From Polytrichum commune (lineage: Eukaryota; Streptophyta; Polytrichopsida; Polytrichales; Polytrichaceae), in the NCBI GenBank assembly GCA_950295325.1, contig OX485805.1, forward strand, positions 19,889,501 to 19,953,500: a DNA stretch of 64,000 nucleotides, read 5' to 3'. Of this stretch, positions 1 through 64,000 are shown piece by piece (the first letter of the stretch is position 1; each line of letters starts with the position of its first letter). Both the position numbers and the translations under genes were made by a program. The notes under the pieces are model-generated. The model made no database searches. It saw nothing but the letters and a program-made list of their open reading frames with translations, and was not told where the DNA came from.

Positions 1-2
1 TT

Positions 3-458
3 CGCATGGAGTTCACCCCAGGAGTTTCTGGCGAAGTGGTTGATGAGCTTCAGTCAGAGTATTTCGTGCCACGTCAAAACGCTGTCGAGGCCATCTTGGC
101 GGTGGAGCAATTGCGCGATCAAATCACTCCACACTTGTGGAGTTCGGAGATCCGCACGGTAGCAGCTGACGATTTGTGGATGAGTACCTGCTATCAACGT
201 CCGAGTGTGGCGATCCACTTCACCTGGAGACAGCATTGGCCAGAAATCCGGCTTCTGTTACCGATCATCGAGAGAGTGCTCTCTCCATTCCAGCCTCGTC
301 CTCACTGGGGAAAGCTTTTCACTATAACCCCGACCGAACTTCAGCCAAGATACGAGAAGCTCGACGAGTTTATCCAGCTCGCATCAATATTCGACCCTAA
401 AGGGAAGTTTCGCAATGACTTTCTGAACACAAACATCTTCAATCGTTGTGTAACCTAA
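3..458 (+). CDS. Alditol/xylitol oxidase-like FAD enzyme, C-terminal part
   Basis: This is the last 150 or so residues of a flavoprotein whose 5' part lies left of the window. The frame is open to base 3, so the ATG at base 6 is internal. Motifs RMEFTP, ELQSEYFVPR, SEIRTVAADDLW, HFTW, PHWGKLFT and DPKGKFRNDFL match the C-terminal D-arabinono-lactone-oxidase (ALO) domain of VAO-family sugar/alditol oxidases. The HWGK and DP-GKFRN-FL blocks are hallmarks, and the closest resemblance is to bacterial alditol oxidase (AldO). Such enzymes oxidise polyols with O2, giving aldose and H2O2. The stop is TAA at 456. I cannot see the FAD-binding domain or any targeting signal. The bacterial-type sequence suggests an ancient transfer, which is inference. 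An L-gulonolactone-oxidase-type protein is the alternative. Confidence 0.85.
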   Translation, partial: RMEFTPGVSGEVVDELQSEYFVPRQNAVEAILAVEQLRDQITPHLWSSEIRTVAADDLWMSTCYQRPSVAIHFTWRQHWPEIRLLLPIIERVLSPFQPRPHWGKLFTITPTELQPRYEKLDEFIQLASIFDPKGKFRNDFLNTNIFNRCVT

Positions 459-835
459 ATTCGCTTCAATGTAATATATGCAGGTCGTTGACTCGTTAGT
501 TGTTCTGTGGCTGTCACCCGTCATGCAAGACATTCACACTACGAAACGATTTATATTCTTGCTCACTGTGCCGTATAAACCATTTCATGTTGTGGATGTA
601 TTGCATGATGCAGACTGTCTGTGCTGTTGAATCGCTGTTTAACCTGAACTCGTAACTATATTGTAGCCCTTGAGGATCACAGATCATCGAGCCATTGTTC
701 TATGGCTAGCACTCATCATCCTAGACATTCACAATACAAAAGAGATGTATATAGCTTGCTACATGTCTAGTGTACTTCTATTCTTGTTGTAGATGTACTG
801 TATAATACCAAATGATTGTACTGTTGAGTCCGACG
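441..835. repeat. Imperfect tandem duplication of the oxidase 3' end
   Basis: Two diverged copies of a unit of about 189 bp run head to tail. The first starts at 441 (aatcgttgtgtaacctaa), inside the last codons of the oxidase gene. The second starts at 630 (aatcgctgtttaacctga). Further matching blocks are ttgttctgtggct / ttgttctatggct and agacattcacactac / agacattcacaatac. The duplicated stretch therefore includes the stop codon and proximal 3' UTR. Confidence 0.65.
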
Positions 836-3800
836 AAGAAATTTCAATTTTGATTGCACATGTCCTGGCTAGACTGGGTCCTAGGATACAGGGCTGATAA
901 TTCCATGTCCAATCCTTTGAAAGTAACATCACTTCATGTGTTCTAAATCCCCCCAGCTTTGTTCCATTGTTCTGTTTTAAGTGTCGATTGGTACTATTGT
1001 TGTTGATATTCTGTTTGTGTGGAAGTTTTTGTTTGCTCATTATGTGATATCTCTGTGAGTTGGAACCTCAAGGCATTTTGGTTTGTAGGAACTCGACTCG
1101 TTGGAGACTCTAGAGAGGAAAAATACGCACATGCTCACATGGCTGTTCAAGAATTCCTGTGCCGAAGCTCGAGTAAGAATGTAAATGTAGGTGGTTAGTG
1201 CAACGAAATGTAGGTTATTATGTAACAAAATCAGATTGAAGTAGAGAACATTTGATGGTTCTAGTGTGATTCAGGCAGTCACAATAAGATACAGAAACTG
1301 CCGATTCCCAGGATCATATGTGTGTACTTCATTACAGAAATCCAGGTAGCTCATGTGGTGGTTTACCGCTACAAATTCTGGAAGAACTTGATAGATTGCA
1401 GGTAACTTGAGCTGACGGGCGCGTAATCTGTCATGATTGAGGTAAGCATAATGGCTAGCACCCTTACGCAGATGAACACCAAAGCAAATCCAAACTAAAT
1501 TTATGTAATGCATCTGCGTGTCAGTCTAGTAGTTCAGCGGACTTCACTTTCTAGTCGTCACTTCAAGTTCAATCTTTCTGGTCTACATGTCTATGGATGT
1601 CCTACCTAGAAATAAAATGAGAATGAATTTGAAGCAAATTGGTCTCCTAAAGGAGGGACCGAACCCGTTGACCACTGCGGGTTCAATCAAAGGACGTCAT
1701 GATCCCGTCGGATCATCCCCAGTAACAGGCATGGGACTTGGTATCATGACGTTTAACAAAAAAATCACCATTTTATTTTAAAAGTAATGAAATTACAGTA
1801 GATTTTTAAAGGCAAGATTCTCTCCCAACCCATGTTCATAGCATAAATCAATTTATTTATGGCACCTGATTGGTAGATGAAACGAGTGTCCTTTTTGAGG
1901 AACCCAAATTTGTGCTCTTTTAACTTGCATTTTTCATCACGTTAAACTCTTAAATGATTGTAACTCCTCTCTCACTTAGTCACTACCTAATTTCAACATT
2001 CCCAATTGCATAATGACAGCTACAGTTGTGGAACTTCAATATTTTAGGGACTCTATGTATTAACACTGGGGTGGTAATCGGAAATGGATCTATCTAACAT
2101 AATCATGAAAATGTATGTCTTACTCCAACTTCATTTCCAAATTCTCGGAGAAATTACTTGAGAACAAATTATGTACAACACTTGCACCCACCACAACCAT
2201 TTGCCTTTGAACTTCTCGAACTTAAAAAATCAACTTCATTTCATTTGATCATGAGGTGGCGTTCCAAGATTAGGAGAGAGGATGGCTTCCTTACAGAATA
2301 ATCCTTGCCCTGAATCTAAGCCGTAAATGCCCGTGATTAGAGGGTCTAGAGGAAATGGCACCCAAAATGGTTATGTTTATTATTGGCCCGAGGGGTTACC
2401 TAGTCCCGTACAGATCCACTGCCCACACAAACAGGCGACGATATAAACTTGACGAATATTTCAGTGCTGCCATTGATTCAGAAGCAAGCGGTCTGGATGA
2501 CATCTCGACCTTTCATGTGTCATTTTGCTGGTGAATTGTGCAGTTGCCGGTGCAGTCTCAATTGGCGTTGACTGATAAGGGTCGATAAATTCACACCTTT
2601 AAGAAACCAGGTGGAATGTTGAAATCCGTGGTTCTAATTATCACGAGTGCAATGAGTCGCATGCGATGGGATCGAGTCTGGCAAGCTGCTCCTCAACAAA
2701 GGCAATTGCAATGTGCGACTCAGCGTGTGAGAGTTCCTCTGAAAGTGGAAGCACTTGTGGAGCAGGGGGCCGAGGTGGTGGTGCTGGATGGCACCTCCTA
2801 AGAACAGAAAGAAAGACGAATCCAATGTTGCCACTGGCATAAATTATAGTGTTGTTTTCATTTCTGAGTTGGTTCGAGGGCCACTTCACACACGAGCCAA
2901 GAGCCGTGACCATGAAATTGTGAGAGCCTAAAAGAAAGTGTCCCAAGGCTGTCCCAACACACCTCCAAAATCATGTGGTGTGGTCACGGATTTTAAGTGT
3001 AGTGTGTGAAGTCACATGTGACCGGGCTGCTCAACCAAATGCAATTTCAATGAATTTCTATACATGTGGGTCCTCACACATGATAAAATAGAATAAATCA
3101 AGGGTTGTGAGCGTTCGGAGTGACATGGTCTCCCGGTTTTGTGTTAGGCCTATCTCCAAGAGGTGGTTTTTGAAAATAATCCAAGTGACCATGAAACAAA
3201 ATCCATTTGATGCCATGTAAGAATCCATGTAGACTTTACATCCACCTTGCATTCACATACTCCGTTGATCCCTCAAGCGTAGTGTGAAGCGAACTTGGAC
3301 CGGCTCTACCTTTTCCACCACTGAGAGTGCTTGAAGTGTAATGGTCACGGGCTTTCAATCTAATGTGATAAATGCCTCCACTGCACACAAAATATAAATC
3401 ATGAAAAAAATACGTCTTATTATGTATACACCATGTTTTCACTTTTTATTAAGGAAGTTATTGAAGACTCTTCTCATCCATGACATGTAACTCATAATAA
3501 TCCAACCCTACAACATACTTTTAAATTGTTAATTTTTTTCTCCAATTTACTTCAAGGTTCCTTTTTGTACACCTACCTCCACTTTAAAAATACATAGTAG
3601 CGTTTTTTATATGTATACACTAAAGAAAAAAACAACACCTCCCCCTTGTGTATACTATGTATGCCAATACCCCAAATAATACCCCATTTTGCATTCACGT
3701 TAGTTTATACAAGGTACATTGAAGAGTGGACGACCCAAGACTTCCATGAAAGCGCCATGGCCTTCTATGGCAACTCCATCAGGAATGTCGGGCAAATATG

Positions 3801-3882
3801 AAGCAACAACCAGCGGCGGCATGTGGAACAATATCACCAACATGTGACCATTGTGATGAATCTGGTCCACCCCGCCGACCAC
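836..3882. other. Gene-poor AT-rich region
   Basis: I see no supportable gene here. Short ORFs show no family motif and no consistent exon structure. Around 1890-2115 lies a copy of dispersed repeat family B (described separately). Confidence 0.5.
1890..2115 (+). repeat. Dispersed repeat family B, copy 1
   Basis: The order of blocks (ggaacccaaat, ctcttttaac, catcacgtt, gacagctacagttgtggaactt, agggactctat, ggaaatggat) recurs at 52545-52720 and, inverted, at 63740-63965. The family looks like a non-autonomous element; no coding capacity is visible. Confidence 0.6.
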
Positions 3883-4117
3883 TGCTCGGGGAGAACCGGC
3901 GCGCGGTTAGTTGCAGATGAACCGGGCGAGTTTGAGAAATAACCGGTTGAAGTTGGAGACTTCAGGAGAATTACCGATCGTTTAATTAAGAGGAATCTAT
4001 AGAAGAAGATTTATACCTCAAATGAATGAAAGCAAAACCGGAAGATGTCAACGTGTAACCGGCTGGATTTAGAATCACTAGGATCTTGACCGACTATGCC
4101 CAAAAACTTCCCGAGCA
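3883..4117. mobile_element. Short TIR element (MITE), copy 1
   Basis: The element starts tgctcggggagaa and ends ttcccgagca, giving an imperfect terminal inverted repeat of about 10 bp. It contains several aaccgg motifs. It aligns along its whole length with 42478-42697 (shared ataaccggttgaagtt, attaccgatcgtt, aaaccgga-gatgtca). Its superfamily cannot be assigned because no clear target duplication is visible. Confidence 0.75.
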
Positions 4118-6004
4118 CAGCCGCCGACCATGTTGGTAAGACCCAGCCATTGGCAGCGGACGCCTTGACAGACGACCGACTGGCGAAGCAGATCAACAAG
4201 GCGATCAAGAAGAACATGATAACTTCTACCTGAAGCCCATAGGCAACCGCTTAAGAAACAATTAATATGCCGCGATTCGCCGTCTGTCGATGATGTTGCC
4301 ATGAGATCCCTACTGCTGGAGGCCAGTGTGCCAGAGTGCTCAAGATTTGGAGGTTTTGCTCGGTCGCAAGCGTTTTTTTGCAGAAATTAAGGGCTGAATC
4401 TGTGGCAGATCTTCTTGCGGAAAATGCATGTGCGTTCCAAATCGAGCAGCTTTGATTGTCATGACATCCCAATCCTATAATGGAGAATTTTTTTTTGTGG
4501 AGAAGACCTCATTTGAAGGCTCGTTCGCCGCAATAATTATCTGTGGAGGTTACATTGAAGGTTACTAGGCTGCTGCATCGTGCTTTTGTAACCTATGTAA
4601 GTTAATTCTACATGTGTTTGTATTAGGAATGAGGGGGAAGTCCTGATGAGGTTATGAGGCTCCTAGTGATGATGTTTTCTAAGTAATGGCACAAGGTTTT
4701 ATGCTTGACATGTCCATTCGCAAAGTGCTTTATTTTATATGGTCATAAAAGAAATTAGTATTATATGCTTTAAGCTCTTTGTGAACTATGTAGTATGGAA
4801 CTCATTAGACTTCACTTTTTCCAACACCCTAAAATTTATAAAATAATATTTTGTATCGTTTGAATCTCAATATAAAGTTTACTTGGAGACACCAGTATTG
4901 AATCCGACCTAGGGTGTAGTACAATTTACGGCCACCCATATAACCGTGGTAAGCCAACTCATTGATGGAACCGATACGGAAATAGATTACAAGAGATTCA
5001 AAGCACAATGAGTTGCTAGGGGAGACTAAGTCTACCTACATATGGACAAATTCAAAACAAGAACGTTTGGCTATATATGCAATTGTGGCCCAATTATGGC
5101 ATTATTGTCCTTGTTGAAGTGCTCCCACCACTCTTTCAATTATCCATAGGTGTGACCAAGGTCCAACCCCTTGTTCTCTACGCACACTTGTCATACACAA
5201 TGACCTGGTCGAAGAAAAAACATAACAATATGCAAATATAATAGAAGCAAATATAACAATATGCTTGACTGGCTCAATCCTCCAATTATCTTTTATAACT
5301 TGTCTACGAATGCCTTGTGTCAAATATGCCAAACTATGTAATACCAAGAAAACAGAATAGCTTAGCTCTAAAAATGTCGCGTTAAAAACATTCTTGACTT
5401 TACTCATCAACAAAAGTGTACTGGTACATAAACTCTAGTGTTCATTTTTTGTATCCAATATTCACTACACTCTAAGCATCACTAGTTGCTCATCCCCGTT
5501 GAGAGCATTTTGAATGACATCCATGCGCTTTCTATCCACTTAGAGAGCATTTCATTCATAACCTCAAGTTTAATTATGTCATTAACAGACTAACTATGTC
5601 CCATAAATTGCTTAAGCAGTTGGATATATTGCTGCTAATGCAGCTCGTGGATTGTTGTGTACTCCATAACCAATACCTATATCACACCCATTTGTCCTCT
5701 TCAAAGCACTTCAGGTCGCTTCACAAGTTTTAAAGGAAAAAAAATCCATATTGTCACGGACAAGTCACCGATTGTAAAAGAACCTTTTTCCAACCCATCT
5801 AGTTTCTAATGTCTAAAGCACGTATGAGTGAATGATGCATTTATTGCAAGGAAGAGCTTAACGTTGATCATAGTAGACTACATTGCCTTGAGTAACTGAA
5901 CCTTGTGAATTCACTGAAACAAATACCACTCAAGTTATTTATTATATGCTTGAACTTGCTTGATATTTGTTAACCAACATCTGTTTTATAGTCATAACCC
6001 ATAA
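4118..6004. other. Intergenic region, no gene recognised
   Basis: AT-rich sequence. A minus-strand ORF at 5102-5413 has no motif I recognise and no supporting exon structure. Confidence 0.4.
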
Positions 6005-6655
6005 TTTCCAGTGTTGCAAGATAGTTTGGAGGCCAATTATCTTGCATGAACTACACCATTTATGGTATTTAGTGTTACTTACTATTCGGAGTTACACATG
6101 GGCCATGGCTATAATGTAGCTATAACATTTGTTGTTAATGTAATTGTTAATGTAATTATTAACGTGAAGATGTTAATGTAATATACACCCTAACCTCCAC
6201 AATGTCACCCTCCGTAATGCCACTCCCTCTCTTATATCTCACAACCTTAGGGAACTAATGTGCTCAGTTTGAATATCCCTCCTTGTTGTCACTTATCCCT
6301 CCCATATACCATGGGTTTTGACATTAAAATATTCCACCAACGAATTCAAACCACACAATTGCACACATCACATTGTCATTATTATCATTATTGCAATGTT
6401 GACTTTACAATCATTCCATATAGTCACACACTACACTAATTCTCTATTATCACACATCCATGTTAACAATACAGACCTCCTTAATATCATGTGCACTTTG
6501 GTTGCCGCAAGCATGATATTAGGGAGGTTAGAGTGTAGTGTCCAAACAACCAATTTGACCTTTGTTGCTGAAAAGTTACTCCAAATAGTAAGTGACACTA
6601 AATACCATAAACGGTGTATTGCAATCACCATAGGCATATTTTCCTACATCCATAA
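6005..6655. mobile_element. Inverted-repeat element of about 650 bp
   Basis: A block near 6045-6095 containing tttatggtatttagtgttac is matched in inverted orientation by the block near 6577-6620 containing gtgacactaaataccataaa. The match extends over roughly 55 bases on each side. This fits a decayed TIR/foldback DNA transposon. Exact ends and target duplication are not resolved. The ORFs between the arms look incidental. Confidence 0.55.
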
Positions 6656-9101
6656 ATGATGGCATTTTCCCAGAGTTGAGAGCTCATTAGTAGACTGGGA
6701 TTTTCTGCCATTTGAAGATATGAGATCAACCGTAATTCCAAGTTGTCTAAAGGCGACACTTTTAAAGGTCCTATATTCTTACCTCATGTCTAGGTATTGA
6801 TGGGAGGGTCAGTGCTTGAGGCTTAAAACCTCCACTTGTAAACCATGCCACATCTACTGCCAACTAGGCTCGGCAGTAGATAATGTCGATGGTGTGAAGG
6901 CCGTGTTTTTAGAACCAACTTTTAGGCTTAGCTAAAGTCAGGTGGGGAGGGGGCATAAGCAAATGTGGACAATTCAATGGCCGCCGCAAGCAAAGGTGAC
7001 CAAGTCCTTTCAGGTGTCCAAAACACCTCTAAGATCACGTCAATCTCTCCAGTAAGGAACCACTTGGTGTCAAAACTGACTCCACTTGAGGCACTGATGG
7101 ATCAAAACAAAACATACAGAAATGCTCGTACAAAGCCTTATAATCTGTCACCGAACTCAAAAATGTCAACAGAATACATCGGGGTAGTACGAGGACAACT
7201 TTGATCTATATTATCATGTTTGCGGACTATTTCTTCCACTATTTGGAATGCATTGTCAAACATCTAAAGTGTTCCTCCCTTTTTTTACCTCTTGCTGTCC
7301 GCAAGTTGGGATATGCTTAAACTATTGTAAAATTCCTGCCGTTGTAACATCCCAAAATCTTGCTACTTCCAGAGGATAAGAGTTTTAGATCAGTATCTAA
7401 TCATATGATCTGGTCACCGTGATCGAGTCTACACTCATGTGTGACATTTTCAATTCAACAGCAACGAAGAACTATTCTCTGTGGAATCCACCACCATTTC
7501 CTACCTCACTACTTCCTTTCTGTTCTCTCATGACGTTCAGATCCCCGTAAAGGTGATGGAATTTGTCTCATTTCTCTACTAAAAATAGCTTAGTGCAAGC
7601 AGAGTGAGCCCCCTTTAATGATAAGAAGATCTAGGTTGCTCAGTATTACCTACTGTGACACTTAGTGCAAAAACCGAATTAATCTGACACAATTTAAAAT
7701 CAATTCAAACTGGATGTCCACTGTAATAATATCTGTTTGATGGCAACCTTCATGTCACAGTTTCCAAATGGGGGGAAATCTTTCCCACGAAGCTGCTGTT
7801 GATGATGATCTGATTGCTCCAAAAACCACTGGTTGCTCCAAATGTCGTCTGGAGATTCTGACGCATTTTTCTCATGGAAAAATGTTGGGCTCAAATAAAT
7901 GGTTGTGGCTCCGCATTGCCCGTAGTAGCCTTCGCTCCTGCTCCGCTCGAAACTACACCATGTAGACATGATGCACATCTCCCACCGATACAGCAGTCGC
8001 CTACCAACAGATATGAGATTGTAAATGGTCTGTAGTAGTTAGGCAATGAGGGAATTAGGAGAAACTACAACCGGGGGGGAGGGAAGGGGAGGTTGTTTAT
8101 TCACAAATCGTATTCTCTTGTTGCAATGAGCTCAAGAAGATGAATACAATGGTATCTTCTTTGACATGGTTGACCTCTCTATTTCCAGTGAGCGATGGAT
8201 AATGAGAGAAGAATAAGAAAATTTACTATGCCTGGATCTTAAGATATAATAAGGGTTTTCAGAACTCTTATTCAAATCAAAACCCTTCACTATACCTTAT
8301 TATACCTTGTTATACCTCGTTTTAAAAACTGATATTCTTGTTAAAACACTTTCATTTTTAATTTGAACTTATTATAAGGTGTGAATTGAGAAGTGCAGAT
8401 CCAAAATGTCTAAGTGTAAAACCGTTGCTAACTGCGGCTCTAGGTACTAGTGAGAGGTTCCAAGTAAGTGGAGAGTAAGTAAGCAATGTCCGGAACGTCT
8501 GCTCACATTCTAATTACATCCTGCTTTGCAGTAGTTCTGTTTGTAGGTTACCTAATGCTTTACCCGATGCTTTGAGAATGGCTACTGGCTCGAGAATGAG
8601 TGCAAACTTGAAACCACGATTCCCTTACAAAATGTACAAATCTTGTTGCATGAAGTACAGAAAGCCATGAAGACAGATCCCAACTTCCAAGCAGGGAAAG
8701 CAGGAAATTATTCACAAAATGATGAACTCACTTGTGAGTCATGTGGGCTCTGGATTGGACAGGAGGCGTCGCAGTATGATCTGGCGGACTCGCCGGGAGA
8801 AGGGGGCCTCCCGAACCACCTGCGCCAGGAGCCTCACAAGCAGCATGTAATATTCGTCAACCAAATGCGCCACCAATGCTACAAGAATCATCCTTTTTAA
8901 GTAGGTCTTTTTGGACCAATTATTCTTCTTGCTCTCTCTCACTTCCCTGCACAACAATCCCGTGGCAAGAGCCAGGCTGGTGTAGCAACACTGGCCGTCT
9001 CTGAACAGGTAAAATCACCCATCACGGGGTTTGTCAGCTAAGGATCCAATGGTGGAAGGTCAAATTGTGCAAAACATATACAACAGTACATACTCATGAA
9101 C
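6656..9101. other. Intergenic region, no gene recognised
   Basis: No recognisable coding exon, RNA gene or element end was found. The ORFs at 6965, 7768 and 8643 are short, show no family motif, and have no splice-phase partner. Confidence 0.4.
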
Positions 9102-9405
9102 TCGTCGGGAGTTCGTTGTTTTGCATACGATATCTTCTATGTTCAGTAAGTTTGTGGTGCATGCTTGGAGGCAGTGTGGAGGTTTGAAACAAGAATATTC
9201 TATGTTGGATCCTCCATTGAGGGTCTAACTCGTCTTGGCATGCCGAGAAGGTCCTAAAATGAAGTTGGCCCTCAATCAGCCGGAAAAGGTTGCTCTTCAT
9301 TCATATTCAAACACTACCTCTGAGCATGCACCACAAGTGAAAGGAATAGTTGATTTTGTATGCAAAAAAACCAATAGAAAATCATAGGGGGCCAACTCCC
9401 GACGA
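9102..9405. mobile_element. Foldback MITE of about 304 bp
   Basis: The ends are tcgtcgggagttcg and ccaactcccgacga, an inverted pair matching at 13 of 14 bases. The inverted complementarity continues inward (ttgcatac / gtatgca, ttgtggtgcatgct / agcatgcaccacaa, ttgagggtctaact / agttggccctcaa). The whole element can therefore fold into one imperfect hairpin. The inner part is related to 45746-45914. Confidence 0.75.
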
Positions 9406-11070
9406 AAAGTTCCATTGAGTTGCAGGACAACTCTCATATTTCAGAATTATGGGTCCTGAAAATCATCAAGCTGCCAATCGCAAACTCTGATCATTCTCTT
9501 TCACCATGGTTCTAAGGGCACATAACAGCACATTCCTACGATCCTGAGCAGGTCACACTAACAATACAGATATTCGGAGATGCATAATTCACAGCTACGA
9601 GCGAACCTTACGGCTCGTAGTCCAACATATGCAAAATTCGTTCCTAAGCTACAACCTCCAATTTAGGACTCGAAACTCGTCCCCCAGGTTCAGACAAGTT
9701 CGGATAAGTCAAAGTCTTTGTATCCATAGAGGATATTGTGGATATTCCGTCTCCGAGAAGCACCAATCAACGTCACGAATAGAATCCAGCACCACTTTGC
9801 AGGAAAGACAACAACAATTGGATAGGATTGGGGTTTCTCGCACAAATTCCTTTCTGATAAAAAGATAGTGTCCTGACAAAAGAGGACTAAAATGCAAAAA
9901 TGCGAGAAGTTAGGTCCAGAAGTACCGACCTTGCATGCTGTCCATCACCACTGGAGAAGTGCTTCGCGGAGCCGAGCAAGTTGATCCAACATTATATTAT
10001 GAGAACTCGAGATATACCACTTCAATCCGACATCAATACGATTGTAGTATTGAAACACGTTCACTGTGTGATGGCTGGAGGAGGGCACCGAACTGAGTGC
10101 GAAGGGTTTCCATCGTCAGTACGAATCGAACATCGTCCAATGAGATCGCGACGCATGTGCACATTTCTTTAACTCGAAATTAGGTGGGAGAAGGACATCT
10201 CATGAGCTGAAAATTTACTACAAAGGCAATTTTAACAAAGATGATTAGTCTTTGGTATTCTTCTCTTCACTCCGAAACACCTGGGCGAAGTTATTATAAG
10301 TTGTATCATGTCTGGCTACCAAACAGGAAACAGTATTCATGTATTTCTCAAAATATGTGTCGTTCGAATTGGAACACAAGCAAAGAAACAAGATTACGAC
10401 TTACGAGCTAGGACGTGTCGGAGAGAGACGACGCCGACCGGTGGTCGTCATGAACGAGAACAAGCCCGAGCCGGGTCTGTCAACTCTATTGACATAAAAC
10501 ACTATTACGAAATGCTACAACTACAAAACTGGAAATTTTGAGTTCAGATGAGAATTTTAAAGATCGCGAACCCGACCTCCGATCTACAAGACCTTCGTCA
10601 ACCGCAGCTCAGTCGGTACCAAGTCCTCTTCGCTTGACCCCAAACTCATAGAACTCGATTCTTCGCCTCACATTCACTCCGGAGGCTTGCAGCCACGCTA
10701 CAGCGATGAAATGACAAGACAAGAAATTAAAAGAAATGACCTCCAAACCAACTTCTTCACACTCCGTCACACTCTCCCCTAGCATGCACATGCCAAAAAT
10801 CCGAAAAAATCCTCAACCTCAGACGAACGAACAAGGAACTCGCATGGACAAGCAGGCGATGAGTGGCTGCATTTCTTCGTCGCACTCGCACGTAGTAAGT
10901 CAAGGGGACAGGAACTTGTCGAGTAGCGAGAGGGAGAAGATGGGAGAACTTTGTTGTTTGGGCTGGCTATGGCGATGACGGAGCTCCAGGCTTTGCCAAA
11001 ACTTGGTATGTCATTGACTCCGTCAGACAGCGCCACGTCATCAGTGGAAGGAGCCACGTCGGCGAGGGGC
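9406..11070. other. Intergenic region with possible degraded coding sequence
   Basis: Base composition is more balanced between about 9900-10170 and 10400-11060, with ORFs on both strands, but none shows a family motif or a coherent exon chain. Near 11030-11062 two ACGTC-type motifs (cacgtcatc, cacgtcggc) resemble plant bZIP sites. No gene start could be tied to them. Confidence 0.35.
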
Positions 11071-11072
11071 TA

Positions 11073-11641
11073 CAGTCCACCCTCTATAAATGTTACACGT
11101 ATAAGTGTTAACCCTCTCTAAATGTTAACTTTCTTCTACTCCCCACATATTGCACACTATAAATGTTAAATGTGTTAACTGTTAACAAAATGGTACTCCC
11201 TTCTTTGTAAATTTGACTCTATAAATGTTAACGAATGAAATACAACCATAATATGGATGATAAAAACTACACATCCAGTTACATTCCTCTCTCTCTCACT
11301 ACATGGAATCACGTTCATGTGATGTGTCCAAGTATGTGGGTTTGTTGGTGCAGATGGAGAAATATTTGCAAGTTGTGCAAGCAGATGAATCTCACCAAAG
11401 AACCATTGATTCATACTTCACCTGTGATTTGTAAACTTGATATTGAATAAAGTTTTGATTGGGTTTGCAATTTTATGAATGGTATTCTCTCACAAGGACT
11501 CTTCACAATTGCTTATATTTATAAATGTTAAGATTTGTATATTGCTCAAAAAAGTAATTTTATAATTGTTAAATGTTAACACCGCTATAAATGTTAACTT
11601 TGATCCACTCCCGAGGGTTAACATTTATAGAGGGTAGACTA
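11073..11641. mobile_element. pogo/Emigrant-like MITE with TA target site
   Basis: The left end reads TA + cagtccaccctctataaatg. The right end, reverse-complemented, reads TA + tagtctaccctctataaatg, so the element has about 20-bp TIRs and a TA target duplication. Ends of the type CAGT...CTCTATAAAT are characteristic of plant Emigrant/Lemi1-type MITEs derived from pogo (Tc1/mariner) transposons. The word tataaatgttaa recurs inside the element, for example near 11221, 11519 and 11586. There is no coding capacity. Confidence 0.8.
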
Positions 11642-11726
11642 TACTTTAAAGTTTGGAGTACTATGTTTCCTTTTTTTTGTCACAACCAAGTGCCCTTTTG
11701 CTTTTTTCAACTAGCGTTGTCTACGT

Positions 11727-12887
11727 TAAACCTCCCCCTATGAGCTTTCAGGGTGAGGTGGATAGGGGTAGGGCAGCCCCCAGAAAATTTTGAAATTTTC
11801 TGATCCCGACCGCAAATTGTTGCCCATCCCGTCCAACTTCACAAAAAAGTGTCCTTGCATTTTTGAAGGGTGTTTGCCAACATAATTCATATTGAGTGCA
11901 TTTCATCTTCAACATTCAAAATTTAACATATATGTGCATTTTTATTTATTAAATAAGAAGTTGACTGGGATTTCATTCCCGAAGTGAAACCATAAATGTA
12001 ACTCGTAATTAACTTGGAAGTCAAAAACATCACAAAGTCCTCATTAGCATTGAGGTTATTATTTTTGTGGCTTACCATTTGAAAGGATGTTTGTCATTCT
12101 AAAATGCCTTAAATTGGAATGTTCTTCGTAGCATGTGCATTTAATAATAAGTTTAGGTGATGCCTTCTAATTTCACAAGTATTCATATGCATTCAACCTA
12201 ATTAAGTGTGATTACATGTAACCAAGTGTGTAAAGCCTAATTAAGCCTAATTGAATCAGAAATCATGCCTTTCAAACTAATTAAGCTTAATTCATTATAA
12301 AATGTGCTTACTTGAATTAATTATGATTGAATTCAGAGATGAGAAGTGATGTGCCTAATTGCACTTGTTTAGGCTTCATTACGCTTAATTAGTTTTCATG
12401 TGCTTACTTGCACTTAATCAGGCTTAATTAGTTCGAATGTGTATGAATACTTGTAGAAACTTAGGCCTTGCACTCAATTACACTCATACAGTTGTTTTAC
12501 GTTTGATTACATTTAAAAGACCTTTTCAAATGGTAAGTCACAAAAATTATAACTTCAATGCGAATGAGGATTTTGTAATGTTTTTGACTTCCAAGTTAAT
12601 TATATGTTGTATTGAAAGGTTCACTTTGGGAATGAAATCCCAATTAATTGCTTATTTATTAAGTGGAAGTGCACATATATATATTGGATTTTGGACCTTG
12701 AAGGTGAAGTGCACTCAATATGGGGTTTTGTTGATAAATGTCTTCAAGAATGCAAGGGCAATGTTTCCTTTTGAAGTCGGGCGGGGCGGGCAACAATTTT
12801 AGTCGATATCATAAAATTTCAAATTGTTTGTGGGGATTGCCTTGGCCCCTATCCACCTTCCCCTGAAAGCTCATAGGGGGAGGTTTA
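11727..12887. mobile_element. Long foldback element of 1.16 kb
   Basis: The element begins taaacctccccctatgagct and ends with the exact inverse. The two arms, about 11727-12095 and 12515-12887, are inverted copies of each other over some 360 bp. Examples are gcatttcat / tgaagtgc, ttaacttggaagtcaaaaac / gtttttgacttccaagttaa, and gggatttcattccc / gggaatgaaatccc. The loop (about 12180-12480) is built of degenerate cttaatta words. The ORF at 12437-12802 is only an arm read through. A transcript of this locus would make a very long hairpin. Confidence 0.85.
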
Positions 12888-12893
12888 ATGTCT

Positions 12894-12916
12894 CTCCCCC
12901 CCCCCCCCCCCCCCCT
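12894..12916 (+). repeat. Poly-C tract
   Basis: An almost pure run of C immediately outside the right end of the long foldback element. Its length is likely to be variable or mis-assembled. Confidence 0.85.
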
Positions 12917-12939
12917 CACTTAACAAGTGGGTTTGGTTA

Positions 12940-13240
12940 AGGTAGATGGGTCTTAAGTGGCTTGTTTTCTTAATCGGACCTCTACAATTGAGTGGTATGT
13001 GGTTCGGTGAGGAGCAAAGACATCATAAAGACACATGTTCAAAAGAGGATTACATCTTCAAATATCAATAACTACTCTACACTCAATAGTGGACATAATT
13101 GGGAGGACCTATGTATCCAGTTAAGAAATGAACAAACATGCACTTCTAATAACCATAACCAAATTAACAGAGGTTTGATTTTCAATCTGGGTTTTGTAGA
13201 TGTTCCATTAGAGATTTGGTGATACAACACGAGTTTTATT
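12940..13240. repeat. Dispersed repeat family A, inverted copy 1
   Basis: The stretch gggtcttaagtggct...ttaatcggacctct...gagtggtatgtgg...aaagacacatgttc matches 62115-62440 closely. In part it matches 63440-63600 as well. Family A copies in the other orientation lie at 14340-14560, 30475-30660, 36535-36760 and 63185-63305. Confidence 0.65.
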
Positions 13241-15390
13241 GTGTAAGTCTAATTGATAGAAGTAGGAGAATGTGGAAATTGAACCAAATAACACCCACAA
13301 GCCTTAGGGAAGTTGGAAGTTAACCAATCCCATTGCTTGTACCATGCGTAGTAAAATAACTTCATTATCCTCCACCCAACCATTGATGACAATATATGAT
13401 ATAGGTAGCTGAAAAAAAAACCTAAATAATATTGGTATATTTATTTAAAAATCAATGATTTGTAATGTCAAATATGTATCAATTTATTGAGATTGTGTAT
13501 AAGTTGTTAATTGAATATTGACATGTACCATTTGGGGGGGGGTAGTGAAAATTGTCTCCTACATGCTCACTTTGAAGAATCAATTTCATAATAATGATAA
13601 AATGTCATGTTTCATGATATTACCATGTATGAACTTTAAAAAAAAGTAAAAGTAAAAAAGTTTAAGGGTAAAAAGACCATTGAAAAGTGTTGGAGTTCCA
13701 ATTCGAAACAAAGATGTATTATAAAATGTAATCGAATCATTTTAAGTCTTAAATGCCCAAAACTAGTGGTTGAAACTTTGATTGTTGAGCACTTTGGAGT
13801 TCATCACAAAGGGCATAAGGGTATGTGCATACCTGACGTTTGTCTCCTCCTCTTTCTATTCCTACACCTTCACCTATTATGCCACCTGTGAAGAACATGT
13901 TCAATTTAACCTTAGTGTCGAAATTTAAGAATTGAAATGTAACTGTATAAAACATGTGGTTGAAACTTTAATGGGCAAGTCACAAAAGCCAGAAGCGACC
14001 TTTGATTTTAGGTTGTCAGTGGAATTATAGCATTGCTAAGCTCCACGTGCCGCTTATCCTAGGTAGTAGAATAAGTCAGCCAAGGACTATGAATAAATAT
14101 ATAAAACAATGGCTTTAGTCTTAGTGCCGTGGCAAGGTCCCCTTACGACAACGCTTTTATTTAGGAAGGTGAGGGAGCATGTAACTGTAGTAATGTTGTG
14201 GTAAGCACTTGAAGAACACATCCAACACTTTAGGTAGATGAACCTCAAGTTGTTACTTTTTCCAATTGGCCCAATTAGTACGAGATGATCAACAATTCCA
14301 AATTGAGGCCATATAAGCTGCTTCCTTCATAATTTTTGGAGCTCATTTATCAACATGAAGATTCTTATGCTCATTAAATGATCATATAGGTGCCCCCAAG
14401 CATGTTGACTAATTGAACCTAAAATGGTTATCATGTCTCATAGATGCACTCTAATCTCTTTTAAACACACGACTTTTTGGTATCCGTTCTTGGAGCCACA
14501 CCAAACCACATACCACTTTCATGTGTCCTAATAAGAAAAATAACTGCATCAGGGTTTTCTACCTTCATCCAATTTTGGACACGTGTGCTAAATGCAAAGC
14601 ACACGTACACACTCTTTTTTGTTTCTTGCACATACTTCAAATTTCGCTTGAACTACTTTGTTGTGGATCACTTGATGAGTCAATCTTGAGTGGCACTTTA
14701 GCAAACTCAAATCACACAATGCGTAGTTCGAGGGAGTGACTCGACGGAGTAGATGGGAATTGTTGCATTTACTAAAGTGCCGGATTACCCAAATCCAGGT
14801 TTTGGCGAGTTGGGTTTGAGATTGCCAGAATCGACCTCACGGAAAATTCTTGTTGCGGGGACGACGGACGTCAGCATAATTCGATCTTTTGACGGGCTTG
14901 TTCCACTTCGAGACTTTCCAACGCGATCGAAGTGCAGGTAAACCAACCAAGAATCCACATCAGGGTTTTTGTTGCGGAGCTATGGCAGCGTCATGTAGGT
15001 ACCAATTGCGAGGGGGACAAGCTGAGGCTGCTTCAAGCTTGGCTCCAATTCAAGAGTCGTGAATCAACTTCTCATACCCAACTCAAGGTTCACATTTCGA
15101 CCCCTCCCTTCCCCTGGATGTTGTTTATTATCGTTTGGGTTGTGGTAGGTCTCTCATCTTTCAGGCAGTGACAGAGAGACTTGTCAATTTCAATCCGAAA
15201 AAGGTTCGAAGGAGTAAACTGCTCCCAGAAAGAAGTGAGAAATTGTTGTACTCGCATGTCTTAGTTCGGGTGCCTGTTTTGTGGATTTCATTAATTAATT
15301 AATTATTATTTTTGTTTCGTTTTGAATTTAGCCGCTGTGTCGCTATGAACCTTGTTTTCGTTTACGTGTCGGAATGATTTCAGGAGAACA
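13241..15390. other. Intergenic and RFT1 upstream region
   Basis: Mostly AT-rich repeats, with family A copy at 14340-14560. From about 14740 the composition becomes less AT-rich up to the RFT1 start, so 5' UTR and promoter probably lie at about 14750-15390. The acceptor-like ttcag at 15379-15383, just before the ATG, may mark the end of a leader intron. No TATA element was identified with confidence. Confidence 0.4.
14340..14560 (+). repeat. Dispersed repeat family A, copy
   Basis: Diagnostic blocks are gaagattcttatgctcattaa, tgaacctaaaatggtta, ctaatctcttttaaacacac, tttttggtatccgttctt and aaccacataccact. The same blocks recur at 30475-30660 and 36535-36760. Confidence 0.65.
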
Positions 15391-18300
15391 ATGGCAGTCG
15401 GCAAGATGGGAGACTTAGCGGAGGAGAGGAAACCTGGTGCCAAGGAGGGGTCGCTTCTTTTTCATACTTTCATGCATCTTATGGGTCAGCATATTCATAG
15501 CCTACTTGAAAAGCTTGGGGAACTGAATACATTACGGGATTCATATATTGTGGGAAGAGTGTAAGGAGTGTTGATTTCATCGGTTCTGTTCTGAAGGCTG
15601 ATTTCAGATGATGCCGATTTCATCGAGGTTTAGGGTTTACTTCTGCATTCAAGGCAATGTTTTCATCGTATCGACGAGTCGGCTTCTTCGCATGCAGTTT
15701 TTGTTATTTTAAATGCTAGTACATTCTGAAACCTGGGTTGCAATGTCAGTGTCGCAGGTTGCATCACGGTTTTTGTCGTTCATCCTCAATATGCTGGTGG
15801 CTCGTCGGCTGACTCACGAACAATTCGGCGTAATTGAATTCCTCCTTGTTTCTTTTTGCTTAGACCCGAAATTGATCAGAATGTGTATGTGCAAAGTTTT
15901 CAATATAAACACCCTTTTATACTCATTGTGGGGGTTTAACTGTCTGGTGATTCCAGCTACAAGCTGTGCAATTCCACCTCTTCACAACAACAATCCTCTT
16001 CATCAGTCGGGAAGGGTTTCGAAGGGGTTGCATACGAAGAGACCTAAGGTTAGTTTCTCTCATATGAGGCCTCCTTTCTCTTCTGTAGAATGTCTATCCG
16101 TAGTAAATGAATCTTCGAGATACTACAAGAAGCATGATATGCGTCATTTTGTCATCCATTTTTTAACCTCCCCTGCTTCCGACACTGCTTCAATGACGCC
16201 ATTTCTGTTTGAGTCTTCCGTTATTTCTGGAGATTTTGTGACCTATTTACAGAGTGAATTCGTCTGGAAGAATTGATACTAAACCTTAGTTGGATAAAAA
16301 GTTGTTGTCACTGTGTATATCTCGGTTTTGGGGTAAAAGAGGTTGTTGATTGACGATACTAGTGTGGCGTAGATCACCGTAAGTTGCTTCCTGATTCATC
16401 CTTTTTGATCCCAAAATACTATCTCCCCGCGGGATTTGCATGGTCTCAATCAATGTAAGAATGCCATGTGGGAAGAGATGGAGGAATAATCATTAATCAA
16501 CAATTTCTTCATTGTGCAGACAGGGCGACGTGGAGTCCGACAGCAACTCTAGGGTTTTGGCAGTTGCATGGCTCACTTTGCCATGGGGAGCGATTGCATC
16601 AATCGTTGTATATAAAGTTGTGATCTGGTGGCAGGGACTGGACATTCCTCAAGATTATGCCCGCTCCATTGTTGTGCTGGGTAAAGCTTAGACATGGACT
16701 TCTCTTTGCAGGATTAGTCATTTGAGTGCACATTTTTGGGTGACATATAGCTTCTCTGCTTGCAGCATTTTGTAGCTTTCTTTCATGAAGGGCATCATGG
16801 CTTGTCAAGTTCTTTGTGTGTGCATGGTGACCCAGTGCTCACTTCATCGTTTGTTTTGGAGGGTAGAGCAGGAGCCGCAGCAGTGCTTGAGCTAGGAAGC
16901 GAACCACTCTATATTTTGGCTCAGCATTTGTTGCTACTGCGCTTGCGAGTAGTTGTTGAGGGTTTGGCGACCCTTGCCCGTTGTGTGCTCACATATGTGC
17001 TTCTTGTTCAAGGCATAGGGCTGGTTGGTATTTGATCTTTTTCTCTGTCCTTCATTTGTGATTAGTGATCAGTGGGTATTTGTGATGAGAATCAGAATAA
17101 TGTATGATGAAAAATGTCTTGTATTCCTTTCTTCTTCCACACGCCTGTTTCAGAATCTCAGCTGTAAGCACTGATGGTTTTTTTCCCTCTTGCTGTGAGG
17201 TGGCAGGGTGGTGGACTAGTCTTTGCATATGCACAACTAGCATACGGCGGATGCTTGCTACTGAGTTACTGGGTCTACTTTCTCTTTTTTCATAAAGGTC
17301 AAGTGGTTACATTATTTCCTTTCAGGTACGGACTTGCTGGAATTCTTGCTGGCGTCTCCTTACTTTGATGCAGTCTCAGTCTAGAATTTTTGATTTATGT
17401 CCAAACCTTTTCAGAACAAATAGCACAAATACTTGTTATGGAATAGTCACATAGTGCTTGCGTTTCTACAAGTTAAGGACAGGTATTGCCAGGTCATAAG
17501 CACTGTCTCGAGTTCAGTATGCTGCAAGTAATCTATACTAATTCACCTATGAAATGCACCTTAGAAAATGGATTTGTGGAGCTCAGTGTTGAGCAACATG
17601 TATGGATTGCTATTTCCTTGCCCAAATTTAAAAAATTGTCATCTGCAATCTGAATGGGATCTTATTTGATTGTAAGGAGCAGGAAAAGCGAGAGACATGT
17701 ACTTGATGTTGGCCTTATCCACTTGTGTGCCACATTTACATTTCAATCTGTGCAAAAGTTGGTGTTACAAGAGGGGGAAAAGTTGGTGCTTGTTGTTTTC
17801 GATACAGCTTACAATCAGGGCATATACGGCCTGGTTGAGAAGCTTGGTACTGTATCTCTCTTGCTCTATACCTTTGATTTCATGTTTCGCAACCAGTAAC
17901 ATGGTGCCAAAGTTTAGTGCTAGATCTTTCTTATCAGTATGAATATTAACACACTTTCAGAAGCAGACGTATGTTCTCTTTCTTGGTATCAAGTTTAACT
18001 CAGAAATCCATTGATGAGGAAGGATTTAGAATGTTTTCAGTTGTTCCAAGTTCATACTCTGTGCCACCACAACTGCAAATCACCTATTTTGTGCTCTACA
18101 ATAAAGATGAAACACTTGAAAGTGCAGGAAGCCTGGTTGTGCGGTCTGTTTTACAACCGTTTGAAGAAAGTGCATTCACAATGTTCTCAAAGGCAGCACC
18201 TGTGACTGCAGATGAAGGTTTGTACTTCCAAGCAAACTTCAATGAAGGATCATATATTTGCTGAGGTCATTATTCTTGACCATTATTATCTGATTTTCGG

Positions 18301-19919
18301 GACGGCTGCCAGACAGGATGGTGAGCCAGAAGCGAGGTGTTGAGCGTATTCTTTTACTAGCAATGAAACTCGTCATTCTGGTTGGTAAGTTTTTGACATT
18401 TTGGTACCATCCTGATATCTGGCTTAGATGCTGGTGGAAGTAATTTCTTTGCTCGTTGGTCTGTATCAATATCAATAAAGATCATCCTGGACTAAAAGAA
18501 CCTAGTATTGCTAGTGTACCTGCAAATTACTTATGCTGACTTGTTGCTGTTGATATTGTGCCTGTGTTTATGTATCTTGAATCAATACTGGTATTAATAT
18601 TCTCCCATGTTCAATGGGAGGGAGGTGTTCTCTTAAGTACACTTGCAGTGCATTGCTTTATCTTGCGTTGGCAAATCCAGTTATTAATTTATACAATCAC
18701 TTCGCAAGCTCATATTCAGAGGGATAATCTTTTGTCCAATTCCTAAGTTTGCACCCTTGTCATATCTCAATGCTAAGTCACCTTATGTCATCTTTTGCTT
18801 GTGATTGTCTGGGCTGACTGTGGTGACCTTGTCTCTTATCAGGGTTAGTATTTGTTGTATTTGGTCCAAACTATGCATATGTGCTGCTCCGTCTGCTCTA
18901 TACAAGAGAGTGGAGTGATGGTGATGCTACTGTTGCATTAGGATGTTACTGTGTGTACATCCTTGCCCTTGCAGTGAATGGTAAGTGAAATGTGTTATCC
19001 TGTGGTTTCACAAGGAAAATTCAGAGAACAAAATATAGGTACCTTAAGTATGTGTTTACTTTTCGAGGAGATTTTAAGTCTAATCTACTGACAGTGGAAT
19101 GTGGGATAAATTCCAGGGACAAGTGAAGCATTTTTACATGCAGTGGTGACAAAAGGAGAGCTTTTACGGTCCAACTTATGGCTCTTCATATTCTCCGTGG
19201 TCTACATGTGCCTCAGTGTTGCGTTCATAAGGGCTGCTCCTTCGATTGGTCTTATCCTTGCAAACTCCATAAGTATCCTTTAGACATAAATCTTGTGTCT
19301 AAGTTGCTACCGCTATTTGCAAGTATTGGAAATTGCTGTGATAAAAATGGTCCAGAACAAAATCCAGTCATTTGATATTTTTAATCGTGCAATACAGCTG
19401 ATAAGGTCTTTCTCACAATCTGGTCCAATTTTCCTTAACACAAGCAGATATGGGGATGCGTATCATCTATTCACTTACATTCATCCAGAAATTCTTTAAG
19501 GTGAGCCTAAATTTTGCAAGTGCATGGTGTTCGTTTTGAACTTTGTTACAGTGGTACTCTTAACAACTGTATGCTGCTGTGTTGAGATGCTGCAAAACAG
19601 AACCAAATTTTCCATCACCAATTCTTGGCTCATGCCTGTTTTGCATTGACAGGATTCAAAGACATTTTCGCTGAGAGAGGTGATTCCAGACTGGAGAGTG
19701 CTGGGGGTATTGGTGAGCTCTGCAGTGATTACCCACTTTTCTGAAGTATGGGTAATGGACGCCGAGAATTTTATCTCCACTGCAGTGCAACACGTGGCAG
19801 TTGGTGTTGCTTGTCTAGGTATCTTTATTGTCACAGTGTACAAGTATGAAAAGCCCTTTCTACAGGAGCTTGCAAACTTTCGCAACACCCAAACTTATGT
19901 TGATAAAAAAGTTGATTGA
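15391..19919 (+). CDS. RFT1: RFT1, ER lipid-linked oligosaccharide protein
   Basis: Complete 13-exon gene, predicted 545 aa; human RFT1 is about 541. Exons: 15391-15484, 15750-15829, 15957-16048, 16520-16680, 16872-17023, 17207-17325, 17683-17846, 18128-18217, 18313-18384, 18843-18980, 19117-19272, 19448-19500, 19653-19919. All phases agree at GT-AG sites. Family blocks: LQAVQFHLF...FISREGFRR (about 59-81), [26 protein letters not shown] (about 251-267), [23 protein letters not shown]. The product is a polytopic ER membrane protein of the MOP/MATE-like fold, needed for dolichol-linked Man5GlcNAc2 use in N-glycosylation; whether it is itself the flippase is debated. I chose ATG 15391 because exon 1 then joins FMHLM to VSQVASRF in the conserved TM1. 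The least certain borders are those at 17023 and 18313. Confidence 0.93.
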
Positions 19920-20247
19920 TTTGTATGTGAACATTATCACTGCAAGACTTGACTTGGGTCCAATCTTACAGGTCTGTTAACTGCTTCCTACTTTATTTAT
20001 TCACTGGTGAGTTTTATTGAGTAGGAATGGGTTGGTTATAGACATGGATATCATGAGACGATTTCTTGCTCCAAAACACATGACTCCCATGAGAGCTGGG
20101 ACTTGTAAACAGCTAGTGACAATAATTAATTTGTGCACTATTGCAAACTGGCATCAAATCTTCTCTATCCTCTAATACAAAGATCACAAATAACAAAGAG
20201 GAAACTTGTAAAAAAGAAATCACAATAAGAAATAAATGCACACTTGG
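19920..20247. other. 3' flanks between convergent RFT1 and FLA genes
   Basis: This stretch separates the RFT1 stop (TGA 19917-19919) from the FLA stop on the other strand (20248). It holds the two 3' UTRs; I see no other feature. Confidence 0.6.
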
Positions 20248-22009
20248 CTAGGCTCCCGCCCTTGCAGTGATCTGGAGGTGGATCATGTAGACAAGAATGG
20301 CCATAATACCAAGGGTTAGCTTCGACCACCTCATCCTTTCCCCTGTCGCACAACATAATTTATCAGCAAGTTGTCTATCATAAGATCTAAAAGTTGACAA
20401 GGTTGTAACAAAATACAAGCTCATTACAAAGGTTTGATAAAAAGATTAATGCACCTGCACTAGGTGACAGAGCTGGAGATACATCTGCACACAACATACA
20501 AATAAGGTTGTTAGTAACAAATAGCAGATACCTATATTTTCAATGATTTAAAATCTCTCTCTCTCTCTCTCATTTTATATATATATATATAGGTTGTTCA
20601 AACCAGAACATCAAATGGTTTTCACAATTCTAAATTTAGCTGTGGGATTATCGAGTTGTATCCAAAAAGACCAGAATACAAAAAGTAATCAGAGAAGTGC
20701 ACAAACCAATACTTCGTATCTAACCTAATTATTATGGTGCTCGCAAATGTGTGTGTACTACCATTGCATGTTGATCTATCAAGCTACATGAATTTACAGC
20801 CAATTTAGTTTTTGAACATTTTACCAGTTTTGCCGATGTTGTAAAGCGGGCCTTGATGCTTTCCCTTGAGTGAGTTACATGTTTCCGGCACCTGCAAGTT
20901 CTCAACATTGCATCCTCTTGATCTTCAATATTTGAGATGGTGACTTATAAGGGAAAAAACTTGGCATCGCTATATGGAGACAAATAATGCAAGCTTACTT
21001 CTACACCGTTAGGCATGAGAAGAGCATTGATCCCTTGCACGATAACTTTGTCTGTGGCAAAGACATCAACACCTACAATTCTTGCAACTCCATTGAGCAT
21101 AATCTCGTTGGTTTCACCCACCCTGGTGACATTAATGAGCTGAAGTTGGTAGAGGGTATATGGTGACCATGCTGTACCATCTGCTGAATAAAAAATACAT
21201 GCCCCATCATTTTACTAATACATTTTGTAGTCACAAGTTCCAACATAGATCTCATACGTACGAGATGAGCAGATTATGGCTTCTACAACAAGTTAAAATT
21301 AAGGAAATGTTGACATATAGTTGCATCTATGGTGGTTGATTTATTAAATATCATCAGACTTTAAATGTATGCATGATAATTAATAACCTTTGTGTATTTT
21401 TGCACATATTTTAATCCCCTGGTTACAATTATGCATGGGCAACACTTCCAACACTTAGTGCATACTGACTATTATATCACTTCACAAAAATTCTTTGTGC
21501 CACCATGAAACAATGACATACCAGATAGTCGGAAGTCAATGTAGTCATAAGTGTAGGAACCAACAATAAAGTGGTAACGGAGAATGGCTTGCGTTGTCAC
21601 CAAGTTATCAATTGATGTCAAGCAACCATAATCCTGAGAACCAATTTACATTGTCAAATGAGCATTACAATGACATCATCAGGATCCAAAATTTGAATTA
21701 TAGGTTTCTTGGTTTGTAGAGCCAAGACACTCTATCCCTTTATAAACAAATATGTGAAAATATCAGAAACTAAACTGAAGGTGTGCGGAGATGCCTTGAG
21801 AGCGTCATTGTTGGCTGCAAAGATAGTGAAGCTGGACGGAAAATCTTTATGAGTAAAATTGACAGTCTTCACAAGAGATAAAAATGTGGAGTAATTTGGA
21901 AGGACCAGAAGCATATTCACATCGAATCCTTGGCCCTCTCCTTTTCTGGCTACCATCACTATCACCATCAACCCTAGGAAAGTAGACAACCTTGTCACCC
22001 CTGGGAGGC
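20248..22009 (-). CDS. Fasciclin-like arabinogalactan protein, single FAS1 domain
   Basis: Minus-strand gene in at least six exons: 22009-21771, 21633-21522, 21180-20999, 20891-20825, 20484-20455, 20342-20248. Frames join as NYSTFLSLVKTVN...SFTIFAANNDAL (FAS1 H1 region), then DYGCLTSIDNLVTTQAILRYHFIVG with the conserved YH, then NEIMLNGVARIVGVDVFATDKVIVQGINALLMP (H2 region). The tail has a short DVSPALSPSA linker of arabinogalactan type, then a hydrophobic stretch LTLGIMAILVYMIHLQITA at the C-terminus, compatible with a GPI signal or TM anchor. FLAs are cell-surface/wall glycoproteins. A signal-peptide-like LSTFLGLMVIVMVA opens exon 1, but that exon is preceded by an acceptor (tttgcag). The true ATG may therefore lie in an exon further up, or be the internal ATG near 21968. 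The 21771 donor (GTTTCT) is inferred from phase. Confidence 0.85.
20561..20592 (+). repeat. CT/TA microsatellites in an FLA intron
   Basis: A (ct)n run followed by a (ta)n run inside the intron between the 20825 and 20484 exon borders. Confidence 0.85.
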
Positions 22010-23591
22010 CTGCAAAAGCATGCTAATTTGTGCAGTGGACATAAACAAATGCACAAGCTCTTCAAACACCACATCCGTCTTCTGATGGTGACCATGTTGT
22101 GTGTCCATATCTAGGAATTGCAACAAAATAATTGACATCATAATTTACTATTTAACACCTATGCTGAACGTGATATTTAAATTTCAGTATAAGTGAATGG
22201 GGAATTGTCCATCCATAAACAACGTTGTGCATGGTCAGACATTGATGGAATTGAAAACTCATTTTGCAGTGTAACTAGGAGAACGTTAGCAGCAGTTGTG
22301 TAGCCTACTGCTGAGAGCCTTCATAGTTCTCCTTCAAATCAGATTGCAAATAGTTAGGAGATAGAACCTCCCTAAGAACAAAACTCTCTATAGAACTTAA
22401 GAGGAAAGGGCAACAGGGAGGGAAAAAACAACAAAAATCAATGAAAACCTTTCTTATTTCCAACAGTAGCTTGGACACAATCCATTGCTTGGTTGATACT
22501 ATGAGGAGCATACGATGATTAGGATTGGAAGAAAGAGATGTTAGGGTGGAATGAGAGAGTGGCAAGTTGAAAGAGTTAACTGCTTTGGCGGTCACTTAGG
22601 CACCCAAGAACCACATGTAAAAGGCCAAATGGTGACAAGTTCCCACTTGCAAGTTGATATTGCGATGATTAGTAATTTACCTACCACAAGGATAAACTAC
22701 CATAGAGCACATTGTTGCAGAGTGATGATCATTGTGATGAGGCAAAGCCGCAATTAGAGGATAATGTTTAGGAATTTAGGGCTTGAGAATAAACAATGAC
22801 TAAGAAGACCACTAAAATTTTCAAAACATTGGGTGTGCTGTGGTAGTTTTAGTAGAGACAGACTACCTACAATCCATTCCTTCAGATGTGCACAAAGTAT
22901 GTCCTGTTCTCACCCATTCTCGAGATTTTGAGGAGGCAGACCGACTTATCACAAGCTACGAGCACTAACTTGATCATTGCCAACACACAATACCATGTTG
23001 TGCAAACAGTGGTTTTGTTTCAAAATAAGTATCATTGTGTAGACAGTTGCACTACGCTTGCCAGTTGCAGATGATTTCTCAGCAAACTTTTCAGCAGAAA
23101 TGTTGCGTTATGCATTAGAAGCTGTGAGGAGTTCACAATCGATGGGTTACTGCCAACTGCAGTGTCTACGAATTTGCAGACACAGGGAAGTCCAGGTGAC
23201 TGGCCAGCTGGTTTCAAAAAGCATCCCCCCAAACCCAGAAAACACATCACATGCATATAAGAAAAGGCAAGGCAATTTACTTTATTTGCTACTTCAAGGA
23301 CTTGCCTGCGTCTGTTGACAGCCTCTAATTCTAGGAAACCTAACATGAGGGTATTGTCCTACGTTTTGGTACTAAAAATATGGCAGCAAGGGTAGAACTT
23401 CGCACATATCTTGTTCAGTCTGCAACAACTAAAGGAGGGCCCAGTTACCATTATGTCAGCCATGAGAAAGTGAGAGATTAAGGTAAGTTGCCTAAAGATG
23501 AAGCACAAAGCTGATGGGCTGTGTCAACCATGACTACTACTGCATTCTGCACGGATCTCATTTCCTTGCAGGGATCTGGTATCAGTTTGTA
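22010..23591. other. Region between FLA 5' end and ARPC1 3' end
   Basis: Expected to hold the FLA promoter/leader (about 22010-22600) and the ARPC1 3' UTR (up to about 23590). The ORF at 22305-22595 on the minus strand and the ORFs at 23032-23346 show no recognisable motif. I do not call a gene. Confidence 0.45.
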
Positions 23592-23825
23592 TCATGATTC
23601 TCCGGATTTCTCTGGCACTTGCTCAACATACTCAATCACACTTGACTTCAATCTCTCGAATGCTCTCTTTGCTTCCTCTGCCTGTGGCAGCAGATTTGAC
23701 TTGAGTCTCTCAACAGCTCTTTGGGCTCCCTCTGCTTGTGGAATGACACTTGACTTCAGTCTCTCAACAACGGACTTTGCTTCCTCTGGAGGTGGAAGCC
23801 AGTGCTTGCTCCATCCCTTGCTTGC
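23592..23825 (-). CDS. Possible alternative ARPC1 terminal exon with ERLKS repeats
   Basis: On the minus strand, 23825-23592 reads for 77 residues to a TGA. It contains three copies of a helical unit: EEAKSVVERLKSSVIPQAE, GAQRAVERLKSNLLPQAE and EAKRAFERLKSSVIEYVE. The frame has a stop directly upstream (the TAG of the acceptor TTGTAG) and no Met, so it can only be translated if spliced to an upstream exon. A GTGGGT donor after codons AAC AAT in the last ARPC1 exon (exon then 24068-24031) is in the matching phase 0. The result would be IWDLNN followed by ASKGWSKHWLPPPEEAK, giving a protein of about 448 aa. Seen: the frame, repeat and phase. Inferred: that the splice is used. No family is recognised for the tail. 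Confidence 0.55.
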   Translation of the reverse strand, partial: ASKGWSKHWLPPPEEAKSVVERLKSSVIPQAEGAQRAVERLKSNLLPQAEEAKRAFERLKSSVIEYVEQVPEKSGES

Positions 23826-23997
23826 CTACAAGTCTCATAAAACAAGATTTATATGCACCATGTTTGGCCCTTCCCCAAAAACCTGTTGTATTGCATGCAT
23901 CAGACCCAAAAAATAAATCCAATGTAAATAGAAAGTACTATTGTCTTGACAAAATAGAAAAGGTACAGTATCAGAAAAGAGACAAACACACCTCATA

Positions 23998-26900
23998 TCA
24001 TAAGCGGAGTCTGGAAAAACCATCACCCACATTGTTCAAATCCCAGATGACAATCCTGCCATCCATGCCTGGAGAGTGATTCTATTAATACCAAATCTTC
24101 AATTTTGAAGAGACTTGGGCACATACTAGAACCAAATTATATTGTTATGGAAAGAGTTGCAGTACACAGAACCTCATATATACATATAGAAATACCTGAT
24201 GTGCTGAAACGTGATATAGCTTTCTCTGGGTCTTCTTCTGCAAGTGGAACCAGAGGACGGATGGTCCTGTATCACCCAGTTACATGAGTTACAATCATGT
24301 TGATAAGTTTACAATGCATACTTCTGCATGATTGAACACAAAAATTTCTGACCCAACTCCGACTTTCTTAACCAAGATTGAAAGAACTTACATGATGCAA
24401 TTTTCATGTGTGGTGGAGGGTGCATTTGGTTCAGTAGGCTCGCTGCCCAACCACTTGAACTTGCCCTTTGCTGCAGCAAACTGCACAAGCATACAGGATT
24501 ATGTTGGAAAGACATTCAACACAACCAAACCCCCAATGTCTTGTCAATGTGTTCAAATGAAATTGTAGGAACAGAGCTTTAAACTATGCTGATATTATAT
24601 CAAAGTATCTGTGGTCATCTACATATGCATGTCAAGAGATGAGCACACCAAGGTATCGGACTTTGGCTCCGTAGCAGCAGGTTTCACTTCATCCAAAAAC
24701 GTAACAAACTCCCTACATCACAGTCAGGATAATCGTTTTAACACACTTACAAAATGTATAACGTAGCTTCATGAATTGCAGACATTGAATACCTGGAGTA
24801 CTCAAAAGAAAACCAGCTTTGAAAAGGATGACACAATTATCAATAACAAAGGGACCCTGTATGGAGCTCTTATTATGAGCTTAGTAGGGTTACTTTTGCC
24901 ACTGTATCACTGAACTCCAACAAAAAAGGGATGGGCATGCACGATGATCAGATTCGTCTGACTGCGAAAGGTTAGTGACCATACCAAACTCCACCATTGT
25001 CACATCCAAAAAGCATTGGATTGCAATTGAATCCTCCAGCTACCAGCCTTGTTTCTGATAGAAACAAAACCTGGAGAAGCAAATTACAATGGGAGTGAGA
25101 TGCCTTAGTTCATTAACTACCTCACTACACGATTTATTTCAATTAGAGTGAACTTGGAGTAGTGGGGATGGTAATTAGAGTGGACCACACTATTTTGCAA
25201 ATTCCCAAGTAATAATGTAGTGCACACGATGATGCCACATCACTAAATAATCAAGTATTGTGGTAGATCACATGATTTGGCAGGATCCTTCAATTGATGA
25301 AAGTATCACACTAACAAGTGGCAAGGCTTGATACATAGCAATGTCCACAGTGACGCCACATGATAAAAAGATAATAATTATGTCATGGATTTACTCCACA
25401 ATACACAGTATTTTGAACACAAGAACATTCTGAATTGTGCACACTAAATTTTAATAGGCCAAATAAATGTTATGTTCTAAATTATTGTCCATCCATACTT
25501 ATTTTATGATGCGCATGCTTAGAATTAGTCCAATGCATACTCTTTATATATTAAATGCGTAGATGTCATACAACTGCACTCAAAAATGACTAAATGCAGG
25601 TGTACATCATACCCTGCTCAGACAGTTTTCGATAATTTCAATTAATAACAAGAAGTTGGGGAAAGCTGACCTACATCACGCAGGGGCAGATGACGTAGGC
25701 TTATGGAACGAGCACGTGGAGTTGGCCCGACATCCGTGACAAAATGGATTGTTGAATCATGCCCTTCAACAGTTCCAAGTACAAGATAATCAGTACTAGG
25801 AGAAAGAAACTGGAGATCCATGAGCACTAGGTGAAAGGGCCATAACAAATTCATCAACTACTCTTGGAAAATATCCCAATTCAGTTCTAACCATTTACAC
25901 CTTAACTAATCATGTTCTTTAAGGCTCCTCTCTTTAGCAATGAGCTTCAAGTGCATAATATTCAAAAAGACAAAGCCTTCAAAGACCTCTACAACAGCAA
26001 GTACTCTTAGAATTCGGCTGATAGTTACTTTAGAATTATAGGATTAGACATGATGTTCTTGTTGTAATACTCAGAGTTTAATTAGATGATACCTCCAGCA
26101 AACTGTTTGATCCTAAACCACCATTGTAATACCTTGAAAAAGTTCTTCTTGTAATGGTTATTTGCATAAGAGGATAATAGTAACACAAGAACCTCACCGA
26201 CATAAGCGAGGCTTTTCCCACTTGGAGACCAATGTACACCAAATGACCACCCGCATGCAAGGTCCAGTTGTATCAATTCCTGCAGCAAGACATTATGAGC
26301 TGGAAAGACTATCATGTCAAAGACAGATACAAACGTCAGACCTTTCTATTAGGTAACTTATTGACTTCCTCAAAACATCTCTCTCAACATTCCTCTCAAG
26401 GTACCAGGAGGGACCTGCGAACAAATAAATTGTATGACCACAAAACTGGGTTCTTTGCAGATTCAACACAAGCTGATAGGACTTGCATACTTAGCATGCT
26501 GAAAATATAAAACTTGAAATTAGGCAGTGCCAAATGAGCAGACCTCACCAAACTTGATATCACCAAATGCAGTTGTTGAGTCCTTTCTGAAGCATAACCA
26601 TGCACATAATATCAGGAAAACATACCACATCAAAAGTTTCAGAATCCCTCTCCATTATCCATCCTTGACGTCCCAGACGCCATTTGAGATTGCAAATGTG
26701 AATTACAAAAGTCCTCCTATAGCTCTTCAACCAGAGACTTAAAAATATCGACTGCACATATTAATGTTCTCCATGCTCAATGATATTTCAACAATGTATA
26801 AATATCAGTGTAGCTCAATCATGCAGGTCAGTGAAATTCAGCATGTGTTTGTCATCCAAAGACTGGTTGGTCAATCTGTAAGGAGCTACAAAGCACCTGT

Positions 26901-29170
26901 GAGGATTCCACATTATTTTATACCTAAAAATAGTGTGGCCCACACTACATACCGTAATTAGTGTGCTTCCTTGCTCTTTCCTGTTTATCTCCAAGCCACC
27001 TATGCTCTACTAACACAATACTAGCAGAGTCTTAACAGGATAGAGAGAAAAGTTTATATTTCTTGTATATGATATCATGGTGGAACACTAACTTTGCATC
27101 CACTCCTTTGATGAAAGCAGAAAATACTCGACATTTGCTATCTGTTGATGTTGTGGCCAGCAACACCTACACATAAAGTACAGCAAATGCCTTCATGAGA
27201 TTCAAACAAGCAGATTCAAAAAATTACCACCAACCAGTGACATCAATGGAAGTTGCAAAGGTAGAAGAGGAGACATACATTGTTGGGATGCCACGCAACA
27301 CTTGTAATGGTGGACTGATGCTTCTTCCTTATCAGCTTACTTACCCACCTGACCACAATTACATACTCCCAGCAAAGACATGAATGGACCTTCACAGTGG
27401 TGTCTGAGAGATCACGTATCTGATGACAATACCAAGCTACATGTGCATGGCATGCATTCTTTCTGGACAGGAATATCATAGAATCTCTGAGCAGAAGCTA
27501 GAGAATTTATGAATTATAAAGATAAGGGAGAGCAGATCTATACAACTTTAAGAATGTGCTGACTAGAAATTCGTCACTTGGATCTTACATGACATAATAG
27601 AATACCAACCCATGAAAAAGTACAGGTATGACGTGCTGCACAACAGAAGTCTTGACAATGGAATAGAAAGTGATTACCAGTTATTGTCTTCTTCGTAATA
27701 ACATACACAAACCGTTTTTGCCCCACTCCCCACAGCAAATTTGTTTTCTGCAAATCAAGAGCATGTTAAATGTAAGCTCATCAGAATAGGCCCCCAATGC
27801 CTTGAAATCTATAAAAACACCATTGAACATGAACAACACCTTCAATTGAACATATGACAGAACTTATGTGTTCGAGATCTTTCAGTCAGTAATTAGAGGT
27901 TGTATCTTCAAAAATAATGCCATACTTTGCTTACTTCAGCAGATAAGGGTGGCAAAAGTCATAGAAATCACCTTGGGGGCCCCACTCAACTGAGGTAGCA
28001 GCCCTATTGAGACGCAATATGACAAGTGTCGGCTGCCATTCATTACCCTCCAAAGTCCACACATATCTGGCCCGCAGTACATCCCATGCAATCAAGCAAC
28101 AAGACAAGAATAATCAATTTCACAATGTGCTTGTCACCATCAAGATATCATCCAAGAATTATCCATTGTACTACTAATATATGATGTTCCGATTAATTTG
28201 TTTACACTTGGGTTCCAGGACCACACAGGAATAAGGCATCTTACAATGCAAAAAGAATCAGAGTTCTGGTCTTAAATGGTTAACTCCCATTCACTAAACC
28301 TGATAAACAACTTACGAATTTCGATCATGGGAGGAGGTTACAATCTTGTTGCTTTTTGGTGCCCAATCAATGCCTGATACTAACTCATCATGCTGCACCA
28401 TGCACAAACCAGTAATTAGTTTGGATATTTAGAGGTCACTTGTAAAACATAGAAGAATGAGCTTCTCCCGTCTTAAGATGTGATTCAAACTGTTTTTTTT
28501 AAGCCTTCACAATATATGATTTGCAATTAAATCTGCAGCCAAAACCTTTACAACATCAAAAAGAAGCACAGGGACCAACCAGATAAAGGTTCTGTCCAAG
28601 TCTCCCTGACTTACAATCACAATAAGAATGTCATCCGCTCTAACCCTGTACAGTATAATAGGTCATATTTTCAGCATATCATGTAGTTCTAATTAAACCA
28701 AAGTAGTCGATTTGAACAACCAAGCATTTTACAATGGCTCACAATCACAAAGAGAAAATTCGCACCTTTTGAAGAACATGAATCCGCTCCCAGGTGGCAG
28801 TTGGAGAAAGAGAGGCTTGATAAATATGAACTTCATTGTTATTGGGACAAATCGCCACCACTGCATCCCCAAACAATAACCGTCAATAATATGAAGATAA
28901 TCAACCTTTCCTGTTGCTTCTAATGAACATTGTTGGAGTTAATGCCAGAACATTGTTGGAGTTGATTCCAGAACATACTCAAATTACATACTCTGCTCCT
29001 TCAAATGTTCAAAATAGGCAATCAGGAAAACACCTGTTAAAAATGCAAACCCCTACAAAAGAGTGTACTGTAAGTTTGACAAGAAGGGAGAGTACAATAC
29101 TTGACAAGTCAGCATTCCAGGCATGGCATGTGATGCATTGCGCCAGTTGATGCACCCCACCTGCAGCCAT
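23998..29170 (-). CDS. ARPC1: ARPC1, WD40 subunit of the Arp2/3 complex
   Basis: Complete 15-exon gene, predicted 381 aa, close to plant ARPC1 length. Exons: 29170-29101, 28860-28766, 28392-28316, 28066-27972, 27747-27678, 27348-27279, 27166-27093, 26586-26544, 26279-26198, 25763-25675, 25070-24985, 24712-24649, 24480-24392, 24266-24196, 24068-23998. Phases fit throughout. It starts [18 protein letters not shown] and continues [106 protein letters not shown]: the ARPC1 beta-propeller in order. The protein is part of the branched-actin nucleator, scaffolding Arp2/3 and contacting its activators. The model ends [12 protein letters not shown] and stop at 23998. An alternative last exon is listed separately. 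Confidence 0.93.
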
Positions 29171-29172
29171 GC

Positions 29173-29945
29173 CTACAAAATGGATACACAGTGCAATGTC
29201 ACTCCCTCCGCATGTCAAAAAAATCTATAAATTTTTTTGGGAGAACTCCACATTCTAAACTTTGAAGTGCTGATTCAGCTTTCATCACTCTGTATACTTT
29301 CACAAGACCTACATCCAATTTCCAGAATTTGAAGCCAGACTTCAAATATAACATGGGCAGGAAAGACCTATTTTCCCATCAGCTGTGAATATATATGTGG
29401 CAGAAGTATGCGGCACGTGACTGGAGGTATTTGGTACAATAACACTTGATTTTGTTCAACCTAAAAATTAGAAATGAAAACCGAAACTTAAACTTATAAA
29501 GGAAAAAATGTTGAAATATGTGACTGTCAATTTAGCAGCTGGGTCAACAGTTAAGCTTCACGACAAACCCTGAGAAACAAGACAAAAACCTTCCTAGCAT
29601 GTTTTTTATTTCAAACCCAATGTAACCTACAAATTCAATCAAAGAAAAATTATGCAGAACAGGATCTCTTTCAACTTTCCACTTCTGCAAATTGGTACAG
29701 AAATCTGAACTGAAATCTATGTCCAAGACTCAAATGTCCAACACATGAGCACTCTCCGCAAATGCTCCAATTCCCCGATCAGAAACTAACTCGCTGCTGT
29801 AATTCTTTTCAAGATCGTCTATAACCTACTCGTGCTTAAGCTTGGGCCATCTGAACTCTAAAACCCACAACAGGATGTAAACTAAAAGTGCGGATAGAAC
29901 CAAGAGTAAGGAGAGTTCGATCTCCGCAAGCGAATTGAGGATCAC
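29173..29945 (-). other. Probable leader intron of ARPC1
   Basis: An acceptor (ttttgtag) ends two bases before the ARPC1 ATG. A good donor (cag|gtgatc) lies at 29945. A 5' UTR exon from about 29946 to 30250 is therefore likely. It is rich in CG and CGTCG words unlike its AT-rich surroundings. A leader intron of about 773 bases is common in constitutively expressed plant genes. The transcription start is not visible. Confidence 0.55.
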
Positions 29946-30339
29946 CTGCAAAGCGCCAAGTAGCGAGCTGATGAACTTAGTGAATGATACAATGGCTTGC
30001 CAAGCGTGACAGGAATTGCATGATCAACACTGATCCTGAGAAAACGCAGATTAAACACAACCCAGTATGATTTTCCGCAGAAAACACACCCGAATAAGCT
30101 GAAGGAGAAGGTGAAGATGAAGAATCATAGGGCTTGCGTCTTCGTCCGTCTTTGTCGACGACGATGGCCGAAGAGTGGACGACGACCAACGAATAGGAGA
30201 CGGCGACGGACGATAGTGGTCGACGACGAGCGAAAAGCGAACGAGCGGTGGTTATCTGTTCTCAATTCTCGTTTTCTTTTTTGTTTCTTTAATTATCTAT
30301 TTTATAGTTAAGGTAAACTTAGTAGGGTCTGAGATGGTA

Positions 30340-30649
30340 AATTTTTTTTAATTAACCCACTTCTCCTAGGCTATTAAACATATGATTAATATGCGATCAT
30401 TAGCAAATCCATTGTTATCATGGCTGTAGCCATTTTCCTCGGAATTTTCAGAAGTCATATGACTATCTTAAAGTGAAGATTGAATCTCAAGTTTCAATGA
30501 TCATATAAGTCCCCAATCATCTTGACCATTGAACCTAGAATGGTTAAAAACATTTGAGCATGTAGTTTCATCTCTTTGAAATACATGTCTTTTTGGTGTC
30601 CGTTTTCAAACCCACGCTTAACCACACACCATTCAATTATAGGTGTCCA
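30340..30649. repeat. Upstream flank with family A copy
   Basis: AT-rich sequence upstream of ARPC1. From about 30475 it carries a family A copy (ctttttggtgtccgtttt, accacacaccatt). The 30350-30365 stretch (aacccacttctcctagg) is shared with family B at 63739-63757, inverted. Confidence 0.6.
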
Positions 30650-31020
30650 TCAATGATTGGCATCACATACATGCTAACTCTCGGTGGTAAGTATTTTATA
30701 GGTAACTTTACATGGGGTTCACACCTACACCAGTGCTAACATGGCTCTAAGCAAACTTACCTTCAATGTTAGATATGAGTTAACTCACATGAATGAGTTA
30801 GTATATCATGCGTTGAAGATAGTTAAATATTATGGTAACTTAGGACATGGAGGTGAGGAGGGCTAACTTAATTCCCATCCCGAAAGCAATAAGCTAATGC
30901 TTGTGTTTTGGCATCAATGAAGTTACTATTCTCACATAGATTAACTTCAAAGTCAGACACACATACACTAATATACAACAAATGAAGGTGTAGTTGCACC
31001 TGCAACATCACAAGGGGGAA

Positions 31021-31042
31021 AATAAATAAATAAATAAATAAA
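31021..31042 (+). repeat. AATA/TAAA microsatellite
   Basis: About five tandem aaat/taaa units immediately upstream of the Myb-like ORF. Confidence 0.8.
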
Positions 31043-31043
31043 A

Positions 31044-31855
31044 ATGAAGGCCATGGAGATCATTGATCCTATAGGAAGATTTATACCAGTTGCACAAAAA
31101 TGGAACAATGTTGCAACATTCATAGCAGAAGAAAGATACACCAAAAATTCAAAAATTGCTAAATTGTGCAAAGAAAGGTGGAACTCCCTCCATAATGACT
31201 TTAAACATATTGTTGATTATGAGGCAAGGACAAACACTGCCCCCTTACTTCAAACTAAACATAGCACAATGGGAAACAAAGTGCATGCCAGAGACCTTCA
31301 ATCAACTATATTATGAGATGGTGGAGGATTCACTCAATAATAGGCTAGGTTTTGATGTGGGCCACACCTTCATGATGTCAATGCACATGATGATAATGTG
31401 TATAAGGCAAATACTCTCACATTTCTTAGGATACAAATGACAATGATACACAAGAAGAACTTATCGACTTATATGAGGAATGTGAAGGTGATATCTCCTC
31501 AAGTACCCCCTCAGTGGTCAACCTTGACGACGTAGTGGATATTAGTGCCAATCAAAGGAATAAAGTCAAGTCCCCATTAAATGAAGTTGGAAAGAAGAAC
31601 TTTGGTCATAATACAAGTCACAAGAGGAAATGAAACAATGCATTGAATCTCATAGTAGAGGCAACCACTAATGGGAATAGATCAATGGTGCAAGCACTTG
31701 ATAGGGAAACCAAAGTCTGCTATGAAATTCAATCTGCCTCAATGGAGGTTGAGATCATACACATGGAGTATTTATGGGAGATTGAATTTTAGCGTATGGA
31801 GAGTGATATTCGCATGAAGAATAAGAGGTTGGAATATATAAAGGAGAGAGACTAG
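31044..31855 (+). pseudogene. Harbinger Myb/SANT-like DNA-binding protein, broken
   Basis: The first part, from 31044, reads KWNNVATFIAEER...KIAKLCKERWNSLHNDFKHIVDYE, which has the spaced Trp and KERW...DFK pattern of trihelix/SANT domains. A frameshift near 31245 passes to a frame reading ETFNQLYYEMVEDSLNNRLGF. A third stretch (about 31437-31640) reads EELIDLYEECEGDISSS and ends in a stop. Further pieces containing ETKVCYEIQSASMEVE and KRLEYIKERD follow with stops. Accessory proteins of PIF/Harbinger elements have this layout and help the transposase enter the nucleus and bind the ends. This copy cannot encode an intact protein. Confidence 0.65.
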
Positions 31856-32379
31856 AAAACCTCAACATATCAAATAACGTTGATAGAATGCTAAGCCGCA
31901 TTTGCAATGTAATGAGAACCAATGATACTACCACAAGTGGCCAAAAAAATAAGGAGAATACACATACAAATGAACATGAGGTGTAAAATAAATCGAAACA
32001 CACATAGACTGAAACTCAAAGACTTACCAATTCATTGTTGATTTCTGCTAGGATAAACTTGTAAATTGTATCTCAACTAGACACTAAACTTCGCATTGTG
32101 ATTGAGCTCATCATGGTCATAATCCATTTGCTCATTTCCACCATTTCATTGCCACTGCCTTATTAAGGAATTTCCAAGTTTGCTATTCAATAAATTTTGA
32201 AGTATTCATAAAAGTTCATAAATCTCCCTTCAATGAGAAAATTTCAAATCAATCAACATCCCACAACCATGTCAACCTCACGTGACTCACATGTAACAAC
32301 TCACAAAAGGTTTATTTAAAGAATCTACCAAAAGTATGCTTGACCACTGTCATGTTCATCTTATGGTGTATGCTATAAA

Positions 32380-32830
32380 GACTATAAAGCATACCTTAAA
32401 GGTTGTCCTTAGAAAGAACCATAAGCCAAGCTAATATCGGATCACCATTAGCAACCAAGATGTAGGGAGGAAATCCATGTTGTGAGGCGTTATCCATTAA
32501 AAAATCAAAGTTACTCTCTTTCTCAGCTTTATAGTAGATATTGGACCTCCTTAGAACTCTATTATCATAATATGAACCTAGCAAACTAGCGATTCCTTGT
32601 AGTCTACAATTCATTGGAATTGCACAAAGTGCACCTTTCTTTTGTTAAAATAATCCACAACATGTGAATGTGAAGGTTTCTCAATTTGGATGGTGATTGC
32701 CATGAATCATTCCCATTACATTAGGTAAACCACAAAGTTGTTTAAAATGCTCCATGGTTATTAGGTTTTCTCTCCCTATAGGCCACCTAATCAATTATTC
32801 AAAGACAACATTCACTACCATAGATGAAAT
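32380..32830 (-). pseudogene. Harbinger (DDE_Tnp_4) transposase remnant
   Basis: Minus-strand pieces in changing frames reproduce the family order: IRWPIGRENLITMEHF, then GLPNVMGMI, then IRIEKP-like IQIEKPSHSHVVDYF, KVHFVQFQ-IVDYK, then GSYYDNRVLRRSNIYYKAE and FPPYILVANGDPILAWLM. These match GLPN..G.IDGTHI, F...VDYKG, PGS.HD.RVL..S and GD.GYP.LPWLM of plant PIF transposases. The catalytic GD-Y position is altered (VANGDPIL) and stops interrupt the frames, so it is inactive. Confidence 0.75.
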
Positions 32831-33690
32831 GAGCCAGAGTTTCATACACAATATACCTTTCCTGCTGCAGATTTCTCATTGCAAGCAATAAAACTGACTA
32901 TATGAGCAAGTTTATACAATACACTGAACATGCAACTTTAGCTGCAATTGGTATTTTGTTTATGCATTGTGTCTCCTAAACTCCCAACAATTTGAAAGAA
33001 TGTAAGTCTAGAGATGCAAAATAATTGAATCCACCTCTCCCCATCGAAGTATTCACAAACTATGAGAATCATGCCAAAGAGTGAGCTTTCATCTAGTTAT
33101 GAGAAGCAACATGTTGGAATTTAAATTATGGTAATGCAGTCAGGTATCAAACAAAAACTTGACTCAAGCTTTGTGGCAATAAGCATCAGTGGATGTTGAG
33201 CTTTGTATACTTTGGAAGCAACGAATACATCTTCATGATTTTTTCTCCAAACTACCAAAAAGAAGTAAAACAATAACATCAATTTGTTGTGAAGTTAAAG
33301 GCACAAAGGAACTACTTACACCGTGAAGTGTAGTTGAAGATCTAATAAAGAAGACACAATGGAGTTGATCACACTAATGGAGCTAACACAATGAAGGTAG
33401 AGAGGAGATGGAGACATATAGCGTCGTTGGTGATAAGGTTGACATGTTGGAGTCACAAGGATGGAGGCAATTAGGGGATTGTAACCCATGTAAGTGACAT
33501 GTAACCATAACTTATCTTTGTGAGTAACTTACCCATAGGTGTGAACATTGAGCACATGGATAACCTACACACAATGGTAAGTTGACCTCCGATCAAGGTA
33601 TCTTTACTTAAACATCATGTAGGATAAAGTAAGGCTACCTTCATGTGCGAATTAAACCTAAGATGAGTAGCCAAACTAGGCATGCTTTAA

Positions 33691-36200
33691 AACCTGTTGA
33701 GCATGACATGTATCGTTAAAAATTATATCTAGACACTCAAATGAATTTTCTTTAAGGAATCCCCCCCCCTCCTCTTTCTTTTTTATTTTCCCCCACTCCT
33801 TTTTACTTTTTCAAATCCTTGCATTGCAAGAGAAATGGCACAATTTTGTTTTATCAAAATCTAAAAGTCATAAATAGAAGGGATTTAAAATTAAAAGAGA
33901 AAGCTCTATTTTCTCCTCCTATTTAAAAGTCCCTAATCCCTTTCGACCTCGATTGAACATCCTTAAAATTTCTCATTTGTTGTCTAAAAGGTGCATGAAA
34001 GCATTCTAAACGAATAGGTATGATTGCACTAAGGTTGCATCATGGATCATTACAAGCACACTAAATCTACTACAAGCATCTACAACTCACCGATAATGAG
34101 CATGAAGAAGAAGAATCCATGTGGCCCAAGGATTCAAATGAAGAAGAGCTCCAAGCTTCATAATATTCCATCCAACTCCACTATATGCACAAGGTGTAAA
34201 TCGATTTGGATATATGAACACACCATTATTGACAAACCTCAACTCAACCGCATCAAGTGGAAGTGTTGGCAATGCGTAACATACATAATTCAAGCTCATG
34301 GTTCAAAGATTAGAAATTAGGCTTCAACTCCTAAATATGTAGGCATGATAGGGGATTCCACCCCAATGTATTTGGAAGAAGTATTGTAAAGTACCAACAT
34401 CCTTGATTTGAGGGAGTACAAAAGAGGATTGTGGAGGATTCACTTTTGGACCACAATGTCCACCCAATGTCCATAAGATTGAATTATATTAAATTATTCA
34501 TTTGTTGTAGGTGGAGAAATAATGTGGTAGGTCATTTGTGTCCCATGTCAATCAAGCTCAATTTGCGGGTTAGATGAAGTTGAGGATTGTGTGACATGAT
34601 TCAATGGTGGCCATGATTGGTCTCAACCATAATATATAAATAGAACATGTAAATATCATTTTAATATGCGATTTGTATGGAGTTGCTATGAATAAATTCC
34701 ATAATATGGTGAAGAGTAAATTTAATCGAAGACTTAATTGACACTAGTATTATTTAAGTTTTTTCACATAATTGCATATACTTATCAAGTTTCAATTAAG
34801 GAAAAAAAAACGTAGAGGTGTAACTCAATAGTACATTCAAATATATGTCAAAAACTTCTCAATCGATAGTTTATGTGGAGAAAGATGGATTAACAAGACG
34901 ATGTAAAAATTTGTAAGTAGCATACTAGTATTCGTGTAAACATCAAATCCATATGTGACTTCTTTTTTCCAAGGCCCACTTAGTTTTTAGTCTTTTGAGT
35001 TGCACTTGAACTTTGGAAAAAGCTGTAGTTGACAAAAACTGTCTTCAAAGACCAATTTAAGCCAAGTTTCCTTGCATTTGAAAAAAACAACATATATGAT
35101 ATTTTTACGTGGCATGTGATGTTTTCACGAATACCATGTTAAGTGGAATAACAAGGTGCTATGCACGTGAAGCTCAAGATCATCCACCACAAGTTGCAAC
35201 ACATTGCTATGAATTAGGTAATTGATGCAAGAAGCCCTCTGTAGGTTGTAGTGTGCACCCAACCTACAGGGCCATGATAACAGAGAGGTAGGTACCAAAT
35301 GCCAACAACATTTTATGGCATGGTGACACATATCCATTATGGACGTAGTGGTTAGGCCATGGTAGGGTCATTGACTACGATTCACAATGTGCGTCCTTGT
35401 ACCCATTCATGAATAACCATGTTCGCAAAGTCACATGGACTGACCACTACAAACTAGATATTGTACACGAGGAACCATGCTATAGGCTATAACAAGACGT
35501 CCTCATGCAACCCATAGCAAGACGACACATGGACGATATCAAATGTAACAATGATCATGTTGTGAGGATAATGTGCTACACCCTATAATCATCGTTTGTG
35601 TGTCCAATGAGGTCATGACACTTCAGTGATGCTCGAGATGGTTAGCGCACAGTGCAGTTTTTGTCTTGTGAAGTTCATGAAGAAATGACATCAAACTGTG
35701 TGATCAGTAGACACATTGGTTTTTTTATCAAAGTCAACTCAAGCTTTTGTCGATCTAATTACTCAAGCATCAAGTACTAACACGAGGAAGTGCGATATTA
35801 AAACACTACAACGCAACAAAAAGGGAACAAAGAGTCAATGGCCAGAATAGAGGACATGAGAAAATTGAGTTCCTTATAGAACTGATGTGATTGGATGTAA
35901 ACTGTAGATTCCTGCAAATTGCAGTATCATATATACTGCATAGACTGTCCTGGAGAAAATTCGCTTCGTAAAGTGTTTCATAACTGGTCACAGGTTTTGG
36001 CTTTTCACTACATCTGTGTGGTGCGGATCATAAGCCGCTCCATGTTGATGATCCTCTGAGGACCAGTGTGAATTTTCTTCAATAGTTTTTGCTCACAGTA
36101 CACCCATTCTGGACCTTCTGGTCATTGCAAAAAAATTGTGCAGAATTTGTTGTGTACTGCAACGGTTGATGGAAAATATATACTAGATTAATGTGCATCA
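33691..36200. other. Intergenic region with family C repeat
   Basis: AT-rich. The ORF at 34042-34320 has two CxxC pairs (CTRC, CWQC), which might be a small zinc-ribbon-like remnant, but nothing else supports a gene. A family C repeat occupies about 34800-35250. Confidence 0.4.
34800..35250 (+). repeat. Dispersed repeat family C, copy 1
   Basis: Blocks gtgtaactcaatagtacattc, tatgtggagaaa, and aaggtgctatgcacgtgaagctca are matched at 41170-41350 by gtgtaacgcaatagtatattc, tgtgtggagaaa, and aaggtgttatacatgtgaggctca. Confidence 0.6.
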
Positions 36201-39200
36201 TCATGCAAAACCCTCGGTTAAAGCTACTACCCTGCCCTGCAATGGTGGAGGAATTTCTGCGATCGCCTTGAAAATGTCCTGCCAAATGCCAAACACAATC
36301 AGTCGCATCAGTTGTTCTTAGTGTCTACATACTTCAGCTCACTTGATTTGTAGCTGTGAAGTTCGGCAGTGCACTAAATTTTGCATAATATAAGGTAGAT
36401 GTGTATTATTCGGACTATTTTCTCTCTACACGCAGTGCTTGTACAATTTGGAAACATGTAGTGAGTGCGAGATGATTAGCAAATCCAAATTGTGCCTGTA
36501 GACATTTGCCTCATAATATTCAGAGCTCACATGAATACCTTGTTCATTATCAAAGTGAAGATTCTCATTGAGTGGTCATACAAGTTCCCCCCATTTTATG
36601 TTTACTATTGAGCCCAGAAAAATTAGCATATTTGGAGCACGTAGTCCAATCTCTTCTAAACACATGTAATTCTTGGTGTCCATTCTTAGATCCACACCTA
36701 AACACATACCACTCAAATCTAGGTGTCTGATTAAGTCCACTGTTCGATCAAGGCCCATCTACCTTAATGTAGTCTACCTTTTTTAAGCAGAAAGTTTTAC
36801 TGCTAAAAGTGATTTTCAGAATGTGCAGCTCACCTTTTGTGAGTAGCGAGCAGAGAAGTGGATGAGGCATATGTTCTTGTTCTTGAATCGATCGGCTAGT
36901 GCAATTATCTACAGAAACACAATGAATAGGGATTCATCAGGGTAGCCTACTTACAAAAAAAAGTAAACCCTGGATGCATTGCAATTTCAAGAACCACAGA
37001 GCAAAGCATTTTTATAAAAAAATTGAGACAATTCGCAGTGTCAGGCTTCAGATACGAATACTGACCTCGAACAGATGAGTGTGGCCATATTCATTTGCAT
37101 TTTCAGTGGACACGTAGTTATCCAAGAACGTTGACTGTGTGACCGCCATTACATGTGAGACAAGAAATACAATAAGCTAGGTCAGAATCTTGTTGGTGAT
37201 ATTATAACCCAAAGGAAAGGCCATACAGTCTGCCTCTACAGTATAGCATAAGATATCAAAAGACTGTCTGAACACCTGCTCAACAGATCTGATAAGAATC
37301 AACTTGACTTCCGTTACAGATCAATCACAATGCACACAATAATTTGCAGTCATGTTCACGAGGGATAAAGCAGAAACCTCCATGACCAGTAGCTTTGCAT
37401 CGAGTACATCCTTGTTTCTGTCATCAAGAATGAACTGCGATGTTGTGTCACCTGTGAATGCAAACTCTGGAGTCTTGACAATCTCAGTCACCTACACACC
37501 GATCCATGTACGCTTTATTAGGCTTTCTGGCACACTCCCATCTGATTCCCCTTTTGGAGCACTCAATGCTTCTGCTTGTATTTCCTGAGAAAGTCTACTA
37601 GAAATTGCACACAAGAGTTGTGGGAGAGGTGGAAAATGGAGGACCTAATTAATCCATACCTCAGCGCCTGAGCCTTTCAAGGCCTTTATCTCCTTCCCAG
37701 GTAGGCCGGCATACTCGGATTTAAGCTTCTGCTTCACTGAGTAGATGAGATATCCCTGCCACAACAAGGAATCCTGATATTAGAGGCACACTGAGATCCA
37801 GAATGAACAGAAATGGGTAGGAAAATACAAATTGGTAAGAAATAATTATGGTTGGAATCTTGACATATTTGCATTGTCTGCACCTGGCTTGGGACCACAT
37901 GGTATGTCTTGAAGGCCTTGATGACAAAACCTTTGCCCAAATCAAACTCGTCCCCAATCTGCAAGTTTGGGACACAGATAATCCAAGAGTCAGAAGAAAG
38001 GTACATGAAATTGCGCAAAGGGGTAATAATGTAAACCTCGACTGTCACATTTAACATCTCTCACTCTCAATTATACATCAAAGTAGATTCAATTCTAGAT
38101 GATAGGAATTCTCAGGAAGAAGATAGAAGGTATTCTTAAATCACGATGCTCTTGACCTACGAGCAATATGTCAGAATCAAGCCTACGACGGAACTGATCG
38201 AAAGCGAACGTTTGCAAATGAGAAGCACCTAAAAAACTAGATAGTTCTTAAGAGGGCTTCTGAATTAGTGAGGAAATGCACTTACATCCATGCCAATCAG
38301 ATTGACAGGCAGTGGGGAGTCATCGAGCTCCCTTTGAATTTCAAACAGCTTCTCAACTGTGGCCTTCACAAATTTGGGCACAACCACAGTCGGCACTTTC
38401 CTTTTCAAATGCCCTCTGGATGCCACATACATTACAAGTCCTCCCTGCCAGACCCACGAGTTTCATGTCACAATAGCATAAAATACTCCTAACACGACTT
38501 GCACATCAATTAGAAAATCATTCACTCTAGCCACTTGTACATTACAGAAAGAACAGGTCCAGCTGAAAAACTAGAACAGGAGGAAAACGTCTCTAGGATT
38601 AAGCCTGAAGGTTAAAGAGCTTGGACGATTCCATCAATGTAGTGACGATTCTCCATATAAATCAAGGAAAATGTAAACTAGCATAAGGTAGGTGATGTAT
38701 CGGAAGCCATCTATTTACATACAATGTGGTCCATGTGGGCGTGGGTAATGAACAGGAAGTCTTGGTATACGGCACGCTCGGGGCAGCGACCAATGTCGAA
38801 AGCCAGTTTGAGAGCTGGGAGCATGACGCAAGTCTCTTGACCTCCAACTGAAACTCCTTCTATGGAGAAGCCATCCACCTCCAGCGCCCCTGTTTTGGGC
38901 CTGCCCAGCTTTGTTTGGCCAAATCCATTGCCAGGCTCCTTCTTATGATACACATCTGCACATCACATATACCATGAGTCCAGATTCCATGGGTGCATTA
39001 ATTTGTCACAAGCCATGACCTATCTCATCTCCAGCCATACCCAAAAAAAAACACCAAAACTTTCAAGTCACAAAAAGTGTAGCGAACCTAAGCGGGACGA
39101 TGGACTCACTTCGATGATTTCTTCCCAGTTCTTCTTATCCTTTGAGTCTCGGTCATGGCCATTTGAAATGTTACCAAGTTGTACACATAATTCCAGCAGT

Positions 39201-40406
39201 ATAGTGGCTGTCGTTGTACATGTATCAAGTGTAACATTGTCTCTACAGCCACTAGACACTTTCGGAGAGACTGCTATGAGGAGACTCTTAAGAGAAGGTT
39301 TAAGTTGGAGGTGACATCTCAGCTATGACCATAACATGTCATGAACGGGAACACATGATCATACACAAAAAGAATTCTTAAGTTGCACAAAGATCCTTTG
39401 TCCATTTAACAAAAGATTCGATATTTTCATCTGAAAAACCCCCGACACCTTGACATGCAGACTGGAATCAATTTGCTTGTCCACTACGCAATGACTTGAA
39501 AAAGAGAAACCCTCGTCGATGTCCGTTTAAATTAGTCATTAAGCTCTGCTCCAGTCGCTCATTTCACAAGCTCATGATTTCTCTCTTTACCTTTCAATCG
39601 CTTCCACCACAACTCGAAAAGCTAGTGAAAGTAGACAGTTGTAGTAATTCGATTCAACACGAAGACATCACTCCCAAGGGTCAGTGAACATTCCACTTCT
39701 TGGAACCTATGAAAAAGCTCTGGGTTAGGAATTCCATCGAAAGCAGATAATTTGGTGGTCATGATTCGGTAATGCCAAACACTCTCTGGATCTCCATCCG
39801 AAGGCTTTTGCGCAGAAAGAAAAAGTGCAGCAAAACAAGGTCCAAGTCATTTCACAGAAACATAATACGCATTCTGGAGAGGAGCGAATGCTGGAAAACA
39901 GTCGAGGAGGATTTAACGAAACGAGCTCCGAGTCATAGACTGGATATCCGCCTATGATCATGGGGCAACCACAGGCCCAAAGAAAAAGGAAACCAAAGCA
40001 ATGCACGTGGAGACCAACCTGGAATGTGCGAGCGGTCGACATGAAACTCAGACGTCTCTGCACCACTTTGTGAAACACCATCCTCTGATCCGACCTCCAA
40101 TTCAGCAGCAAGCTCCACGAGACTGTTCCCGGGACTCGCCTCACTACTCTCACCTTTCTTACTCGAAGCATTCACAGACACAGCACGCGACTTCACCGAA
40201 TTCGAAGTCTTACGCGGACGTGCATTGGCGGAATCCAGCGATCGGTCGGAACGTGAGCCCAGCCGAAACCGCCCCACACCAGCCGCACAAATCCTCGACG
40301 TTGACCCATGCACAGACATCTTGGAGCTGCGGAATTCCGCGACCCCAGCTCCACCCACTTTGAAACAAGAAATCTGGGCCGCAAGCGAATTCTGTAGAGC
40401 CTGCAT
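36201..40406 (-). CDS. tRNase Z, short plastid-type
   Basis: Complete nine-exon gene, predicted 428 aa. Exons: 40406-40019, 38955-38723, 38444-38286, 37958-37884, 37755-37660, 37491-37378, 37134-37066, 36908-36834, 36278-36201; phases all fit. It is a metallo-beta-lactamase-fold nuclease cutting tRNA precursors after the discriminator base. Zn ligands visible: HAHMDH (201-206), H280 (HVVPS), D332 (FTGDTT) and H395 (HFSARY). Blocks VSVGGQETCVMLP, LAFDIGRCPERA and GLVMYVASRG match Arabidopsis TRZ2, the chloroplast enzyme. The first about 100 residues are Ser/Ala/Arg-rich (MQALQNSLAAQISCF...), as in a plastid transit peptide. ATG 40406 is used because the open frame further up (to 40490) has no ATG. 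Dual mitochondrial targeting cannot be excluded. Confidence 0.93.
36535..36760 (+). repeat. Dispersed repeat family A, copy 3' of tRNase Z exon 8
   Basis: This copy lies in the last intron of the tRNase Z gene. Blocks gaagattctcattgagtggtc, ccaatctcttctaaacacatg and acacataccactcaaat match the copies at 14340 and 30475. Confidence 0.65.
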
Positions 40407-40504
40407 TGTCAAGGGAGATCGAAATTCGCACTGAAACGCGCAGTCTTTGCAAGGGCACCGCAGTCGCGGAGAGACGACACCCAGCCGCAATTAGCACTGG
40501 ACTG

Positions 40505-40600
40505 GATGGGCCCTCCAGCCTCTCCTTATATAGAGAGGTAGAATGTCTAGGGACTAGGGAGGTACCGAGGCTTCCTAATTAGGGGCCCTCCAAGCTGGGC
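40505..40600 (-). promoter_or_regulatory. tRNase Z core promoter candidate
   Basis: On the minus strand a TATATAAG box occurs at 40532-40525, about 120 bases upstream of the ATG. GGGCCC words, which contain the GGCCC core of plant site II elements, lie at 40508-40513 and 40583-40588. This spacing fits a transcription start near 40500. The assignment rests on position and motif only. Confidence 0.5.
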
Positions 40601-41169
40601 TGTGAGTGTCGTTAGATATCCCATCGGACGGTGACAGATGCGCCTCGGGAGTTTGGAGGGCTCATTCTTACAATAGTGTTTTGTTTATTTAAGGGGTTGC
40701 GAACGTTGAAAATCTCAAGCTTGCTGATCAGTCCAGGGTTCAGTCAGGGTATTGGGTTGAGGTGAGGAGCCCTTGGCATTTTTGCTGATTTTCAATCTCT
40801 TTACATTTTTGAGAAATTACAAGCAAAGCTGACTTGGTTAGCAAAAGGTTAGAAACATGTTCATTGTTTTATTTTCTTCAGGTGGGGGAGGGGTGTCCAT
40901 TTTTGTTGGAGTGGTAAGTGAGAATTATGTTCACTTAATCAGTATTTTAACATGTGTGACTCTTGTATTGAAGGAGGGTATAGTTCAACTTTTGTTGAAC
41001 ACTTCTAACACCTTGCTTGCTGAGCAAGTAGATCCTAGATATGTAAATGTGGTTGACCAAAGTTGGTATGTTATTTGAACCCTGCCTAACCTGTAGATAT
41101 TGTTATTAGGTTGGTAACTCCACTTTAAGGACCGCTCATTTTATATCACATTTTAAATCATTACTTTTA

Positions 41170-41350
41170 GATTGAGAAGTGTAACGCAATAGTATATTCA
41201 AAGATAGATTAGAAAACAATAAATCAATCATTTGTGTGGAGAAACAAACATCAAAATGGCAAGATATAAGGTGTTATACATGTGAGGCTCAACGTAAGAC
41301 CAATTGATTGAGATTTGATATTTGAAGAGTGTCCGTAACATTATCTAGCT
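41170..41350 (+). repeat. Dispersed repeat family C, copy 2
   Basis: Matches 34800-35250 in the same orientation in three ordered blocks (see copy 1). Confidence 0.6.
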
Positions 41351-42477
41351 AAACCACCACCGAAATGTAAAAGTAGTTGTAGGCGAAGTGACTCTTCATT
41401 CACACTTGCCTCCATAGGGAGGTCACTTCATTGTCAAGTTGACACCACGTGCGGACAAAGTTTGCTACCCCTATATTACATGCCATATATAATTTTAAAA
41501 TTTATGATATTTTTCCTACATATACATAACCATTGATAGTATCTTTTGTATACTTTTTTGAAAATTTTAGTCATCTTTATTTTTTTAGTAATTGTTTTAA
41601 TTCAATTCTGTGTCATTCTAGTTAGAAATGGTATGTTTTATGAAAAAAACAAATCATCAAATTAGTTACCACTTTTGACTATGTCATAGGTACTGTGTAT
41701 ATCTACTCATGAAAAAAATTCGATAAAATTTTGACCCATTTTGGTGGTGCAACTTACCAAAAGAAGATTTCTTTTGGTCGCACGTGGTGTTCAACTTGAC
41801 AATGGAGTGATCTACCCGTGCTTGCCTCCATGAGAGGCTGGCATTTATAGCTAGCTAGCTAAATAAGCCTATTGGGTGGGTCTAGGAATATGTCATAGTT
41901 TGTTCCCATACAATGCCATTGTGATCCTTCATTGTGCATATTCAACCTGATTCACAATTAGTACTTTGCTTGTGCAAATATACCGGCATGTGTCTTTTCC
42001 TTCAAGTTGGTCCCACTTGCCCACCCTCAATGATTGGTTAACAACATGTCCATCTAAAGAAAGATCCCCGCAATTATGTAAGTTATTGTGCACATGCCAC
42101 GAGTAGGGGGTGTGCTAGCCATCTAGAAGGCTCCTTAGCTAATTCTTTGCTAGACCATGTTTTGGCTAAACTAGGTTCCTAACTATCTTGTTGACCCCTA
42201 GTTGAGAAGGATTATACTGAAAATCCATGCAAGACATTTTACATATTGAGCACTAAGACAACCTTCCTACTAGTAGTGATGGTTAAGGAGACCAATTATC
42301 GTATAAAATAGGTTCACTGTATTTAAAATCTATTTTCCATTTGCTAGTTTTATTGCGTAACTTTTTTATTTGTGAAATGGAACAAGCTTATTGAGCTTAT
42401 TAATGTTATTTACAATATCATCCACTGTAAGGAACACGTTGCTATAAACTAGTTAATAATGCAAGGAACACATGCAA

Positions 42478-42697
42478 TGATCGGGGAGAACCGGCAGTTA
42501 GTTACAAATGAACCGGTTGAGTTTGAAAAATAACCGGTTGAAGTTCAAGACTGCAGGAAAATTACCGATCGTTTTAGAGGAATTTATAGAATATACCCCA
42601 ATTTAATAAAGGGAAACCGGAGGATGTCACCATGTAACCGGTTGGACTTGCAAACATTAGGATCTCAACCGATTATACCCAAAAATCTCCCCGATCA
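42478..42697. mobile_element. Short TIR element (MITE), copy 2
   Basis: The ends tgatcggggaga and tctccccgatca are perfect 12-bp inverted repeats. The interior carries repeated aaccggtt words and aligns end to end with 3883-4117. This copy has better-preserved ends than copy 1. No clear target duplication is seen. Confidence 0.8.
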
Positions 42698-43124
42698 CTG
42701 AACACAGGGTGCAGGTTGTACCGTTGTACCAGGCACGCTGTTGGAGATGCTCCCGTGCAAACGTGCAACACTTTTTGCCCCAGAAATCTTTATTTTCGGT
42801 TACTCGGAGGTGGATTTATGAAAACGTTGAGGTCAACATCCATTCACCTAACGATGAGAAGTCGATGTGGCAACGCAGTGAGACGCTAATGCCTTGATTC
42901 CGCCCAGTGTTGCTACCTTTGCTATGCCAACTGTCTGCAAGGCGCCAAATTCTCCATCGCTGCCTCGCACAATTACCACTTCAATCCCACTTCCAAATTG
43001 CGCATGCGTTTCAGAAATTGGTTGCAGGATTTTGTTGGAAGGTTTGCGAACATAGAATCGTAGGGGTTTCGGTTTTGTGGGTTGGCGGATCCTGGGGTAG
43101 AATTCGATTTCGTTGCGAATTGGA

Positions 43125-43733
43125 ATGATTAGCACTTCTGTGGTGGCAATCAGGTCGCCGGTGCGGGCCACTGGGGGATCACTCGAGAATTTTCGCTTCC
43201 CCCGCCTTGGATGCGGTTTCTCTCGAACACAAATTCGGCTTCCAGGAGTGAAACCTAGGCAATTACCTCGGTCTGTCAGGATGAGTGGCGGGGTCGAGAG
43301 CGTTACAACCCAGCAGTCGGAGTCCGTGCAAAGCACTGGCTCGGAATCCAAAGCGGTAAATGGACATGTCTGCTACCATTTTCTCTTAAGCATTCTCTTG
43401 CTTTTATTGCAAGCTAATTTTGTAGCCGTTTCGTGTGCGTTCAACGTGTATGTTTGAATGTAGGTCAATGTGATCATCAAAGGGAAGGTCCAGGGCGTGT
43501 TCTACCGTAATTGGACTGTGGAGAATGCGAAGAAGTTGAATCTGAATGGTTGGGTGCGGAACTGCCGGGATGGCACGGTCGAGGCAGTGTTCTCTGGGAC
43601 ATCCGGCGCTGTGGATGACATGGTTCAGAAATGCCATTCAGGGCCATCAAGTGCCAGGGTTAGCGGCGTCAATATTTCCAAATGGGACAATGAAGTGCCC
43701 CAAGGCTTTGAACAGAAACCCACATCCTGGTAA
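43125..43733 (+). CDS. Acylphosphatase with N-terminal extension
   Basis: Two exons, 43125-43355 and 43464-43733, joined in phase 0, give 166 aa. Exon 2 is a full acylphosphatase domain (about 90 residues is the usual whole protein). Signature 1 is IKGKVQGVFYR with catalytic Arg92. Signature 2 is GWVRNCRDGTVEAVFSG with catalytic Asn110. The enzyme hydrolyses acyl phosphates such as 1,3-bisphosphoglycerate and carbamoyl phosphate. Exon 1 adds 77 residues rich in Ser, Arg and Thr and poor in acidic residues at first (MISTSVVAIRSPVRATGG), which looks like an organelle transit peptide. ATG 43125 is the first Met in the frame. Confidence 0.92.
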
Positions 43734-46463
43734 ACGCACTGTGTAAATAAAATTTAGTGGTAGTTTGGTAGATGATAACCTAAGAATCTTCGCGACTCCA
43801 ACCTATCACTTTCTATACTGTACGTTTATGATGTTATTCAGGTGAACCATATGTGTCATGTTTAAAATGTGTATTTGTTCTTCATACATGCAGTATTGTT
43901 CTTGGGATTGAGCAGAGACCGTCATCTGTACATGTTATCATTCAGGTGACATGTGGTGTGCTGAATTATTTCGTTTTCAGAAAAGTTCCACCTCTATGAA
44001 ACCAGCTGTATTGCGCATGTGGAGGGTGTTGAAGGGGTGTGGCTGAAATTTCTTTTGTCTCTTGTACTGGTACAAACTCCCATGAGTTGTACATGTTTTT
44101 GTCTACAAGTAATTCACAGATGAGGATCTTTGCTTTTCTTCTGTTTGATATCTGCTATCAATGTAGTGAGGTACCATGAAAGCATGGTATGAAAGAAGCT
44201 GCCGTTCAGGTTGTTACAAAGAATGACGGCTGATGTTCTTGGGCTCTAGACAGTCTCTTCTGCTTAGGTGTTTGCGTCGTGTCCAAAGATGTGGACAAGC
44301 AACTCAGGCTCATTTTTCTGATGAGAGGCAGAGTTGGAGAGGAAGGGATCACTTACAAGATTGTTGTGATTTCGTTTGGTGCATACTTTTTCCTACAGAC
44401 CTTGGTCTTTATATGTGTTTTTTTGTTAGCACATCAAATATCAATCGCCATAAAAACATCAACTATTTCATAGTGCAACTGATGTATAAAGAGGAGATGA
44501 TTCCCATAATAGAGTGTGTAAATATGTCAACAAATACAGCTAAAGGCATGAAATATGATTATTGCTGCGCATTCTCTCTCCTAATTTTCAATGATGACAT
44601 TAAGGATAAAATAGAGACATTAAAGCGTCAGGCTATGTAAGATTAAGAGAGTAACGAGCTTATATAAGTTCAGATTTTACAGATGTGGTAGCAGCTTTTA
44701 GGACAACTTCTCGGATGGTAACAGCATGGGACATTTCTACCCTCAGTTGGGTGTTAGACAGCTACATCCATTCTTGTCAGTGCAAGAGGTCGGAGTAGCA
44801 TTTTCTTCTGACAGATATAGAGCCATCCCACGTTTCTGTTCCATTGGAGAGGCTATATACATTCATTACAGCCATCCTCTTCTGAAGCAGTAATATTCCT
44901 TCCGGCAACACTGGGACATGACTATTTACTACAATTCAGGGTGCACGAACCCTATCTGCATTGAAGTTAGAGAAAGCAGGTTGTACGTATCAGTGTCCTT
45001 TCTTGTGCCCTTGTATGAAAGCTGGTAGCAAAGCACTTCCCATTAGGTGTATCATGGTTAAGCAATACTGTTTTCTAACATGACATGAATTTCACCTTTG
45101 TTTTTGCATACTGGTCATGTGTTCTTGATTTACAATTGAGTTTTATTGCAATCATCCAGTTTCGTGACATGACAATTTTCGTGTTGATGAGTGAAGCGAG
45201 ATATTGAACCCTTGGTACAACTGGTTTGTAAAGAGAGATTTCTTTTTTAAAATAAGATGGTCAGTTTTAGCAGAGACTTTTCAAACTTTCAAGTGTTAGT
45301 TTTGACTGCCTGTGCAGGTCCACACATCCTCTAAATTACAGCTCCTGTGCTTTGTAATACTTCCAGAAACAAGTTGTGGAACTGTTTATCCAGTCATAAG
45401 TTAATGCTTGGCTGTTTCAAGGGATCTCTGAAGTAATCAATCTAGTGTGATTTGAAGACCCTGGGGAAGTTTTCTACTTGACTGGTCTTGTTCTGCAAAC
45501 TACAAAACTCTACTAAGTATGAGGTAAAAATTCTCACTTTATTCAAAATGGAGGTTTCAAAATGTTGAAAATGAAGTTATTGTCTGCAGGTTTTTAACAT
45601 GTAAACATTTAATTTTCCAGCGCTGGTTTTTTTCTGTTTAGATTCGCTGCATGACATTAGAGTCGTCCTTTAATTTAACCAGACTTTTGGTCTGGAATTG
45701 GTTGTTTTGCATACAATACTTTCCATGTTCTGTAATTTTTTGGTGCATGGTTGGAGTCGGACTGTCGGTGTGGAGGTTTGAGTGAAGGACATTCTATATC
45801 GGTTCATTGAGGGCCAAACTCATTTTAACACTCATTTTGAGGTTGGCCCTAAATGAAACAATATAGAATGTTCTTTATTCAAAGCTCCAGAGTCCACACT
45901 GACTCCAACCATGCTTCATGCCCATCGGATGCTTCATGCCCCTCTTTTGGGAGACCCTGGCCACTTCACAGATTAAGTTTAAGCTATGATATTTGAGAGA
46001 AAAGCAGATCTTAAGCTAAATATATTAGCAAGCAAGGATGCGTATATACCTATAATGTCATTCTTGAAACGTCAGTAAGTTCAATTTGCAGTGCAATAAG
46101 TTGATCTGTGATACTACGAATGTTTGGATTGCCTTACACATTACTAGGTAACTTGGTGCAGTCACTGGAAGTAGAATCACTGGTGATCACAAGTTGCGAG
46201 TGGAATGAATACCTTTTGATATTGCTTAATTAGAAATAGCTGTCAGGACTTGCTATTTACAACTTTGTACTACAATGGGTTTCCTGCTCTTCCACAGTGC
46301 AGAAGACTCTAATTACTGTAATATCAAAGTTATAAAGATCTGGTAGTTTTTCTTACAAACTCTACAAACCTCCGTATCAATCTGTACTTTATTGCTTAAG
46401 ATCAAATTATATCCAGTAAGCTCTTGAAAATTGCCTTGACTCACAAACACTTCACAAGTACTA
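43734..46463. other. 3' flank of acylphosphatase and gene-poor region
   Basis: The gene's 3' UTR is expected at the start. An ORF at 44233-44640 (135 aa) and an overlapping one at 44279-44473 have no motif I recognise and may be chance. A hairpin repeat is at 45746-45914. Confidence 0.4.
45746..45914. mobile_element. Hairpin repeat related to the 9.1-kb foldback MITE
   Basis: The left arm gcatggttggagtcggactg...acattctatat...gagggccaa pairs with the right arm ttggccctaa...atatagaatgt...agtccacactgactccaaccatgc. This gives an imperfect stem of about 75 bases with a short loop. The left arm resembles 9159-9240 (gcatgcttggag, gtgtggaggtttga, attctat). The size and shape also suit a small-RNA hairpin precursor. 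Confidence 0.7.
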
Positions 46464-46835
46464 CACTAAATATGACATTTAGTGTCACCAATTCTAATTG
46501 TCTTGCTCAATTCTAATTGTAAACCGCAGTGTAATGTCACCAACACTAAATGTTAACCCAACATTATTTGTCAGTTGTTGCAGATTTTTGGGGGATTGTA
46601 GATCTACAGTGTTATAATTACTGTCACTTACCAAGTGATTTTTCATCCAATATTCAATCATTTATGACAATATTTCATCAAAAGTTGGTGACAAGAGAAG
46701 GTAGGGTTTTCGGCCAATGGATGAACTCATCCATCATCCATCACAGTATTTGTTCACTTACTCATAAGAAGTGACATCCGAAAAGTTACCATTGTGACAT
46801 AAAATACCATATGACACTAAATATCATATTTAGTG
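46464..46835. mobile_element. CACTA-like non-autonomous element
   Basis: The left end is CACTAAATATGACATTTAGTG and the right end, inverted, CACTAAATATGATATTTAGTG. The 372-bp unit thus starts CACTA and ends TAGTG. It is flanked by TACTA on both sides (46459-46463 and 46836-46840), which contains the 3-bp duplication expected of CACTA transposons. Each TIR is itself nearly palindromic. There is no coding capacity. Confidence 0.82.
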
Positions 46836-46840
46836 TACTA

Positions 46841-47989
46841 CATGTATACTAGGGTTAGGAAGTTCGTCTGACCATCCATACAGCCTGATCATGCAGCCAC
46901 GTGGAGTCGAACAAATGCTTCAACCTGTCCAGTAGCCTGTCCAGTAAGCCGGGATGCATTCATTCTCATGATCTCATTTGAGGCCCAAAATTCCAATCTC
47001 TGCACATCTTATGCAAGCTTGCAACAACTATTTCAGGGATGTTGGGTGGTCAGAACGTCTGAAGTGTACCATTTTCATTATTTATGCCTTTGTGAACTCA
47101 AGTTGCTGCTGGCTGCAGGTGCAAGGCAATGTGGCAACAAGTCCCGTTCAAGAGGTGAGAGTTTCCCTCCTCTGAAGTTGTCTAGGATTTACACAGATAC
47201 CGCTCGATCGAGTGAGTACAGTGGGGTTTGGGGGTTTGTGGGAATTGGCCTTCAAGAGCTCTAGAGCTGGCTTCAAAACTGCCACAGCCTGTCCCAGTGA
47301 GATGTGCTCAAATCAATTAACTGACAAGATTGGACATCGCTTTTAGTGCAACAACTAACTTGACAAAGTTGTTGTCATTGTATAACTGCAATATTTAATT
47401 GGGTGAATTCACAATCACTTGAAGGGAAATAGAACGCTGAATATGAGTTAAATCCAATACATGCAATTCAAAATTGCATTCCTCAAATTCTTTCTATTAC
47501 GCACTGTATCTCTAAGTATCTATATTGTTATTTGCATGTCAAAGCATTATTAACCTACACGAAGATTGTTTTTTTGGATTGCAAGTATTGGTGTAATCAA
47601 GTTGGATGACTTAAAATGAAAGACAATGTGGTTGATACTATTTTAATAGCACATAAAATTATGAGTTGGCATTGTAATCTTGTCACCTTCCAACACATCC
47701 AATGGAATTATGTTTGGCTTTAAGTAATACCTCATAGACAAGAAATGAATCTGATCTAAAACCTTTGGGAAAGTGATGTGTTATTGACAAATTTTGAGGA
47801 TTTATGAAACACGCACCTAGGGTTGAAGCCTTACAGCATTCGTCTGAGGGAGCAGATGGGCCAACAAAAGGTGTTTTTGGCTCTTGACAAACGTGTGGGA
47901 TAACTCAAAATCATGAAATGAAATATTAAATCATCTAGATGCAGGTGTTTTCCATGAAAGTTGAGTACTTATTTTAGCACCAAGCCTTG
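46841..47989. other. Intergenic region, no gene recognised
   Basis: ORFs around 46968-47264 show no family motif. I see no element ends here. Confidence 0.4.
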
Positions 47990-48240
47990 AGATTTTGGAA
48001 CAACTCAATATGCTGGATCAAAATAACTGTGTTGAGATGCCAGAGTTGGACAACATGGAGACCACCAATCAATTTATTTCCCTGCTAAATTCAAGGATAT
48101 GGAAGATTTTGGGCATTCTATCATTGAGAAGTGCAGTCGATTGTGCAGTTTTGGAAGGTTGGTACAAAAGCCAGTCAATTTCAATATCACCCTCTGGCAC
48201 TCAAGGTGTTAGCGGGTCGATCGAGAGCCATCAGTGATGA
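47990..48240 (+). pseudogene. LRR-like fragment, left of the retroelement
   Basis: The frame reads LEQLNMLDQNNCVEMPELDNMETTNQF...LNSRIWKILGILSLRSAVDCAVLEGW. This has the spacing of plant disease-resistance type leucine-rich repeats (LxxLxxLxxxxC..MPELxNM). The right-hand counterpart at 51374-51490 begins LEQLDVIKLQHYY. It looks like a decayed LRR gene interrupted by the insertion. The assignment rests on pattern only. Confidence 0.4.
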
Positions 48241-48344
48241 TCTTGTCAAATGGGAGAGCCCGTTGGACAAGTAAGACCAAAAGCTAGACCTAAATTTGTC
48301 CAAGGAAATGGTTCATCCTGTATTTTCTATATTGCGAACAGGAC

Positions 48345-49202
48345 ATGGTACTTTGCCAGAAGCAACTTCTGTTTAACAACAACTTATGTATATGGATGCG
48401 CCCACCACAAGACATACCCCTATGCCACATTCATATCAATGAATGCAACCCAGATAATGACATTGAATGCACACAACACACCATTCAAAGCCAATATGGC
48501 GCATCACACATCTATGATAATGATGGACGCCACCTAATTACCATTCCTGAACTAAGGCTACAATGGCTATGGGAACAATACCAAAATGCATTAAACAAAC
48601 CACACAACTTAGAACCCCCCATACAATCCTTTGAAAAAGAAGTGGCATGGTTGTATCAAAGATACAAATATAGAATGCCCAAAAACGACCCCCTCAAACT
48701 CTCACAATACACCCTCCCAAATGCCATCATAGAAAACATCATTGACTCCTTCCACATCACCCATTCCTACTTCTCATCACCAATCACATGTCCTACTACA
48801 TTGAAACAATTCTCCTCCCCATTTTCTAGGGACAAGGTATTCGGGTCAATAGGCACAGCATTCCAACATAAATGGGCAGGGGTGGGATATGCCCACCCGC
48901 ACACAAAAAAAGACACTCAACAAGCCCTACATTGGGCTAGACTTGCCGTCAAACATAACCCAGACACAATCACAATACTCATAACAACTGACCCAAACTA
49001 GTACCACAACCTCAACCCCCATGAAGGCCCTTTCCCAGATTCTCACGTTATCTCACATTTCAAAGCAGACACCATTGCATATGATGAACCCACAATACCC
49101 CCGGAATTACAAACTAACCCACGAACAGAAAATCATGACATCCGCATATTATGTATACACCACAAACACACGTCCCCCGGATCATGTGAATATGCGAATC
49201 GT
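48345..49202 (+). pseudogene. Retroelement ORF, N-terminal part with in-frame stop
   Basis: The frame runs from 48345 to a TAG at 48999-49001 and continues in the same frame without other stops into the RNase H ORF. The codons around it read TTDPN-stop-YHNLNPHEGP, so the stop may replace a Trp codon. The segment ending SPFSRDKVFGSIGTAF-HKWAG-GYAHPH...WARLAV...ITILITTDPN loosely resembles the DNA N6-adenine methyltransferase-like domain of some retroelements (position of FGS, W-G, NPP-like and DPxWY-like motifs). That comparison is weak inference. What is certain is a conserved-looking, uninterrupted reading frame of about 285 codons apart from one stop. Confidence 0.5.
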
Positions 49203-50876
49203 ATGGACACTATTAGCACTACCCTCCAAATACCCACATCATTTCACACACCGGCACCGCCTACACCTATAAACACCTTAGTAAATAGAAGCAAGAAATG
49301 GTCTCAACTTATATACCCGCCCCCCCATCCACTTACAAACCAAACTTCTAACACTCCCATATACACGAATCAAGACATATGCCTACCCCTCAAATACCAC
49401 CCACAATTTTGCTATTACACGGATGGATCATTCATGCCACCCAAAGAAATAACCCGAGGGCATTGGAGAAGAGAAAAAGCAGGGTATGGTATATATAACC
49501 CTTTCAAAAACCTCAAAATCACAAAAAGACTACCCGGACTCCAAAATATACTTAGGGCAGAACTTATGGCTATACACCACACCCTCCACCTCCTCACTAC
49601 CACATACCGGAATGAACCGGCACATATCTTTACAGATTGTCTCAATGTCTTATACCTCCTGAACACGCAAACTAAACACCCAACACTACACAATAGCCAC
49701 CCGGATAAAAAGATACTAGAATCCATAGTTAAGATGTTGCAATCCCGCACACAAACCACCACACTACACAAAGTCAAAGCCCACACAAACATTCAAGGTA
49801 ACGAACAAGCCGATAAATTAACAAAATTGGGTTGTGAATTAGAACATAGAGACGCTATAGCCACACATGAGCATGCGCACCCCACACCATGCTACCTCCA
49901 AAAAGATTGGTGGCATTCAATGCAAGAAACACCAGACAAAGGCCCCATCCGACACCTTGGCAAATACATCATCAAACATGATAAAAAACACAATCTATCC
50001 ATTCTAGCAACCCAAACACATCAATTACATAAATGGCTTGATAACAAAGATATCGATAAAACATTATCAAATGACTTTTGGACCAACCCGGCTATCTCAG
50101 ACAAGCAAAAAACGTGCTTAGTAAAATTCCGAACCGGACAATACATGGGGCAAGCTAGAAAACAACTCTTTTTTGGTAGAATTGCATACCCATCCCATAC
50201 ATGTAACATTTGCAACTCATTAGAAGCGGATACATGGCTACATATACTCCTCAAGTGCAAACAACAACACATCCACGCACTAATTACAAAAAGACATAAC
50301 AAAGCAGTATGGGAAATACGCAAACTCCTTGTCTCAAATAAAATAACAAGACATTACATACTCATGAACGCAGGTACATATAATGAACTACCCCAAGACA
50401 ACACAGTACCAACATGGTTACTACCCTGCACATGTGGTACCCAAAGATGTCATTGTAACGCTAGACTCAAACCCGACATCCTATGCATTATAGGGCACCC
50501 TTACAATTCCCCACCACCAGAAGCACCCACACCAGAAATTACAATTCAATTTATAGAATTCACATACTGTAATGACAGATTCTCCACTAAAACCATAAAT
50601 CAAAAAATTACAAAATATCAACCACTCATAAATAATATCATCGCAAAGGGTTGGAACGTAGCCCCACTTATTGTATTAGCATCTGGTGCTCGAGCCACAA
50701 CTCACATCCCCTCAATGAACGAACTTGAAACAAAGCTTAAACTCCCCACATCACAAATTAGGAACACATTCAAACAACTTAACATAATTGCCATACAATA
50801 TGCACACTCAATATTAATCCACAAAAGACGAATAGAAAATAGACAACCCATCACAGACCTACAAAATCATAACTAA
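49203..50876 (+). CDS. Retroelement RNase H / zinc knuckle / nuclease-like ORF
   Basis: Open for 557 codons from ATG 49203, in frame with the segment upstream. Residues 70-210 form an RNase H with the full D-E-D-D set: D74 (YTDGS), E120 (LRAELMAI), D145 (IFTDCLN) and D204 (GNEQADKL), preceded by the HKVKAHT motif. Near residues 330-350 is a CCHC knuckle, CNICNSLEADTWLHILLKC (CX2CX9HX4C), typical of LINE C-termini. Residues about 420-520 contain KPDI (D425), IQFIEFTY (E452), KYQPL and GW-V-PLIVLASGAR, in the layout of PD-(D/E)xK nucleases, though T454 sits where a Lys is usual. The ORF is intact. The RNase H call is firm; the nuclease call is tentative. Confidence 0.8.
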   Translation: MDTISTTLQIPTSFHTPAPPTPINTLVNRSKKWSQLIYPPPHPLTNQTSNTPIYTNQDICLPLKYHPQFCYYTDGSFMPPKEITRGHWRREKAGYGIYNPFKNLKITKRLPGLQNILRAELMAIHHTLHLLTTTYRNEPAHIFTDCLNVLYLLNTQTKHPTLHNSHPDKKILESIVKMLQSRTQTTTLHKVKAHTNIQGNEQADKLTKLGCELEHRDAIATHEHAHPTPCYLQKDWWHSMQETPDKGPIRHLGKYIIKHDKKHNLSILATQTHQLHKWLDNKDIDKTLSNDFWTNPAISDKQKTCLVKFRTGQYMGQARKQLFFGRIAYPSHTCNICNSLEADTWLHILLKCKQQHIHALITKRHNKAVWEIRKLLVSNKITRHYILMNAGTYNELPQDNTVPTWLLPCTCGTQRCHCNARLKPDILCIIGHPYNSPPPEAPTPEITIQFIEFTYCNDRFSTKTINQKITKYQPLINNIIAKGWNVAPLIVLASGARATTHIPSMNELETKLKLPTSQIRNTFKQLNIIAIQYAHSILIHKRRIENRQPITDLQNHN

Positions 50877-51373
50877 AATTAGAGAGGGGTAGTGGTCAGA
50901 CCACTAGTTATTAAGTTACCACCTATAGCTCAGAAAGGCGGGGAGTAGCCGGCTGGTTGGCATAACTTTCCTGCCCATGATTAACTCACTTGCAGCACCA
51001 AGTCAAAGTGTATTGCACTAACACGCTCAGACGGATTCAACGCGAATCGAACCCAGACCGTATTAATACAACACGCATGTCCTTATCCAACCAACCTTGG
51101 AACCATGACTTGGCGACCAACAACACAATCAACCATCATTTATACTCAAACAAATACGCACGCTTCTCATCTCAAACAAAGTAGCAAAACCCACATAATT
51201 CTAAATTAAAACCCATGCATCTACACACCACCCTCCCCCCCCGGTTCAACCGGTTAAAACATCGATTACTAACATAGTGTCTACTCCCTGCAAAGGGTGA
51301 AGTAGTATTACACCCAACGCCGCTACCCTGGGGTACGGCCACGGTTGTCCTACGAACAGACACTTTATTGAGT
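50877..51373 (+). other. Retroelement 3' untranslated region
   Basis: It follows the ORF stop directly and has no ORF. The stretch 50948-50960 (tagccggctggtt) resembles a pol III A box, and 51031-51055 holds a B-box-like gattcaacgcgaatcgaacc. Both are weak and do not fold into a tRNA that I can draw. Confidence 0.4.
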
Positions 51374-51490
51374 GGTTGAAGGATTTGGAACAATTGGATG
51401 TAATCAAGCTACAGCACTATTACAGAAATCCCTGAGCCCTTCTCAAAGCTTGCAACAATTCTGAGGCTAGAAATTAAGGGTTTTTTGAAA
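51374..51490 (+). pseudogene. LRR-like fragment, right of the retroelement
   Basis: Reads EWLKDLEQLDVIKLQHYYRNP and then, after a one-base shift, EPFSKLATILRLEIKGFLKLRE before a stop. The LEQLDVI start parallels LEQLNML at 47996, as expected for successive leucine-rich repeats of one broken gene. Confidence 0.4.
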
Positions 51491-52544
51491 CTAAGAGAAT
51501 GATTCCTTACGGTGTTGAGGGAGGGAGCTTTGGAATAGCAAGAAATAAGTGCATTGGTGTCAATAACATGGGATTATAAGGAAGATATAAGATTAGGCTC
51601 CAAACAATACAAGGTATAAAGTTCATAATTAATTCTATTTATTGATCCCAATTTTGATAATCACATAATATTCTTCCATTGATTGTAGATTAGCATGATT
51701 CAATAATTTTTTGTTTTTCCTATATTTCTAGATTCACAAGAACGAATTGGACGATGAAAGGAGGCATATACAAGAATTTGGGGTTGCAGTCAACCATCTT
51801 TTGAGATACCTTGTTGCATTCTGAAAACCTTTCAAGTTTAGGAATGGAGCCGCCAAATTTTGTCGAACATGGTGACCTCAAGGAAATTAATGTTGAAGGT
51901 CCTTCACACTACAAGAAAAAGTGGTTTGAGGTATAGACATAGTCATCGAAGCATTCCACAATCACAAAGATCTCAGTGACCTATTCTGGATAGTTGAAGA
52001 ATACATTCACACTGGAGAATATTTGACAACTTAAACTTTACTTCAATCATACCTATCGTGTCGTGCAATTATGCACTATTTGCTCAACTCTCCTAGCAAA
52101 AATTTCAATGATTGGGCAGAGCAAATGTATGTGGATGCAATCAAAATCCCAAAATTTCGTGTAGGTGATACACATCATCTTCAGATGATCTGGTTAAAGG
52201 AGATGTTATTGATTGATTACAATAGGTGCTACAACAATGTGACTTGGTTCAATTTACATCGGGACCGATTTCTCCAAGCAATCTTGCAAACGAAGCTCGA
52301 GTGGAAGTAAAGACCATTTTGAGAACATTGATTCCAGGCCAAGAAAATTTGACCTCATTAGGGCACTAATTATGTAGAGGTCTAGGTCAAATCCCACAAT
52401 TAGTGAAATGTTAGCTACAGAGTGGATGGGTTGGATACAATACATTGAAAAAAGACCACGTTTATCATCATGGCCATTGGTCTACTAGGGGATGTTCAAA
52501 TACTTTAAAACTGTCATTAGATGCAGATATAGCACTTAGACAAA

Positions 52545-52720
52545 TTCGTCTACGATGAACATGAATTAGAGTAGACATACCTATTTTCAATAACTTAAGC
52601 AATTTTGCATAAGTGTGCTACATGTGTGATTCTTCATGATTTTTTTTCATCACGTTAGAAAATGACAACTACATGTGCTGAATTTCACGACTTTAGGGGA
52701 CTCTATAGAGTAAGATTTTG
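52545..52720 (+). repeat. Dispersed repeat family B, copy 2
   Basis: Blocks catcacgttagaaaatgaca, actacatgtgctgaatttca and gactttaggggactctata match the copies at 1890-2115 and, inverted, 63740-63965. Confidence 0.6.
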
Positions 52721-53220
52721 GGGATTTGAGACACGCCCTTATTAATTAGGACCTCATTTGGGAGTTTGGGACACGCTCTTACTAGTGTGAATAGCTAAAG
52801 CGCCAAATGCCTCTACTAGGATCAAGGATGCTACCGTAGCCATATAGTTGGTCCCGCACAAAACTAACTCTAAAAATAGATTCCGCATTCTTTTTAAAAC
52901 ATGTGCATATTTTGTCAAAATTATGTTTATTTACTTTAAGCAATTGCCAAGTCATCATGATATAATTCCCACTTTACACAAGACTATGTAGTGTTGGTAG
53001 CTAATATTAGGATATTAGATGGAAACGGGGGTCACACTATATATTATATTCAAAGTCATCGCAAAGAATATGGGTTAATGTGAAATTGCAAGACTATTTA
53101 CTAAGAACTTGATCTATGCCTTCATCAATTTTTCGGACCGAGTCACCTCCACATGGAAAATAAAATTATTTGGAATTATGTCCAACTAACTCAAAAAGTT
53201 GGGGAATCAAACAAAGTACC

Positions 53221-53255
53221 ACCTCCCCCCCCCCATAATAAATAAATAAATAAAT
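53221..53255 (+). repeat. Poly-C and ATAA microsatellite
   Basis: A short interrupted C run followed by four to five ataa units. Confidence 0.8.
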
Positions 53256-53294
53256 GATTTGAGGATTTTAAAGTAGATGATATGAACAAATTTC

Positions 53295-54095
53295 AGCATA
53301 CATGTTTAAGAGGTGTAGGTTTGAGGTTTAAAGAGAAACGTGTTCTAAACATATTTTTGGGAGCTTGATTGTGCAAAGAATAATATTAATTTTTGGAGTT
53401 GTGTTCAACTTTAAAAAAAGTTACACAATCACACATAGTACAGTACTCTCTTGCTTAAGTACGCACCCGCTTAAGTACACATCCCGGTTAAGTGCGCAAT
53501 TTTTTTGACAAAAATAAGGGTTCATACTTTATTGTTTGAACATGTCATGCATAATCATTTGACATGAATGCATGCATTTTTTTCGCTTGACATTCAATGT
53601 CAGTTTGTTAACGTTTTGTTGAAATGTCTCAAACAATAGTCACAGTTCATCATACATCTGTCCAGCATCCGTTTGAACATCGGAGCATAGCAATTGGCCA
53701 TCGATGTGGAGGACAATGTTGTGTAGAGCTTCAAAACCTTTGAGGTTGGTGGCACTTTCAAATTCAACCAATGCCTCGATAGGTTGGATTTTGGTCAAGC
53801 GGGTTGCCTCAGGTCTATCTGTTTCCCGTTGCGATTCATCGAATCAGAGGGTCTAGAAAGTGATATGAGTAAATACGCACCTACCAACTAAGTGTGCACC
53901 AACGGCTCCGGTTCAAAGTGCATACTTGAGCAGGAGATTAGTGTACCACCTTCAACATAATTTTTTTGATTTGAAGTTGTGTACGTAGTACAAGACATGA
54001 ACAATTTCAACAAGCTTTTCCAAGAGGTGTAGGTGGTTCTTAGAGAAAATGTGTTATGAACATATTTCAAGAGCTTGATTGTGCAAAGAAGAACT
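53295..54095 (+). repeat. Direct repeats flanking the pogo-like element
   Basis: The stretch 53305-53385 (aagaggtgtaggtt...acgtgttctaaacatat...agcttgattgtgcaaagaa) recurs at 54020-54090 (aagaggtgtaggtgg...atgtgttatgaacatat...agcttgattgtgcaaagaa). The copies are in direct orientation with the pogo-like element between them. Confidence 0.65.
53441..53943. mobile_element. pogo-like transposon remnant with TA target site
   Basis: Left end: TA + cagtactctcttgcttaagt. Right end, inverted: TA + cactaatctcctgctcaagt. The TIRs continue (tacgcac / tatgcac), the target duplication is TA, and the unit is 503 bp. On the minus strand (about 53835-53635) a frame reads RLTKIQPIEALVEFESATNL and HIDGQLLCSDVQTDAGQMYD before a stop. 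I take it as the 3' end of a pogo-type transposase gene, inferred from position. Most of the transposase is deleted. Confidence 0.7.
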
Positions 54096-54517
54096 GGACA
54101 CCTCTAGACAAATTAAAGGTGAATTTTAACAAAGTAGTCATCCACATGTTCTCAGAATTACCAATTCAAAGTTGCTCTCTCTCTCTCTCTCTCATATAAA
54201 CTCTTCTCCCCTTTCAAATATGTAGCTCATAGAGGGAAAAATTTCAACACCTTTATATTAAGAAAAATTATTATTAATTTCTCACACTCTTTGACCAAAT
54301 ATAAACTTAACTTCATTTATTTTTAAATTTCTTATGTAGAGCCTTGTGTATCATAATATAGTAGTTTTTATCTTGGGATCGACAATTCAAAGTGATTATG
54401 TAGAGTGAACACGTGAAATATACAAAGGGACTCTTCTCACCCTAATCTAAAATGACCCAATGTAACACCTCTTTGTGGTAGTGCTTGGTACACTGCAACA
54501 TGTGGTGATGCTCTTAA
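53944..54517. other. Intergenic AT-rich region
   Basis: Apart from the direct repeat copy at 54020-54090 and a CT microsatellite, nothing is recognised. Confidence 0.5.
54178..54198 (+). repeat. CT microsatellite
   Basis: A pure (ct)n run of about ten units. Confidence 0.9.
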
Positions 54518-54909
54518 GGCCGTTTCACATGGGATCCCAAGTCCCAAGTCCCAATCATGTTGAAAAATCCCAACGTGGAGGCAAAGTCCCAACTTGTGAG
54601 CCTCAAGAAACCATTAAGATATGGTTAATTATCATAAAATTGAGATCTTGATTATTTTATGCATAAAATCATGAGGCTTGTGTTGAGAGTTGGATGTAAC
54701 TTTTTGCTCGACCCAACTCAACACACGTCCCAAGCCTCACTTCCAAAAAGTGTTGTCATGTACAGTAGATACCCATGTCATACTTGGGACTTGAGACCCC
54801 ATTCGGAGGTAAGTAAGTCTCAATCATTATCCTCTCAACGGCTGAGATTGCACGGATTGACCTCAAGTGACTTGGGACTTGGGACTTGAGGACCCGTGTG
54901 ATCTGGCCC
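54518..54909. mobile_element. hAT-like MITE of about 390 bp
   Basis: The left end ggccgtttcacatgggatcc pairs with the right end, inverted, ggccagatcacacgggtcct. Inside both ends is the repeated word aagtccc (aagtcccaagtcccaa on the left, ttgggacttgggacttga on the right). Ends of this kind (GGGCC...CACA-GGG) resemble hAT elements. A clean 8-bp target duplication is not visible, so the superfamily is tentative. Confidence 0.65.
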
Positions 54910-56371
54910 TTTACTAACTTTCCGATCCCACATCCGCCAAAGAGGGTTAAGTTACAATTTTAGAACATCACGCCTTCCACAACCGAAGATGGACATTCGC
55001 ACGTTCTCGCAATGGCATCATGCAAACATGCAAACTCTCCAGGGAAGTTATAAGTTGCCAGGAAGCTCCAGACTCCCGAGCTGGATTCGGCAAGAATGAT
55101 TCGGAGTTGTCAGCGACTGACAGTGTCAGGGAGGGGTGCAAAAGATGCCATTTTAAGCAACCGTGTGAACCCTGAAAGTGGAGGAGGCTCTTTCTTTCTG
55201 CAGGAAGCCCTCAAAAGACACAGGATGGGGTACATGCACGGGCCCAAACTTTGAATTGTCATTTTCTTTCTTATTAGTTTCGTTGAGTCAGATCCTCGTC
55301 CCCAGGCTGACCGTATCTGCCTCCTGACAGAAGACATGCCAAGGAGAAGTTGTGCAAATTATGCACTCATATTGGCCGTCAGAGCTTTCGTGCAGTCGTC
55401 CACTGTGGAAGTAAGTTAGTTTTGCGGGATTCCAAGTTAGAGTCTCCCGGCCCGGCCGGCCAGTTGCAACGTCAAGGGAAAGGATGGTTAGGGGAGGGGA
55501 CCCACATTGCCCTTCCCGCCCAAGGAAAAGAGCCGGTAGGCGGTGGGTGATCGTTGTGTGGCTCTCAGGCTGACTTGGTAGCATGCATGTGTAGTGGGAG
55601 AGAGATTCAAAGTAAGGGATTCAAACCACATTGTGGTGGGTTCAATATGTCTCGAGATTCAAACGGCGAAACGGATTTGGAGCTCATGGTCGGCTATATC
55701 AGGCTTCAACATTCATTTTCAGGCAGACTCAGGTAAACTCCATCTCCCTCCCTGAAACACTCCATCTCTTCCTGTAAGGTCTCCATCCGAGTACAAGTTC
55801 ATCTCCATTCCCTCCTGTGCGGTTAGAGATGATGAAGGAGCCGCCTTTAGCACAGGATTCAGATAATGCAGGTAGCAGGAGACTAGGTTCTAATCTTGGA
55901 TCTGGCACGGAAGTTGCGGAAATGCGCCGAGTAACTCTACAGTGTTGGTTTTGAAGCCATGGAGCTTTGGGACCCATTTCAATTGACGTTTGTGGTCTTC
56001 AGATGCGAAGGCATGGCTGCAGATGGGTTTTAGAAGGTCAGATTCCGGAGGCAACAGATTACTCCCACAATGGCAATGCTGGCCCACCCACTCTACTTTA
56101 ACCTCAGCAATTGCACATGTCGATAGCTAGGGGTGGAAATCTTCAGAAGCTTCACAATTTCTTTGGGATGCAGCGCTGGTGAGCGATGAAATCGACATCT
56201 CTCAGACTTTCGAGGATTTCAACACCATCTGGGGACAATGTAGATGGGTCACAGTGTAAAATGTGTCAGTCGGTACAACACAACATTCGGTTCCTTCCAT
56301 GTTCAATGCAACCTCCATAATCGGTTATCAAGGAAACAGATTTTCGGGAAGGGGTCAGGCCTAGAGCTGCC
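54910..56371. other. Formin upstream region, possible 5' exons
   Basis: The formin frame is open upstream of 56372 only to a TAA near 56318, and the first exon lacks a signal peptide. Exons for a secretory signal and ectodomain may therefore lie here. One candidate stretch, 56233-56318, reads DGSQCKMCQSVQHNIRFLPC, Cys-rich as in plant ectodomains, but its splice to the main exon could not be phased with confidence. Promoter position is unknown. Confidence 0.4.
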
Positions 56372-59300
56372 ATGTCAATGCCGAAGGTGGGAGAGCTCTT
56401 GCATGCAAGTTATCGAGCGGCACCATTAGCAGCCCCTGCGAACTCTCCAGCCAGAGCACCTGAGATCACCTTTGCACCATCGCCAGTGGTTGTCCTGCTA
56501 GCTCCTGCACCGACGAACTTTTCATGGGTCGGCATTGTGGGCATACTCGCAGCATTTCTCGTAGTGGCAATAATAGCCCTCATATGTTTCTGGTACAAAA
56601 ATCTGACCTACAGGAAAGCTCTGCGGGAGGAAGAGGGTCTCTATGCAACAACCATTGCCATCGATTCCAACGGCAAAGGTTGCTCCGAAGATGCGAGCAA
56701 GAGAGGGGAATTGATTCTTTCAGCTTTTGAGCAAGCGCTTGTGGATAGCCCGGCACCATCCGATCACTTCAGCGACAAAGAGATTGTGAGTTGTCGAGAT
56801 GTCAAAACGCCAGTCAAGACACCCGAGAGGATGTCAGTATCGAACATGGAGCAGGAAATTCCTGTCTACACGAGGGACAGAGACATATATCTTACCGGAG
56901 GGTTCAATTGGAATCCAGGGGAAACTCTGGTGGACGAGATTTTCTACATGGGCGAAGAAGGCTCCCAGATGGGAGTTCGGTACAGCAAGCCGAGTTTGAG
57001 CAATCCTGCGGAATTTGGGCTTCTCCGAAAGGAATTAGCTTCAACCAGCAAAGGTGACAGCGACGAGGCTTGTTTGCTAGGAACGTTGAACAGATCGCAC
57101 ACAATTGAAGCACCACCATCAGGTACTAAGAAAGGACGGAGTGCATCAGAAGCCATCGACGGGTGGACAGCGTCAGGTGCGGAGAATGGCTGGAAATTGC
57201 GCACATTCTCTTTACCGACTTCGTACGTCCAGAAGACTTCCCAAGGATCTCGTGATGTGCCGAGCTTCACTGTGCCAGGGGACGAGAGGGTTGAGCTTCA
57301 GAGAAAATTCGTCAGCACCCTTACGCCTCATCCGACTTCGTTGCCATCTTCTCCAGTTCACAACTATTTTCCTTCTGCTTACAACAATCTCACTCCAAGT
57401 CCTTTCAACCCTAAACCTTCTCGTCTCTCTCACCAATCCGCTACGACATTGCTCATGCGGCCGACGTTCATTGTGCCTCCTTCCACTCCTCCTCCCCCTT
57501 TACCGCTTCCTGCTACTTTAGATGGCGCAGATGATCATGAAAAATCCATGCAGGAGCTTCGTAGAGCTGCAGGCAAATCCGAGGAGTCGAATTCCTCCAA
57601 ATGGTCTACATTTAATTATTGTCCATCTCCTCCTCCACCCCCTCTCCCTGTTCCATTTGGAGCTCCTCCTCCCAATCCCCCTCCTCCTCCTCCTCTGCCA
57701 CGCCTGTCCAACCTCGGTGTAATTGCTTCAGTACCACTTTCTCCTCCACCAAGCTCACTCAATAAAACTGAAGCACGAGAAAGCTCTTCTCCTCCTGCAA
57801 CAAGCACGCTCGACAACATTGGAGCCCTAAAAAGCGCTCCTCCCTCCCCTCGTCCTCCCCCTCCCCCTCCACCTCCGTTCTCAAAAGATAGCAGGAGCAG
57901 GCCATCTCCTCCTCCTCCACCACCACCTCACCGTGGCCCGAGACCAAAGTTGTCGCCATTAGTGCTACCAGGTAGAGCTGGCCCAGGAGGCAACACTGAA
58001 GGCTACAGAAATGGACGAAGATCACCGAAGCGTCCGCCGAAGATGAGGCCCTTACATTGGGATAAGTTGAGACCTGAGTCAAGTTCGGTGATGGTTTGGG
58101 ATAATATCACCGACTCCATGGAGTAAGTACTTTCGATTCAGCTTTAACTGCAAACTCTTTGTCAATTGAGATGAGTCTAAAGGCATTACATCATGTTCAT
58201 AGGTACCCCATATTGATGTACATATTCCTTTATCTAATTTATTCCGCAATCGCAAGCTGTGCAGTTTGTTCTGGAGCACTGAGGTTTATCCCAGTAGATT
58301 GACTTTTGCTCATGTGTTTGCACATGTTTAGTAAATGATGAGGTATCTCAGATACTGAGACTGTTCCGATTGACAAGGAAGAGATTTTGGTGATATTGAA
58401 GTGAATTTGACTTGTTCTAGACACTGATCGAAATGCACCCTGGATTGCGTTCAGGCTGGATGTAGAAATGATTGAGAATCTGTTTGGTGTGACAACAAAA
58501 GCTTCCGGGACTGATGACAGCAAGAATTCAACGTACGCCCCTTCACCCGAGAAGCACGAACTACTTGATGGAAGAAAAGCTCACAATATTGCAATCCAGC
58601 TTCGAGCCCGGGGTTTATCAAGGTTTGAGATTTGTGACGCCTTGCTGGAGGGTAAGTGACACGGCTCCAACGCACTCTTGGATTTCATGAACAGTGAGGC
58701 ATGGTAGAATGAAAAGTCGCATGTTGCACCTGCTATCTCATTCAACTTAGACATTCTGTCGTTTCAAATGGAATCCAAACTGCTCTGAATCTCATTCGCA
58801 AGGTGTGACAAGACATCTCATGTTTGTGTTTGTTTTACCAGGTGATGGCCTGAGTCTGGAGACTTTGGACGTTTTAGTGAAGATGGCTCCCACAGCTGAT
58901 GAGGCCACGAAGTTCCTAGAATATGAAGGTGACCCCTCGATGCTTGGTCCAGCAGAGCGATTCGTCCTAGGACTACTGCAGATCCCAAATGCATTTGAGC
59001 GCCTTGACGTGATGCATTATAGGGCATCATTTAGGGAAGACCTCCACCATATTCAAGACGCCATTTACATTCTGGAGGTAAGTTGCTGAATTTGCTCGTC
59101 CCCGACAGAAACCTAGGCTAATGTCGTTACACAGTTCCTGCAGGTGTTTTCTTCCAAGTGTTCTTTAGATCCTCCTCTTTTCAGTTATATATCCTCCACT
59201 CTATAGCTTCACTCTAGAGTGGAGAAGGTGACCAACTGATGTTCCTGGGGCAAAATTGTGAACAGATGGCATGCAAGGAGCTCAAGGGCAGCCGGACATT

Positions 59301-60147
59301 CATCAAGCTGCTTGAGGCAGTTCTGAAGACTGGGAATCGCCTCAACATGGGAACATTCCGAGGTGACGCAAAGGCCTTCAAGCTGGACACGCTGCTGAAA
59401 CTTGCTGATGTGAAGGGTGTCGATGGCAAGACCACACTCTTGCACTTTGTCATTCAGGAGATCATTAGGGCGGAAGGGGCTCGCGCTGCGCGGTTGGCGA
59501 GCTTCACTGACCCTGCCACCCCGAGTAGCACAGGATCAGCATGCGAAACACCGAGCAGTACAACATCACAAGGCCCAACCTCACCGCTGTCTCACTTTGC
59601 CAGGACCATGGAAGCTGAGTTAGAGAGGTGCCGGGCCGAGTTTAGTAGTGCCGAAGGAAAAGACGATTACAAAAGAATAGGATCGAATGTTGTAAGAAGC
59701 ATCCCAATAGAACTCAGTAATGTAAGAAAAGCAGGAGGCTTAGACATAGTGGCGTTGAGGGAGGCTGTACTTAAGCTGGTTAGCGGGTTGCAAGACTTGA
59801 AGGCAACTTTGGAGAGACTGCGAGTAGCTAGTTTAGATGTGCCTGATACAAGGACAAGAAACTCAACATATGACCTTACCGACGACGTGTTTAGGGAGAA
59901 GATGTTGGACTTTGTGGAGGGGGCCGAGATAGAGGTCACTTCGATGCAACGAGAGTTAGATTTAGTGTTAGCAAGTGTAAAAAGTATTAGTATCTATTTC
60001 TACGGAGAGGCGGTCACTGCAAACAACTCACAGCCATTGAAGGTCTTCATGGTCCTGCGTGAGTTTCTTGCCATGCTTGAGCAAGCTTGTAAAGACGTGA
60101 TCAAGGTGAACGCAGCACTCTCCCATGCACCATCCACACGCCTGTAA
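56372..60147 (+). CDS. Class-I type formin, TM-FH1-FH2
   Basis: Four exons: 56372-58122, 58455-58651, 58842-59077, 59266-60147; phases fit and give 1021 aa from ATG 56372. Residues 52-75 (WVGIVGILAAFLVVAIIALICFWY) are a membrane span preceded by Pro/Ala-rich sequence. About 370-525 is the FH1 with several Pro tracts that bind profilin-actin. FH2 begins at PPKMRPLHWDKLRP (about 555) and continues through ELLDGRKAHNIAIQLRARG, GDPSMLGPAERFVLGL, CKELKGSRTFIKLLEAVLKTGNR (GNRLNMGT at 751-758) and DVKGVDGKTTLLHFVIQEI. Formins nucleate and elongate unbranched actin filaments; class I members anchor this at the plasma membrane. A signal peptide is missing from this model, so a 5' exon is probably unlisted. 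Confidence 0.92.
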
Positions 60148-62100
60148 TTCGATTTGTGACGCTGCAGACACGACGGATCCTCAAGGAGGGTAAATCTAGG
60201 CCCTTCCTATTTGGAAAGGCTTGTAGATATTGGAGCCATTTTTTATGGCGAATGATGTCTTGGGTCATTCTACCAAGCACACTTTTATGTTTCAAATCTT
60301 TTTGAAACTATTTCTCAAGTCTCACATTCCGGAGACTGTTACAATTGTAACATGCAGCTTCTCAACTGCAGGTTTGTATTCTTGTTCAACATGTGAAAGA
60401 CCTGATGGTCTACAAGCGCTCTGCTTTTTCCAGGAGGTCTTCTGTGTTTGTGAGATTGTTAATCTGCCGTGTTGCAATTGTTCTATGTCCATGTTTGCTC
60501 TGTTAGTAGAAAGTAGTCCACCATAATTGGTCATGGTGTGGTCCACATGCAGAAGTTACAACTGCTGTTGGGGCTGTTGAGCAGCAGCTGTACCTTTGAG
60601 CTGGCATGTGAAAGTGAATTCTGCCTGAATGTATTACGAGGCTCAGGAGATAGAAAGTTAGGTTGCGAGAACTTTCCAACAGGCCATGAACTGGTTGCCT
60701 GTGACTCTGTGATCCCTGAGGCACCCACTCAAGGGCGACAGAGCCTAGGGCGATTTTGGCTTGATCCAATTCAAAATGCAAGTGACCAGCATTTTATGAT
60801 GAGTCAGTGCTGATCATCTACATATCTTTTGGGGTTTAATATATTTTCAGTGCAAATTCAACATCTAGTAGATGATTCATTCCTTTTAGTTTTGCAATGA
60901 TAGAATATCGAAACAAATGGTTAGATTTGGAACCCTATGTTTAGGTTTGATAGGCATTGATCGGATGCTATAGTTCCATGTGAAATCAATTTGAAGTCAG
61001 TGTTCATATCAAGTGAGTGATGTGAGTGTACAAGGTAGCGAAGTAGATGAGGAGACCACAAACATGTGATTCAGATCTGTGGAAGCGTCTTCAAGAGGGG
61101 AAAACTTTCATAGTGACATTCAACTGCAGTAATGAATGAAGGTATATTTCCAACTTGGTCTGAATATCAATGACCGAGAATGATGCTATTTAATGGTCAT
61201 CAGCCATGTGATTTAGTTACTTATTAAGGTAGCCCATGAAGTTTCTTTGTATGCATTAAACATATGAGGTTCGACAGAAATTCATATTGTAACAATGTTG
61301 TCTTAAAATCTAGAAAAATCTAGGAAAGATTGCAGAAATTAGGGGTTAAGCACAAGATTTAGATGCAAGATTTTAAATGGATGGTGAATCCCGAGTCATT
61401 GGCACATACTAGATGGACCCTTGAAACCCGTCCAAAAGAAAATTGAAATAGATTTTTGTGTGATCATTGGCTTTCAATTATACTGTAAAGACATACGCGA
61501 CCGCGCTCTCAATCAAATCTTCTATTATTTTGATTTTATTCAAGTGGGTCATTCCATACTGTAACAACAAGAAGATATTTTGATTAACAACAAGAACTTA
61601 TAATAAGAGCAACAACAAGAACTTATAATAAATCACTTAGGTTGTGAGATTTTGAAGTGCGAATTCGGACTCGCCTCTTCAAAGTGAGGCTCAACTTGAC
61701 ACAAAATTTGATAAGACCATGAAACATTATCCAATGTTTCCATGTTTGCATCCTCTCAAACTTCATTGGTCCCTCAGGCTCTTCGTGCAATGTGAAATGA
61801 GACAAACTCAGCCCTTTCCATCGATGAGAGATTTTGCATTCAAATGGTTACTTGCTCTCAAGCTCTAACATAAAGTGCCCATTGTGTTTTATTTTGAAAT
61901 CTTGTCTATGATATAATATTCCATGCCCAAGCTTTTTCCTGACATTGTCAACAATAACTATCTGCTATTTTGGACTCCATCTTCCAGACCTCACCCACCA
62001 TCACCTTTCTAACGTATGTCAAGCATGTTTGCATTAGTCAACAATTCATCATTGTAGGTTGGTATGCCAAAACACACAACCCTTCATTAGGGTACTATTG
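60148..62100. other. Formin 3' flank and intergenic region
   Basis: The formin 3' UTR is expected in the first few hundred bases. ORFs at 60230, 60538 and 61623 show no family motif. No element ends were recognised before 62115. Confidence 0.45.
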
Positions 62101-62114
62101 CATTCCCAAAAAGG

Positions 62115-62440
62115 TGGATGAGTCTTAAGTGGCTCTTTTTCTTAATTGGACCTCTAAATTTAATTGGTATGTAGTTCAGTGAGGATCAAAGAGCAAACAT
62201 CATAAGGACACATGCTTAAAAGAGATTGGACTACGTCTTCAAATATTAATAACTATTCTACACTCAATGGTGAACACAATTGGGAGGACTTATGTATCCA
62301 ATTAAGAATTCAACAAACGTGAAATTTTAATATCCTCAACTAAATCAAGTAAGGTCCTATTTTCAATCTAGTTTATGCAGATATTGCATTGTAGATTTGC
62401 TAATGCAACACAAGTTCTTTTTTGTGAATCCAATCCAAAA
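62115..62440. repeat. Dispersed repeat family A, inverted copy 2
   Basis: Aligns with 12940-13240 across most of its length (gtcttaagtggct, attgggaggac-tatgtatcca, aatgcaacacaagtt-tttt-gtg). Confidence 0.65.
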
Positions 62441-63184
62441 AAGTTGGAGGACATGAAATACGAACCAAATAATAGCTACATACCTTAGTCTTACTACCTT
62501 ATCAAGTTTATATTAGAATACAATCAAATTAACATGAAAGAAAGTGAAGCAATGTTGATACAAGAATGGTATAAATTTCTAAGAATTCTTTATGATACCA
62601 TTCATGTCTATATACCAAGGACCTTCATATCTAGGTACATTTATCCCAATATCAAGATGGCATTGACTTAAATAATGGCTTAGATACACGAAGATTCTTT
62701 CATTTAGTGATACCTAGCAAGTATCATTTTTAATATTATTTTTGATGTTGTAACCTAATTCCATGCACTCACCTATATATTAGTCAAATATTAGTTGAGA
62801 CCCATACAAATAAGATGTGAAAATCATAAGGTGACCTTGTAATATTTGTTGAGGTCCACCAAAAGAAGGTTATGAGGTACATACACAACCACTATAACCT
62901 ATATTGTCTTGACAAAGAAGTGGCTTACAGCTGCACTAAACCATCACTTGAGCTCTTTCAAGGTACCTAAGGTGTGTGGTCTTGTTGTGGGGCCCATTCC
63001 TAACTCCATTTTGGCCGTTGGATAGGGTCAAGAATCGCCTCATCTAACTTTAGCAATTGCAAACCACAAAAATTGTCATTTTAAGTTTCATAATCAAAGT
63101 TGAGATGTAACATGTATAAGAGGTCAAAGTGCTTTCTCTATAAACAATCACACAAATCCTATTAATTATTGAATCTTAATTCAT

Positions 63185-63305
63185 CTCTAGTTTAAGCACA
63201 TTATGATAGTCTAATCTCTTCACTACATGTGTTTTTTTAGTGTCCATTCTTAACTACAAGCCTTGCCATATACCACTCAAATTTGGATGTTCAATTAAGA
63301 AGAGT
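63185..63305 (+). repeat. Dispersed repeat family A, partial copy
   Basis: Contains tctaatctctt, catgtgtttttttagtgtccattctt and atataccactcaaatt, as at 14440-14530 and 36640-36730. Confidence 0.6.
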
Positions 63306-63439
63306 GACCACATAAAACCCACATATCTTATTTCTTGTTGTGCATGTATTCCAAATCAAAAGCCCAAATGTATACATTTGGAGCTCATAAGCATTTCAAT
63401 GGTTTGAATTCATAAGTTCAATGATGGACGTGCCCAATA

Positions 63440-63670
63440 CAATTACTTATCTTAATCGGACATCTATAATTGAGTGGTATGTGGCTTGGTGTGACTTCAA
63501 AACCGGGTACCAAAAATACATGTATTTTGAAGAGATTGGACTACATGTTCAAATTATGATAACCATTTAAAAATTAACATAATTAGGAGGATATGTATGA
63601 CCATTTAATGAGCACAAGAATATTCACTTTCATTATGAACAAAATATTCATATGAGCTCCAAATTTATAA
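63440..63670 (-). repeat. Dispersed repeat family A, inverted copy 3
   Basis: On the minus strand it reads gagctcatatgaatattttg, then ccaatctcttcaaaatacatg, then ccacataccactcaattata, the family A block order. Confidence 0.6.
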
Positions 63671-63739
63671 GGAAAGTGGCTACATCCTCAATCTAGAATT
63701 GCTAACAATCTTGGTCTAATTACATGTTTCATATCCTAG

Positions 63740-63965
63740 GAGAAGTGGGTTAGAGTAGACACACCCATTTCCAATAACCCCTCCCCCCAAATACATACAT
63801 ATATATATATATATATAGAGTCCCCTAAAGTTGTGAAGTTTCCACACATGTAACCGTCATTTTCTAACACATTTAGCCATCACATTCGACGTGATGGAAA
63901 AAAAAATAGTTAAAAGGGCACGGATTTGGGTTCCTTGAAAAGGGCACTAATTGTACTCAAGTTTT
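63740..63965 (-). repeat. Dispersed repeat family B, copy 3, with AT microsatellite
   Basis: Inverted relative to copy 1. The order tagagtcccctaaagttgtgaa, acatgtaaccgtcattttcta, cacgtgatgga-like and tttgggttcc is the reverse of 1890-2115. A (at)n run lies at 63798-63818. Confidence 0.65.
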
Positions 63966-64000
63966 CATCTCCCAATGGTCGGAAATAGGTCGACCTATCC

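What the first reader, a model, noticed from the sequence alone, without database searches (positions are those of the whole stretch)
48345..50876. Retroelement ORF joining an unassigned N-terminal domain, RNase H, CCHC knuckle and a PD-(D/E)xK-like domain
One frame of 844 codons with a single stop carries a complete RNase H (D74, E120, D145, D204 counted from 49203), a CCHC knuckle, and then about 100 residues with KPDI, IEFTY and GW-V-PLIVLASGAR in the order of restriction-like nucleases. Known LINEs usually have a restriction-like endonuclease without RNase H, or an APE endonuclease with RNase H; having RNase H and a nuclease-like tail together is unusual (Dualen/RandI elements are the comparison). 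The N-terminal 285 codons are not RT and faintly recall adenine methyltransferase folds. It may be a distinct plant element lineage.
Basis: partly seen in the sequence, partly recalled or inferred. Interest (0 to 1): 0.75.

Follow-up and report, generated by a model that had tools for sequence, protein, structure and literature searches.

The report
Two-nuclease LINE carrying dead cap methyltransferase domain
The sequence is a broken copy of an abundant jumping gene, probably of a land plant, that carries two kinds of DNA-cutting domain and a captured relative of the enzyme that marks mRNA caps; the captured part is kept by selection although its catalytic motif is gone.

Summary
The frame at 48345-50876 lies in a copy (48399-51369, truncated at both ends, one TAG at 48999) of a LINE with many copies in this 408-Mb genome. 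Longer copies show the rest: ORF1, then ORF2 = 2A-like motif, APE endonuclease, reverse transcriptase, the unassigned domain, RNase H, CCHC knuckle and an R2-type restriction-like endonuclease (RH, PD, E, KX2KY). Both endonucleases plus RNase H is the published Dualen/RandI plan, so that part is known in kind. The new part is the unassigned domain: a PCIF1/CAPAM-type cap-adenosine methyltransferase fold (PF12237, E 3.9e-10 here; over cut-off at 150 of 150 scored places). Its catalytic NPPF is HP[HPY][NTS] in all 28 copies read, whereas the catalytic residues of APE, RT, RNase H and RLE are kept in nearly all; yet the fold is under purifying selection (dN/dS about 0.1 in close pairs). I infer a non-catalytic job, most simply binding the element's own capped RNA; nothing here tests cap binding. 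No listed paper describes a PCIF1 domain in a retrotransposon, but key papers are not held.

The parts
48399..51369 (+). LINE copy, truncated at both ends (97.9-98.1% identical to three longer copies, L001-L003)
48399..49415 (+). Region up to RNase H: PCIF1-type (CAPAM-like) methyltransferase with the conserved stretch before it and the linker after it; interrupted by a stop
48594..48890 (+). Pfam PF12237 (PCIF1_WW) match, E 3.9e-10
48891..48905 (+). position of the catalytic motif, AHPHT in place of the ANPPF of PCIF1
48999..49001 (+). internal stop codon (TAG) of this copy
49407..49835 (+). RNase H domain (PF00075, E 1.1e-14), D-E-D-H-D complete
50202..50258 (+). zinc knuckle C-X2-C-X9-H-X4-C
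50292..50693 (+). restriction-like endonuclease motifs: RHN, extra CXCX4CXC, PD, ExT, KX2KY, GW, GAR
50874..50876 (+). terminal stop of the frame
50877..51369 (+). 3' untranslated region; holds most of the conserved 3' RNA structure but lacks the terminal hairpin and (TTC)n tail of longer copies

Best explanation
A truncated, inactive copy of a dual-endonuclease (Dualen/RandI-type) non-LTR retrotransposon whose ORF2 has taken in a PCIF1/CAPAM-type cap-methyltransferase fold between the RT and the RNase H. Shown by sequence: the domain order; catalytic residues of APE, RT, RNase H and RLE kept in nearly all copies read; loss of the methyltransferase NPPF motif in every copy read; purifying selection on the methyltransferase fold; a conserved 3' RNA structure ending in a hairpin and a simple-repeat tail. 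From established knowledge of LINEs: ORF2p recognises the 3' structure, an endonuclease nicks the target, the RT copies the RNA from the nick (target-primed reverse transcription), RNase H removes the RNA, and the second endonuclease may cut the other strand; the 2A-like motif would release the N-terminal part during translation. Inferred and least certain: the PCIF1-like domain no longer methylates and serves as a binding module, most simply for the m7G-capped 5' end of the element's own RNA, which would favour full-length RNA or hold both RNA ends in one complex.
For: Architecture: (L005 and L006, frames of 2919 and 2924 aa: RVT_1 3.9e-27 and 1.5e-29, RNase_H 1.5e-14 and 3.6e-12, PCIF1_WW 2.9e-12 and 1.3e-10; Exo_endo_phos 1.3e-5 in L005 only). 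2A-like motifs. Catalytic residues: RNase H D/E/D/H/D kept in 27, 27, 28, 27 and 27 of 28 copies (one N, one stop, two unread); YADD in 10 of 11 loci (one YVDD); APE residues in 10 of 10 loci, one unread at the first N. RLE: PD aspartate 27 of 27, KX2KY 25 with 2 unread, matching the published LINE RLE signature in which the first K of KX2KY is catalytic (PMC5678591, passages). RT: best solved matches are three R2 proteins (up to 119.7 bits), then L1. PCIF1: 6 of 6 members scanned hit PF12237; the only PDB matches of the region's profile at E up to 1 are PCIF1 chains. Motif IV HP[HPY][NTS] in 28 of 28. dN/dS of the methyltransferase core 0.105 and 0.095, against RT 0.060 and 0.067, RNase H 0.049 and 0.058, RLE 0.097 and 0.118 and the stretch between methyltransferase and RNase H 0.305 and 0.366, in two close pairs. 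3' structure: 10 of 35 pairs with compensatory change among 7 sequences; 0 of 500 shuffles reach that, and slid versions have 1-4. L007 has the same 11 bases on both sides. PCIF1 binds the m7G cap by its helical domain and NPPF mutants are inactive (PMC10544176, passages); fly PCIF1, with F to H in NPPF, goes with absence of m6Am (PMC9479742, passages).
Against: The RLE tail gave no R2 or nuclease match in PDB with profiles of 6 or 12 rows (one spurious hit, E 0.6 and 1.1), and no structure could be predicted. PDB matches to PCIF1 are weak on their own (E 0.026, 0.072). The matched region does not include a tested cap-binding helical domain, so cap binding has no support from any test here. 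The APE of L005 is just above Pfam's cut-off (25.5 against 24.5 bits) and absent from L006's list; its PDB matches are weak (exonuclease III, E 0.008). Bombyx-type R2 chains 8gh6 and 8ibw (65.7, 61.5 bits) score below L1 (72.5 bits) in the RT search. Unnamed stretches of ORF2 (RT to methyltransferase, RNase H to RLE) are as constrained (0.066-0.137) as the methyltransferase core, so constraint alone does not show a domain function. The knuckle is one residue longer than published, the PD-to-E distance (27) longer than in R2Bm (D996 to D1009; PMC10499050, passages). In L007 eight bases lie between the duplicated 11 bases and the start of homology to L006.
Confidence: 0.72

Rival explanations
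1. An ordinary Dualen/RandI element: the methyltransferase-like domain may be ancestral to that group and merely unannotated in published members, so only the host lineage is new.
For: APE plus RLE is the described Dualen plan, with RNase H (PMC3636483; PMC4640811; passages); the methyltransferase diverges in step with RNase H-RLE (rank correlation of distances 0.83 over 24 copies); RandI families also end in simple repeats (PMC3747384, table passages).
Against: None of the passages read mentions a methyltransferase domain; but the founding Dualen paper is not held, so this is untested.
Confidence: 0.35
2. The domain is still an active methyltransferase with a changed active site (HPPN/HPHN), modifying the element's RNA cap, its cDNA or the target DNA.
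For: The His-Pro pair is invariant in 28 of 28 copies, which drift after loss of function would not be expected to keep; purifying selection on the core.
Against: N and F of NPPF are required in PCIF1 (PMC10544176, passages); all 28 copies have changed both.
Confidence: 0.12
3. The domain is only a structural spacer that holds RNase H and RLE in position relative to the RT.
For: It sits between RT and knuckle, a linker that varies between LINE clades (PMC5678591, passages); other unnamed stretches of ORF2 are as constrained as it is (0.066-0.137 against about 0.10).
Against: The stretch directly after it evolves about three times faster relative to synonymous change (0.31-0.37), so constraint is not uniform; its GYAHP patch is nearly invariant.
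Confidence: 0.25
4. The C-terminal tail is a zinc-binding nucleic-acid-binding region and not a nuclease, so the element is an APE LINE only.
For: No profile match to R2 or any nuclease in PDB; an extra CXCX4CXC cluster lies before the PD.
Against: RH, PD, E and KX2KY occur in the published order and are invariant where read, save the P of PD (24 of 27).
Confidence: 0.12

Closest known systems
Dualen/RandI non-LTR retrotransposons (known from green algae)
   Same: APE and restriction-like endonuclease in one element, RNase H, simple-repeat 3' end
   Different: A PCIF1-type fold between RT and RNase H (not mentioned in the passages read); (TTC)n or (ATCT)n tails; host unnamed, apparently a land plant
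R2-group LINEs
   Same: An R2 protein is the best PDB match of the RT; CCHC knuckle then RLE with RH, PD, KX2KY
   Different: APE and RNase H added; PD-E distance longer; a CXCX4CXC cluster added
PCIF1/CAPAM cap-adenosine N6-methyltransferase
   Same: Significant PF12237 similarity in the methyltransferase domain
   Different: No NPPF (HP[HPY][NTS] instead); part of a retrotransposon polyprotein. Fly PCIF1 also has an altered NPPF (PMC9479742, passages)
2A-containing LINEs (recalled: L1Tc and some CR1/Rex elements)
   Same: Motif of the type D-[VI]-E-x-N-P-G-P upstream of the enzymatic part
   Different: Two or three 2A-like repeats in the window's own family

Membership tests
Dualen/RandI | Apurinic-like endonuclease (APE) | tested here: met
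   Exo_endo_phos 1.3e-5 in L005, not listed for L006; N, E, D, N, S, D, H kept in 10 of 10 loci, one unread at the first N; PDB only weakly exonuclease III
Dualen/RandI | Restriction-like endonuclease | tested here: met
   By motifs only: RHN, PD, E, KX2KY; PDB profile searches negative; fold not testable
Dualen/RandI | RNase H | tested here: met
   the H of D-E-D-H-D is kept, unlike the R of archaeal-like RNase H such as that of plant L1 (PMC4640811, passages)
Dualen/RandI | RT falls in the Dualen clade by phylogeny | not testable with these tools
   No Dualen sequence held; the PDB search gives three R2 proteins, then L1, then the R2 chains 8gh6 and 8ibw, which is no phylogeny
PCIF1 family | PF12237 match over curated cut-off | tested here: met
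   (150 of 150 scored places of 697 candidates)
PCIF1 family | Catalytic NPPF | tested here: not met
   0 of 28 copies; HP[HPY][NTS]
PCIF1 family | N-terminal WW domain and cap-binding helical domain | tested here: inconclusive
   No WW domain in the Pfam lists of L005 and L006; the helical domain could not be modelled
2A peptide | D-[VI]-E-x-N-P-G-P | tested here: met
   GDIETNPGP (L005, L010), GDIEPNPGP (L008), GDIESNPGP (L011), GDIELNPGP (L001-L003), GDVEPNPGP (L004); L006 and L007 have GDIKPNPGP only; none found in L009 within the piece held; skipping activity not tested

The most novel reading that the evidence does not exclude
A non-LTR retrotransposon lineage has turned a cap methyltransferase into a catalytically silent cap reader, fused in line with RT, RNase H and two endonucleases, so that it can bind the capped 5' end of its own RNA and thereby favour full-length insertion; a solution to the 5'-truncation problem of LINEs not described in anything I saw.
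Probability: 0.25. Interest if true: 0.85.

Novelty: new variant of a known kind. Interest (0 to 1): 0.62.

Why it matters
As far as I recall, no LINE is known to carry a cap-recognising domain, and how LINEs select intact capped RNA is open. A selected but catalytically altered PCIF1 fold inside ORF2 would make that question testable and would show capture of an RNA-modifying enzyme by a mobile element. It also adds dual-endonuclease LINEs, with many nearly identical copies, to what looks like a land-plant genome. PCIF1 profile hits in such genomes may be retroelements rather than cap methyltransferases.

Tried and rejected
Relatives outside this genome: none confirmed in IMG/VR with the methyltransferase or RLE alignment (111 and 109 stretches matched a pattern), none in GTDB genomes with the RNase H-RLE alignment (34 stretches), none in 50,697 phage records with the methyltransferase region of L005. 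Host PCIF1: the ten top PF12237 places all look like element copies (nine read as L005 and L012-L019; the tenth, C5:4111068, has an RLE hit 1.2 kb on), so no separate host gene showed up, but only 150 of 697 candidates were scored and introns can hide one. RNA families: no Rfam match at gathering threshold and no tRNA in five element loci, although the 3' UTR reads GAATCGAACC. ORF1: no significant Pfam domain. RLE by PDB profile: negative. ncbifam: only weak RNase H and chance matches below cut-off. Composition bias as the cause of the PCIF1 hit: rejected by one reversed and one shuffled control. Target-site duplication of the window copy: none seen by eye; nor for L008. Paper searches: of which I saw the listed rows only; none of these is on PCIF1 in a retrotransposon, and (PCIF1, adenine methyltransferase, retrotransposon together) found 0 papers. 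Not held: 10.1101/gr.3271405, 10.1002/bies.201500104, PMC8287941.

Full report
What is in the window. The frame at 48345-50876 is real: 844 codons including the terminal stop, one internal TAG at 48999-49001. Comparison with three longer copies shows that the element part runs from 48399 to 51369 at 97.9-98.1% identity. The copy lacks everything upstream of the methyltransferase region and also the last hairpin and (TTC)n tail of the longer copies, so it is truncated at both ends. With its internal stop it cannot be active. A protein search with ORF2 of L005 (from residue 701) found no other coding stretch of the element in the window; six short DNA similarities there (about 40-260 bases) are to the outer parts of fetched loci.

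The family. A search of the window's own genome (408 Mb, 64 contigs; the seven large ones hold 406 Mb) with the 624-aa frame listed 72 matches from 71 scored of 6504 rough candidates. Fifteen of these, the window among them, match all 624 residues at 97-100% identity with no stop in that stretch. A search with the RLE tail of another subfamily scored 150 of 5361 candidates and all 150 matched. These counts are lower bounds and the candidate numbers are rough.

Full architecture. I cut 34 stretches from this genome. In L005 a single open frame of 2919 aa carries, in order: a 2A-like motif GDIETNPGP, an APE endonuclease (Exo_endo_phos, E 1.3e-5), RT (RVT_1, 3.9e-27), PCIF1_WW (2.9e-12) and RNase H (1.5e-14), then the knuckle and RLE tail. 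L006 (2924 aa) shows the same except that no APE is in its Pfam list and its 2A-like motif is GDIKPNPGP. Upstream lies an ORF1 (open frame of 747 aa in L034, overlapping the ORF2 frame by 22 bases) without a significant Pfam domain. The RT region's best solved matches are three R2 proteins (119.7 to 107.6 bits), then L1 ORF2p (72.5 bits), then the R2 chains 8gh6 and 8ibw (65.7 and 61.5 bits).

Both endonucleases. The APE residues N, E, D, N, S, D, H are kept in 10 of 10 loci, one unread at the first N; the APE region's PDB matches are weak, to exonuclease III (E 0.008). For the tail I compared with the published description of LINE RLEs: a CCHC knuckle CX2-3CX7-8HX4C, an RH at the first helix, PD-(D/E), and a catalytic K that is the first K of a KX2KY motif (PMC5678591, passages; PMC10499050, passages). 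Here the knuckle is CX2CX9HX4C, one residue longer. Of 27 copies with a tail match (26 loci and the window; L015 had none in its piece), RHN was read in 26 with 1 unread, the PD aspartate in 27 (its proline in 24), E in 26 with 1 unread, KX2KY in 25 with 2 unread. Profiles of 6 and of 12 rows found no nuclease in PDB, and structure prediction was off, so the fold is inferred from motifs.

The methyltransferase domain. The window's part upstream of the stop matches PF12237 with E 3.9e-10. PF12237 is over its cut-off at 150 of 150 scored places of 697 candidates in the genome and was found in 0 of 14 control genomes; all 6 members of a methyltransferase alignment match; one reversed and one shuffled control do not. 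The profile of the region finds only PCIF1 chains in PDB, weakly (E 0.026 and 0.072), and aligns PCIF1's ANPPF with the element's AHPHN. In 28 of 28 copies read (27 loci and the window) that site is HP followed by H, P or Y and then N, T or S. In PCIF1, mutants of the asparagine and phenylalanine of NPPF are inactive (PMC10544176, passages); fly PCIF1 with F to H goes with absence of m6Am (PMC9479742, passages). So catalysis is probably lost. By contrast RNase H, RT, APE and RLE keep their catalytic residues in nearly all copies.

Selection. In two close pairs dN/dS of the core is 0.105 (L006/L008) and 0.095 (L001/L004), near RLE (0.097, 0.118), a little above RT (0.060, 0.067) and RNase H (0.049, 0.058), and well below the stretch between methyltransferase and RNase H (0.305, 0.366). 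Against a special role: the unnamed stretches after the RT (0.097, 0.137) and between RNase H and RLE (0.112, 0.066) are just as constrained. In four more distant pairs the core gives 0.141, 0.149, 0.216 and one value that could not be computed, with synonymous sites near or past saturation. Distances in the methyltransferase follow those in RNase H-RLE (rank correlation 0.83 over 24 of 28 copies, four with too many gaps left out). The fold is thus an old, selected part of the element.

3' end and insertion. Eleven loci (L001-L011) end in one conserved module: an RNA structure, a hairpin (imperfect in L010) and (TTC)n or (ATCT)n. Among 7 sequences 10 of 35 predicted pairs show compensatory change; 0 of 500 shuffles reach this and the six slid versions have 1 to 4, though RNAalifold's own covariation term is small (-0.21) and the number of pair types is not above the shuffles (205 of 500). 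L007 has the same 11 bases on both sides, with eight further bases before the homology to L006 begins. This fits target-primed reverse transcription.

How it most likely works. Shown: domain order, catalytic residues, selection, 3' structure. From established knowledge: target-primed reverse transcription with RNase H removing the template. Inferred: the PCIF1-like domain binds rather than methylates, and the obvious ligand is the capped 5' end of the element's RNA, since PCIF1 recognises the m7G cap (PMC10544176, passages). No test here touches cap binding. The invariance of His-Pro leaves a changed catalysis possible.

Comparison and novelty. APE plus RLE in one element defines Dualen/RandI (PMC3636483 and PMC4640811, passages), and that group also has RNase H. 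By features this element belongs there; by RT phylogeny it is untested. The PCIF1-type domain is the new feature. The ten paper searches listed no report of it, but I saw only the listed rows, and the founding Dualen paper and a survey of eukaryotic adenine methylation that I looked for are not held, so prior notice cannot be excluded.

Noticed in passing
L002, L005, L006, L008, L010, 3' UTR; window 50877-51369: The 3' UTR contains GAATCGAACC or a near variant, the reverse complement of a tRNA B-box-like sequence; neither ARAGORN nor Rfam finds a tRNA in these five loci.
   Followed up: partly
L001 (and L033), L002, L003, 5' part: The window's own family has repeated 2A-like motifs: three in L001 (GDIQLNPGP, GDIELNPGP, GDIHPNPGP), two plus a damaged NPGS in L002, two in the part of L003 held, in diverged direct repeats of about 100-220 bases.
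   Followed up: partly
L034 2103-4343 (-), L031 3-2816 (-), L032 540-4469 (+), L028 2-4477 (+): ORF1 frames share, by eye, a long region (GEPI, WSG, QCLNS, PHP.SLDG and similar) without a significant Pfam domain; open frames range from 747 to 1492 aa between subfamilies.
   Followed up: partly
window 56321-58126 +: Open frame of 601 aa, proline-rich, whose end weakly matches the start of a formin FH2 domain (E 4.8e-4, below Pfam's cut-off): perhaps the first exon of a formin gene.
   Followed up: partly
window 50427-50456: Invariant CXCX4CXC cluster just before the PD of the nuclease (27 of 27 copies at all four cysteines); not in the RLE passages that I read.
   Followed up: no
L033 (upstream of L001): A 998-aa open frame, copia-like by eye at its end, lies just upstream of the 5' part of this LINE copy.
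   Followed up: no
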